A stretch of DNA of 64,000 bases, from contig NZ_JAEVFI010000011.1 in the NCBI RefSeq assembly GCF_019303495.1, positions 123,449 through 187,448 of the forward strand, read 5' to 3'. The position numbers were made by a program, and so were the translations under genes. Below, piece by piece: positions 1-64,000 of the stretch. This DNA comes from Streptomyces sp. JJ66 (lineage in GTDB: Bacteria; Actinomycetota; Actinomycetes; Streptomycetales; Streptomycetaceae). Positions within the stretch are counted from its first letter, which is position 1. The number at the start of each line of letters is the position of its first letter. A model generated the notes under the pieces. That model saw only the letters and a list, made by a program, of their open reading frames with translations. It was not told the DNA's origin and did not search any database.

Positions 1-72
1 GTCGATCCGGCGCCTTGCGATGCACCGCACCGGACGCCGCTCCTTGACGGGCAAACCCTGACTGACACGGCA

Positions 73-969
73 CTAGCTTCCCTCGGCACCGAGCAGGGCG
101 GCGAACATGCCCTGGTCCAGGGCGGTTTCCACGGAGAGGCCACCCACCCCGCTCCACCCGGTGTCGTGCACTGCGGTGCCCACGACGTAGCCTTCCCGCG
201 CCTCCCCGGGCGCGTCCCCCCGTACGCGCGCGGGGCTGTCCCCTCGGGTGCGTCCCGGTGCCTCGAAGAGGGTGAAGCTCCAGTCCCCCTCGCCGACGGG
301 CGTCCCGTCGGGGCGCACCAGCCGTACTCCCTCCCCCGTCAGGTCGAACCCGAACTCGGTGAAGCGCAGCCGCAGTCCCTGTCCGCGCGCCTTGGTGTAG
401 GACTCCTTCAGCGTCCACAGCCGTACCAGCAGGTCGTTGCGGCCCTCCGGCCCCGCCTGGTCGAGCCGGAAACGCTCGAACGGGGTGCACGCCTGGCTCT
501 CCGAGCCGGTCCCCGCCATCCGGCGCGCGCGGTGTTCGGCGTCCACCCCGATCCGCCCGTGCCGGGTCACCCCGGCGACGAGGAAGTCCTCGGTGTGGCT
601 GAGGCTGATGTCGATCTGGTCGCAGCCGCGCACGTACGGTCGTCCGCCCGGCTGGTAGGAGAGGTCCACCAGCTCGGGGGCCGTCTCGATGGCGGCGGCC
701 ACCACATGGCGCAGCAGCAGCCGGGAGGCGGCGAACCGCTCCCGCATCCGGGGCAGGGTCATCCGCTCGTAGCGGGTGAAGTCCCGGCCCAGCCGCCGCC
801 GCAGGTCGCCGGGTTCCCCGCCGTCCGGTCCGCCGGGCCGCCAGGGGGCCAGCGCGCTGTGCGCCACCGCCGAACCGGAGGTGGCCAGGGCCTTGGCCAC
901 CCCGTCCCGCAGGCCCGTGGGGTCGTCCGCGGCGAGCAGGACCGGCGGCGGCGCCGAGGGGGCGGGCAT
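73..969 (-). CDS. Sfp-type 4'-phosphopantetheinyl transferase
   Basis: A 298-residue protein that would transfer phosphopantetheine from CoA to the carrier-domain serines of this cluster (the ACP-AT protein and the A-T protein). Seen: the Mg/CoA-binding signature GVDAEH and the downstream WTLKESYTKA motif that defines Sfp/AcpT-type enzymes. An upstream in-frame start would add 30 residues, but ATG at 969 overlaps the stop of the ACP-AT gene as TGATG, which points to coupled translation and the shorter protein. It is the last gene of the long minus-strand series; nothing recognisable follows in the 72 bases to the window edge. Confidence 0.9.
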   Translation of the reverse strand: MPAPSAPPPVLLAADDPTGLRDGVAKALATSGSAVAHSALAPWRPGGPDGGEPGDLRRRLGRDFTRYERMTLPRMRERFAASRLLLRHVVAAAIETAPELVDLSYQPGGRPYVRGCDQIDISLSHTEDFLVAGVTRHGRIGVDAEHRARRMAGTGSESQACTPFERFRLDQAGPEGRNDLLVRLWTLKESYTKARGQGLRLRFTEFGFDLTGEGVRLVRPDGTPVGEGDWSFTLFEAPGRTRGDSPARVRGDAPGEAREGYVVGTAVHDTGWSGVGGLSVETALDQGMFAALLGAEGS

Positions 970-2213
970 CAGGAACCGGCCAGGGCCGGGGGTGCGGCGG
1001 CCCGCAGGTCCGCCAGCAGCCGGGCAAGGTGCTCCTGGCCTGAGCGCGGGCCGGTGCACACCGCGCGCAGTACCGGCTCCTTGCGTCCGGCGATGCGCCG
1101 CAGGTAGGGCAGCAGCACGGGCCGGGGGCCGATCTCCACGACGTGACTGGGTGTCTGCTGGTCCAGCAGCGCACCGGCCGCCTCCGCGAACCGCACCGGG
1201 GCGGTGAGCTGCTCCGTCCAGTAGGACGCGTACAGCGGTTCACCGGTGAGGCGTCCGCGCAGGGTGGAGTAGAAGGGCAGGTGCGGGGCGCCGCCGGGCA
1301 CCCGGCGGGCGGCGGCGGTGAAGCGCGCGGTCACCGGCCGCATCAGCGGCGAGTGGAAGGCGTGCGCGGCGGGCAGCCGCACGCAGCGGTCGCCCTGGGC
1401 GGCCAGCCGCAGCATGACGCGCTCCAGCGCCCCGGAGTCGCCGGAGAGCACCGTGGAGCGGGGGGCGTTGAGCGCGGCGACGCCCACCAGCGGCTCCTTG
1501 GCGGTCAGCCGCTCCGCCTCCGCCACGGACAGGCCGGTGGCGAGCATGCCGCCGGGGTCCGTGCCCTGGCAGAAGGCGCCGCGCAGGGCGACGAGCCGGG
1601 CCGCGGCGGGGAGGCTGAGCGCTCCGCAGAGCACGGCGGCGGCGAACTCCCCGATGCCCTGCCCGATCACCGCCACCGGCGTCACCCCGGAGCACTCCAG
1701 GGCGCGGGCGAGCGCGTAGCCGACGGCGAAGAGCGCGGGCTGGGCGAGGGCGGTGTGGCGCAGCTGGGGAGCCGAGCTGAGGATCACGTCAACGACGGAG
1801 GTCCCGGTGAAGGGCCGCAGGGCGTCGGCGGCCTCGTCCAGGGCGGTGCGGTAGGGGGCGCTTTCGATGTAGAGGGCGGAGGTCATGCCCGGGTGCTCGG
1901 CCCCCAGGCCGGTGAAGGCAAAGGCCGGGCGCACCGCGTGGCCGATGCCGGGGCGCAGATCCCGGCTCACCATGTGCCGGGCGAGCTCCCGGGGGGTGGG
2001 GTGGGTCCCGATGTCGGTGGGGTCGATCAGCGGGCCGAACGCCTCCTCGATGTCGCCGTAGAGGTTGAGCACGGCCACCGAGTCGAGGTCGTGGCCCGGC
2101 ACCGGTTCGTCCTCGGACACCGGCCGGTCCAGGTAGTGCTGGAGCCGTTCGGTCAGCCAGGCGAGGTAGAGCTGCTCCATCGGCCGCACGGGGTCGGCAC
2201 TGTCATCGTGCAC
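969..2213 (-). CDS. ACP–acyltransferase fusion, AT lacks the catalytic serine
   Basis: A 414-residue didomain protein. Residues about 10–85 form an acyl carrier domain with the attachment site LDSVAVLNL (Ser45). Residues about 97–400 form a FabD/PKS-type acyltransferase starting FAFTGLGAEHPGM and keeping the AHAFHSPLM histidine motif. The nucleophile elbow, normally GHSxGE, reads GQGIGE, so the catalytic Ser is Gly186 (codon 1656–1658) and the His before it is Gln. Classical acyl-enzyme chemistry should be impossible; a structural or docking role, or a serine-independent activity, remains open. The GTG start at 2213 is chosen because it sits just before the ACP domain and about 9 bases after GAAGGGAA. 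It lies 74 bases after the acyl-CoA dehydrogenase and overlaps the PPTase by one base. Confidence 0.85.
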   Translation of the reverse strand: MHDDSADPVRPMEQLYLAWLTERLQHYLDRPVSEDEPVPGHDLDSVAVLNLYGDIEEAFGPLIDPTDIGTHPTPRELARHMVSRDLRPGIGHAVRPAFAFTGLGAEHPGMTSALYIESAPYRTALDEAADALRPFTGTSVVDVILSSAPQLRHTALAQPALFAVGYALARALECSGVTPVAVIGQGIGEFAAAVLCGALSLPAAARLVALRGAFCQGTDPGGMLATGLSVAEAERLTAKEPLVGVAALNAPRSTVLSGDSGALERVMLRLAAQGDRCVRLPAAHAFHSPLMRPVTARFTAAARRVPGGAPHLPFYSTLRGRLTGEPLYASYWTEQLTAPVRFAEAAGALLDQQTPSHVVEIGPRPVLLPYLRRIAGRKEPVLRAVCTGPRSGQEHLARLLADLRAAAPPALAGS

Positions 2214-2287
2214 GTCGGCATTCCCTTCGTGGACGCCGGGCGCCGGGACGCCTCGGCTCCGGGCAACGGGTGCCCGGGGTGGGGGGC

Positions 2288-4012
2288 TCAGGTGGCGAGC
2301 GGGCTTCCGTAGAGGTCCAGGGAGCGGGCGCCGTGCAGCCGGGCCAGCAGTTCGGCAAGCACCCGCTGGTCCTCGGCGGCGGGACGGTCGGGCAGGAACA
2401 CGCCGAGCCGTCCGGCCAGCCGGCGCAGCGCCGCGTCCAGCCAGGCCGGGTCCGCCAGGAAGGCCCCGCTCTCCGCCGCGAGCGGACCGGCCGTCTGCGC
2501 CTGCTGCCAGACGCCGATCACGGCGGCGGCGGCCAGCACGATGACGTAGCGGTCCACCAGGCCGAGCGCGTACGGGCTGCCCAGGGCCTCCCGGTCGTCG
2601 GGGGCGATCTCGCGGAACGCCCCGCGCAGTTCCTCCAGTTCCCGGGTGATGGCGTGGGCCAGCTCCCGGGTGGCGGCGCTCAGGGTGCCGCTCTCGCGTC
2701 CGGTGCAGAAGACGAGGGTGGCGGCCAGCGGGTCGCTGTCGGCGAGCAGCGCGAGCCCGCCGGCGTCCAGCGGCGGCAGGTCGCCGTCGGGCTGGAACAG
2801 CTCTCCCGGCGGTTCCGGGCTGGCGAACCAGGAGTGCCGGGCGAAGACGGGCAGCTGCGGCAGGATGCTGATCTGCCGGCCGACGCTTCCGGCATGCCCC
2901 ATGGAGGTGACGGGCAGGTCCCGCAGCTGCTTGCGGAACATGGCGTAGACAGGATCGTCGGTGAACTGGTCCTGGCCCAGGACGGACGCCAGCGCGTCCA
3001 TCGACTCCGCGAGCATCCGGGGGGCCAGGTGGGCGGCGGCGGCCGCGTAGGCACTGGCGTGCCGGGGCAGCAGGTGCACGGCCCGGGTCGCCACCAGGGC
3101 GAGGCAGTCGCTGATCAGCAGGTCGAGGAAGGCACCGGAGAGCACGTCGCGTACGTACCTGACGTCCAGCGCGGAGCGGCCGCCGGGCCGGGCGCGGACG
3201 GCGAACCGGGCGACGATGCGCAGGGCCGTGTCGGCGCCGGAGAGCACGATGGACGGGATGAGCCCCCTGATCAGCAGCGAGGAGCGCAGCGAGATCTCGT
3301 AGCCGTCGCCCTCCGCGCCGACCAGGGCCTCGGCGGGCAGCGGGCAGTCGCGGGCCTCCAGACCGCCGAACTCGGTGGAACTCAGGCCGCTGGTGGCCTG
3401 CCGTCCGAGGTCGCGGAGCCGCCCCGGGGGGAGGGAGGCCCGGTCGGTGAAGAACACCGACAGGCGGCGTCCGGCCGGGCTCTGGGTACCGGAGGTGCGT
3501 GCGAAGAGGACGAGGCCGTCGGCGCGGGCCGCGTTGGCGATACCCGTTTTGCGGCCCTGGAGCAGGAAGCCGCCGTCGCCCTGGCGGTGGGCGGAGAACT
3601 CGTCGCGGATGAAGTGGTTGCCGTGCGCCACCTCGTGCCGGGCGACGGCGACGCGGCGGCCGTTCAGCAGCAGCGCGGAGGCCGTCGCGCGCTGTGCCTC
3701 GGAGCCCGCCAGCCACAGCGGGACGGCGGCGAAGAAGCAGTTGAGGCCGTAGCCGAAGCCCAGGGAGGCGTCCCGGCGGAAGGCTGGGCGCAGCACCCGC
3801 CCCAGCTCGTCCATGCGGGTCAGGCGCCCGCCGAGGGAGGCGGGGACGAACTCGGCGTTGAAGGCGGCGGCGTCCAGGACGGCCTCGCCCGCGGCCAGGG
3901 CCTCCCCTCCGGCGTCGGCCCGCAGCAGGGCGGGCAGGCCCAGCGGGTTGCCGGGATCGGTGAGGGTGCCGAAGGCCCGCTCCAGCTCGTCAACGCGCTG
4001 CACGGTGCCCAT
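2288..4012 (-). CDS. acyl-CoA/acyl-ACP dehydrogenase family flavoprotein
   Basis: A 574-residue FAD-dependent dehydrogenase that would place an alpha,beta double bond in an acyl thioester. The N-terminal helical part, the middle strand domain (residues about 115–240) and the C-terminal helical domain follow the acyl-CoA dehydrogenase plan, but the protein is longer than the usual 380–400 residues because of a C-terminal extension of about 150 residues. I could not place the catalytic glutamate by eye. The start lies one base after the stop of the fatty-acyl-AMP ligase (TGACATG), so the two are tightly coupled. The likely substrate is an acyl chain loaded on the ACP of the next gene. Confidence 0.8.
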   Translation of the reverse strand: MGTVQRVDELERAFGTLTDPGNPLGLPALLRADAGGEALAAGEAVLDAAAFNAEFVPASLGGRLTRMDELGRVLRPAFRRDASLGFGYGLNCFFAAVPLWLAGSEAQRATASALLLNGRRVAVARHEVAHGNHFIRDEFSAHRQGDGGFLLQGRKTGIANAARADGLVLFARTSGTQSPAGRRLSVFFTDRASLPPGRLRDLGRQATSGLSSTEFGGLEARDCPLPAEALVGAEGDGYEISLRSSLLIRGLIPSIVLSGADTALRIVARFAVRARPGGRSALDVRYVRDVLSGAFLDLLISDCLALVATRAVHLLPRHASAYAAAAAHLAPRMLAESMDALASVLGQDQFTDDPVYAMFRKQLRDLPVTSMGHAGSVGRQISILPQLPVFARHSWFASPEPPGELFQPDGDLPPLDAGGLALLADSDPLAATLVFCTGRESGTLSAATRELAHAITRELEELRGAFREIAPDDREALGSPYALGLVDRYVIVLAAAAVIGVWQQAQTAGPLAAESGAFLADPAWLDAALRRLAGRLGVFLPDRPAAEDQRVLAELLARLHGARSLDLYGSPLAT

Positions 4013-4013
4013 G

Positions 4014-5735
4014 TCAGCCGTTCCCTGCCAAGACCAGTCCGGGGTCCACCCGTTGGTGGAGGGGTCTGAGCTCTCCGTTGAGGAAGAGGTCGCGCATCAC
4101 GGTGCGCCGTACCTTGCCGCTGGTGGTTCGGCGCACGGTGCCGGGGCGTACGAGGAGCACGCCAGCGGCGCGTACGTCGAACTCCTCGGCCAGGCACCGC
4201 TCCAGCTGGCCGGTGAGCCCGTCGAGGTCGAGCTGGCTGTGGCTGCGGGCCCGCAGCTCCTGCACCAGGACGATGCGTTCGGTCTCACCGGGCACGGCGA
4301 ACGCGGTGCCGGGCCCCAGTAGTGAGCTGACGCGCTGCACGGTCTGCTCCAGGTCCACCGGGTAGAGGTTGCGCCCGCCGACGATGACCATGTCGGTGAG
4401 CCGGCCGGTGACGAACAGCTCGCCCTCCCGCACGGTCCCCAGGTCTCCGGTGCGCAGGTGGCCGCCCTCGCCGCTGCTGGTGACGGCGCCGAAGCTCTCG
4501 GCGGTCTCCTTCGGACGGCGCCAGTACCCGGCGGCCACGCTGGCTCCGCGCAGCCAGATCTCGCCGATCCGCCCCTCGGGGAGGACGTCGCGGGTGCCGG
4601 GATCGACGATGCGCACCTGCCCGTCGGCCGCCGGGCCGCAGCCGACCACCGACCGCACCGGGGCGCCCGGGCCCGGTGCCGCCATCCGGTGGTCTTCCAG
4701 GGCCTTGGCGTCCGCCTCGACGGCCGTCCACGGCAGGCCGGGGGTGGCGGCGGAGGCCAGCAGGGTCGCCTCCGCCAGCCCGTAGGCGGGGGTGAGGCTG
4801 TGGGCGGGGAGGCCAGCGGGGGCGAAGCGCCGGGCGAACGCGCGCAGGGTGCCAGAGCGGATCATCTCGCCGCCGACGACCGCCGTCTGCCAGCGGGAGA
4901 GGTCAAGCCCGGCGAGTTCCTGGTCGGTGATCTTGCGGACGCACAGGTCGTAGGCGAAGTCGGGGGCGCCGCTGACGGTCAGCCCGTACGCGGAGACGGT
5001 CTCCAGCCAGCGGGCGGGCCGCCTGAGGAAGGCGCTTGGGGCGAGCAGGACGGACGTGCCGCCCAGCCAGAGGGGATGCACCAGGCCGCCGATCAGCCCC
5101 ATGTCGTGGTGGAAGGGCAGCCAGCCGCCGAGCCGCGCGCCGGGGCGGGTGCCCAGGCAGTGGCTGAGGGCGAGCTGGTTGGCGGTGAGGTTGGCGTGCG
5201 TGACCACCACGCCGCGCGGGTCGCGGGTGGAGCCGGAGGTGTACTGGAGGAAGGCGACTGTCTGGGGGCCGGTCTTGGGCCTTGCCCACCGGGTCCCGGC
5301 CACGTGGTCGGCTATCGCGCAGACGAGGTGGCCGTGGCCGGTGCGGGCCAGCAGCTGTGAGGTTTCGGCGGCGTCCTGGGCGTCGGTGAGGACGAAGCGG
5401 GCCGCGCTGTCCTTGACGATGCCGATGATCCGCTCGTCGTGCTGGGCGCGCCCGGTGGGCGGCGGGGCGGGCACGGCGACGGCCCCGGCGTAGAGGCAGG
5501 CGAGGAAGCTGACGGCGAAGTGGCGCCGCGAGGAGTGCTGGAGCAGGACCCGCTCTCCCTGCGCGCCGCGTTCCTGGAGCCAGCCCGCGAGGCGGCGGGC
5601 GGCGCCGTCCAGGGCGCCGTAGGTGAGGTGTTCGGGAGGCCGGTCCTCGTCCCCGAGGAAAATCAGCGCGTCCCGGTCGGGGGACCGCTCGCTCCGTTCC
5701 AGCACCACGTCGACGAGAGTGCGGTAGTCGCTCAT
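4014..5735 (-). CDS. fatty-acyl-AMP ligase (FAAL) / acyl-ACP synthetase
   Basis: A 573-residue ANL-superfamily adenylating enzyme. Seen: P-loop LQYTSGSTRDPRG near residue 170, the FAAL-typical PFHHDMGLIG, AYGLAEATL, and the hinge TGDLG with TGRLTDMVIVGGRNLYP. The size and these motifs match FAALs, which activate a free acid as acyl-AMP and pass it to a carrier protein rather than to CoA. In this operon the partner is probably the ACP of the ACP-AT fusion, with the dehydrogenase acting afterwards. The start is backed by a strong GGGAGGGGAG ribosome-binding site. The acyl substrate cannot be read from sequence. Confidence 0.88.
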   Translation of the reverse strand: MSDYRTLVDVVLERSERSPDRDALIFLGDEDRPPEHLTYGALDGAARRLAGWLQERGAQGERVLLQHSSRRHFAVSFLACLYAGAVAVPAPPPTGRAQHDERIIGIVKDSAARFVLTDAQDAAETSQLLARTGHGHLVCAIADHVAGTRWARPKTGPQTVAFLQYTSGSTRDPRGVVVTHANLTANQLALSHCLGTRPGARLGGWLPFHHDMGLIGGLVHPLWLGGTSVLLAPSAFLRRPARWLETVSAYGLTVSGAPDFAYDLCVRKITDQELAGLDLSRWQTAVVGGEMIRSGTLRAFARRFAPAGLPAHSLTPAYGLAEATLLASAATPGLPWTAVEADAKALEDHRMAAPGPGAPVRSVVGCGPAADGQVRIVDPGTRDVLPEGRIGEIWLRGASVAAGYWRRPKETAESFGAVTSSGEGGHLRTGDLGTVREGELFVTGRLTDMVIVGGRNLYPVDLEQTVQRVSSLLGPGTAFAVPGETERIVLVQELRARSHSQLDLDGLTGQLERCLAEEFDVRAAGVLLVRPGTVRRTTSGKVRRTVMRDLFLNGELRPLHQRVDPGLVLAGNG

Positions 5736-5894
5736 GTCTCCCCTCCCAGAAGCATTCGGCAGCCGTTCGGACGTCCGCCCGAACCGGCGCTGCCGTCACG
5801 GTAGGAAAGGGCTCTCGAACGGGGCTGGACCTGCCGGGGAGGCGGCGTGGACGCGGCCTCGGCCGCCGGTACGCGTCCCCCGGCGGCCCGCCCC

Positions 5895-5950
5895 ACAGCC
5901 CCGGCCCGACAGCCCCGGCCCGACAGCCCCGGCCCGACAGCTCCGGCCCG
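5895..5950. repeat. 14-bp tandem repeat, four copies
   Basis: Four head-to-tail copies of ACAGCCCCGGCCCG, the last with one substitution, in the 245-base gap between the ABM-protein stop and the FAAL start. It is non-coding and lies in the FAAL leader. Its role is unknown. Confidence 0.9.
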
Positions 5951-5980
5951 TTGGCTGAGGCACGCCCAGCGGCCCGGGCG

Positions 5981-6622
5981 TCAGCGGGAGAGCGCGGGGC
6001 TGTACGCCACGTGACGCAGGCGCTCGGTGCGGACCTGTGCGCCCGCCCCCAGTTCCCGCACCCGCTTGCGGTACCCCTCCTCGCCCAGCGCCGCGTCGCA
6101 CACCTCGCTGTCCTGCCACCACAGCACGGCGAGGTAGCGGTTCGGCGTGAGGGTGGAACGCAGCACGTCTCCCCCGCCGAACCCCTCGTATGCCGCGCAG
6201 TGGCCGGCCAGTTCGTGGTAGCGCCACTCGAAGTCCCGCTGGTTTCCCGAGCGCAGCAGCCCGTGGAGGATCACCACGGCCTGCGCCCCCGTGCGTGCCT
6301 CGCGCTCCAGCAGGCGGCCGAGGCTGACGGCCTGGTCAGCCTCGGCGTCCACCAGAGGCGCGAGGCGGTGCACCTCGGAGAGATAGCCGTCGCTGTGCAC
6401 GGCCCGCAGGAACGCCTGGTGGGTCACCCAGTGCGAGAAGTGCACGAACACGTTCGGCGTATCGACGAGTTGCCCCGCCACCAGGAAGTCGAACCCGCGC
6501 CGCGCGCGCAGGAACTCGCAGTGGGCGCGGAACTCGCGCTCGAAGACGTCAATATCCCCGTTGACGGTGAAGCGGTTGACGACAGTGAGGGAACGGGCCA
6601 GGTCACGGCCTGTTTTTTCCAT
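5981..6622 (-). CDS. antibiotic biosynthesis monooxygenase, two ABM domains
   Basis: A 213-residue protein made of two dimeric alpha/beta-barrel (ABM) units, residues about 10–100 and 112–205, each with the short strand/helix pattern and Trp/His-rich core of this fold (VFVHFSHW; YLAVLWWQDSE). ABM enzymes oxygenate anthrone-like or enol substrates without cofactors, as in ActVA-Orf6 and TcmH; fused didomains are also known in aromatic polyketide clusters. Next to an aromatase/cyclase, this implies a polyketide ring that is oxidised. The ribosome-binding site before ATG at 6622 is weak. Confidence 0.78.
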   Translation of the reverse strand: MEKTGRDLARSLTVVNRFTVNGDIDVFEREFRAHCEFLRARRGFDFLVAGQLVDTPNVFVHFSHWVTHQAFLRAVHSDGYLSEVHRLAPLVDAEADQAVSLGRLLEREARTGAQAVVILHGLLRSGNQRDFEWRYHELAGHCAAYEGFGGGDVLRSTLTPNRYLAVLWWQDSEVCDAALGEEGYRKRVRELGAGAQVRTERLRHVAYSPALSR

Positions 6623-6679
6623 GGTGGAGGCTTCCGGCGAGAAGGAGCGCGAGGGAGGAGTGCCGCGGCGGTCCCGCCC

Positions 6680-7702
6680 TCAGGAGGGGCGCGATTCCGC
6701 GTACTCCTTGGCGTACCGAAGGGTGGCGGAGCTGTTCGCGCCCAAAGACTTCCGCACGAGGGCCCGGGCTTCGGCGAGGGTCGCCGCCGGTCCCAGCGCC
6801 TGCCGGACGCCTTCGGGGTCAAGCGTGACGGTGTGCCACGAGGTCACGGCCAGCCTAGCGGAGTCGGCGGAATCCTGTTCGATCACCCAGCGGCCCGTGT
6901 GCCCGGCGAGCGCCGCCGGAACCCGCAACTGCTTGTACACGATGGTCAGCTCCTCCGGTCGGCAGATCCGGACCGACGTGGTGTTGTGCAGGGAGCCGTC
7001 GGCGCTGCTGCGGGTGTCCATGTCCAGGTGCTGGACGCCGGGCTCGTCCTCGGTGAGCGCGAGGCGGGCGACGTGCGGCAGCCGCTCGGGCCACAGGTCA
7101 GCGCGGTCCAAAAAGGAGAAGACGTCCTCGGCCGCGCCGTGCACGTGCTCACAGTCGCGGAAGGTGAAGACCAGCTCGGCCCGCTGCTCGCCCTGCTCGG
7201 CCACGCCTTTCAGCGCGGCCAGCTCGGCGCGGCTGTTGCGTTCCACCGCCTCGCCGATGAGGGTGACGGCGGCGGGGTCGTCGTCCACGGCCCGGAAGTC
7301 GTGCAGCAGGGTGACGCGGCTGCCGCCGTCGGCGTGCGCCTCGACCAGCCACTCCCCGCCCATCGCGGCGACGGGGGCGGCGGGAACGGTCTGCCGGAAG
7401 ACGATGCGCCCGGCGGCCGGGTCCAGCTCGCGGCGTGAGGTCCAGGTGCGCACCTGGCCGCCAGCGAACGCCCACAGCCGGAGCAGCTGGTCCCGGCCGT
7501 CGTCCTGAAGCATCTCGGAGTGGACGGTGGGGCCGAAGACGTGCGGCCAGTTCGCGACGTCGGCGAGCAGACCGAAGACGGTGCGCGGGGGTGCCCACAC
7601 GGTGACGGTGTGACGGGTGGTGTGCGGGCCAGGAGTGCGGGACGCGTCGTGCGTGCGGCTCTCGGTCGTGGCGGGGGTGGTGGTAGCGGCGCTCGGCACC
7701 AC
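6680..7702 (-). CDS. didomain SRPBCC aromatase/cyclase
   Basis: A 340-residue protein with two START/Bet v1-like domains (residues about 30–170 and 185–330). It resembles the bifunctional aromatase/cyclases of type II polyketide clusters; the opening VWAPPRTVFGLLADVANWP is typical of domain 1. Family members fold a poly-beta-keto chain and dehydrate the first ring. No ketosynthase alpha/beta pair is visible nearby, so the substrate is unclear. The start is a GTG (two GTGs in a row) after GAGGAG. The 86-base gap to the preceding KASIII gene holds a G-rich near-duplicate near 7745–7780. Confidence 0.8.
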   Translation of the reverse strand: MVPSAATTTPATTESRTHDASRTPGPHTTRHTVTVWAPPRTVFGLLADVANWPHVFGPTVHSEMLQDDGRDQLLRLWAFAGGQVRTWTSRRELDPAAGRIVFRQTVPAAPVAAMGGEWLVEAHADGGSRVTLLHDFRAVDDDPAAVTLIGEAVERNSRAELAALKGVAEQGEQRAELVFTFRDCEHVHGAAEDVFSFLDRADLWPERLPHVARLALTEDEPGVQHLDMDTRSSADGSLHNTTSVRICRPEELTIVYKQLRVPAALAGHTGRWVIEQDSADSARLAVTSWHTVTLDPEGVRQALGPAATLAEARALVRKSLGANSSATLRYAKEYAESRPS

Positions 7703-7788
7703 GGTGATCGTCTCCTCAGGTCAGCGCCGTGCGGCGCGGGGGCGGTTGGGGCGGGTCGGGGTGGGGCGGGTCGGGGTGGGAGGCTGGC

Positions 7789-8835
7789 TCACCCGGCTTC
7801 GGGGGTCGCGGCCCACGCGGGGCGCTCCAGGATCTCCAGGACGGCGCAGCCCCAGGTGTAACCGGCGCCCACGCTGATCAGCACGACGCGGTCTCCCGGG
7901 GCCGCCTTCCCGGAGCCGACGAGGTGGTCCAGTCCGGCGAACTGGTCGCCCGCGCCCAGGTGTCCGACGGTCCGGCTCCACTCCCATGCGGTGCGGGCCG
8001 GGTCGATGCCGAACGGCTGGTGGTAGATCGCCGTCAGCCGGCGGCGGCCGAAGTGCGGGAGCAGCACCCACTGCGCCTCGGCCAGTTCGAGGTCGGCGTC
8101 GGCCAGCGCCCGCTTGATCGCGGTCTGCTGTCCGGCGTGGGCGCGGCTGATGGCGAACGACATCCCCACGTCGCGGACGAACGCCTTCTTGGCCGCCTCG
8201 AAATCCACCGGGATGCGGTTGCTGAAGGGTGCGGGACCGAAGGGCTCGTCCCCCCGGTGCAGGGGTTCGAGGTCGGGATCGGCGAACAGCGCGACGGAAC
8301 GCAGCCGGGCGAAGCCGCCGTGCCGGGAGAGGACGACGGCGGTGGCGCCGTCCGCGTAGGGCGTGCCCGGATCGGTGCGCCAGCGGTCGATGCCCGGCGG
8401 GCAGAAGCGGTCGGCGGTGGTGAGCAGCGCCTGGTTGCGGCCCGGGGCGGCGGTCAGGTAGGCCCCGGCCAGGTCCAGCGCGGCGAGGCCGCCGTTGGAC
8501 ATCTGCCGGATCTCCAGCGCCGGGCAGCTGTTGCCGACGGCCTCCCGCTGGATGTAGGAGGCGACGGGCCACAGGTCCTGACCCTGGTGGTAGGTGTCCG
8601 CGTGCAGGATGAGGTCGATGTCGCCGGGGCCGGAGCGGGAGCGCTCCATCGCGGTCCGCCCCGCGCGGGCGCCCATCTCGGCCGCCGACTCGTCCGGGGA
8701 GTACGCCACCGAGACCACCCCGGTGGCGGTGGCGGTGGCCTGCGGGCAGTCCCCGGCGGCCACGGCGTCCGCCACCGGCAAGGTGGCGGGAAGCCGGACC
8801 GCGGTGGCCCGCAGGTAGATGTCGTCCAGTCGCAC
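7789..8835 (-). CDS. KASIII-like protein with serine in place of the catalytic cysteine
   Basis: A 348-residue member of the FabH/thiolase fold. The nucleophile position, Cys in condensing enzymes, is Ser113 in RQMSNGGLAALDLA (codon 8497–8499). The general base region LPHFGRRRL and a later GHLGAGDQFAGL, with Asp where FabH has Asn, resemble KASIII-type acyltransferases. DpsC of daunorubicin biosynthesis is a known KASIII with a serine nucleophile, and CerJ-type enzymes transfer acyl groups instead of condensing. The enzyme may select a starter or acylate an oxygen or nitrogen. GTG start with AGGAG six bases upstream. It is a diverged paralogue of the KASIII at 19805. Confidence 0.85.
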   Translation of the reverse strand: MRLDDIYLRATAVRLPATLPVADAVAAGDCPQATATATGVVSVAYSPDESAAEMGARAGRTAMERSRSGPGDIDLILHADTYHQGQDLWPVASYIQREAVGNSCPALEIRQMSNGGLAALDLAGAYLTAAPGRNQALLTTADRFCPPGIDRWRTDPGTPYADGATAVVLSRHGGFARLRSVALFADPDLEPLHRGDEPFGPAPFSNRIPVDFEAAKKAFVRDVGMSFAISRAHAGQQTAIKRALADADLELAEAQWVLLPHFGRRRLTAIYHQPFGIDPARTAWEWSRTVGHLGAGDQFAGLDHLVGSGKAAPGDRVVLISVGAGYTWGCAVLEILERPAWAATPEAG

Positions 8836-8877
8836 GGCTGCTCCTGTGGTGGGTTCGCGGCGGTGGGCTCTCGGCGG

Positions 8878-10620
<1,743 letters not shown>

Positions 10621-10767
10621 CTGCTTCCTCCCTTCTCGATGGAGGTTCACCGTCGGGTCGGTGCCTCAAGTGCGGGTGGAGAACGGATCGGGGGGTGTGG
10701 CCCGGCCCGGCCCGGCGGAATCGTGCGGCTGGTCCGGCCCCGATCCGCCGGACCGGCCCCACCCGGC

Positions 10768-11529
10768 TCAGGCCGCTACGTCCAGGCCACCGTCGAGGGT
10801 GATGATCTGTCCGGTGACCTGGCTTCCGTCCGGACCGGCCAGGGCCGTGATCCACGCGGCGACCTCTCCGGGCTCGGCCACCCGGCCCAGTGGAATCTGG
10901 CCGCTGACGTGGGTGAACAGCCCCTCCACCTCCTCGGGCCCGAGCCCGTTGGCCGCGTACGCCTCCGTGCGCACGAAGCCGGGGGCGACGGCGTTGACCC
11001 GGATGCCGCGCGGAGCCAGCTCCGCCGCCCACGTGCGGGTGAGGCTGTGGGCGGCGGCCTTGCTCGCCGCGTAGACGGAGCTGCCGGGAGACGGGTTGTG
11101 CCCGGCCCGGCTGGAGACCACGACCACGCTCGCCCCGGGCGAGCGCAGCAGCGGCAGCAGCCGGGCGCCGAGCAGGACGGGCCCGAGCACGTTGGTCTCC
11201 AGGACCTCCCGCGCGACGCCGGGGTCGGCGGTGTCCGGCGGGCTGAACCGGAACACCCCCGCGTTGTGCACGAGGACGTCGAGGGCGCCGCCGGCCGCCT
11301 GGACGGCGGCGGCCACCGCCTCCGTGCCCTCGTCGGTGCGCACGTCGGCGGTGACCGGGACGATCGCGGAGTCCAGCGCCGCGACCTCGGCCAGCCGGCC
11401 GGGGCGGCGGCCGGTGACGATCACCGTGGACGCGCCGCCCGCCGCGAAGGCCAGGGCCGCGGCCCGGCCGATGCCGGTGCCGCCTCCGGTGACCACGACG
11501 GTCTGCTGGGCGAAGGGCTGATCGGACAT
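10768..11529 (-). CDS. SDR-family NAD(P)-dependent oxidoreductase
   Basis: A 253-residue classical short-chain dehydrogenase/reductase: cofactor motif TGGGTGIG (residues about 14–21), HNAGV, catalytic Ser in VVVVSSRAG and YAASK, and the C-terminal ITLDGG of the FabG-like group. It probably reduces a keto group of the intermediate or oxidises an alcohol; substrate unknown. Its ATG follows GAGGGAGAG. It sits 121 bases after the MDR reductase and 147 bases before the CimA-like gene on the same strand. Confidence 0.88.
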   Translation of the reverse strand: MSDQPFAQQTVVVTGGGTGIGRAAALAFAAGGASTVIVTGRRPGRLAEVAALDSAIVPVTADVRTDEGTEAVAAAVQAAGGALDVLVHNAGVFRFSPPDTADPGVAREVLETNVLGPVLLGARLLPLLRSPGASVVVVSSRAGHNPSPGSSVYAASKAAAHSLTRTWAAELAPRGIRVNAVAPGFVRTEAYAANGLGPEEVEGLFTHVSGQIPLGRVAEPGEVAAWITALAGPDGSQVTGQIITLDGGLDVAA

Positions 11530-11650
11530 GGGACTGCTCTCCCTCGGGGCTGCTGACGGATGGGGCGGGACGGAAAGGGGACGAAAAGGGAACGGAAGAA
11601 GGGGGACGGAAGGGCCAGGAGGCGGCGGAGGGATGACGGGGTGGGCGGGC

Positions 11651-12649
11651 TCAGGAGAGGCGGACGACGACGGTGCCGGTGTAGGCCCGCTCCTGGAGCG
11701 CCACGAAGACCTCGGGCAGGGCGGCGACCCCGCCCTCGACGACCGTGTGCGGGAACACCACGCGGCCCTCCTTCAGCCACTGGCCGAACACCGCGTTCCA
11801 GTGGGTCAGCTGGTCGGGGGTGTGCATGGTGGCGAAGCCCCGGAAGCTGAGGTCGCGGGTGATGGCGGAGATCAGGTCCAGACGCGGGGCGCCTCCCAGC
11901 CCGTCGCCCTCCCGGCTGGCCAGCGCGCCGCACAGCGCGAACCGTGCGCCGCGCGCCGCACACGTCACGGCCGCCTCGAACTGCTCGCCGCCGACGTTGT
12001 CGAAGACGACGTTCAGGCCGTCGGGAGCCTGTCTGGCGAGCAGGTCGGCCACCGGGCCTTCGTGGTAGTCGAAGGCGGCGTCGAAGCCGAGTTCGTCGAC
12101 GAGATAGTCGATCTTCTCCTTGGAACCGGTGCTGCCGATGACCTTGGCCGCGCCCCGGTACTTGGCTATCTGGCCCGCCAGGGCGCCGACGCCGTTGGTG
12201 GCACCGGAGACGAAGACGACGTCGCCCTCCCGGACGTCGGCCGTGTCCACCATTCCGTGCCAGGCGGTCGGTCCCTGGGAGAGGAAGTACTCCGGCCCCG
12301 GGAGCTGGTCGCGGTCGCGCGGGAAGAACTCCTTCGGGTATCCGACGGCGTGGTGACGCCAGCCGTAGAAGTGCTCGACGAGCTGGCCCACGGGCAGGTC
12401 CGGGCTGTCGGACTCGATCACCGTGCCGACGGTGCGGCCCCACATGGTCTGGCCGGGCTGGAACACCGGGATCGGGATCGGCGTCTCGGGGTTCATCTGC
12501 TCGCGGGTGGCGGACCCGAAGGTCATCCACTCGTTGCGCACCAGCACCTGGCCGGGGCCGGGCCGGGGCACCGGCGTCTCCACCACCTCGAAGTGGGCGG
12601 TGGTCACGGCGCCCTGGGGGTAGGACGCGAGGCGGACTTCCTGCTGCAT
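11651..12649 (-). CDS. NADP-dependent MDR-family alkenal/one oxidoreductase
   Basis: A 332-residue zinc-free medium-chain reductase of the prostaglandin reductase/curcumin reductase group, which reduces conjugated C=C bonds. Seen: N-terminal GroES-like fold, FVSGATNGVGALAGQIAK (NADP Rossmann loop) and NVVFDNVGGE. Two starts compete: ATG at 12670 overlaps the P450 stop as ATGA, while ATG at 12649 has AAGGAG seven bases upstream and gives the usual family N-terminus (MQQEVRLAS). I chose the latter. It may saturate the double bond made by the dehydrogenase or a dehydratase step. Confidence 0.85.
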   Translation of the reverse strand: MQQEVRLASYPQGAVTTAHFEVVETPVPRPGPGQVLVRNEWMTFGSATREQMNPETPIPIPVFQPGQTMWGRTVGTVIESDSPDLPVGQLVEHFYGWRHHAVGYPKEFFPRDRDQLPGPEYFLSQGPTAWHGMVDTADVREGDVVFVSGATNGVGALAGQIAKYRGAAKVIGSTGSKEKIDYLVDELGFDAAFDYHEGPVADLLARQAPDGLNVVFDNVGGEQFEAAVTCAARGARFALCGALASREGDGLGGAPRLDLISAITRDLSFRGFATMHTPDQLTHWNAVFGQWLKEGRVVFPHTVVEGGVAALPEVFVALQERAYTGTVVVRLS

Positions 12650-12666
12650 GGCGTTCTCCTTAGTGA

Positions 12667-13998
12667 TCATCTAGCCCCCCACTGGACGGGGAGGGATACC
12701 GGGTTGTGGTTGACGTCGCCCACGCGCCACCGGAGTGCTGACTCCGGGACGGCGAGCCGGAGTTCGGGGAAGCGGGCGAGCAGCCCCGAGAGGGCCGCGG
12801 TCAGTTCCATGCGGGCCAGCGGCGCGCCCAGGCACCGGTGGATGCCGTGCCCGAAGGCCAGGTGCCCGGCCTCCGGCCGCCCGGCGACCGGGCAGCCGGA
12901 GGCCGGGTCGGCCGCTGGGAAGCGGCCGGGGCTGGAGCGGTCGGGGTCGAAGCGGTCGGGGTCGAAGCGGTCGGGGTCGAAGCGGTCGGGGTCGGGGAAG
13001 GCGGCGGCGTCGCGGTTGGCGGAGCTGAGGGCGAAGAAGACCGCCTCCCCCGCCGGGATGGTGACGCCGCCCAGCGGCACATCGCTCAGTGCGAGGCGCG
13101 GCAGCCCCGAGGTGTCGGTGCCGAACAGGTTGACCGTGCGCAGCAGTTCCTCGACGGCGGCCGGGATCATCCCGGGCTCGCGGCCGAGCCGCCGCCACTG
13201 CTCCGGCGCGTGCTCGATCAGCGTCAGGACGGAGTTCGCGAGGTGCCCGGCCGTCGAGTCGTAGCCCGCGCCGAGCAGGGTGTAGCCGAGCACGATCAGT
13301 TCGGTTTCGCTCAGCCGCGCTTCCCCGTCCCGCGCCGCGACCAGCGCGGAGAGCACGTCGTCGGCCGGTTCCCGGCGCTTGGCCGCGACGAGGGCGGCGA
13401 TGTACTCGCCGAGCTGCTCCCGGGCGGCGAGGGCGCCTGCCCCGGGGTCCCCGGATTCTTCTGTGCCCGTGACGGCGGCGAAGGCGCGCACCCAGCCGTG
13501 GAAGCGGTCGCGGTCCTCCTCCGGGACGCCCAGCAGGCGGCAGATGACGGCCATGGACAGCGGGGCGGCGAAGCCGGAGACCAGGTCGGCGGGGGCGGGG
13601 CCGGTGGCGAGGCCGTCCAGCAGACGACCGACGGTCTTCTCCACGAAGGGCGCGAGCGCCGCGATCCGCTCCCCGGAGAAGGCTTGTTCGGCCAGGCGGC
13701 GCAGCCGGGTGTGCTCGGGGGCGTCGAGCGAGGCGATCATCTCCGGCGGCGCCTGGAAGAGGCCGCCGAGGTCGGGGGCGCCGGGCGCGTGCACGGCCGC
13801 CCGGCTGAACCGGGGGTCCGCCAGCCCCGCCATGACGTCCGCGTGCCGGCTGACCAGCCAGACGTGGGTGCGGCCGCCGTCCAGGGCCAGTCGCGCCACC
13901 GGCCGCTGGGCGCGCAGCCGGGCGAACGCGGGGGCCGGGCCGCGGTAGCTGGAGCCGGGGAGGGGAAAGACGGTGGGGTCTTCCGCCGGGTCAGTCAC
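12667..13998 (-). CDS. cytochrome P450
   Basis: A 443-residue soluble bacterial P450. Seen: I-helix AGYDSTAG (oxygen-activating Thr present), ExxR in EELLR, and heme loop FGHGIHRCLGAP with the axial Cys. A DPDRF repeat from a 15-bp tandem duplication lies between the ExxR region and the heme loop. GTG at 13998 is chosen because GGAAGGAAG precedes it and the upstream extension has no family-like sequence. It probably hydroxylates or epoxidises the product; the ferredoxin/reductase pair at 26884–28547 could supply electrons. Confidence 0.9.
   Translation of the reverse strand: MTDPAEDPTVFPLPGSSYRGPAPAFARLRAQRPVARLALDGGRTHVWLVSRHADVMAGLADPRFSRAAVHAPGAPDLGGLFQAPPEMIASLDAPEHTRLRRLAEQAFSGERIAALAPFVEKTVGRLLDGLATGPAPADLVSGFAAPLSMAVICRLLGVPEEDRDRFHGWVRAFAAVTGTEESGDPGAGALAAREQLGEYIAALVAAKRREPADDVLSALVAARDGEARLSETELIVLGYTLLGAGYDSTAGHLANSVLTLIEHAPEQWRRLGREPGMIPAAVEELLRTVNLFGTDTSGLPRLALSDVPLGGVTIPAGEAVFFALSSANRDAAAFPDPDRFDPDRFDPDRFDPDRSSPGRFPAADPASGCPVAGRPEAGHLAFGHGIHRCLGAPLARMELTAALSGLLARFPELRLAVPESALRWRVGDVNHNPVSLPVQWGAR
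12937..12996. repeat. 15-bp in-frame tandem repeat in the P450 gene
   Basis: Four copies of GCGGTCGGGGTCGAA (last copy degenerate) encode the repeated DPDRF in the surface segment ahead of the heme-binding loop. Confidence 0.92.
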
Positions 13999-14032
13999 GG
14001 TGCTTCCTTCCAGATCAGTTGCCCGGGGACGG

Positions 14033-14069
14033 CCCGAGGGGGTACCGGGCGCTCCGGTACCCCCTCGGG
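14033..14069 (-). terminator. strong stem-loop between MFS and P450 genes
   Basis: A perfect 16-bp inverted repeat (arms 14033–14048 and 14054–14069, 5-base loop) lies between the MFS stop and the P450 start. It should end or attenuate MFS transcription, so the downstream genes may have their own promoter. Confidence 0.8.
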
Positions 14070-14096
14070 GTGGCGCGGTGCCGCCGGGTGCCGGGG

Positions 14097-15908
14097 TCAG
14101 CTGGCGGAGGCGGTCGTGCCGCTCGGCGCGCGGTCGGCGTCGCCGTCGTCCTCCCCCTCGGTGTTCCAGTCCTCCGCCCGCAGTCGGCGGGGGATGGTGA
14201 ACATCAGGAAGAACGCCAGCACGGCGATGGCGCCGTAGACCCACAGGGTGGTCTGGAAGCTGCTGGCGAAGGCGCGGCCGGTCACGTCCCGGGCACCCTC
14301 GGCGAGCACGTCGGCCACCGGCTCGCCCTGGAGGACGGGTTCGGCACAGCTGGGCGGCACGACGGAGTGGTCCTTCTGGGCCGCCCGGTCGGCCTGGCAG
14401 ACGCCGAAGGCGGTGACGATCTCGTTCGCCCGGTCCTCGGAGACACCGGCGGTGGCCACCAGTTCCTGGCGCAGCTCGGCGGCCTGGGCCGTCGCGCTGG
14501 CCGTGGTGTTGCCGACGAGTCCGCCGAAGAAGACGACGCTGACCAGCGCACCGCCGATGGCGAAGCCGAGCTGGGTGTTGGTGTTGACGATGCCGGAGGC
14601 CGAACCGGCGTCCTGGTGCGGGGTTTCGGAGGTGACGATCTCCGGGAGCGGCGCGGCGACCAGGCCGAAGCCCATGCCGATAAAGAGCAGCGGCAGCGCG
14701 AGGTGCCAGGAGGTGATGTCGGCGCCGTACTCACCGGCGACCCAGATGTACCCGCCGAGGCCGAGCAGGACGATGACGATGCCGTACTGGAGCACCTTGC
14801 GGCCGTACTTGGGCACGAGCGCGATCATCGCCGCCGAGGAGGTGAGGAAGGCACCGATGCAGAAGGGCAGGCTGGTCAGGCCCGCGCGCATCGGGGTCCA
14901 GCCGAGGCCGATCTGCATGTAGAGGGTCCAGCCGAGGAAGAACATGCCGGTGCCGATGTAGAAGGCGAGCTGCACGATCAGGCCGGAGGAGAAACTGCGG
15001 GTGCGGAAGAGGTTCAGCTCGACCAGCGGCGAGCCGTCCGTGCGGATCTTGTGGCGCTGCCAGAGCAGGAACCCGCCCAGGGTGGGAACGGCGGCGATCA
15101 TCAGGACGTAGCCCCACACCGGCCAGCCCAGCTCCCGGCCCTGGAGCAGCGGGTAGAGCAGCATCAGCATGACGGCGCTGGCCAGCACCACGCCGATGAC
15201 GTCGAGCCGCAGCGCCCGGGGAGCCTTGGACTCGCGGATGACTTTCGGCCCCATCAGCAGGCAGGCGAGGCCCACGGGGGCGTTGATGAGGAAGACCAGC
15301 CGCCAGTCGAGGTTGAAGAGGTTCCACTGGACGAGGAGACCGCCGGCCGCCAGGCCGAGCGCGGCGGCCAGACCCGCCACCACGCCGTAGAGGGCGAAGG
15401 CGGTGCCGCGCTCGCGGTCGGGGAAGGTGACGTGGATGATCGCGAGGACCTGCGGGACCATGACCCCGGCGAAGGCGCCCTGGAGCACCCGGGAGATCAC
15501 CAGCTGCCAGGGCTCCTGGGCGAGTCCGGCGGTGATGGAGACGAGGGTGAAGCCCGCCATGCCGAGGAGGAAGACCTTCTTGCGCCCGAAGATGTCTCCG
15601 AGCCGGCCGCCGAGGATGAGCATCATCGCGAAGGCGACCTGGTAGCCGACCAGAATCCACTGGACGGCCGCGTAACCGGCGCCCAGGTCGCGCTGCATGG
15701 ACGGGGCGGCGACGTTGGCCACCGTCGAGTCCAGCATGTCCATGAAGGCGGCGATGAGCAGCACCAGCAGGGCGATCCAGCGCTTGGGGTCGAGCCCTTC
15801 GCCCCCCGCCGAAGTCTCCTTCTCCTTGGGCGGCTGCTCCGCCTGTACCGTCTCCTCCAGCTTCACCTCCGTCTCCCCGGACGGGACGTTGTGGGACGTA
15901 ATAGTCAT
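14097..15908 (-). CDS. MFS drug exporter, DHA2 family (14 TM)
   Basis: A 603-residue membrane protein with a hydrophilic N-terminus of about 40 residues followed by about 14 hydrophobic segments. The DHA2 signatures are present: LDSTVANVAAPSM in TM1, WILVGYQVAFA, and GRLGDIFGRKK in loop 2–3. A large periplasm-facing loop precedes the last TM, and the C-terminus is acidic. It probably exports the cluster product and may give self-resistance. ATG at 15908 follows GAGAGG; the longer upstream reading is the shadow of the next gene. Confidence 0.9.
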   Translation of the reverse strand: MTITSHNVPSGETEVKLEETVQAEQPPKEKETSAGGEGLDPKRWIALLVLLIAAFMDMLDSTVANVAAPSMQRDLGAGYAAVQWILVGYQVAFAMMLILGGRLGDIFGRKKVFLLGMAGFTLVSITAGLAQEPWQLVISRVLQGAFAGVMVPQVLAIIHVTFPDRERGTAFALYGVVAGLAAALGLAAGGLLVQWNLFNLDWRLVFLINAPVGLACLLMGPKVIRESKAPRALRLDVIGVVLASAVMLMLLYPLLQGRELGWPVWGYVLMIAAVPTLGGFLLWQRHKIRTDGSPLVELNLFRTRSFSSGLIVQLAFYIGTGMFFLGWTLYMQIGLGWTPMRAGLTSLPFCIGAFLTSSAAMIALVPKYGRKVLQYGIVIVLLGLGGYIWVAGEYGADITSWHLALPLLFIGMGFGLVAAPLPEIVTSETPHQDAGSASGIVNTNTQLGFAIGGALVSVVFFGGLVGNTTASATAQAAELRQELVATAGVSEDRANEIVTAFGVCQADRAAQKDHSVVPPSCAEPVLQGEPVADVLAEGARDVTGRAFASSFQTTLWVYGAIAVLAFFLMFTIPRRLRAEDWNTEGEDDGDADRAPSGTTASAS

Positions 15909-15955
15909 GACGAAGCCTCTCTGAGGGGTGGGTTCGACCGGTCCTGCGCCCGTCG

Positions 15956-17047
15956 TCATCCGAAGGATGACCCCGGGTGGTGGAGCCCCGGTGGAGTACG
16001 GCTCAAGCGGGGTGCGGGCACGCCGGGACCGGCGTTCCTGGCCCGCTGATGCGGGTGCTCGGCGGCCTCGGCGACGCTGAGCACCGGCGTCACGCAGGCG
16101 TCGGTGCGGGCGAACCGGGCCGCCCACTCGTCCCGCTCGCGGGTAGCGAAGCGGTCGGCGAACTTCTGTGCCAGCATCGCCCAGTTGGCGGTGTCGTCGC
16201 GGTCCGGCAGGTCGGCGGGACGCAGGCCGAGGCCGTCGAGCAGCGCGGCGTAGAACCGGTCCTCCAGGGCTCCGACGGCGACGTACCGGCCGTCGGCGCA
16301 GCGGTAGCAGCGGTAGAAGGGCGCCCCGCCGTCGAGCAGGTTGGCGCCGCGCTCGGGCCGCCACTGTCCGGCGGCGGCCATGGCGGTGAGCATGCCCAGC
16401 AGGGCCCCGGTGCCGTCCACGATGGCGGCGTCCACCACCTGGCCCAGGCCCGTCCTGGTGCGCTCCAGCAGCGCCGCCAGCACCCCGGCGACCAGGAACA
16501 TGCCACCGCCCGCGAAGTCGCCCAGCAGGTTCAGGGGCGGCAGCGGAGGCCCTTCGGCCGGGCCGATGGCGTGCAGGGCACCGGAAAGCGCGAGGTAGTT
16601 GATGTCGTGCCCGGGGCTGTGGGCCAGCGGTCCGTCCTGGCCCCAGCCCGTCATGCGGGCGTAGACCAGGGCGGGGTTGCGGCGCAGGCACTCCCCGGGA
16701 CCGGCGCCGAGGCGTTCCATGACGCCGGGGCGGAAGCCCTCTACCAGGACGTCGGCCCCGGCGGCGAGTTCCAGCAGCCGCGCGCGCCCGCCGGGTGTCT
16801 TCAGGTCCAGCTCCACCCGGCGCCGCCCGCGGTCCAGTTCGCGGTGCCAGGCGGCGAACGCGCGCGGGGCGCCGGGGCGGTCCACGCGCAGCACGTCGGC
16901 GCCGAGGTCGGCCAGCACCATGCCGGCGAAGGGCGCGGGGCCGATCGCGGCCAGCTCCACGATGCGCACCCCGCGCAGCGGTCCGGCCCGTGTCGTGGTC
17001 TCCCCGCCCGGCGCGGGGGGCGCCGGGCTCTCGTCAGTCAGGGTCAT
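15956..17047 (-). CDS. alpha-methylacyl-CoA racemase (CaiB/BaiF family)
   Basis: A 363-residue class III CoA-transferase-fold protein. Its active-site segments match alpha-methylacyl-CoA racemases rather than transferases: PGHDINYLALSGAL (catalytic His), NLLGDFAGGGMFLV (Asp) and GGAPFYRCYRC with GALEDRFY (Glu). The enzyme interconverts (R)- and (S)-2-methylacyl-CoA. With a citramalate-synthase-like gene in the same set, a 2-methyl-branched CoA unit is plausible. The start follows a weak ribosome-binding site; it is divergent from the epoxide hydrolase across 174 bases. Confidence 0.85.
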   Translation of the reverse strand: MTLTDESPAPPAPGGETTTRAGPLRGVRIVELAAIGPAPFAGMVLADLGADVLRVDRPGAPRAFAAWHRELDRGRRRVELDLKTPGGRARLLELAAGADVLVEGFRPGVMERLGAGPGECLRRNPALVYARMTGWGQDGPLAHSPGHDINYLALSGALHAIGPAEGPPLPPLNLLGDFAGGGMFLVAGVLAALLERTRTGLGQVVDAAIVDGTGALLGMLTAMAAAGQWRPERGANLLDGGAPFYRCYRCADGRYVAVGALEDRFYAALLDGLGLRPADLPDRDDTANWAMLAQKFADRFATRERDEWAARFARTDACVTPVLSVAEAAEHPHQRARNAGPGVPAPRLSRTPPGLHHPGSSFG

Positions 17048-17089
17048 GGGCGAGAAGGTAGGGACGGGCGGTCGATGTCCTCTTGAGCG

Positions 17090-17122
17090 CGCGTGGGGTG
17101 GGTTGAAGCCCGCGTGGGGTGG
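17090..17122. promoter_or_regulatory. direct repeat in the divergent promoter region
   Basis: Two identical 12-mers, CGCGTGGGGTGG, start 21 bases apart (17090 and 17111), two helical turns, between the divergent racemase and epoxide hydrolase genes. The spacing suits a dimeric regulator bound on one DNA face. No regulator gene is visible nearby. Confidence 0.5.
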
Positions 17123-17221
17123 CGGACGGTGACCTCGACCGGCCTTCGAGCGGCCCCCGGCAGCCTGGGCGCGACCCACCCGCGCCCCGGCGGACCGCCG
17201 TCGGCCGAGCAGGAGTTGCCC

Positions 17222-18391
17222 ATGCCCACGGACACGTCCCCGGACCCCGCAAGCCCCACGGACACCACGGACCCCACGGAGGTCGCTCCCTTCCGCGTCG
17301 CCTTCCCCGAAGCGGCGCTGGCGGACCTGCGCGACCGGCTCGCCCGGACCCGCTGGCCCGAGCCCGAGACCGTCCAGGACTGGTCGCAGGGGGTGCCACT
17401 GGCCTACCTGCGGGAGCTGTGCGACTACTGGCAGCACACCTACGACTGGCGGGCCACCGAGGCGCGGCTGAACGCGGTGCCGCAGGTCCGCACGGTCATC
17501 GACGGTCTGGGGCTGCACGCGCTGCACGCCCGCTCGCCGCACCCGGACGCGCTGCCGCTGCTGGTCACGCACGGCTGGCCCGGCTCGGTGGTGGAGTTCC
17601 TTGACCTGCTGCCCGAGCTGACGAACCCGGCCGACCCCGCCGACGCCTTCCACGTCGTCTGCCCGTCGCTGCCCGGCTTCGGCTTCAGCGACAAGCCAGC
17701 CAGCCCCGGCTGGACGGCCGAGCGCATGGCCGCCGCGCTGCCGGAGCTGATGAGCCGGCTCGGCTACGAACGCTTCGCCGCGCACGGCGTGGACTGGGGC
17801 TCCTTCATCACCGCGATCATGGGCGAGACGGACACCGGGCGGCTGGTCGGCCTGCACGTGACGATGCCCTTCGCCCGGCCGCCGCAGGAGGAAGCCGCCC
17901 TCTCCGAGGCGGACTACGCGGGGCTGGCGGCGCTGAAGAAGTTCCAGCAGGAGGAGGGGGGTTACTCCGTCCTCCAGGCGACCCGGCCGCAGACCCTCGG
18001 CTACGCGCTGACGGACTCCCCCGCGGGCCAGCTGGCCTGGATGGCGGAGAAGTACCGGGCCTGGAGCGACCACGGCGGCGACCCGCACGGCGTCATCGAC
18101 CGCGACCGCCTGCTGGACGCCGCGACCGTCAGCTGGCTGTCCGCGACGGCGGCCTCCTCGGCGCGGATCTACTGGGAGAGCCAGAACAAGCTGGCCCTCG
18201 CCCCGGTGAAGGTCCCGGCGGCGGTGTCCAACTTCCCCCGGGACGGCCGCATGCCGCGCCCCTGGATCGAGAACCGGTTCACCGACCTGCGCCAGTGGCG
18301 CGACCACGACCACGGCGGTCACTTCCCCGCCCTGGAGCAGCCCGGCCTGCTCCTGGACGACCTGCGCACGTTCTTCCGGCCGCTGCGCTGA
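17222..18391 (+). CDS. epoxide hydrolase (microsomal-type, EHN domain)
   Basis: A 389-residue alpha/beta-hydrolase with an N-terminal EHN lid domain (residues about 20–130). Seen: oxyanion motif HGWPGS, nucleophile Asp in AAHGVDWGS, a substrate-polarising Tyr in RIYWESQ, and the catalytic His in HGGHF. It opens an epoxide to a diol. Beside P450s it is either a tailoring enzyme or detoxifies a reactive epoxide. The start has AGGAG six bases upstream. The AlkZ-like gene follows after 108 bases on the same strand. Confidence 0.9.
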   Translation: MPTDTSPDPASPTDTTDPTEVAPFRVAFPEAALADLRDRLARTRWPEPETVQDWSQGVPLAYLRELCDYWQHTYDWRATEARLNAVPQVRTVIDGLGLHALHARSPHPDALPLLVTHGWPGSVVEFLDLLPELTNPADPADAFHVVCPSLPGFGFSDKPASPGWTAERMAAALPELMSRLGYERFAAHGVDWGSFITAIMGETDTGRLVGLHVTMPFARPPQEEAALSEADYAGLAALKKFQQEEGGYSVLQATRPQTLGYALTDSPAGQLAWMAEKYRAWSDHGGDPHGVIDRDRLLDAATVSWLSATAASSARIYWESQNKLALAPVKVPAAVSNFPRDGRMPRPWIENRFTDLRQWRDHDHGGHFPALEQPGLLLDDLRTFFRPLR

Positions 18392-18499
18392 AGCGGGCGG
18401 CGAGCGGATGCCCCTGCGGGGAGACTGTGCGGGTACACGGACCAAAGCCCCGGCCGCACGGAGGCCCGGGCCAGGCGACACGGCGGGAGGCCGCGAACG

Positions 18500-19615
18500 G
18501 TGAGCGGGACGACGACCGGGGTGCTGACCCTGCGGCAGCTGAACCGGGCGCTGCTGGAGCGGCAGGCGCTGACGCGGCGGGTGGACCTGCCCGCGCTGGC
18601 GGCGCTGGAACACCTGGTGGGCATGCAGGCGCAGGCACCCCTGCCGCCCTACACCGGCCTGTGGACGCGGCTCGCCCGCTTTTGCCCGGAGGACCTGGCC
18701 ACGCTGATCACCGACCGCCAGGCGGTGCGTCTGGTGCTGATGCGCGGCACGATCCACCTGGTCAGCGCGGCGGACTGCCTGGCCCTGCGCCCGGTGCTCG
18801 CGGCCGGGTTGCAGCGGGCGCTGGGCAGCACCTTCGGCCGTCAGCTGGCCGGGGTGGACGCCGCCGAGGTGGCCGCCGAGGGCCGTCGGCTGGTGGAGGA
18901 GGAGCCGCTGACCCTGGGCGGGCTCGGCGCGCGGCTGGCCGAACGCTGGCCGGAGCACGACCCGTTCGCGCTGGCCAACGCCGTCCGGGCGCTGGTGCCG
19001 CTGGTCCAGGTGCCGCCGCGCGCCGTGTGGGGGCGCAGTGGCCAGGCTGTGCACACCACCGCCGAGGCGTGGCTCGGACGCCCGCTGGAGGCGGACACCG
19101 CCGCCGAAGGGCTCGTCCTGCGGTATCTCGCCGCCTTCGGACCGGCGAGCGTGAAGGACGTGCAGAACTGGTCGGGGCTCACCCGGCTCAGCGCGGTGGT
19201 GAAAGCCCTCAGGCCACGGCTGCGCACGTTCCGCTCCGAGGACGGGCGCGAACTGTTCGACGTGCCGGACGCCCCGCTGCCCGACGCGGACAGTCCGGCA
19301 CCGGTGCGCTTCCTGCCCGAGTTCGACAACATCCTGCTCGGCCACGCCGAACGCGACCGGATCATCTCGGCCCAGGCCCGCCGCGAGGTGCTGACACGCA
19401 ACGGGCTGGTGCGGGCGACGGTGTTGGTGGACGGCTTCGTCAGCGGCGTGTGGCAGCTCACCGAGAAGCGGGGCCGGGCGACGCTGGAGGTGTCTCCCTT
19501 CCGCCAGCTGTCCCGGGCCGAACGCGCGGCGGTCGAGGAGGAGGGCACCCACCTGCTCGCCTTCGCGGCGGAGAGCGCCACGACGCACGAGGTGCGGATC
19601 GGCGCCCCGGACTGA
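18500..19615 (+). CDS. AlkZ/YcaQ-like DNA glycosylase (winged-helix, HTH_42)
   Basis: A 371-residue protein of the AlkZ-like superfamily, often annotated only as a winged-helix DNA-binding protein. Seen: the catalytic Q-x-Q motif as Gln43-Ala-Gln45 in LVGMQAQAP, the family landmark MRGTIHLVSA, and FLPEFDNILLGHADR-like FLPEFDNILLGHAERDR. S. sahachiroi AlkZ unhooks azinomycin crosslinks and uses the same Q-x-Q motif. Related proteins protect producers of hedamycin and trioxacarcin. In this cluster it is a candidate self-resistance gene; housekeeping paralogues also exist, so the link is inference. GTG start with GGGAGG nine bases upstream. Confidence 0.8.
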   Translation: MSGTTTGVLTLRQLNRALLERQALTRRVDLPALAALEHLVGMQAQAPLPPYTGLWTRLARFCPEDLATLITDRQAVRLVLMRGTIHLVSAADCLALRPVLAAGLQRALGSTFGRQLAGVDAAEVAAEGRRLVEEEPLTLGGLGARLAERWPEHDPFALANAVRALVPLVQVPPRAVWGRSGQAVHTTAEAWLGRPLEADTAAEGLVLRYLAAFGPASVKDVQNWSGLTRLSAVVKALRPRLRTFRSEDGRELFDVPDAPLPDADSPAPVRFLPEFDNILLGHAERDRIISAQARREVLTRNGLVRATVLVDGFVSGVWQLTEKRGRATLEVSPFRQLSRAERAAVEEEGTHLLAFAAESATTHEVRIGAPD

Positions 19616-19711
19616 TCGTCCCGGACCGGTCGTCCCGGACCGGTCGTACCGGACCGGTCGTCCCGGGCTGATCGTCTCAGAGAGATCGCCCCGGACCGGT
19701 CCTCCCGGCAG
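19614..19711. repeat. 14-bp tandem repeat, about seven copies
   Basis: Seven head-to-tail 14-base units based on GGTCGTCCCGGACC, with substitutions, begin at the stop codon of the AlkZ-like gene and fill the convergent intergenic gap. The units are partly self-complementary (GGACCGGTC), so RNA from either strand could fold. Confidence 0.85.
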
Positions 19712-19753
19712 ATCACGACAGGTATCGGCAGACCCTGGCAGGTAGGTGGCACG

Positions 19754-19798
19754 CGTACGGGCCGGGACCGGAGCAGCCGCCCGGTCCCGGCCCGTACG
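19754..19798. terminator. bidirectional terminator between convergent genes
   Basis: A perfect 18-bp inverted repeat (19754–19771 with 19781–19798, 9-base loop) lies between the ends of the AlkZ-like gene (+) and the KASIII gene (−). Confidence 0.88.
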
Positions 19799-19804
19799 GC
19801 TGGG

Positions 19805-20842
19805 TCACCAGGCCGGGAGGTCGAGGAACTCCAGGACGGCCACCGTCCAGACGTATCCGGCGCCGACGCCCATCACGGCCACCCGGTCACCGGGCTGGGG
19901 ACGGCCCGCCTCCACCAGCTGGTTGAGCCCGGCCAGTTCGTCGGCGGCTCCCATCTGGCCGCGCGTCAGCCCCCAGTCGTAGACGGTCGTGGCCCGGTCC
20001 ATGCCGAGCAGGCCGTAGACGGAGAAGCCCGCGATGGTTTCGGGGAGGTTCTGGTGCACGAAGTGGGCGAGCCCGGCCTTGTCGGTGCCGGACTCGGCCA
20101 GCGCCCGGTCCAGCACGGTGACCGCGTTGCGGGTGATCTTCTCGATCACCTCGTCGTAGCCGTCCTCGTCGGCGGCGAGGAACTCCCGCTTGCGCGCACC
20201 GAGATCGATGGGTTTGCCGTCGGGGAAGGGCGTGTCGGCCCAGCCGCCCGTGCCGCGCTCCATCGGCTCCAGCGTCGGGTCGGCGACGGAGACGGTGGCC
20301 AGCAGCCGGGCGAAGCCGCCCTGGCGGGAGAGCACGAGTGCGGCCGCGCCGTCGCCGTAGACCACCTGATCCCCCGCGGACCAGCGGTCAACGTACGGCA
20401 GCCGGAAGGTGTCACCCGCCGTGACCAGCGCGGCGGACGCCCCGGGCCGGGCGCTCAGGTGGGAGGCGGCCAGTTCCAGCGCCGCCAGGCCGCCGTTGCA
20501 GCCCTGCCGGACTTCGACGGCGATGCCGGTGCCGCCGACGCTCTCGTTCTGTACGAAGCTGGCCGGAGTCCAGAAGTCGAGCCCCTGGTGGCCGACGTAG
20601 GCGTGCAGCACCAGATCGACGTCCTCGCCGGTGACGCCCGCGCGCTCGGCGGCCTGGCGCGCGGCTACGGCGGCCAGCACCGGACCCGGCTGGCCCGGGC
20701 CCGCCGTGCGGACCTCGCGGTAACCGGCCACCGCACGCGCGGCCTCGGTGTAGCGGCCGGCCGCGATGGCGTCGGCGGGAGTCTCCACGGTGTCCGGGTA
20801 GCACGCCCCGAGTCCGGCGACGTACAGGTTGTTCCAGCGCAT
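19805..20842 (-). CDS. KASIII-like enzyme with intact cysteine
   Basis: A 345-residue FabH-fold protein. The nucleophile is Cys115 in VRQGCNGGLAALELA, and the base is His in FVHQNLPET. The third position reads GQMGAAD, with Asp rather than the GN(T/S) asparagine of FabH, as in CerJ-type KASIII acyltransferases. It is the last gene of the cyclodeaminase/A-T operon, so a natural job is to extend or acylate the aminoacyl-thioester on the A-T protein. ATG at 20842 follows GGAAAGGA. It resembles the serine variant at 7789, suggesting duplication followed by divergence. Confidence 0.88.
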   Translation of the reverse strand: MRWNNLYVAGLGACYPDTVETPADAIAAGRYTEAARAVAGYREVRTAGPGQPGPVLAAVAARQAAERAGVTGEDVDLVLHAYVGHQGLDFWTPASFVQNESVGGTGIAVEVRQGCNGGLAALELAASHLSARPGASAALVTAGDTFRLPYVDRWSAGDQVVYGDGAAALVLSRQGGFARLLATVSVADPTLEPMERGTGGWADTPFPDGKPIDLGARKREFLAADEDGYDEVIEKITRNAVTVLDRALAESGTDKAGLAHFVHQNLPETIAGFSVYGLLGMDRATTVYDWGLTRGQMGAADELAGLNQLVEAGRPQPGDRVAVMGVGAGYVWTVAVLEFLDLPAW

Positions 20843-20906
20843 GACGCGTCCTTTCCGTGCGATGTACGGGGTCAGGGGGCCGGTGGCCAGTGGCCGGTGG
20901 CCGCGC

Positions 20907-23012
20907 TCAGCCGACCGGCACCGGCGGCGCGGACGGCGACGGCTCCGGCGGCGCGGACGGCGGCAGGGTGGCGATGTGACCGGCCAGGGCCGCGATCCGC
21001 GGGGTCCGCAGGACCTGCCCCACCCGGACCCTGACCCCCAGCTCGGCCCGGATGCGCGCCACCAGGGCGGCGGCCAGCAGCGAATGCCCGCCGAGCGCGA
21101 GAAAACTCTCCTCCGCCCCGGCCACCGCGACGCCCAGCACCTCCGCATACATCCGGCACAGCGCATCCTCTACCGGCGTGCGCGGCGCTCGCGGCAGGGG
21201 CGCTTCGCTCGCGGCGGCGGGCAGCGTCCCGGGGTCCGGCAGGGCCGCCCGGTCCACCTTGCCGTTGGGGGTGAGCGGGAACACCGGCAGCGGTACCACC
21301 ACGGCCGGGACCAGGTGCTCGGGCAGCGACCGCGCCAGGTGCGCGCGCAGTTCACCCGGGGTGGCCTCGCCTTCCAGCACCGCGTAGGCGACCAGGCGCG
21401 GGCCCCCGGCGTCCGCGCGCCGGACCACCACGGCCGCCCGGGCGACGGCCGGGTGCCGCAGCAGTGCCGCCTCCGGCTCCCCCGGCTCGACCCTGAAGCC
21501 CCGGATCTTGACCTGGTCGTCGGCCCGGCCGGTGAACTCCAGCCCGCCGCCGGGCAGCCGCCGCACCACGTCGCCGGTGCGGTACATCCGGGTGCCCGGC
21601 GGGCCGTAGGGGTCGGCGACGAAGCGAGCGGCCGTGAGCTCGGGCCGGTTCCAGTAGCCGTCGGCCACCTGGGCCCCGGCGACGTACAGCTCGCCGCTCT
21701 CCCCCGCGCCCACCGGCTCCAGCCGCCCGTCCAGCACCCGCAGCCCCACGTGGTCCAGCGGACGCCCGAGCGGGACCACCGAGGGCCACTCCCCGGGATC
21801 GGCGGGCAGGACGTGTGCCGTGGCAGCGTGCGTCTCGGCCGGACCGTAGACGTTGACCAGGCGGAACGGGCAGTCGCGGCGGAAGGCGCGGATCGCGCCG
21901 TCGGTGCGCAGCGCCTCGCCGCCCTGGAGGACGCGGCGCAGGGCGGGCAGCGCCGAGCCGCGCTCGGCCGCGAGGGTGAAGACGGTCTCGATGACGGCGG
22001 TCGGCGCGTACAGCTCGTGGATGCGGCGCTCGTCCAGCCACTCGGTGAACGCGGTGAGGTCGCGGCGCAGGGCGTCGGCGGGGATCACCAGCGTCCGGCC
22101 GGTGACGAGGGTGGCCAGGATCTCCTGCACGCAGAAGTCGAACCCGAGCGCGGTGAACTGGGCGGTGCGTTCGCCGGGCTGGCCGGGCAGGGTGGACGCG
22201 TGCCAGCGCAGCAGGTTGGCCAGGCCGCGTCCCGGCATCACCACGCCCTTGGGCCGCCCCGTCGAGCCGGAGGTGTAGACGAGGTAGGCGGGGTGGGCCG
22301 GGGTCAGCGCGGCGGTGCGCGCGCTGTCGCCGGGTACCGTGGCGGGCTGCGCGGCGACGGTCCGGCCCACGCCGGGGGCGGTCAGGTTGACGGTGCGCCC
22401 CGGGTCCGAGGCGGCCGGGGGCAGGACGCCGCCCGCGGTGAGGACCAGCGCCGGGTCCGCGTCGGCCAGCAGGTAGCCGATCCGCTCCGGCGGGTACTCC
22501 GGGTCCACCGGGAGGAAGGCGGCACCGGCCTTGAGCACGGCGAGCAGGGCGACGACCAGCTCCGCCGAGCGCGGCATGACCAGGGCCGTCACCCGGCCGG
22601 GACCGGCTCCGCGCCGGATCAGGTGGTGCGCCAGCCGGTTGGCCCGCGCGTCGAGTTCGGCGAAGTCCAGGGCGGTGTCCTCGAACTCGACCGCCGGGGC
22701 GTGCGGGGAGCGCCGCACCCGGTCCTCGAACAGGGTCACCGGCAGGCCGGGACCGTCCGGGGCGGCGGCGCTTCCCCCGACCGCGACGGGGGCGACGGCG
22801 GTGTCCGGGGCGACGGCGGTGTCCGGGGCGACGGGGGCGGCCGGGGCCTGGGCGGTGTGCGCGGTGCAGGCGGCCAGGGGGGCCGGGCCGAAGACGGGAA
22901 CCCACCCGGCCGGTACCGCGACGGTGACAGGCCACAGCGAGTGCCGTCCGGCCGCGTCGGCGAGCACCAGGTAGCTGCCGTCCGCGTCCTCGAACGGCGC
23001 CGGGACGCTCAC
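20907..23012 (-). CDS. MbtH–adenylation–thiolation fusion (NRPS loading protein)
   Basis: A 701-residue protein. Residues about 1–55 are an MbtH-like domain ([28 protein letters not shown]). A linker with a PDTAVA repeat follows, then an adenylation domain (about 95–610: [49 protein letters not shown] lysine) and a thiolation domain (about 625–690, GGHSLL serine). There is no condensation or thioesterase domain. A hand-aligned specificity code is D-F-Q-L-L-G-V-A-A, closest in my memory to cyclic imino acid codes (proline/pipecolate). GTG at 23012 overlaps the cyclodeaminase stop (GTGA) and gives exactly the MbtH N-terminus. MbtH partners are usually separate proteins. Confidence 0.9.
22791..22844. 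repeat. 18-bp in-frame tandem repeat in the MbtH–A linker
   Basis: Two exact and one degenerate copies of GGCGACGGCGGTGTCCGG encode a repeated PDTAVA in the linker between the MbtH and adenylation domains. Confidence 0.88.
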
Positions 23013-24079
23013 GGCAGCAACGCGCCCGGGCGGCGGTCCGCTCCGGAGCACGGGGAGTAGGGGTCAAGCAGGTCGCTGGGGTGGTACTCCAGCGCGAGCC
23101 GGGTGCCCGCGCCGATCGCCACCGCCGCCTCGGTGAGCACGTCCAGCGCGAGGTGGTCCTCCAGCGCTATGCCGGTCGAGTCGAAGACGGTCAGCCGCTC
23201 CCGGGCGGCGGCGAAACGCTCCGGCTCGGCGCACACCCGGCTCAGCTCCGGACCGATGTGGTCGGCCGTCAGCTGCTGGCACTCGCCCTCGCGCCGTGCC
23301 TGCTCCGGGTGGTCGGGGACGACCAGCGCGCGGTGGAGCAGGCCGGGCGGCAGCTCGGTCTTGCCGATGAGGTCGGAACCGATGGCGTTGACGTGCAGGT
23401 GCTCGCGGGTCGGCACGTCGGGCAGGACGGGCGCCGCGCCGACCTCGGTGGAGGTGGCGGTGACGATGATGTCGCAGGACCGCGCGATGTGTGCGGGATC
23501 GGCGGGCCGGACGTCCAGGCCGAGGAAGGCGGCTCGCCGGGCGAAGCTCGCCAGGTGGGCCGGGTCACGGTCGTGGGCGAGCACCGTACGCACCGGGAAC
23601 TCCAGTGCCAGCGCGTGGAGCTGGGTGACGGCCTGCGCCCCGGTGCCGATCAGCCCGACGGTGGCGCTGTCGGGGCGGGCCAGCGCACGGCTGGCGACGG
23701 CGGTGACGGCGCCGGTGCGCAGCGCGGTGAGCAGCACCCCGTCGGCCACCGCCAGCAGTCGGCCGGTCAGGTCGTCGTAGCGGGCTACCGTGCCGAGAAT
23801 CGTGGGCAGGCCGTAGCGCCCGGGGTTCCCGGGACTGTAGGCGACGGTCTTGACGGTGACGCCGTTCCCCGGCTCCCGGTGCGGCATCCACTCGATGATG
23901 CCGGGCACCGGTTCCGCCCGGTTGAAGCCGTCGCGCAGCGGACTGAGTTCGGCCGCACCGGTGTGCACGGCGGCCAGCCCTTCGGCGATCCGGTCGATGA
24001 CGCGGCGCATCAGCTCGTCCCGGCCGTACTCGTGCAGCATCCGGACGATGTCCGGCTGGGTCAGGAGCAGGGTGTCCAT
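23009..24079 (-). CDS. ornithine/lysine cyclodeaminase family protein
   Basis: A 356-residue member of the ornithine cyclodeaminase/mu-crystallin family. Seen: NAD-binding [12 protein letters not shown] (residues about 143–154), NAIGSD, and the [10 protein letters not shown] substrate-site motif. Homologues make proline from ornithine or L-pipecolate from lysine (RapL/FkbL type); others make diaminopropionate or act as amino-acid reductases. Its stop overlaps the start of the MbtH-A-T gene, so the product is probably the amino acid loaded there. ATG at 24079 follows GGGAGAG. Confidence 0.85.
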
Positions 24080-24428
24080 GGACTCTCCCGTTGAGTTCTG
24101 GCGGCCTTCGCCGCGCGGTGGCGTCCTCACGGTGGAAGGAAGCCCTCGAAGGACGCTCGGCCTCCGCTGCACTGCGGCTCGCCCACCCCGGGCTCGCCCG
24201 CCCCGGCCCGCCGCGTCAAGCGCGCCTGTAGCGGGCGCGGCTCTACTGCGCCGGTGCTCGCGGCCGGACGGCGGACGTCCCCCCTCCGGCTGCCGCGTCC
24301 GGTCGCGGGCACGCCCGGCACCCCCGCACCGGCCGGGCCGGACGCAGCACAGGCCGCATCGCAGGCCGCGTCCCAGACCGCATCGCGCAGTGCGTCGCAG
24401 GCCGCATCGCAGACTGAGAGGACACCCC
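24080..24428. other. divergent intergenic region
   Basis: A 349-base region between the cyclodeaminase (−) and the secreted-protein gene (+). It must hold both promoters; no convincing −10/−35 pair was found by eye. A 12-bp tandem repeat is listed separately. Confidence 0.5.
24350..24409. repeat. 12-bp repeat array upstream of the secreted-protein gene
   Basis: Four clear copies and one degenerate copy of CAGGCCGCATCG on a 12-base period end 19 bases before ATG at 24429. If the region is transcribed but not translated it is a leader repeat. It could equally be a regulator-binding array. Confidence 0.75.
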
Positions 24429-25052
24429 ATGCGCCCCACCACCGCTTCCGCCACCGGCTCCGCCGGGCGCCGAGGCGCCCCACCGCACCGGCTGGCCCAC
24501 GTCACCGGCCTCCTGCTGGCGGCGCTCGTGCTGCTGCTGGGTCCCGGCGCGGTCCCCGCCGCCCCGCACTCCGGCGCGGCTCCCGCCGCCGCCCACGACG
24601 GTGCGCACCGCACGCCCGCCGCCCACGACGGTGCGCACCGCACGGCCGCCGCCGTGACGGGCACCTGGGATCTCACCGTGACCATCGACCTGGGCCACGA
24701 CACGGTGACCACCGTCACCCGCTTCTACTTCCACCCCAACCGCACGCTCACCACCGACTCCACGCATGACAGCGGCGACCCGGCCTTCGCGGGCAGCGGC
24801 TACTGGACGGCGGACCGGGGTCGGCGGTTCAGTTTTTTCGTGACCCACCCCGACGCCCCCGCCGACCCGGGGGCCGGTGACCCAGGCGTGCCGACGGGCA
24901 CGGTCAACGCCGTCCACCAGGGGAAGCTGAAGGGCCGTTCGGCGTTCACCACGACAGCGAGCGCGTTCGTGCTGAACGACCTGGACGGCGGCGTGCTGGG
25001 TCCCATTCCGGTGAGCACGAAGGCCGTCAAGGTGTCCGACAGCCCGTCGTGA
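24429..25052 (+). CDS. secreted protein of unknown function, beta-rich
   Basis: A 207-residue protein with a signal peptide (basic start, hydrophobic LLLAALVLLLGPGAV near residues 27–41, Ala-x-Ala-like cleavage). A duplicated AAHDGAHRT segment (30-bp DNA repeat, 24585–24644) follows, then an exported domain of about 135 residues rich in alternating beta-strand sequence (TWDLTVTIDLG … GSGYWTA … FFVTHPDA … AFTTTASAFVLND). The pattern suggests a calycin/lipocalin-like barrel, but I do not recognise the family. ATG follows GAGAGGAC. It could bind the cluster product outside the cell. Confidence 0.7.
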   Translation: MRPTTASATGSAGRRGAPPHRLAHVTGLLLAALVLLLGPGAVPAAPHSGAAPAAAHDGAHRTPAAHDGAHRTAAAVTGTWDLTVTIDLGHDTVTTVTRFYFHPNRTLTTDSTHDSGDPAFAGSGYWTADRGRRFSFFVTHPDAPADPGAGDPGVPTGTVNAVHQGKLKGRSAFTTTASAFVLNDLDGGVLGPIPVSTKAVKVSDSPS

Positions 25053-25127
25053 CACCGGCTGTCGCAGGCCGCCCGCTGGTCGGCCGCCCCGCTCGCGCGG
25101 GGCGGCCGTAGCGCTCTCCCGACAGGG

Positions 25128-26669
25128 TCAGCGCTCGCCGTCCGGGCGCTCGCCGTCGTCCGGGCGCTCGCCGTCCGGGCGCTCGTCGTCGGCCGGGCGC
25201 TCGTCGTCGGCCGGGACGCCGGGCCGTGGGGTCACCCCGGGCACGGTGAGTCCGGGCGCGGGCAGCTCCCCGCTCACCAGGTAGCGGTGCACCGGCTCGT
25301 CCACGGCCGGGTTGCCGCCGAGCACGTACACCTCGTGCTCGCCGGAGTCCTCGACCGTGATCAGCGCGTGGCCGAGCAGTTCGGCCATCGCGGCTCCGCC
25401 CTCGTAGTGGTCCAGCGGGTCGCCGTCGGCCTGGACGACGACCCCGGCGGGGTAGCCCGCCCGTTCCAGCCGGGTCGGCGGCTCCATCGGTTCGAAGGTC
25501 CGGAACGCGCCTACCCACGGCTGGGCGCGCAGCACCCCGTAGCCGTAGGGGAAGCGGCGGCGGAACTCCCGCATGTCCGCGTAGTAGGTCTCCAGGTCGC
25601 CGGGCCACTCGTGCTCCAGGGTGATGGCTTCGAGTACCCCGATGCGCAGCTCGCCCGCGTTGTCCTCCGGCCGCCAGACAGTCTGGCCTGCCAGCAGCCC
25701 GCGCACGGCGTCCACGTCGCCCTCCGCCGCCGCCGAGCGCAACCGGCCTACCAGGAGCCCCAGTTCCTCCCACTGGCCGCGATCCGTCGAGCGGGTGCCC
25801 ATGGCGCCGTCGAAGAGTGTGCGCTGCCGGTGGTCGCCCGCCGCCTGCTCCAGCGCGGCGGCCACGCCCTCCACGGTCTCCAGCACCTCGGCGGTGGTGC
25901 GGCCGAGACCGAAGTGCCGGTGCCGGGCGCCCGTCCACCCGGCCCAGGCCCGCACGTTGCGCAGCACGGCGTCACCCTGCCGCAGGAACTGCTCCCGCCA
26001 GGTCCAGTGCGGTCCGACGCAGGAGTCGAGCACGCTGCGGTCCAGACGGCCGGGGAACATGCTGCCGAACACGGCACCGACGTAGGCGCCGTAGGCGTAG
26101 CCGACGAAGGTGACGCGTTCCTCGCCGAGCACCGCGCGCAGCAGGTCCATGTCGCGGGCGGTGTTGCGGGTGCTGATGTGGGGACGCAGGGTGCCGCCGC
26201 CCCGGCGGCAGCCCTCCTCCCGGCGCCGCATGTCCTCGGCCAGGAGCGGGAAGGCGTCGTCAGCCGGACGGGAGTCGAACGGCGCCCGGGCGGCCACCAC
26301 CTCGGCGTGCAGCGGGGTGGAGGCTCCGGTGCCCCGGGGGTCGAACCCGATGACGTCGTACACCTCGTGGACCGGCGTGCCCGCGAACCGGGAGGGCATG
26401 CGGACGCCCTGGCCCCAGTCGCCGCCGGGGCCGCCGTTGACGGCCAGCAGCACGCCGCGCCGCCGGGCCGGGTCGGCGGCCCGCAGTCGGCTCACCGCGA
26501 GGGTCAGCCGCTCCCCCGCCGGGTCCGCGTAGTCGCGCGGGACCTCCAGGACGGCGTGTTCCAGCGGTGGCCCGCCCCCCGCGCTCGCGGCGTCGGTGGT
26601 CCAGTGCAGCGGCTGGGTGCTGAGGGCGGTCAGCGCGTCGGCCGTCGCGGAACCGGTCTGTGTGGTCAT
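25128..26669 (-). CDS. TAP-family alpha/beta-hydrolase lacking the catalytic serine
   Basis: A 513-residue protein of the SlpD/E tripeptidyl-aminopeptidase-like alpha/beta-hydrolase family. The scaffold is intact (AVNGGPGGDWGQG oxyanion region, YDVIGFDPRGTGAS, VVQADGDPLDH acid loop), but the nucleophile elbow reads GYAYGAY: Ala192 (codon 26094–26096) replaces Ser. There is no signal peptide, unlike the secreted peptidases. Ordinary hydrolysis should be lost, leaving binding, scaffolding or a non-covalent reaction. The C-terminus is a repeated acidic ERPDG tail. ATG at 26669 is used; GTG at 26672 is better spaced from GGAGG. Divergent from the ferredoxin gene. Confidence 0.8.
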   Translation of the reverse strand: MTTQTGSATADALTALSTQPLHWTTDAASAGGGPPLEHAVLEVPRDYADPAGERLTLAVSRLRAADPARRRGVLLAVNGGPGGDWGQGVRMPSRFAGTPVHEVYDVIGFDPRGTGASTPLHAEVVAARAPFDSRPADDAFPLLAEDMRRREEGCRRGGGTLRPHISTRNTARDMDLLRAVLGEERVTFVGYAYGAYVGAVFGSMFPGRLDRSVLDSCVGPHWTWREQFLRQGDAVLRNVRAWAGWTGARHRHFGLGRTTAEVLETVEGVAAALEQAAGDHRQRTLFDGAMGTRSTDRGQWEELGLLVGRLRSAAAEGDVDAVRGLLAGQTVWRPEDNAGELRIGVLEAITLEHEWPGDLETYYADMREFRRRFPYGYGVLRAQPWVGAFRTFEPMEPPTRLERAGYPAGVVVQADGDPLDHYEGGAAMAELLGHALITVEDSGEHEVYVLGGNPAVDEPVHRYLVSGELPAPGLTVPGVTPRPGVPADDERPADDERPDGERPDDGERPDGER

Positions 26670-26883
26670 CACACGTATACCTCCGTTCGAGTCGGACGCG
26701 CAGTATCGGGCGGCGCTCTCGAAGCTGCCTGGACCCGCCGGTGCCCCGCGCGGCTCCCGGCCCGGAGCACGCTCCGGCGGGGCGGGGCGGCGTCGGCCCT
26801 CCAGACCGGCTCCACCACCAGCCCAGGTGCCGCTGCCACCGTCTGCGGACACCCACCGGCCGAAACCGTACGAGAGGGACGTG

Positions 26884-27207
26884 ATGGCCAAGATCACCTT
26901 CAAGCACCCCGACGGCGCGGAGACGGTGGTTGACGTCACCCCGCCCAACACCGTCATGCGAGCCGCGAAACTGCACGGCGTGGACGGCATCGTCGCGCAG
27001 TGCGGCGGGTCCGCGCAGTGCGGCACCTGCCACGTCTACGTCAGCCCCGACAACGAGGTGCCGCTGCCCCGGATGGACGCGGTCGAGGACGACGTGCTGT
27101 ACGGCACGTACAGCCCGCGCCGGGAGACCAGCCGGCTGAGCTGCCAGCTCCCGGTGTCCGATGAGCTCGACGGGCTGGTCGTCCACCTGCCCGAGGGCCA
27201 GCTCTGA
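26884..27207 (+). CDS. [2Fe-2S] ferredoxin
   Basis: A 107-residue plant/adrenodoxin-type ferredoxin with cluster ligands C-x5-C-x2-C (QCGGSAQCGTC) and a later Cys in LSCQLP. It carries electrons from the reductase encoded next to a P450. ATG follows GAGAGGGA; an in-frame GTG three bases earlier is possible. Its stop and the reductase start share a base (TGATG). Confidence 0.92.
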   Translation: MAKITFKHPDGAETVVDVTPPNTVMRAAKLHGVDGIVAQCGGSAQCGTCHVYVSPDNEVPLPRMDAVEDDVLYGTYSPRRETSRLSCQLPVSDELDGLVVHLPEGQL

Positions 27208-28547
27208 TGCCCGCCCCAGCCGCCCCACCGGGACCGGCCGGTTCCGGCCCGGTGCCGGGCAGTTCCGGCCCGGTGCCGGGCAGTTCCGGCCCGGTGCCGG
27301 GCAGTTCCGGCCCGGGGCCGGTCGTCATCGTCGGGGCCGGTCCCGCCGGGGCGGGCGTCGCGACCGAGCTGCGGGAGCGCGGCTACGGGGGGCCGATCAC
27401 GCTGGTCGGGAAGGAGGGCGTGCCGCCCTACCAGCGCCCGCCCCTGTCCAAGGGCTACCTGACCGGCACCACCTCCCCCGGCGAGCTGCCGATCCGGCCA
27501 GCCGCCTGGTACGGCGAGCGCGGCATCGACCTCCTCACCGACGACCCCGCCCGCGCGCTCGACCCGCACCGCCAGCGGGTCACCCTGCACTCGGGACGTG
27601 AACTCCCCTACGGCAGGCTGGTCCTGGCCACCGGAGCCCGTCCCCGGCCGCTGGCCGTCCCCGGCGCGACGCTGCCCGGCGTGCTGTCCTTGCGCAGCCT
27701 GGCCGACGCCGACGCGCTCGCCGCCGCACTGCGGCCCGGCGGCCGGGACCTGCTGGTCATCGGCGGCGGGTTCGTCGGCCTGGAGGTCGCCGCCGCCGCC
27801 CACGCGCTGGGCTGGCGCGTCACGGTGGTGGAGGCGGGACAGCGGCTGCTGGCCCGGTCCGTCAGCCCCCGGCTCTCCGCCCACCTCGCCGCCGTCCACC
27901 AAGCCCACGGTGTCCGGGTGCTGACGGGGCGTGAGGTGGTGGCGCTGTGCGACACCGGCTCGGGCCGCGTCGGGGCGTTCGAGCTGGCGGGCGGCGAGCG
28001 GTACGCGGCGGACGTGGTGGTCGCCGGGATCGGCGTGCTGCCGGAGACCCGCCTCGCCGCCGACGCCGGACTGAGCGTCGGCGACGGCGTCCTGGTGGAC
28101 GCGCTGCTGCGCACCAGCGACCGCGCGGTCTACGCACTGGGCGACTGCGCCCGCTTCCCAAACCACTCGGCCGGACGCATGACCCGGCTGGAGTCCGTGC
28201 AGAACGCCGCTGACCAGGCCCGCTGCGTGGCCGCCGGGCTGTGCGGCGAGCCCGAACCCTACCGGGCGGTGCCCTGGTTCTGGACCGAGCAGTACGGCCT
28301 GCGGGTGCAGATCGCGGGCCTCACCACGGGCCACGACCAGACCCTCGTCCACGGGGACGTGGCGGGCGGCCGGTTCTCCGTCTTCTGCTTCCGCGCGGGG
28401 CGGCTTGTGGGCACCGAATCGGTGAACCGGACCGCCGACCACATGATCACCCGTCGGCTGCTGGCCTCGGGCGCCCCCGGACCGCGCCCCGAGGACGTGG
28501 CCCGCCCGGACTTCGACCTGCGCACCCACCAGCACCTGGCTGTCTGA
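27207..28547 (+). CDS. FAD-dependent ferredoxin reductase
   Basis: A 446-residue putidaredoxin-reductase-like flavoprotein. Seen: FAD motif VVIVGAGPAGAG, the PPYQRPPLSKGYL loop, NAD motif VIGGGFVGLEVAAAA, and ALGDCARF for FAD ribityl binding. It moves electrons from NAD(P)H to the adjacent ferredoxin. The N-terminus is extended by a GPVPGSS repeat (21-bp DNA repeat, 27241–27303), which is not part of the usual fold. Confidence 0.92.
   Translation: MPAPAAPPGPAGSGPVPGSSGPVPGSSGPVPGSSGPGPVVIVGAGPAGAGVATELRERGYGGPITLVGKEGVPPYQRPPLSKGYLTGTTSPGELPIRPAAWYGERGIDLLTDDPARALDPHRQRVTLHSGRELPYGRLVLATGARPRPLAVPGATLPGVLSLRSLADADALAAALRPGGRDLLVIGGGFVGLEVAAAAHALGWRVTVVEAGQRLLARSVSPRLSAHLAAVHQAHGVRVLTGREVVALCDTGSGRVGAFELAGGERYAADVVVAGIGVLPETRLAADAGLSVGDGVLVDALLRTSDRAVYALGDCARFPNHSAGRMTRLESVQNAADQARCVAAGLCGEPEPYRAVPWFWTEQYGLRVQIAGLTTGHDQTLVHGDVAGGRFSVFCFRAGRLVGTESVNRTADHMITRRLLASGAPGPRPEDVARPDFDLRTHQHLAV
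27241..27303. repeat. 21-bp in-frame tandem repeat in the reductase gene
   Basis: Three exact 21-base units (GTTCCGGCCCGGTGCCGGGC plus A) and a partial fourth encode the GPVPGSS heptad at the N-terminus of the ferredoxin reductase. Confidence 0.92.
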
Positions 28548-28583
28548 ACGACCTTCCACCACCCGTCCTAAGGAGATCCCGCC

Positions 28584-29828
28584 ATGAGCACCGGCACCGC
28601 CGACTCCACCACCACCACCGCCGAGGCCCCCGGCGAGCCCGAACAGCCGGTCTTCCCCTACGCGCGGGCGTGCCCGTTCAGCACGCCGAAGGAGTACGCG
28701 CAGATGGTTGAGGAGGACGTCTCCCAGGTCACCCTGCGCGGCTCGGGCCTGCGGATATGGACGGTCACCGGCTACCACACCATCCGGGAGCTGCTGACAG
28801 ACCCGCGCGTGAGCGCCTCGCGCAAGCACGCCAACTTCCCCTTCTACTTCATCGCGCCACCGGAGTTCCGCACGGAGACCTCCTTCATCGGCTACGACGG
28901 CGCCGAGCACACCAGCACCCGCCGCAAGGCCGCGCTGACCTTCACCCACCGCCAGGTGCAACGGCTGCGCCCGCGCATCGAGGAGATCGTTGACGACCAC
29001 CTGGACCGGATGCTGGAGATGGAGCCGCCGGTGGACATGCACCGCGTCTTCTCGCTCGCGGTGCCGATGACCGTCATCTGCGAGCTGCTGGGCATCCCGC
29101 AGGACGAGCACGACTTCTTCATCAAGCACGGCACCGCCCTGCTGGGCGGCCACAGCACGGCGGAGGAGCGCCAGGCGGCGATCGTCGAGGTCAACGCCTA
29201 CGTGGAGCAGCTGATCCGGATCAAGGAGGAGAAGCCGGGCGAGGACCTGCTGAGCCGGGCGATGGCCGACTACCGCGCGTCGGGCGAGGAGTACACCGAC
29301 CGCGACCTGTTCAACATGGTGCGGCTGCTGATGAACGGCGGCCACGAGACGACCGCGAGTCAGATCTCCCTGGGCACCGCCTGCCTGCTGGAGAACCCGG
29401 ACCAGCTCGCCCTGCTGAAGGCCGACCCCGAGCTGGTCAAACCGGCGGTCGAGGAACTGGTGCGGATCGCCACCATCGGCGACACGGCCATCCCGCGTGT
29501 GGCGCTGGAGGACATCGAGATCGGCGGCAAGGTCATCCGCGCGGGAGACGGCATCCTGTGCCTGGGCCTGGCCGGTAACCGGGACCCGGAGGTCTTCCCC
29601 GAGCCCGACAAAATGGACATCAGCCGGGGCAGCCGCAAACACCTCGGGTTCGGCCACGGCGTCCACCACTGCATCGGCGCGGACCTGGCCCGGCTGGAAC
29701 TCCAGATCGTGTGGAGCAAGCTGTTCGCACGCATCCCGACGCTGCGCCTGGCCACCCCCTTCGCGGACATCCCCCGCAAGGAGGGCGCGGTCATCTACGG
29801 CCTGTGGGAGCTGCCCGTCACCTGGTGA
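28584..29828 (+). CDS. cytochrome P450
   Basis: A 414-residue soluble P450 with I-helix NGGHETTAS, ExxR in EELVR and heme loop FGHGVHHCIGADLAR. It follows the ferredoxin and reductase genes after 36 bases with AAGGAG before the ATG, so the three form a self-sufficient monooxygenase cassette. Likely a hydroxylase or epoxidase in tailoring; regiochemistry is unknown. It appears to be the last gene of the cluster on the right. Confidence 0.93.
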   Translation: MSTGTADSTTTTAEAPGEPEQPVFPYARACPFSTPKEYAQMVEEDVSQVTLRGSGLRIWTVTGYHTIRELLTDPRVSASRKHANFPFYFIAPPEFRTETSFIGYDGAEHTSTRRKAALTFTHRQVQRLRPRIEEIVDDHLDRMLEMEPPVDMHRVFSLAVPMTVICELLGIPQDEHDFFIKHGTALLGGHSTAEERQAAIVEVNAYVEQLIRIKEEKPGEDLLSRAMADYRASGEEYTDRDLFNMVRLLMNGGHETTASQISLGTACLLENPDQLALLKADPELVKPAVEELVRIATIGDTAIPRVALEDIEIGGKVIRAGDGILCLGLAGNRDPEVFPEPDKMDISRGSRKHLGFGHGVHHCIGADLARLELQIVWSKLFARIPTLRLATPFADIPRKEGAVIYGLWELPVTW

Positions 29829-29960
29829 ACCCGGCCCCCCAGACCACCGGTGTGCCGGCCACCAGCACGGGCCAGGCCTGCGACACCAGCCGAACCTGGC
29901 GAACGCGATCTGCCCCGGTGACACCGACCGCACCGGCTCCCGGAGCTGAGCGGAACCCAA

Positions 29961-29997
29961 CGGGGGGTGGCGCGACCGTCGGTCGTGCCACCCCCCG
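29961..29997 (+). terminator. terminator after the P450 cassette
   Basis: An 11-bp inverted repeat (29961–29971 with 29987–29997), whose stem continues through GACC/GGTC with one mismatch, sits between the P450 stop and the end of the convergent VCBS gene. Confidence 0.82.
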
Positions 29998-30022
29998 TGC
30001 CTGTGCCCCGCGCCTGGCTGGG

Positions 30023-31812
30023 TCAGCCGAACGCCCTGATACCCGACCAGTCCACCGAGAGAACCGTCTTCACGTGGGCGTTGGTGTTGGTCTTCGACGG
30101 GTGGTAGACGCGCATCGTGCCGTCCTTCCCCGAGCGGGCCCACAGGTCCGGAATGCGGTCCCCGTTCACGTCAGGGATGGCGATGATGGCCGTGATGTTG
30201 GTGGCCGTCCAGTTTGAGCCGTATTTCTGGTCTCCATCACGGGAGTTGACGGACAGTCTGAGCGATTGCAGATCGACGCTGCCCGCCTTCGCCCCCGGCT
30301 TGCCGTGACGCAGGTACATGTTGCCGTTCTCCAGGTTGCGCCACAGCAGGTCGGGCGTCCCGTCCAGGTCAATGTCCGCCACGTTGACGACTTCCCGGGT
30401 AGCCCAGGCGGTGTGCTGCATCAGCGTCGCCTTCTGGAAGCTCGCTCCGGTGTAGCCGGTGAGCATCCAGTACTCCTTCCCCGCGCGCAGCGCCAGGTCG
30501 GGGAGCTTGTCGCCGGTCACGTCACCCACGGCCTTGATCTGTGTCCACCCCGCCGGGTCGGGGGCGTTGGAGGGCAGCAGGACCCGCAGGCGCTTGTCCA
30601 CGTTGAAGCTGCCGTAACCGTCGCCGGGGTAGAGCCAGAAGCCGCCGTCGGGGGTGCGGGCGAACAGGTCCGTCGCACCGTCGCCGGGGTAGGTGTCGGC
30701 GTACTTGGCGATCAGGGCGGCCTTGCCGGTGTCGGGGTCGTACCAGTGGCCGGGCTGGTTGAGGGTGCCCTTGGAGTTGTAGGAGGCGGCCATGGTGCCG
30801 TACAGCTCGCCCTCGGGGTGACCGGGCAGACCGCGCAGCTCGCCGGAGGGGTAGATGGTCAGCAGGTCCGGGCGTCCGTCGCCGCCGAGGTCACCGGGGC
30901 CGTCGGCCTCCGAGCGGGGCGGCACGTAGAAGTGATAGTCGGTGCGCTCGCTGCGGTTGCCGACCGCGTCGTAGGCGTAGACGTGCAGGTAGATCGGGCC
31001 GGAGTGCGGGGGTTTGAGGTTGGAGACGGTGGCCTTGCCGGAGCTGGCGGTGACCGTCTTGTAGCTCTGGCTGGAGAAGGTGTACTTGAACTTGGTCGCT
31101 CCGGCGGAGGAGAAGGTGGCCGATCCGCTCTCCCCGAACGTCATGTTCGCCCAGGTGGCGCCGTCTGAGGTGGCCGCCGTGAAGACCTCGCTCTCCACCG
31201 TCGGCGCCGGAGGCGCGGAGGCATCGATGGTGATGCGGCAGGGCTTCGTACCCGGCGGGAAGAACGTGGAGACAGCGCCCTCGCTGTCCTCGGCCCGGAC
31301 ATCCCAGTAGTAGCTGGTCTTGTCCGCCAGCGTGGTGGAGGGGATCGTGATCGAACCCCGGCCACTGCTGAGCGTGGTGTCAAGGGTGCCGCTGGGGGCC
31401 GACGTACCGGCCTTCCAGAAGCGGAAGCGCAGGCCCTTCAGGTTGCCGTCGGGATCGCTGGACCTCGCGGAGATGACGAGGTTGGTCTTGGCGACGGTGC
31501 GTCCGCTGGTGGTGCAGGCGCCGCCCGGGGTCATCGTGCCGTCGGTGGGCTCCTTGGGCTTGCGGTTGTAGTCCACCGTCAGGGTCGCGGTGGAGGCCCG
31601 GAACTTGCGCCAGGTGTAGGTGCTGGTCTCGGTGGTCGCCCGCAGGCCCAGGGTGATGTTCGACCAGCCGTTCTTGGCGCCCTTCTGCGCGGCGTCCTTG
31701 ACGTTGAAGGACACGTACTCGTCCTTGCACCTCGACCCGTAGCCGTGCGCGAAGGACTTCTTCTCCTGCAGGGTGGACCAGGAGGGTTGCTTGTTCCAGG
31801 TGGCCGTCACCC
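30023..31812 (-). pseudogene. FG-GAP/VCBS-repeat secreted protein, 5'-truncated
   Basis: About 595 codons of a cell-surface or secreted protein: the end of a DNRLRE-type domain (ATWNKQPSW …), a linker with two fibronectin/Ig-like segments, then FG-GAP/VCBS repeats with Ca-binding loops such as DVTGDKLPD, DIDLDGTPD and DVNGDRIPD. It has no signal peptide, promoter or plausible start. Reading upstream of about 31812 runs straight into the antisense of an Rhs gene. It is therefore an N-terminally deleted remnant, although translation from an internal or antisense start (frame open to 32020) cannot be excluded. Confidence 0.75.
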
Positions 31813-34800
31813 CCTGGAAAGAGGGCAGCGGCACAGCCGATCTGACGGACGCCGAGCCCGGCTCCCCCGTCCCCGTCGCTGACCTTCCCGTCGCCCTCGG
31901 CGTCCCCGAAGGCACCGACCCGGCCGATGTCGCCGGTGACTGGACGGTGGGGCTCGCCGCGCCCGAGACCTCCCAGGACGCGGGCGTATCCGGCCTGGTC
32001 ATGAAGATCACGCCGCCCACCAGCGCCGACCCCGGCGCCCAGGTGGACCTCAGCGTCGACTACACCGCCTTCGCCGACCTCTACGGTCCGCAGGCCGCCG
32101 ACCGCTTCGGCCTCATGCTCCTGCCGGACTGCGTCTACGACGCGCCCGACTCCGGCGACTGCGCCCCCGACAGCGGCGTGAGCACCATGTCTCTGTCCGC
32201 CGAGGAGAGCACCCCGGCCGGCGACGCCTTCCAGCCGGTGCCCAGCGAAGTGGAGCTGGTGCCCGCCGCCAAGGCCCCCACCCGCGCCGAAGCCCCCGAG
32301 GGAACCACGACCCGCCGCATCGTCACCGGCTCCGTGCCGGTGGGCCAGTTGCTCGGTGAGGACGCCGGTTTCGCCTCCCGGGCCGAGGGCGCCTCCGTGC
32401 GCACCGCGGCGCTGCCCGCCGCCGGGACCTCGGCCGGCTCCGGCGTCGTCGGCGCGCTGGACACCGGCGCGTCGGCGTCCGGCGACTACACCGCCACCCC
32501 GCTGTCGTCCGCCGGTTCCTGGGCCGCTGGCTCCTCCTCCGGCGCCTTCACCTACTCCTACCCCTTGCAGGTCCCCGAGACGGCCGGCGGCCTGGTGCCC
32601 AAGGTCGCGCTGGGCTACTCCTCGCAGTCCGTGGACGGACGCACCTCCGCCACCAACAACCAGGCGTCCTGGATCGGCGACGGCTGGGACTACAACGCGG
32701 GCGCCATCTCCCGCACCTATGCCAACTGCCGCCAGGACTCCAAGAAGTCGGGCTCGAACAACGCCAAGCACCGCACGGCCGACCTGTGCTGGGGCTCGAA
32801 CAACGCCACCCTCTCCCTGGGCGGCATGACCACCGAACTGGTCTGGGACAAGGACAAGGGCACCTGGTTCACAGCGAACGGTGACGGCTCCAAGGTCGAG
32901 CTGCGCAAGGACACCAAGCTCGGCAACGGCGACGCCGACGGCGAGTACTGGGTCGTCACCACCCGCGACGGCACCCGCTACCACTTCGGGCGCCACCGGC
33001 TGCCCGGCTGGTCCGAGGGCGACCCGGTGACCAACTCCGTCCTGTCCGTCCCGGTCTACGGCAACCACCCGGGCGAACCCTGCTACCAGGCAGGCAACTG
33101 GGGCAAGTCCTCGTGCACGCAGGGCTGGCGCTGGTCCCTGGACTACGTCGAAGACGTCCACGGCAACGCCATGTCCCTGTGGTGGAAGCGCGAGACCAAC
33201 TACTACGCCAAGAACTTCAACTTCAAGGCCCCCGTCTCCTACCACCGTGGCGGCTACCTCACCCGCATCGACTACGGGCAGCGCGCCTCCTCGCTCTTCT
33301 CCGCCAAGCCGCTGGCGCAGGTCTCCTTCACCGTCGCCGAACGATGCTACGCCGAGGACGGCGTCACCTGCTCGGAGGAGAACTTCAGCGCCAAGGACCC
33401 GGGTAAGTACCGCATCTGGTACGACACCCCCGCCGACCTGCGCTGTGCGCCGGGCAAGCAGAAGTGCTGGAACGCGGGCCCCTCGTTCTGGACCCGCAAG
33501 CGGCTGGACAAGGTCGAGACCAGGACGCAGCGCGTCCGTGGCTCCGAGAGCCTGAAGCTCGTCGATACCTACCAGCTCAAGCAGAAGTTCCCGGTGTTGC
33601 GCACGGGCCCCAACACCGCCCTGTGGCTGGAGTCGATCAGCCGCACCGGGCACGGGGTGGACGGCAAGACCGCGAAGCTCAGCCCAGTGCGCTTCGAGTC
33701 CAACGCCGACGACATGCCCAACCGCGTCATGCGGGGAAGCAATGACCCGCGTCCTGGCTTCTCCCGGCTGCGCATCGCGCGCGTCATCAACGAGTACGGC
33801 GGCGAGACCGTCATCAACTACCGCAAGCCCGCCGGTGAGTGCGCCAGCGGTACCGGGCTGCCCGGCAAGTCGGATAAGGCGGCCCTGAAGTCCAACAACC
33901 GCCTGTGCTACCCGGTGTTCTGGCATCCGGACCCGGAGGCGGAAGAAATCGACTGGTTCCACAAGTACGTGGTGGATTCCGTCGAAGAACTCCCCAACGT
34001 GGACGGCGCCTTCTCCACCCACACCCGCTACGGCTACCAGAACGCCGGCTGGCGGCTCGCGGAGCAGGAGTTCACCAAGAAGTCCCGGCGCACCTACTCC
34101 AAGTTCGCCGGGTTCGAACAGGTCACCGTCCTCACCGGCACCACTGACGCGGCCATCGGCAGCAAGCCCACCAAGGCCGTCACCCGCTTCTTCCGGGGCA
34201 TGGGCGCCAGCGTGCCCGTGAAGTCGGTCACCGGGCAGGAAATCGCCAAGGACGAGGAGCCCTTCGCGGGCCGCATCGCCGAGGAGCTCACCTACGCGGA
34301 GGCCAGCGACGCCGACGACAAGTGGCTGACCCGCACCATCACCCAGCCCGACGCCACCCAACTCGGCAAGCGAGTGCGCGGCGACGGCCTGAGCGACCTG
34401 CGCGCCTGGCGGGTGACCGAGCCCCGCAGCGTCTCCTACACCAAGTCCTCCGGCACCGGCGACGACCAGCGCACCGAACGCGCCGTCGAGACCAAGACCA
34501 CCTACGAGCCGGTCTACGGCCTGCCCACCCGCACGGAGTTCCTCGGCGACACCGGCAAAACCGGCGACGAGTCCTGCTCGCTGATGGAGTACGTCCACCA
34601 CCAGGGCAAACACCTCATCGGCCTGACCAAGCAGGTCCGCACCAGCGCGACGACCTGCGCCAAGGCCACCTTCAGCGACCTCAGCACCCTGGCCTCCGCC
34701 AGCCGCACCGCCTACGACGGCGGTGACTACGGCGCCGCGCTGAGCGGATCGACCCGCGGCCTGCCCAGCAAGACCTGGTCGCTGAAGGCCGACGGCTCCG

Positions 34801-37800
34801 GCTTCCAGACGGACGGCAGCGCCACCTTCGACGCCATCGGCCGCGTCATCAAGCAGACCGACCCCGACCAGAAGTCCTCCACCATCACCTACGACCCGCC
34901 CACCGGGCAGGCGTACAAGGTCATCCACCGCAACCCCCTCCTGCACACCGAGACCAGCGAACTGGACCCGGGCCGCGGCACCACCCTCAAGCGGACCGAC
35001 ACCAACGGTCACTCCCACCTGATCAGGTTCGACCCGCTGGGCCGCCTGACCGAGGCGTGGGGGCCGGGACGCAGCCCCGGGAATGACAAGGTGCCGGACT
35101 TCCAGGCCACCTACACCACCCCCGACTACGATCCCGCTACCCAGATCCGCAAGCCCCCGTACATCACCACCCGCACCCGGGGCCACGACGACCGCGTGGA
35201 AACGTCCGTCACCCTCTACGACGGCATGGGCCGCGAGCGGCAGAGCCAGGAGCAGGCCACCGGCGACGGGCGCCTGATCACGGACACGCTGTACAACACC
35301 TCCGGTGAGGTGTGGCAGACCAACAACGCCTACTTCACCGAAGGCAAGCCCGAAGGCGAGCTGTTCACCCCGCTCGCCGACACGGCCGTACCCAACGCCA
35401 CCCGCTACACCTACGACGGCCTGGGCCGGGTGCTGACGGAGATGCCCGTCCTGCGGGGCTCCGACACCCCCGAGCGGGCCACCCGCTACACCTACGGTGC
35501 CGACCACTCCACGGTGATCAACCCCAAGGGCGGCGCGTCCTACCGCGTCTTCTCCGACGCCCTGGGCCGCACCACCCGCGTGGACACCTTCACCGACACC
35601 GACCGCGAGAAGTTCACCTCCCTCCGGTACGGCTACGACAAGCGCGGACAGCTCGCCCGGGCCACCCACTCCGCCGACCCGGACCACCCCTGGTCGTGGA
35701 CCTACGACGGGCGCGGCCGGATGAAGACGGCCACCGACCCGGACACCGGCACCACCCGCACCACCTACGACCACCTCGACCGGCCGGTGACGGTCACCAA
35801 CGCGCGCGGCATCACGGTGTGGACCGGGTACGACGTGCTCTCCCGCCCCACCCAGCAGCGGCTGGACAACTCCACCGGCACCCTGCTGGCGGCGTACGGC
35901 TACGACGCGGCGGCCGGCGGCAAGGGCCTGCCCTCCACCGCCACGCGCTACACCGACGGCCAGCCGTACACGATGAAGGTGGACGGCTACACCGACGACT
36001 ACGCCCCCACCTCCACGACCCTCACCCTGCCGCACACCGTCGCGACCACCTGGGGTCTCAAGAGCTCCTACACCTACGGCTACGAGTACACCGACACCGG
36101 GCTGGTGCAGTCCGCCACGCTTCCCGCCGCCGGGAACCTCGAAGCCGAAAAGCTCGTCACCCGCTACAACGAGGACGGCCTGCCACTGTCCGTCTCCGGC
36201 AAGGACTGGTACGGCTCCGAGGTCGTCTACTCCCCCTACGGGCAGGTCCAGCGCGCCACGCTCGGCCCGCAGCCCAACCGGGTGTGGACCCAGGCCAACT
36301 ACGACGAGGCCAGCGGCGCGCTCACCGACCAGATGGTCTACCGCGAGCAGACCGGCTCCCAGGCCGTCGTCGGCGGCAACCTCGTCTCCCACCGCTCCTA
36401 CTGGTACGACCCCGCGGGCAACGTCACCGCCATCCGCGAGCGGGCCAAGGGCATCGAGGAACGGCAGTGCTTCCGCCACGGACCCGCTCGGCCAGCTCAC
36501 CGACGCCTGGACCTCCAGCGAGCAGCCCTCCTGCGCCAAGGGGCCCATCAGCTCCGACGGCACCGTCAACGTCACCGGCGGCCCGGACGTCTCCGGCTAC
36601 TGGCAGGAGTACGAGTACGACCTGCTCGGCAACCGCACCTCGCTGGTGGAGAAGGACCTCGGCGGCGACACCGCCAAGGACGCCACCACCACCTACACCT
36701 ACGGCAAGGCCGACGGCAGCCAGCCGCACACCCTCACCAAGGTGAAGAAGGCGTACACCACCCCGGCCGGCGCCCAGGTGACCGCCGAGGCCGAGCGGCT
36801 GTACGAGCTGACGGGTGAAACCAAGTCCGTCACCTCCATCGACAACGGCGACAGCCAGGACCTCACCTGGACCTACGACGGCAAGATCGAGCGCATCACC
36901 GGCCAGGGCAGCAACGGCAAGACGCCCTACGTGGGCCTGGGCGGCAAATGCCTCGACCTCAAGGGCGCCATCGTCAAGGCGGGGCAGCCCGTCCAGCTGT
37001 ACTCCTGCAACGGCTCGTCCGCGCAGAACTGGACCTTCGACCCAGCGCCCCACCAGAGCGACGCAGACCTGGGCGCGCTGACGATCTTCGATGAGCAGTG
37101 CGTGGAGCCCGCCTCCGGGAAGGCGGGGGCGGCCCTGGGCCTCCAGAAGTGCGACGGCTCAGCCAACCAGCAGATCCGGCGCACCACCACGGGACAGCTC
37201 AAGCACCGCTCCTCCGGCCTGTGCCTGGCCGTGCGGAACAGCTCCACGGCCAACAGCACACCCGTCGTACTGACAGGCTGCGGCAGCGCCGCGACCGCGC
37301 AGCGGTGGGAACCGCAGAACGAGACCCGGCACATCTACGGGCCGGACGGATCGCGGCTCCTGACCGTCCAGCAGCAGCAAGCCACGCTGCACCTGGGCGA
37401 GGCCGAGGTCACCGTCCGCAAGGGTGGCGACGTCGTCAGCACCCAGCGCACCTACGCCGCATCCGGCGGCACGGTACTGCGCTCCCTCTACGGCACCGGC
37501 TCGGAACGCGTGGTCGCACTGGCCAGCGACCACCAGGGCAGCCCCTACGCGGAGGTCCACCTCACCGGCGACATGGCCGTACGCGTCCGCAAGCAGGACC
37601 CGTTCGGCAACCAGCGCGGCACCGACACGGTAGGCGCTGGCCTCACCACCCACACCGGGTTCCTGGGCGCCACCGAGGACAACGCCTCCGGCTACACCCC
37701 CCTCGGCGCCCGCCTGTACGACCCGGCCGTCGGACGCTTCCTGTCCGCCGACCCGCTGCTCGACCTGGCCGACCCGTTGCAGTCCAACGGCTACGCCTAC

Positions 37801-38532
37801 GCCCACAACAACCCGGTCACCCTCTCCGACCCGACCGGCCTGGCCGTCAGCCTGACCGCCTCCGAGCGCGCCGCCGCCCTCGCGGGCGCGGGCCTCTCCG
37901 CCGCGGCCGTCGCCCAGGCCACGGCCGACAAGAACCGGAGCATCGTCTCGGTGATCCGTGGTGCCGCCTGGGGAACCCTGAAGGAGTTCATCGGCATCAA
38001 CGACGCCGTGAACTGTTTCCAGGGAGACCTGTGGGGCTGCGGAAGCCTCATCATCGGGGCAATCCCGTTGGGCAAGGTGACGAAAATTCCCTCTGCCCTC
38101 AAGGCAATCGGCCGCACGGTCGACGCCATCCTGGCGTGGAGAACGGCGGTGGCCGCAGCCAAGAAAACTCTCGCCGTCGCCAACGCCGCCCTGGCCAAGG
38201 CGCTGAAATCCAAGAAGGCGGCGATAGCCAAGGCCAAGAAGGCCGCACAAGCCGCAAAGAAGAAAGCAGCAGAAAAAGCCCAAACCACCAGCAACAAGGC
38301 CGTCAACACCACCAAGAAGACCGGAAACACGGTCCAGAAGAAGGCTCAGGCCAAGTCCAACCCGCGCGCTTCCTCCGTCGCCAAGACCCACGGCACCAAA
38401 AGGGCCAGCAGCGGAACGAAGTCCACGTCCAAGCCCGGCGGCTCCTCCGGCGCCTCCTCCCGCAGCAAGGGTGGCACCAGCGGCAGCGGCGGCTCCGGCA
38501 AGGTGGATGAGGCACCCGAGTCCGGGGGCACC

Positions 38533-38979
38533 TGCAACAGCTTCACCCCCGACACCAAGGTCCTCATGGCCGACGGCTCCACCAAGCCGATCAAGGACGT
38601 GAAGACCGGCGACAAGGTCATCGCCACCGACCCCCGCACGGGTGAAACCCGGGTGGAGACGGTCACCGCCGAGATCACCGGCCAGGGCCTCAAGCACCTG
38701 GTCAAGGTCACGATCGACACCGACGGTGACCAGGGCACCAAGACCGCCCAGGTCACCTCAACCGACGGCCACCCCTTCTGGGTCCCCGAGCTCGACGCCT
38801 GGATCGGCGCCACCGACCTCCAACCCGGCCAGTGGCTCCGCACCAGCGCCGGCACCCACGTCCAGATCACCGCCGTCAAACGCTGGACCACCCAACAAGC
38901 AGGCGTCCACAACCTCACCGTCAGCAACCTCCACACGTACTATGTGGTGGCAGGGTCCACGCCGGTCCTGTCGCACAAC
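38533..38979 (+). other. Hint (intein-like) pretoxin-processing domain of the Rhs protein
   Basis: It opens with Cys in TCNSFTPDTKVLMADGS, has the internal TDGHPFW (TxxH) motif and ends in VLSHN. These are the catalytic Cys, His and terminal Asn expected of Hint domains that release the C-terminal toxin by self-cleavage. All key residues are present, so this module looks intact. Confidence 0.85.
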
Positions 38980-39369
38980 ACCGGCGGCGGCGGTCACATG
39001 TGCGATATCACCGCGACCGCTCCTGATGGGAGCACGCGTGTCGACGTGACGCTGGAGAGCGGTGACATGACTCCGGAGGAGGCTGCTCTCGGCTATCCCA
39101 ATAATGTCGCTTTCACGCACACGGAGCACCGGTTCTCGCGTATGGCAGGCGCCTCCACAGGACCGAAGGTCTCACTTCCCAACGATCCATCCGCTGGCAA
39201 ACACCCCTTGAGTCCCGGGGACGCGGTGACCATGCGAGGCCAACTTCCGCCCTGTCCAAGGTGCAAGGGGGCGATGAACCGCATGGTCAGAGAATTGGGA
39301 GTGTCAGTTACGTATATATGGGACGGGGTCAAGGGCGCCGGAACATGGAGGGCAAGGGGCAAACGATGA
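38980..39369 (+). other. deaminase toxin tip of the Rhs protein
   Basis: About 129 residues after the Hint Asn. Zinc-deaminase motifs are visible: H-x-E in FTHTEHRF (39118–39126) and P-C-x2-C in PPCPRCKGAM (Cys codons at 39253 and 39262). This is the cytidine-deaminase-like fold used by several polymorphic toxin families (DddA/SCP1.201-like and relatives); the exact subfamily and whether it targets DNA, RNA or nucleotides is not readable here. Codon usage is more AT-rich than in the Rhs shaft. Confidence 0.78.
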
Positions 39370-39785
39370 GACTGACTGCCACCGAGGTCGGGTTCTTTCA
39401 GGACTACGAGGACGAGGAGATCCTTGAGGTAGGGGTGAGTGGGATCGACGAGGCTGGCGTTCAGAGATCATTCTCAATCCAGCGATCCACCTATGAGCCT
39501 GACGAACAGGAAGTGCAGTCTGGAATGGACTCCTACGCCGTCTCGAACGAACAAGGTTTCACGGTTTACGGGTGCCTGCGGCGGGTGCATATTAGCGGCT
39601 CGTTGTTGACCCTAACTTTCACAGCTGAAGACGCAAATATTCTTGAAATCCCAACTGCCGTGGAAGTGGATCTGCATGATCCTGGAGTCGATATCCCGAA
39701 CCTATCCACAAAGTTGAGTGATATACTGAAATGGGGCGCACCCGAGAAGCGGCCAGAACTGATCGGGTTGAACGCTTCCGAGTAG
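39366..39785 (+). CDS. Imm10-like immunity protein
   Basis: A 139-residue acidic protein whose ATG overlaps the stop of the Rhs gene (ATGA), the usual place for a cognate immunity gene. The pattern YGCLRRVHISGSLLTLTFT … EIPTAVEVDL fits the Imm10 family as I remember it. It should bind and block the deaminase tip. GC content is clearly lower than in the surrounding genes (many A/T third positions), consistent with the tip and immunity gene having been swapped in together. Confidence 0.72.
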   Translation: MRLTATEVGFFQDYEDEEILEVGVSGIDEAGVQRSFSIQRSTYEPDEQEVQSGMDSYAVSNEQGFTVYGCLRRVHISGSLLTLTFTAEDANILEIPTAVEVDLHDPGVDIPNLSTKLSDILKWGAPEKRPELIGLNASE

Positions 39786-40404
39786 CCGCCAGATGAGCGA
39801 ATTTGGCGCTATACGCTAACGCCGGCTGCTCAGATCAATACATATGGGTCCCGCCCGGAAGTCTTTTCGGGCGGGACCCATATGGCGTTTGACGGCAACG
39901 TCACCGGACGGCGGCTGCGGAGGGCGGGCTGAGGCCGCCCTCCGCCGAGCGGAGGACGTTGCTGAGGTGTGGCCCCGGCGGGACGGTCGGTGGCGATCAA
40001 GGTGTCGTCCAGGCGCACGGAGCTCATTTCTTCCGAGCAGCAGCGCTTCAACGCCTCGTGCGGGTCTGTGGTCGGGGGTGTATCGGCAGGCGGGGCAGCG
40101 GTGGCGATGGGCCTCGCGGCTCGCAGGCCGTTCGGGGCTCGCGGATGTGTCCGACTGGCCCCTGGCTGCGAGGTGGGGCGGGGTATTGGGGGTGGGGGAT
40201 CGGGGGGTGGTATCGCCCGGGGTGTGCGCGGGGCGTTGACGGCGGGGGCGGGGGGTGTGAAGGTGCGGGCGTTTAGGTCATGAGCATGACGAGTTGATGG
40301 GTCGGGGCGGGACAAGGCTCCGGGTCCCGGCCTGTCGGTTCTCGGCGTGTTCGCTCGTGTGGCCGCACAGCACCTCCCCCACACCTCCCAGCCAAGGAGT
40401 CCTG
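39786..40404. other. intergenic region without a convincing gene
   Basis: Apart from the stem-loop at 39841–39884, this 619-base stretch shows no credible gene. Short frames on both strands have unnatural composition. It must contain the promoter of the aminopeptidase gene; no promoter was identified by eye. Confidence 0.6.
39841..39884 (+). terminator. terminator after the immunity gene
   Basis: A perfect 17-bp inverted repeat, arms 39841–39857 and 39868–39884, with a 10-base loop ending in TTTT, starts 56 bases after the immunity gene stop. Confidence 0.9.
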
Positions 40405-42078
40405 GTGCACCCGAGACTAAAAGCGGCGGGCGTCACGCTCGCTGTCCTGGCGACGACGGTTGCTCTGCCCGCCGTCTCCGTCGCCCACGCGGCACCCACC
40501 ACCGCGCCCATGTCAGCTGGCGCCCAACCCGCCTCCGCTACCGACAGCCCCGCCACCACCAACACCGCGAACGCCGCCCCCACCCGCGTCACGTCCGCGA
40601 CCGCCAACACCGCAAGCGCCACACCCGCCGCCGCCCACGCCGCAGGCGACTCCCCCACCGCTGCCAGCACCGTGAGCGCCGCCGCCGCCGCTGCCAGCCC
40701 AGCGAGCGCCAGCACCGCTACCGCCAGCGCCGCGAGCGCCAACACCGCACCCACCCCCGCCGTGGTCGCCGCACCGGACATCGACATCGACGCCGTCCGC
40801 GCGCACCTGCGGGAGTTCAGCGACATCGCCGCCCGCAACGGTGGCAATCGGCACGCCACCGGCAGGGGGTACGACGCGTCCGTGGCCTACGTGAAGGGCA
40901 AGCTGCGCGCGGCCGGGTTCACCGTCACCGAGCAGACCTGCACCTCCGGGTGCTCACGCGGCGCGGGGCCGAACCTGATAGCCGAGTGGCCGCACGGCAA
41001 CGCCGACCGGGTGTACCTGTTCGGCGGCCACCTCGACGGAGTGTCGTCCGGCCCGGGCATGAACGACAACGCGTCGGGCTCGGCGGCACTGCTGGAGGTC
41101 GCCCTCACGCTGGCCGAGCAGCGCCCCGCCATGACCAGCCGCGTGCGCTTCGCCTGGTGGACCGACGAGGAGCAGGGCCTGAACGGGTCGCAGTTCTACG
41201 TCCGCTCCCTCAGCGGCACCGAGCGCTCCCGCATCGCGGCGTACTACAACTTCGACATGATCGCCTCCGTCAACGGCGGCTACTTCATCAACCGCATCAA
41301 CTCCGCCGCCGCCCGGCCGATGAAGGCGTACTGGGACTCCCTTGGCCTGCGGCCCGAGGAGAACACCGAGGGCGCGGGCCGTTCCGACGACTACCCGTTC
41401 CAGCGGGCCGGTATCCCCACCTCCGGCTACGCCATGGGCGCGGGCTACCGCAAGACGTCCGCCCAGGCCGCCAAGTGGGGCGGTACCGCGGGCCGCTCCT
41501 ACGACCCCTGCTACCACCGGTCGTGCGACACCCTCAGCAACATCAACGCCACCGGTCTGAACCGCGCGGCCGACGGCATCGCCCACACCCTGTGGGCGCA
41601 GGCGGTCGGCGACCCGGGCGGCGGCTGCACCCCGTCCGACGTCCTCGGCAACGGCGGGTTCGAGAACGGGACGTCGCCGTGGGCGGGCGACACGCATACC
41701 ATCAACGCGCACGACCGGTACGAGCCGCATACCGGCAGCCGGTACGCCTGGCTGGCGGGGTACGGCCGCAGCAGCAGCGAGCAGATCCGGCAGACCGTCA
41801 CCGTGCCCGGCGGGTGTGAGTCCGCCACGCTGACCTACCAGCTGCGCATCGACACCGACGAGCGGAGCGGCACCGCCTACGACACCTTCCGCGTCCAGGC
41901 CGACGGGCGCACGCTCGCCACCTTCTCCAACACCGACGCGGGCACCGGCTACGTCGAGCGCACCCTCGACCTGAGCCGCTACACCGGCCAGCAGGTCACG
42001 CTCACCTTCACCGCCACCGAGGACGGCAGCCTCCAGACCAGCTTCCTGATCGACGACGCCGCGGTGCGTATCAGCTGA
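40405..42078 (+). CDS. secreted M28 zinc aminopeptidase (S. griseus aminopeptidase type)
   Basis: A 557-residue exported metallopeptidase that removes N-terminal residues from peptides. Signal peptide at residues 1–28 ([18 protein letters not shown]), then a long Ala/Thr/Ser-rich linker built of short repeats (about residues 29–120). The M28 catalytic domain shows zinc ligands in [26 protein letters not shown] and CYHRSCD. A C-terminal beta-sandwich (from [12 protein letters not shown] to the end) resembles the carbohydrate/P-domain-like module of relatives. GTG at 40405 follows AAGGAG and directly precedes the signal peptide. Confidence 0.92.
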
Positions 42079-42130
42079 CAGCGCGCGCCGGGCAGCCGCC
42101 CCGGACACAGCGGATGCGCCCCGGACACGA

Positions 42131-42173
42131 CGAAGGGGCCCGTACGACCGAGCTGGTCGTACGGGCCCCTTCG
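42131..42173. terminator. bidirectional terminator between aminopeptidase and tuf
   Basis: A perfect 19-bp inverted repeat (42131–42149 and 42155–42173, 5-base loop) lies in the convergent gap. Confidence 0.92.
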
Positions 42174-42198
42174 TCAGCTGGCTCGAAGGAGCCTCAGG

Positions 42199-43392
<1,194 letters not shown>

Positions 43393-43621
43393 TGGGGTCC
43401 TCCTGTGGACTGGTGCTGTACGCCCCCCGCACTCTGCGGAAGGGTTCAGGTGGTCGTACCGAACAAGCCAGGACCCCTAGGGGGACGCCCTTGACCCGTT
43501 CGTTCTTAAGGGCTGGCGACCGGGGCCCCGGCACGCACCGCGCGTGACGCGATGTGTGCCGGATGCCCCGTATGCCGTTGTGCTACAGCCTAAGGGGTGA
43601 GCTCAGGTCGGCGAACCGACG

Positions 43622-45745
<2,124 letters not shown>

Positions 45746-45784
45746 AAGGCTTCAGTCTTCTCTCGGTCTCGATGGGGTCTGCGA

Positions 45785-46255
45785 CTACCAGCGGTAGTGC
45801 GCGAAGGCCTTGTTGGACTCGGCCATCTTGTGGGTGTCCTCGCGCTTCTTGACGGCGGCACCGAGCCCGTTGGAGGCGTCGAGCAGCTCGTTCATCAGGC
45901 GCTCGGTCATCGTCTTCTCACGGCGGGCGCGGGAGTAACCCACGATCCAGCGCAGCGCGAGAGTGGAGGAGCGGCCGGGGCGGACCTCGACCGGCACCTG
46001 GTAGGTGGCGCCACCGACACGGCGGGAGCGGACCTCAAGGGTCGGCTTCACGTTCTCCAGCGCGCGCTTGAGGGTGATGACCGGGTCGTTCCCGGACTTC
46101 TCCCGCAGGCCCTCCATCGCGCCGTAGACGATGCGCTCGGCGGTGGAGCGCTTGCCGTTCAGCAGCACCTTGTTGATGAGGGACGTCACCAGAGGAGAGC
46201 CGTAGACCGGGTCGATGTGGACCGGGCGCTTCGGGGCAGGGCCCTTACGAGGCAT
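45785..46255 (-). CDS. rpsG: 30S ribosomal protein S7
   Basis: A 156-residue primary 16S rRNA-binding protein of the small subunit, full length, starting [11 protein letters not shown] and ending in the [15 protein letters not shown] typical of actinobacteria. It is separated from rpsL by two bases. Confidence 0.99.
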
Positions 46256-46257
46256 GC

Positions 46258-46629
46258 TTACTTCTCCTTCTTGGCGCCGTAGCGGCTGCGAGCCTGCTTG
46301 CGGTTCTTGACGCCCTGGGTGTCGAGCGAACCACGGATGATCTTGTAGCGAACACCCGGCAGGTCCTTCACACGGCCACCGCGCACGAGCACGATGGAGT
46401 GCTCCTGCAGGTTGTGACCCTCACCCGGAATGTAGGCCGTGACCTCGATACCGCTGGTCAGACGCACACGCGCGACCTTACGCAGGGCCGAGTTCGGCTT
46501 CTTCGGGGTGGTGGTGAAGACACGCGTGCAGACGCCGCGACGCTGGGGGGAACCCTCCAGGGCCGGCGTCTTGTTCTTCTCGACCTTGTCCTGCCGGCCC
46601 TTGCGGACCAGCTGCTGGATCGTAGGCAC
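46258..46629 (-). CDS. rpsL: 30S ribosomal protein S12
   Basis: A 123-residue decoding-centre protein. Lys43 ([10 protein letters not shown]) and Lys88 (GRVKDLPG), the main positions changed in streptomycin-resistant mutants, are both wild type. It is the first gene of the str operon; the 273 bases upstream should hold its promoter. Confidence 0.99.
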
Positions 46630-46902
46630 AGTTTCTCCGGTTTCTGTGTGCCAGTCTCGGTAAAGCTAACCTGGGCCACATTGTCCGACCCACGCGGTCG
46701 GGTGTGTCGGAGACTGCGGGCTCCCGCGAAAGCGGGGGAAGCTCCTCGGAGCTTCAGGAGCGTGCAGATCCTGGTGTCACCGGCCGAACCGTGACCGCTG
46801 TGGGAGCAGCGGAAACAGCGCAGGGGACACCCCAGGCACAAGGTCAGAGCGTACCTACCGCATTCGCTGCGGTCAAAAGCGAACGACCCGCCCGGCGCGC
46901 GG

Positions 46903-47418
46903 TCACGACGCGATGCCGACCAGGATGACCAGCGTCCACAGCCCCACCCCCAGGTAGCCCAGGACCAGCCCCGCCGTGGCGTACCCGTCCCCCTGCTTGC
47001 CGTGGGAGCGGATGTCGCTCCGGGCGATGTGCCCGGTGACGACGGCCGGCAGCGCGAACAGCCCCCAGGTGAGGGGCGTCAGCACGGCGAAGACGAGTGC
47101 GGCGACGGCCGCTCCGCTCGTCGGCCGGGGCACCGTGGGGGCCGGTACCGTCCAGTACCCCGGCTGCACGGGCCGCACGTACGGCACCGGTTGCGGTGCT
47201 GGTGCGGGCATCGGCACCGGGCCCTGCGGCAGGTCGGCGACCAGCGGCTGGATGTCGGCGTACGTCGCGGCCTGGTGGACGCGGGTCAGACGCGCGTCGT
47301 ACTCGTCCTTGCGCAGGCGGCCCTCGGCGAAGGCGGCCTTCAGCACGTCGGCCGCGCGCTCGCGGTCGGCGTCGGAGGCGCGCATGAACGAGTGCCCGCC
47401 CGGCCAGTTCTGCGACAT
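46903..47418 (-). CDS. DUF1707/DUF4190-type membrane protein
   Basis: A 171-residue protein. N-terminal residues about 8–62 match DUF1707 (MRASDADRERAADVLKAAFA … RLRKDEYDARL), a domain common in actinobacterial membrane proteins. After a Pro-rich linker come two hydrophobic segments of a DUF4190-like unit (AAVAALVFAVLTPLTWGLFA; GLVLGYLGVGLWTLVILVGI). Function unknown. ATG at 47418 follows GGGAGGAG; the longer upstream frame lacks family-like sequence. Confidence 0.82.
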   Translation of the reverse strand: MSQNWPGGHSFMRASDADRERAADVLKAAFAEGRLRKDEYDARLTRVHQAATYADIQPLVADLPQGPVPMPAPAPQPVPYVRPVQPGYWTVPAPTVPRPTSGAAVAALVFAVLTPLTWGLFALPAVVTGHIARSDIRSHGKQGDGYATAGLVLGYLGVGLWTLVILVGIAS

Positions 47419-47677
47419 AGCCGACTCCTCCCCGCAGTCTGAAGCTCGTGCTCCCATCATCCCCGACGCGTCAGGGCTTCGGGGAGTTCCTGCGCGATCC
47501 CGCGCACTCCGCCCCCTCCTCCCGCAACCGGTGAGGACGGGGCTCCCGGACTCCGGCCACCCGCCGGGGCCTCGCCCGAGGCCCCGTGCCCGCACTCCCC
47601 CGGCACTCGCCAGGACGGCGAAACGCCGCTGGGCGGCACCCCCGGTGGGAGTGCCGCCCAGCGCACAGCGGAACCGC

Positions 47678-51577
<3,900 letters not shown>

Positions 51578-51671
51578 TCTCGTCAATCCCTCTCAGGGTC
51601 GTGTCAATTGTGGTCTGAACGGGGTCCGGGGAGTGCCGGGGCCGCTGGTGTGCGGCGGCCCCGGCCGCCCG

Positions 51672-55154
<3,483 letters not shown>

Positions 55155-55868
55155 GAGGGGGTCCTTCCGAGGGCTCGGACTCACTACGCGCATACCGGTG
55201 CCCCTGGTGACGGGCAGGGAGCAGCTAATAGGCAGCGCAAAGGGTCAGTGTAGCCACATGGCCCACTGATGTCCAGAGCGGAACATCGGAGATCGGCGCA
55301 GTGCCTCTCTCTCCCTCCGGGTGGTCTCTTCCTCGGTTGTCTCGGGTTGCCGCCTCGTGCTGTGCGATGCGGTGCCGTGCGTCTCGTGCCCGTCCGTCTG
55401 TATGCCCGTCCGATAGTGCCTGCGGCAAGGCTTCCCACATCGCCGCGGTTCCATGCCTCGCGCTCTGCCGAACCTTGGGCCGCCTCGGCCAGGACCCGCG
55501 GAACGCCCCTGAGAATCGCGCGCATCGCCCGGTTCGTCAAGGCCCCGAGGACTGCCGGGCCTCACCCGGGGCCGTCGCCCCCGGCACCGCCGGACGCCTC
55601 CGGCGAGGGTCGTGGCCACGGCTCCCTGGCTGTCACGCGGTGCCGGGCCGGACACCGGTGATCACCCTACCTCCGCCCGCCGGGATGGCAAGGAAACCGC
55701 CGCGCGGGCGGAGGTGATGACCGGCGGGTAACCCGGGAAATCACCCGGTCGTAGGGGTGCGAAAACGCCGAAGGGCGACCACCCGGATGGGTGATCGCCC
55801 TCGGTGAGCGGTCCCCGGACCCGCCGTGTTCGAACGGCCGGTCCGGAACCCCGCCCGGGTTCAGCGGG
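55155..55868. other. long rplL–rpoB intergenic region
   Basis: About 700 bases with no credible gene on either strand. It must contain the rpoBC promoter and leader (minus strand) and, at 55768–55804, the terminator of rplJL. No promoter elements could be assigned by eye. Confidence 0.6.
55768..55804 (-). terminator. terminator after rplL
   Basis: A stem-loop with near-perfect arms of about 13–17 bp (GGGCGACCACCC / GGGTGATCGCCC) and a GGAT loop, 65 bases beyond the rplL stop. Confidence 0.8.
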
Positions 55869-56258
55869 TCACTTGACCTCGACGGAGGCGCCGGCGCCCT
55901 CAAGGGAGTCCTTGGCCTTCTCCGCGGCCTCCTTGCTGACCTTCTCCAGAACCGGCTTCGGGGTGCCGTCTACCAGGTCCTTGGCCTCCTTCAGGCCGAG
56001 GGAGGTCAGCTCACGCACGACCTTGATGACCTGGATCTTCTTGTCGCCAGCGCCGGTGAGGACGACGTCGAACTCGTCCTGCTCCTCCTCGGCCGGGGCA
56101 GCGCCGCCGCCCTGGCCCGGGGCGGCAACGGCGACGGCGGCCGGAGCGGCGGCCTCGACGTCGAACTTCTCCTCGAACTTCTTCACGAAGTCGGAGAGCT
56201 CGATCAGGGTCATCTCCTCGAACTGCGCGAGCAGCTCGTCCTGGCTCAGCTTCGCCAT
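55869..56258 (-). CDS. rplL: 50S ribosomal protein L7/L12
   Basis: A 129-residue stalk protein with an N-terminal dimerisation segment ([20 protein letters not shown]), an Ala/Gly/Pro-rich hinge and the C-terminal factor-binding domain ([22 protein letters not shown]). ATG at 56258 follows GGAAGGACG; the upstream in-frame start is rejected. Cotranscribed with rplJ. Confidence 0.98.
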
Positions 56259-56351
56259 GGTGGCGTCCTTCCACATCGTTCGGCAGGTGCCGGGTTGTCG
56301 TACATCAAAGGCGGGCGTACCGGCCCGCTGGGCTGCGGCGTACCGGGGTGG

Positions 56352-56909
56352 TTACTCCGCGGCCTCGGCGGGAGCCGACGTGTCGGCACCGCCCTGCTCG
56401 GCCTGCTTGGCACGCAGCGCGTCCGCGGTGCGGACGAACTTCGTGAGCGGGGCCTGGAAGGTCGCCGCGGCCTTCGCCATGGACGCCTTCATGCCACCGG
56501 CCAGCTTGGCGAGCAGCACCTCGCGGGACTCAAGGTCCGCAAGCTTCTTGATCTCGTCCGCGGACAGAGCCCTGCCCTCAAGGACGCCGCCCTTGATTTC
56601 CAGGGCGGGGTTGTCCTTGGCGAAGTCACGCAGGCTCTTCGCCGCCTCGACCGGGTCACCGGTCACGAAGGTGACGGCGGTCGAGCCAGTGAGGAACTCC
56701 TCCAGCTCGTTGACCCCGGCCTCCTTGGCCGCGATCTTCGTCAGCGTGTTCTTCACCACACGGTACTGGGCGTTGTCACCGAGCGAGCGGCGCAGCTGCT
56801 TGAGCTGGGCCACGGAAAGGCCGGTGTACGCGGTGACCACAGCGGCGTTGGAGTTGCGGAACTTGCCCGTCATCTCCTCAACGGCTGCGACCTTGTCGGG
56901 CGTCGCCAT
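56352..56909 (-). CDS. rplJ: 50S ribosomal protein L10
   Basis: A 185-residue stalk base protein that binds 23S rRNA and the L7/L12 dimers. It begins [20 protein letters not shown] and ends in the acidic, Ala-rich tail seen in Streptomyces. ATG at 56909 follows GGAAGGAGG. Confidence 0.97.
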
Positions 56910-57180
56910 GAGCCTCGCGCCTCCTTCCGGGTGTTGTGGTCCTGACCGGTCTGCCGACCGGTCTTGTCGCGCCGGACCGCCCCATCGGGCACACGAAGAA
57001 GGACTGCGCACACAAACGAAAACGTCCCGGGTGCGCAGGCACACGGGACGGAACTCGACCGGCGAGGTGGTGACACCCGGCGGGAGTAATGACCTTGCGT
57101 GCCTGCACGGGCCGTCCGCTCGAAAGCGAATCCTTAGGCCGCTGAGCGCCGTTTCCGGCACGCAGCAACGACCAGCGGTC
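56910..57180 (-). promoter_or_regulatory. rplJ leader, possible L10 autoregulatory RNA
   Basis: A 5' region of about 270 bases upstream of rplJ with several potential stems, for example GTCCCG pairing with CGGGAC around 57028–57053. L10 leaders that bind L10–L12 are known upstream of rplJ in many bacteria. The position fits, but I could not verify the consensus fold by eye. The remaining bases to 57305, downstream of the lipoprotein gene, show nothing else. Confidence 0.4.
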
Positions 57181-57305
57181 TTTGGCTACCGCGACAGCCT
57201 ACGGGGTCGGTGCCGACCGGCGCAAATCCCTGCCGGGCGTCCCCGGGCGCCCGGCGCGGGGACCCGCTGGGCAGGCCGCCGACGCGCCCGGCGTCCGAGT
57301 CGGCG

Positions 57306-58232
57306 TCACGCCGCGCCTTCCTCCTCGGCGGCCTCCTTCAGCTCCTGGAAGAAGTCGGCGGTCTCGCCGGCCGGGGGCGCCGTGATGTCGGCTCCGTCGC
57401 CGAAGTCGCTGAGGTGCTGGGTCACCTCGACGACACCCTGTGGCGTCGTCGTCTTCATGTCCATGCGGACCGGAAGGTCGTCCTCGTTGACCCACACGGC
57501 GATCTCGTAATTCTCGACGCCGGTCTTCTCGACATTGGCCCACAGCTGCTCGCGCTCCTCCTCCGTGAACGCCTCCGACAGCGCCTCGTTGGCCTCCAGG
57601 GCCTCCTCGACGGTCAGGGTGCCGCTGTAGTGCTGCGTCTTCTGGCCATCGATGGTCTCCTCGCCCCGGTGCTCGATGTTGGGCGAGTTCAGCAGCATCG
57701 CGAGCTGCTGAGCGGGGTTCTGCTGGTCCTGCATGCCGCGCGTCATGGCGCTGGCCAGCTGCTCGTTACCGGACTCCTCGGCCAGTGCGGCGAAGTCCAG
57801 CTTCACCCACTGCTTGCCGTCCATCTCGGCAGCCATTTCCTCGCCTGCGTCGATGTACATGACGTTGTCCAGCCAGACAAGCCTGGTCTCCTGTGGCATG
57901 CCGGACTCCGGCGCGCCGCTCATCGTGACGTCCATCGCCGTCGGATTCCACTGCATCACGCCGCTGAGGTCCACGTTGCCGCCCAGCTCCTCGGGCGACT
58001 TCATGGTCATCTTGACCTTGGCGGACTGGAACTCCGCGACGCGCTGGTTCGCGGCCGTCATCGCCTGCAGGGCGGGACTGCCCTGCGCACGGTCCTCGGC
58101 GGGCTTGGAGGCCGCCGCCGACCCCTCGGCCTTGGCGCTGCCCTTGTCGTCCTCATCGCCGGTGCAGCCGGTCAGAGCGAGGGCCAGGGCCAGGCTGGTG
58201 GCGCCCAGCGCCGTCTTGCGTATCGGGTTCAT
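57306..58232 (-). CDS. lipoprotein, LppX/LprAFG-like
   Basis: A 308-residue exported lipoprotein: signal with lipobox LALTGC (Cys near residue 23), an acidic/Ser/Ala linker, and a mature domain with the beta-rich pattern of actinobacterial LppX/LprG-like or DUF6612-like proteins (FQSAKVKMTMKSP … YSGTLTVEEAL … LPVRMDMKTTTPQG). Such proteins are thought to carry lipids or hydrophobic molecules. ATG at 58232 follows GGGGGA. A conserved passenger inside the ribosomal protein region. Confidence 0.8.
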   Translation of the reverse strand: MNPIRKTALGATSLALALALTGCTGDEDDKGSAKAEGSAAASKPAEDRAQGSPALQAMTAANQRVAEFQSAKVKMTMKSPEELGGNVDLSGVMQWNPTAMDVTMSGAPESGMPQETRLVWLDNVMYIDAGEEMAAEMDGKQWVKLDFAALAEESGNEQLASAMTRGMQDQQNPAQQLAMLLNSPNIEHRGEETIDGQKTQHYSGTLTVEEALEANEALSEAFTEEEREQLWANVEKTGVENYEIAVWVNEDDLPVRMDMKTTTPQGVVEVTQHLSDFGDGADITAPPAGETADFFQELKEAAEEEGAA

Positions 58233-58297
58233 GAATCCCCCCACGTGCTGTTGTATTCGGTGCGCCTACCGTAGTGCAGCCCGCTGACCAGGAACGC

Positions 58298-58332
58298 GGC
58301 AGGCCCCCGCTCCGGGGGAGCGGGGGCCTGCC
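58298..58332 (-). terminator. terminator after rplA
   Basis: A perfect 16-bp inverted repeat (58298–58313 with 58317–58332) with a 3-base loop, 20 bases beyond the rplA stop. Confidence 0.9.
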
Positions 58333-58351
58333 GACAGCGTGGGACAGCGCG

Positions 58352-59074
58352 TTACGCCGCCTCCTCCTCCACGAGGAGGTTGCGGGTGCGGTTGCCGTCA
58401 ACCGGGATACCGGGGCCCATCGTGGTGGTGATGGTGGCCTTCTTGATGTACCGGCCCTTCGCGGCGGACGGCTTCAGGCGCAGGATCTCCTCCAGCGCCG
58501 CGCCGTAGTTCTCCACCAGCTGCTGCTCATCGAACGACACCTTGCCGATGATGAAGTGCAGGTTGGCGTGCTTGTCAACACGGAACTCGATCTTGCCGCC
58601 CTTGATCTCGGTGACGGCCCTGGCCACGTCAGGGGTGACGGTGCCGGTCTTCGGGTTCGGCATCAGACCACGCGGACCGAGCACGCGGCCCAGGCGGCCG
58701 ACCTTGCCCATGAGGTCCGGGGTCGCGACGACGGCGTCGAACTCGTTCAGGCGGTTGCCCTTGGAGATCTCGTCGATCAGCTCGTCGGCGCCGACGATGT
58801 CGGCGCCCGCGGCCTCCGCCGCCGCAGCACGGTCACCGGTCGCGAAGACCAGGACCCGGGCGGTCTTGCCGGTGCCGTGCGGGAGGTTCACGGTGCCGCG
58901 GACCATCTGGTCGGCCTTGCGCGGGTCAACACCCAGACGGAAGGCCACCTCGACGGTCGCGTCGAACTTGGCGGCGGAGGTCTCCTTGGCCAGGCGGACG
59001 GCCTCAAGCGGGGCGTACTGGCGCGCCCGGTCGATCTTGGTGTCCGCGCTGCGGAGGGTCTTGCTGCGCTTCAC
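58352..59074 (-). CDS. rplA: 50S ribosomal protein L1
   Basis: A 240-residue L1-stalk protein, full length, with [20 protein letters not shown] and [15 protein letters not shown]. It follows rplK by 83 bases and presumably shares its transcript. Confidence 0.99.
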
Positions 59075-59157
59075 TGCTGCTCCTGGTGTTCAGGTGTGGA
59101 GCCGTGGTGTCCGGGCCAGCGCCTGGCCCTCCCACGGAAAAACTGCGTGGCTGGAGG

Positions 59158-59592
59158 TCAGCCCTCGACCGTGACGCCCATGGAACGGGCGGTGCCGGCG
59201 ATGATCTTCTCGGCGGCGTCCAAGTCGTTGGCGTTGAGGTCGGGCATCTTGGTGGTGGCGATCTCCCGCACCTGGTCGCGCGTGATCTTGGCGACCTTCT
59301 TCACGTGCGGCTCGCCGGAGCCCTTCTCCACGCCCGCGGCCTTGAGGATCATCTTGGCGGCCGGCGGCGTCTTGGTGATGAAGGTGAAGGAACGGTCCTC
59401 GTAGACCGTGATCTCCACCGGGATCACCCAGCCGCGCTGCGACTCGGTCGCGGCGTTGTAGGCCTTGCAGAACTCCATGATGTTGACGCCGTGCTGGCCC
59501 AGCGCGGGGCCGACCGGCGGAGCCGGGTTCGCGGCACCGGCCTGGATCTGGAGCTTGATCAGCCCCGTGACCTTCTTCTTCTTGGGAGGCAT
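59158..59592 (-). CDS. rplK: 50S ribosomal protein L11
   Basis: A 144-residue protein of the GTPase-associated centre: [38 protein letters not shown], and the C-terminal rRNA-binding domain. ATG at 59592 follows GGAGAGA. The long upstream frame is a shadow. Confidence 0.99.
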
Positions 59593-59784
59593 GCTCTCTC
59601 CGGGTCTTGAGTGAGAGTATTCCGCCAAACCATCCGTCATCCGGATGGAGGCATACCGCACCACGATAGCGGTTCTCCGCCCGGACTCCGAATCCGCCCG
59701 CCCCGTACGGTGCCGGGCGCCGCCGCTGGACCCCAAACGCGGGAGCAGTCGTCCCGGCGTCCGAGCGAGAGGCCGCTCACACGC

Positions 59785-59815
59785 CGAAGCCCCCACCGGG
59801 ATGGCAGGGGCTTCG
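59785..59815 (-). terminator. stem-loop between nusG and rplK
   Basis: A 9-bp inverted repeat CGAAGCCCC/GGGGCTTCG around a 13-base loop, 29 bases after the nusG stop; a probable terminator or attenuator before rplKA. Confidence 0.75.
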
Positions 59816-59843
59816 ATGACAGCGAGCGGCGCGAGCCTGAGGC

Positions 59844-60779
59844 TCAGTTCTTCTGGATCTGGTCGAAGCTGAGCTCGACGGGGGTTTCGCGGCCGAAGAT
59901 CTCGACCAGGCCCTTGACCTTCTTGGAGTCGGCGTTGATCTCGTTGATCGTGGCCTGGAGGGTGGCGAAGGGGCCGTCGGTGACGGTGACCGAGTCGCCG
60001 ACCTCGAAGTCGAGGACCTGGACCTCCACCTTGCGGCTGGGCGCCGGGCGGCCCTCGGCGTCGGCGGCCTCCTTGGCGGCCTTCGCCTCGGCCTCGGGGG
60101 CCAGCATCTTGACGACCTCGTCCAGCGTCAGCGGGTACGGGTCGTAGGCGTTGCCGACGAAGCCGGTGACGCCGGGGGTGTTGCGCACGACACCCCAGGA
60201 CTCGTTCGTCAGCTCCATGCGCACCAGCACGTAGCTGGGCAGCTTGTTCTGGCGGACGGTGCGGCGCTCGCCGTTCTTGATCTGCGCGACCTCTTCCTGG
60301 GGCACCTCGGCCTGGAAGATGTAGTCCTCGACGTTCAGCGAGACGGCGCGCTGTTCGAGGTTGGTCTTCACGCGGTTCTCGTAGCCCGCGTAGGTGTGGA
60401 TGACGTACCACTCGCCGGGCTGGTGGCGCAGCTCGTCGCGCAGGGCGGCGACCGGGTCCACCGGCTCCTGCTCGACGGCCTCCTCGGCGTCCCCGGCTTC
60501 CTCAGCCTCCGGGGACTCCTCGGCGGCGGTGACCGGCGCGTCGGCGCTGTCGGGCTCCCCGGCGGACGCGGCGGCATCCGGCACGGCGGCATCCTCAGCG
60601 TCCTGGGCGGATGCGTCCTGGGCGTGGGGTGCGTCGGCTCCGGCCTCCGCGGCCGGTGCGGCGTCGGCAGCTGCGGCGGCCTGCTCAACGCTGTCGTCCG
60701 CGGCCCGCTCGACGGAGCCGAGCGCGGCCTCACCGCCCTCGGCGGGATCGACGGCGTCGTTCAGGTTCGGGTCAGACAC
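59844..60779 (-). CDS. nusG: transcription termination/antitermination factor NusG
   Basis: A 311-residue protein: a Streptomyces-style acidic, Ala-rich N-terminal extension (about 120 residues), the NGN domain ([22 protein letters not shown]) and a C-terminal KOW domain ([21 protein letters not shown]). It binds RNA polymerase and couples transcription to Rho or the ribosome. It follows secE by 56 bases. Confidence 0.98.
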
Positions 60780-60835
60780 GGTAGCTGCTTCTTCCTGGCT
60801 TTATGGGGTCGATCACGTGGGCTCGGTCGGCGTGG

Positions 60836-61117
60836 TCAGCCGAAGACGAACTTGACGGCCTCGCTGAACCCGTAGTCCATCACGAAGATGAAACCGATCA
60901 TGATCAGCACGAAGAAGATCACGACGGTGGTGTAGGTGGCGAGCTGCTGCCGGGTGGGCCAGACGACCTTGCGCAGCTCGGCGACGATCTGGCGGTAGAA
61001 CAGCCCCAGACGGCCCAGCGGGCCCTTCTTGCCGCGCTTTCCCCCGCGTCGCGGCTTCTGGTCGTCCGACGAACCCCCGGGCTCCGGGACCTCGGCAGTA
61101 TCCGTGATCTCCGCCAC
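60836..61117 (-). CDS. secE: preprotein translocase subunit SecE
   Basis: A 93-residue membrane protein with a hydrophilic N-terminus, the conserved VAELRKVVWPTRQQL amphipathic segment and one TM helix (YTTVVIFFVLIMIGFIFVMD). GTG start with GAGGACA upstream. Stabilises SecY. Confidence 0.98.
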   Translation of the reverse strand: MAEITDTAEVPEPGGSSDDQKPRRGGKRGKKGPLGRLGLFYRQIVAELRKVVWPTRQQLATYTTVVIFFVLIMIGFIFVMDYGFSEAVKFVFG

Positions 61118-61229
61118 TTGTCCTCACCTGATCCGGGGTCGTGGCCGTGCGACGCCCGGCCTGGCCGCACGGCGGTGCATTTCAGTACGTACGCCTGCAC
61201 GCACCATCTTAGGGGGTGAGATGCGTGAG

Positions 61230-61302
61230 CAGGGCCGGAGGGACTTGAACCCCCAACCGCTGGTTTTGGAGACCAGTGCTCTACCAATTGAGCTACGACC
61301 CT
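61230..61302 (-). tRNA. tRNA-Trp (CCA)
   Basis: A 73-base cloverleaf on the minus strand: acceptor AGGGTCG pairing with CGGCCCT (with a G·U pair), D-arm TAGCTCAATTGGTAGAGC, anticodon loop CTCCAAA with anticodon CCA, T-loop GGTTCAAGTCC, discriminator G. The 3' CCA is not encoded. Position before secE–nusG is the usual one in Streptomyces. Confidence 0.97.
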
Positions 61303-61528
61303 TTGCCGTCCCCTCAACCTACCGCATCCTGGCCACTGCGCTCAGTGGCTGGACGGACACCGTGATCGGGGGCCAACGAGGGATGAGTGTACGTGCTCGC
61401 CGCCGTGGCGTCGAACAGGTTCGCCGGGACTCCCGCGTGGGTAGGCGCCCCGCCGCCCCGTAAGAACGCCCTTCCGCACGGTGAAACCGCCGTGTCCGGG
61501 CCCCTACGAGTCTGCGACGATGCCACCT

Positions 61529-62776
61529 ATGACTGCTGCGATTCCCTCCGACTCCTCCGCGACCGCGCCCGCCGGCAACCGCGTCTCCGCACGCGTCGGC
61601 TCGATCTCCGAGTCCGCGACGCTCGCCGTCGATGCCAAAGCGAAGGCGCTCAAGGCGGCCGGCCGCCCCGTGATCGGCTTCGGCGCGGGCGAGCCGGACT
61701 TCCCGACGCCCGACTACATCGTCGAGGCCGCGGTGGAGGCGTGCCGGAACCCCAAGTTCCACCGGTACACCCCGGCCGGCGGCCTGCCCGAGCTGAAGGC
61801 CGCGATCGCGGACAAGACGCTGCGCGATTCCGGATACCGGGTCGAGGCGGCGAACGTGCTGGTCACCAACGGCGGCAAGCAGGCGATCTACGAGGCGTTC
61901 GCGGCGATGCTGGACCCGGGTGACGAGGTCATCGTCCCGGCTCCGTACTGGACCACGTACCCGGAGTCGATCAAGCTCGCCGGTGGCGTGCCGGTGCCGG
62001 TGGTGGCGGACGAGACGACGGGGTACCAGGTCAGCGTCGAGCAGCTGGAGGCGGCGCGCACCGAGCGCACGAAGGTGCTGCTGTTCGTCTCCCCGTCCAA
62101 CCCGACGGGCGCGGTCTACCCCCGGGAGCAGGTCGAGGCGGTGGGCCGCTGGGCCGCCGAGAGGGGCCTGTGGGTGATGACGGACGAGATCTACGAGCAC
62201 CTCGTCTACGGCGACGCCGAGTTCAGCTCGCTGCCGGTCGTCGTCCCGGAGCTGGCCGACCGCTGCGTCATCGTCAACGGCGTGGCGAAGACGTACGCCA
62301 TGACGGGCTGGCGCGTGGGCTGGGTCATCGGCCCGAAGGACATCGTCAAGGCCGCCACCAACCTGCAGTCGCACGCCACGTCCAACGTGAGCAACGTCGC
62401 GCAGGCCGCCGCGCTGGCCGCCGTCTCCGGTGACCTGACCGCCGTGGAGCAGATGAAGGAGTCCTTCGACCGGCGGCGTCGCACCATCGTGCGCATGCTG
62501 AACGAGATCGACGGCGTGGTGTGCCCGGAGCCCGAGGGCGCGTTCTACGCCTACCCGTCGGTGAAGGCGCTGCTGGGCAAGGAGATCCGGGGCCAGCGTC
62601 CGGCCGACAGCGTGGAGCTGGCGGCGCTGATCCTGGAGGAGGCGGAGGTCGCCGTCGTCCCGGGTGAGGCGTTCGGCACCCCGGGCTACCTGCGGCTGTC
62701 CTACGCGCTGGGCGACGAGGACCTGGTGGAGGGCGTCTCACGCCTCCAGAAGCTGCTGGCCGAGGCGCGCGACTGA
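61529..62776 (+). CDS. pyridoxal-phosphate aspartate aminotransferase (class I)
   Basis: A 415-residue aminotransferase: [26 protein letters not shown], the PLP lysine in [16 protein letters not shown] and the substrate-binding Arg in [13 protein letters not shown]. Aspartate (or prephenate) transamination is the usual annotation at this locus. ATG at 61529 gives the expected N-terminus; ATG at 61520 is a close alternative. Neither has a strong ribosome-binding site. Confidence 0.93.
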
Positions 62777-62901
62777 CACCCGCTCGCGGCCCGCTTCCGG
62801 GGCGGGTTCCGGCACGGGCCGGGACCCGCCCCGCACTCGTTCGGCGGGGGTTTCGCCAAAAGCCGCTTCCGGGCGCGTCGCGGGTGCGGCAGGATCTGGG
62901 G

Positions 62902-63924
62902 ATGGAACGCGCGCGTGATGTCCGTCTGCTCCCCAAGGCCCACCTGCACCTGCACTTCACCGGCTCGATGCGGCCCGGCACGCTGCTGGACCTGGCCGAC
63001 AAGTACGGCGTCCACCTGCCGGAGGCGCTGCGCGGCGCCCGGCCGCCGAAGCTGCGGGCCACCGACGAGCGCGGCTGGTTCCGCTTCCAGCGCCTGTACG
63101 ACGCCGCGCGTTCCTGCCTGCGCGCACCCGAGGACATCCAGCGACTGGTGCGCGAGGCGGCCGAGGAGGACGTGGCCGACGGCTCGCGCTGGCTGGAGAT
63201 CCAGGTGGACCCCACGTCCTACGCGCCCCGCCTGGGCGGACTGATCCCGGCCCTGGAGATCATTTTGGACGCCGTGGACCGCGCCCAGCGGGACACCGGG
63301 CTGCCGATCCGCGTACTGATCGCCGCGAACCGCATGAAACACCCGCTGGACGCGCGCACCCTGGCCCGGCTCGCGGTGCGCTACCGGGACCGGGGCATCG
63401 TCGGATTTGGCCTGTCCAACGACGAGCGGCGCGGCTTCGCACGCGACTTCGACCGCGCCTTCGCCATCGCCCGCGACGGCGGCCTGCTGGCGGCCCCGCA
63501 CGGCGGCGAGCTGTCCGGCCCGGCCAGCGTCCGCGACTGCCTGGACGACCTGCACGCCGGGCGCGTGGGGCACGGGGTGCGGGCGGCGGAGGACCCGCGG
63601 CTGCTGGCGCGGCTGGCGGACGCGGGCGTCACCTGCGAGGTGTGCCCGGCGTCGAACGTCGCGCTCGGCGTGTACGACAAGCCAGCCGACGTACCGCTGC
63701 GCACGCTGTGGGACGCGGGCGTGCCGATGGCGCTGGGCGCGGATGACCCGCTGCTGTTCGGCTCCCGGCTGGCCGCGCAGTACGAACTCGTGCGCGACCA
63801 CCACGGCTTCACCGACGCGGAGCTGGCCGAGCTGGCCCGGCAGTCGATCCGGGCGACGCGGGCTCCGGAGCCGGTACGGGCCGAGCTGCTGGCCGACGTG
63901 GACGCGTGGCTGGCGCAGAGCTGA
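62902..63924 (+). CDS. adenosine deaminase family protein
   Basis: A 340-residue zinc amidohydrolase that converts adenosine to inosine (or acts on a related adenine compound). Zinc ligands HLHLHF near the N-terminus; then HGGELSG with the catalytic Glu region, GHGVRA, and LGADDPLLF with the metal-binding Asp pair. Start at the second ATG (MERARD), matching relatives. Confidence 0.9.
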   Translation: MERARDVRLLPKAHLHLHFTGSMRPGTLLDLADKYGVHLPEALRGARPPKLRATDERGWFRFQRLYDAARSCLRAPEDIQRLVREAAEEDVADGSRWLEIQVDPTSYAPRLGGLIPALEIILDAVDRAQRDTGLPIRVLIAANRMKHPLDARTLARLAVRYRDRGIVGFGLSNDERRGFARDFDRAFAIARDGGLLAAPHGGELSGPASVRDCLDDLHAGRVGHGVRAAEDPRLLARLADAGVTCEVCPASNVALGVYDKPADVPLRTLWDAGVPMALGADDPLLFGSRLAAQYELVRDHHGFTDAELAELARQSIRATRAPEPVRAELLADVDAWLAQS

Positions 63925-63936
63925 AGGGTGCGCCCG

Positions 63937-64000
63937 CTACAGCGCGCAGCCCACGGTGACGGGCTCGTTGACCAGGGTGACGCCGAAGGCCGCGTGCACG
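63937..64000 (-). CDS. murB: 3' end of a gene, probably murB (UDP-N-acetylenolpyruvoylglucosamine reductase)
   Basis: Only the last 20 codons are inside the window: VHAAFGVTLVNEPVTVGCAL then stop. The fragment fits a MurB C-terminus, and murB is expected near this aminotransferase in Streptomyces. Convergent with the adenosine deaminase gene, 12 bases apart. Confidence 0.6.
   Translation of the reverse strand, partial: VHAAFGVTLVNEPVTVGCAL

Follow-up and report, generated by a model that had tools for sequence, protein, structure and literature searches.

Why would an acyltransferase (AT) domain that has lost its catalytic nucleophile be retained, and retained in fusion with an ACP? The question is raised by a gene of Streptomyces sp. 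JJ66, lying in the 64,000-nucleotide stretch of DNA analysed here (the window), whose ACP-AT product carries Gly in place of the nucleophilic Ser of the AT elbow. Pfam-based annotation names this protein an acyltransferase although the normal mechanism is unusable. Our proposal, to which we assign a probability of roughly 0.55, is that the protein would serve as a starter-unit carrier in a type II PKS system and that its disarmed AT would be kept for docking or shielding; it draws on sequence comparison, predicted structure and gene neighbourhood. Taken by itself, the carrier role is likely, and the AT domain probably has a docking or protective role for the starter unit.

The ACP-AT protein and its gene cluster

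The sequence-only reading that first drew attention to the gene was silent on its strand; across 969-2213 the plus strand is interrupted by a stop, and the ACP-AT frame is open on the minus strand (Table 1). Pfam places PP-binding at residues 19-80 and Acyl_transf_1 at residues 98-387 (167.7 bits against a cut-off of 32.7), and no KS is present in the ORF, the AT being preceded directly by the ACP. PKS ATs are the best solved-structure matches of the protein by sequence as well as the top Foldseek matches of its AT domain, and the AlphaFold model (mean pLDDT 86.2) shows a confident AT fold, the ACP and AT being joined by a linker of low confidence at 88-92. By sequence profile and fold the protein thus belongs to the PKS/FAS acyltransferase fold family PF00698, but the nucleophilic Ser of GHSxG that marks a catalytic malonyl/acyl transferase is absent. 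The fusion and the Gly-for-Ser replacement described in the earlier reading are therefore confirmed by the Pfam domains and by GGC at codon 186. The His-to-Gln change that it reported is real too, but was misplaced: the lost His is at position 185 (Gln185), directly before Gly186, and not two residues before it. Its description of the rest of the AT as intact holds for AHAFHSPLM, with catalytic His287 kept, but not for the oxyanion-motif Gln of GQG, which is also lost in the window protein (FTGLGA, Leu103). A two-residue deletion in the alignment and a long branch in the AT tree are further marks of this protein. Since neither acyl transfer nor hydrolysis is detectable with a Ser-to-Ala AT (PMC4186864), we strongly infer that acyl transfer has been lost, and the ACP-AT is almost certainly not an acyltransferase by the normal mechanism.

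Table 1. Coordinates of the ACP-AT gene, its domains and the neighbouring genes in the window
Feature	Position	Strand	Remarks
ACP-AT didomain protein, 414 aa	969..2213	minus	GTG start 2213, stop 971-969
ACP domain, about residues 13-85	1959..2177	minus	phosphopantetheine Ser45 in LDSVAV
Acyltransferase-fold domain, about residues 95-400	1014..1931	minus	Pfam, AlphaFold, Foldseek
Codon 186, GGC = Gly, replacing the nucleophilic Ser	1656..1658	minus	elbow GQGIGE; plus-strand gcc
4'-Phosphopantetheinyl transferase (PPTase)	73..969	minus	start overlaps ACP-AT stop
Acyl-CoA-dehydrogenase-like protein	2288..4012	minus	weak Pfam match, below cut-off
Fatty acyl-AMP ligase (FAAL)	4014..5735	minus	beyond dehydrogenase-like gene
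Antibiotic biosynthesis monooxygenase (ABM)-type protein	5981..6622	minus	
Polyketide cyclase/aromatase	6680..7702	minus	
KSIII, DpsC-like priming ketosynthase, Ser-His-Asp residues	7789..8835	minus	SNGG, GHLGAGD
Citramalate synthase	8878..10620	minus	TIGR00977 above cut-off

The gene is part of a type II PKS cluster that extends left beyond the window. The upstream stretch (L004) encodes KS-alpha, KS-beta, an ACP and a separate intact AT (GHSAGE), together with regulators of the SARP and two-component types and a YcaO/TOMM cyclodehydratase accompanied by a candidate precursor, and the same intact AT stands beside KS-alpha/KS-beta/ACP in locus L090. The ACP-AT gene shares its cluster with a priming KSIII and with the genes of a minimal type II PKS (KS-alpha, KS-beta, ACP, AT2: L004, L090). 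The type II setting and the separate AT had escaped the earlier reading, as had the KS-deletion origin discussed below, and of the two genes that it placed next to the ACP-AT gene only the dehydrogenase-like one adjoins it, with the FAAL gene lying beyond. The dehydrogenase-like gene has this position in other clusters of window-type layout too, and since its product falls below the Pfam cut-off its own activity may be unusual. In the KSIII, Ser (SNGG) replaces Cys in 17/17 clusters (the window and 16 others), and GHLGAGD of the window protein fits the DpsC S118, H297, D302 spacing, giving the Ser-His-Asp triad of DpsC-like KSIIIs rather than Cys-His-Asn. The presence of a citramalate synthase in a type II PKS cluster hints at a starter derived from 2-oxobutyrate or isoleucine; SDTASSDTA-like repeats occur in the C-terminal tail of the enzyme. 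Most clusters of window layout have the order citramalate synthase, KSIII, cyclase, ABM, FAAL, dehydrogenase, ACP-AT, PPTase. In a second layout (L052-L060) FAAL adjoins ACP-AT, and neither KSIII nor citramalate synthase is found in the stretch read.

Three other features of the region deserve mention. The YcaO/TOMM cyclodehydratase is a fusion (L004:13418-16062, about 2-5 kb left of the window; TIGR03604 and TIGR03882 above cut-offs), accompanied inside the type II PKS cluster by a 108-aa candidate precursor with a weak TIGR04351 match. Since most related clusters have a YcaO gene, they look like type II PKS/TOMM hybrids; we found no paper on a type II PKS/YcaO hybrid of such layout in the openly accessible literature, which is not proof of absence. 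At 19805-23012 of the window, a second KSIII-like protein (40% identical, CNGG) adjoins an AMP-forming ligase that has a carrier domain; the two may form a separate module for acyl or aminoacyl attachment. Finally, a P450 gene (12667-13998) has the in-frame repeat DPDRFDPDRFDPDRFDPDR shortly ahead of the haem-binding region.

A Streptomyces family probably derived from an ACP/KS-AT pair

A protein search of 393 Streptomyces genomes (E <= 1e-60) recovered 26 discrete ACP-ATs, the window protein included, and a collection scan added three more that are 59-60% identical and have the elbow GHGIGE, from S. ficellus AS11, S. lavendofoliae JCM 4391 and S. noursei B-3066, bringing the total to at least 29. 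One pattern of the collection scan itself contained the Gly motif; for this reason the 393-genome search was made without a Gly pattern and is free of such bias. The sequence-only reading had suggested a search for orthologues with the same Gly, and had named orthologues all carrying Ser as the outcome that would speak against it. Gly186 is present in 29/29 ACP-ATs, with GHGxGE as the common elbow, and Ser in none, whereas all 14 sister KS-ATs compared have Ser; this pattern is not due to chance. Ser45 of the ACP domain is likewise invariant in the alignment. Among strong matches in 395 genomes of the class (137 genera), no discrete ACP-AT was found outside Streptomyces, the matches there being AT regions of larger proteins. 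A plasmid match (H9) considered as the ACP and AT of an ordinary type I module was rejected, as its alignment with the window protein is confined to the AT part and it carries GHSVGE. In the openly accessible literature we found no paper describing the ACP-AT fusion, which again is not proof of absence.

The 29 ACP-ATs form one clade (support 100/98 in a maximum-likelihood tree of 54 AT domains), whose sister is the Ser-bearing ATs of KS-AT proteins of about 1000 aa. The gene order in the sister clusters is FAAL, ACAD, ACAD, small ACP, KS-AT(-ACP), KSIII, HAD-like, PPTase, and a plasmid cluster that others have annotated resembles them in layout and includes a HAD-IIIC (FkbH-type) protein and one additional ACP. 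Because an FkbH-like protein, an ACP and a FabH-like protein make up the conserved tetronate set (PMC4979870), we term the sister clusters acyltetronate-like, a name based on gene content. A comparison with the L008 ACP as query gave 46-59% identity between the ACP half of ACP-AT and the separate small ACP upstream of KS-AT, and no match to the minimal-PKS ACP at E 1e-3. The ACP-AT therefore looks like a fused ACP/KS-AT pair without its KS, and its descent from such a pair is very probable. In what would be the simplest history, a type II PKS cluster acquired an ancestral cassette of FAAL, acyl-CoA dehydrogenase, ACP and KS-AT, like those that acyltetronate-like type I clusters still carry beside KSIII and HAD/FkbH-like genes; KS and KS-AT linker were lost by deletion, ACP was fused to AT, and a single Ser-to-Gly change followed. 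That Ser was lost once, in the common ancestor and before the family diversified, is well supported. The cassette may have passed from type I to type II systems, or both may have drawn on a common source; the domain tree fits either.

Only two of the 331 alignment columns are conserved differently between the two clades, namely 186 (Gly/Ser) and 251 (Ala/Pro). Many of the positions 326-397 are conserved only in ACP-ATs, which we do not take as proof of a new interface since the sequences of the sister set diverge more in this region and are in part truncated. An independent Ser-to-Gly change was seen in a KS-AT-ACP protein of acyltetronate-like type that has retained its KS (GYGVGE, L088:9767-10666 in G088, also L074).

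Retention of the domain and competing explanations

Besides Gly186, Arg211 and Asn249 are invariant in all 29 ACP-ATs, and His185 and Gln103 are kept in 28/29 and 27/29, respectively. Arg211 is the presumed binder of the malonyl carboxylate. Such conservation could be the mark of a ligand-binding pseudoenzyme, the Ser-less pocket of which would bind malonyl-CoA, malonyl-ACP or the acyl-phosphopantetheine arm non-covalently, acting as a sensor or as a tunnel hiding the acyl chain, with Gly leaving room for the thioester. Consistent with this, the elbow and Arg motifs, when set against the remainder of the domain, show a constraint close to that of active ATs (ratios 0.23 vs 0.20 and 0.72 vs 0.57). 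However, the Gly clade shows relaxation at the His motif, whose pairwise divergence is 0.107 vs 0.000 in the Ser clade: HAFHSPLM is altered in 11/29 proteins, four of them at the catalytic His (Asn in L014, L015 and L020; Gln in L009), leaving His287 in 25/29, the window protein among these. Moreover, the elbow Gly and His185 may be structural, a His-Asn hydrogen bond having been noted (PMC4186864), and the window protein itself lacks Gln103 and His185, Gln185 being peculiar to its lineage. We regard a pseudoenzyme of this kind as unlikely. Still, Arg211 and Asn249 are not obviously needed by a pure scaffold, which is a point against the docking role that we favour.

It could also be that the AT is an evolutionary relic, a folded remnant on a useful ACP that helps the fusion to stay soluble or to fold and has no function of its own. 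An origin through KS deletion and the loss of more catalytic residues in 5/29 ACP-ATs would fit, as would the fact that the whole gene is missing from three related clusters. The latter are type II clusters with KSIII and FAAL, found among 15 genomes chosen because their KSIII is a close match (E <= 1e-158): FAAL, dehydrogenase and PPTase are all present in L094, and L095 and L096 have FAAL but neither dehydrogenase nor ACP-AT. None of the three FAALs has a fused ACP. The ACP-AT is therefore not universally required, and some lineages can replace it, perhaps with a different ACP. Against a relic, the AT domain has a dN/dS well below 1 (0.007-0.20 by NG86 in the closest ACP-AT pairs, to which we kept because pairwise dS beyond them is compressed under strong GC3 bias). 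Its mean identity among the 16 other clusters of window-type layout (0.746) is at least that of ACP (0.718), PPTase (0.710) and FAAL (0.686), with the dehydrogenase at 0.754; the AT thus evolves as slowly as neighbouring enzymes. Nor was an ACP-AT with a truncated or frameshifted AT found, although the E-value limit would miss low-scoring fragments. The impression of the earlier reading that the domain is clearly maintained was thus correct, and we consider a relic improbable.

Catalysis of another sort is still harder to accept. In type II initiation modules an AT homologue can have the role of an editing thioesterase, as with ZhuC and EncL (PMC12664062), and His287, water and Gly186 might together form a nucleophile-free thioesterase, in line with the His being kept in most of the family. 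The Asn or Gln at this position in four orthologues and the lack of detectable hydrolysis by a Ser-to-Ala AT (PMC4186864) make such an editing hydrolase, or another catalyst, very improbable, and the same two observations leave the new non-covalent chemistry imagined in the sequence-only reading unsupported.

A sequencing error or a decaying pseudogene in the window genome, to which Leu103, Gln185, the two-residue deletion and the long branch might point, is hardly credible given that the frame is open, that all 28 other orthologues have Gly and that the extra divergence is common to all cluster genes (1.26-1.59-fold; AT 1.59, citramalate synthase 1.57, cyclase 1.56). Since every gene of the window cluster is more diverged, the AT is not singled out for decay, and we also rejected a general relaxation of the AT in this lineage, the domain being no more diverged than the other cluster genes. 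That a nucleophile-less AT is kept as a conserved family trait, in at least 29 relatives, is thus well supported. The scaffold or docking role suggested for it by the earlier reading is compatible with all data, and would be our best guess.

A proposed role in priming and comparison with known systems

As a starter-unit carrier for the initiation of an aromatic (type II) polyketide, the ACP of ACP-AT would be armed by the PPTase and then loaded with a carboxylic acid that the FAAL has adenylated; the acyl-ACP would next be acted on by the dehydrogenase-like enzyme, and the acyl group would be handed to the minimal PKS by the Ser-His-Asp KSIII. KSIIIs of the latter type can self-acylate and transfer acyl groups to ACP (PMC12664062). 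Malonyl groups for the minimal PKS could come from the separate intact AT beside its ACP. An active fused malonyl-AT, on the other hand, would compete with FAAL for the holo-ACP and could malonylate its own ACP and so prevent loading by FAAL; removal of the Ser may have ended this competition. The folded AT would then be retained without catalytic function, to dock, orient or shield the acyl-ACP. One cluster (L051) fits a FAAL-fed carrier less well: in the 20 kb read from it, dehydrogenase and ACP-AT are present but neither FAAL nor KSIII nor citramalate synthase was detected. More speculatively, the emptied pocket might be an in-cis chaperone that holds the acyl-phosphopantetheine arm, keeps it from hydrolysis and malonyl exchange and gives it up to the Ser-type KSIII alone. 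Doubtful as this idea is, it would, if true, assign an AT domain a part in polyketide priming that involves no catalysis.

Of known systems, the KS-AT of the acyltetronate-like cassette is similar in its AT (about 50-56% identity), its homologous ACP, its FAAL and dehydrogenase neighbours and a PPTase nearby; the ACP-AT differs from it in lacking KS and linker, in the fused ACP, in the Ser-to-Gly change and in its type II PKS setting. The S641A mutant of the yersiniabactin AT shares the AT fold and the removal of the nucleophile, and shows neither acyl transfer nor hydrolysis (PMC4186864), but it is a laboratory mutant, whereas the Gly of ACP-AT is natural and ancient. DpsD, ZhuC, EncL and GilQ resemble ACP-AT, by description only, in being AT-fold proteins encoded with a priming KSIII in type II PKS systems. 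Unlike these, the ACP-AT has no catalytic Ser, is fused to its own ACP instead of stand-alone and would be FAAL-fed, and the nearest relatives of its AT domain among the 54 domains of the tree are type I KS-ATs. DpsD is a putative AT whose function has been called unclear; it has been reported to be dispensable in heterologous hosts, and yeast two-hybrid data have led to its inclusion in complex models; the AT-like proteins found in type II PKS initiation modules have in general been described as poorly understood (PMC12664062). With the nucleophile gone, the domain kept in at least 29 proteins, the carrier in cis and an active sister clade at hand, a non-transfer role of an AT in priming becomes directly testable in the ACP-AT family. 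The window KSIII, for its part, is like DpsC in having Ser-His-Asp at the active-site positions, but is encoded beside a predicted FAAL-loaded ACP rather than a DpsD-type AT.
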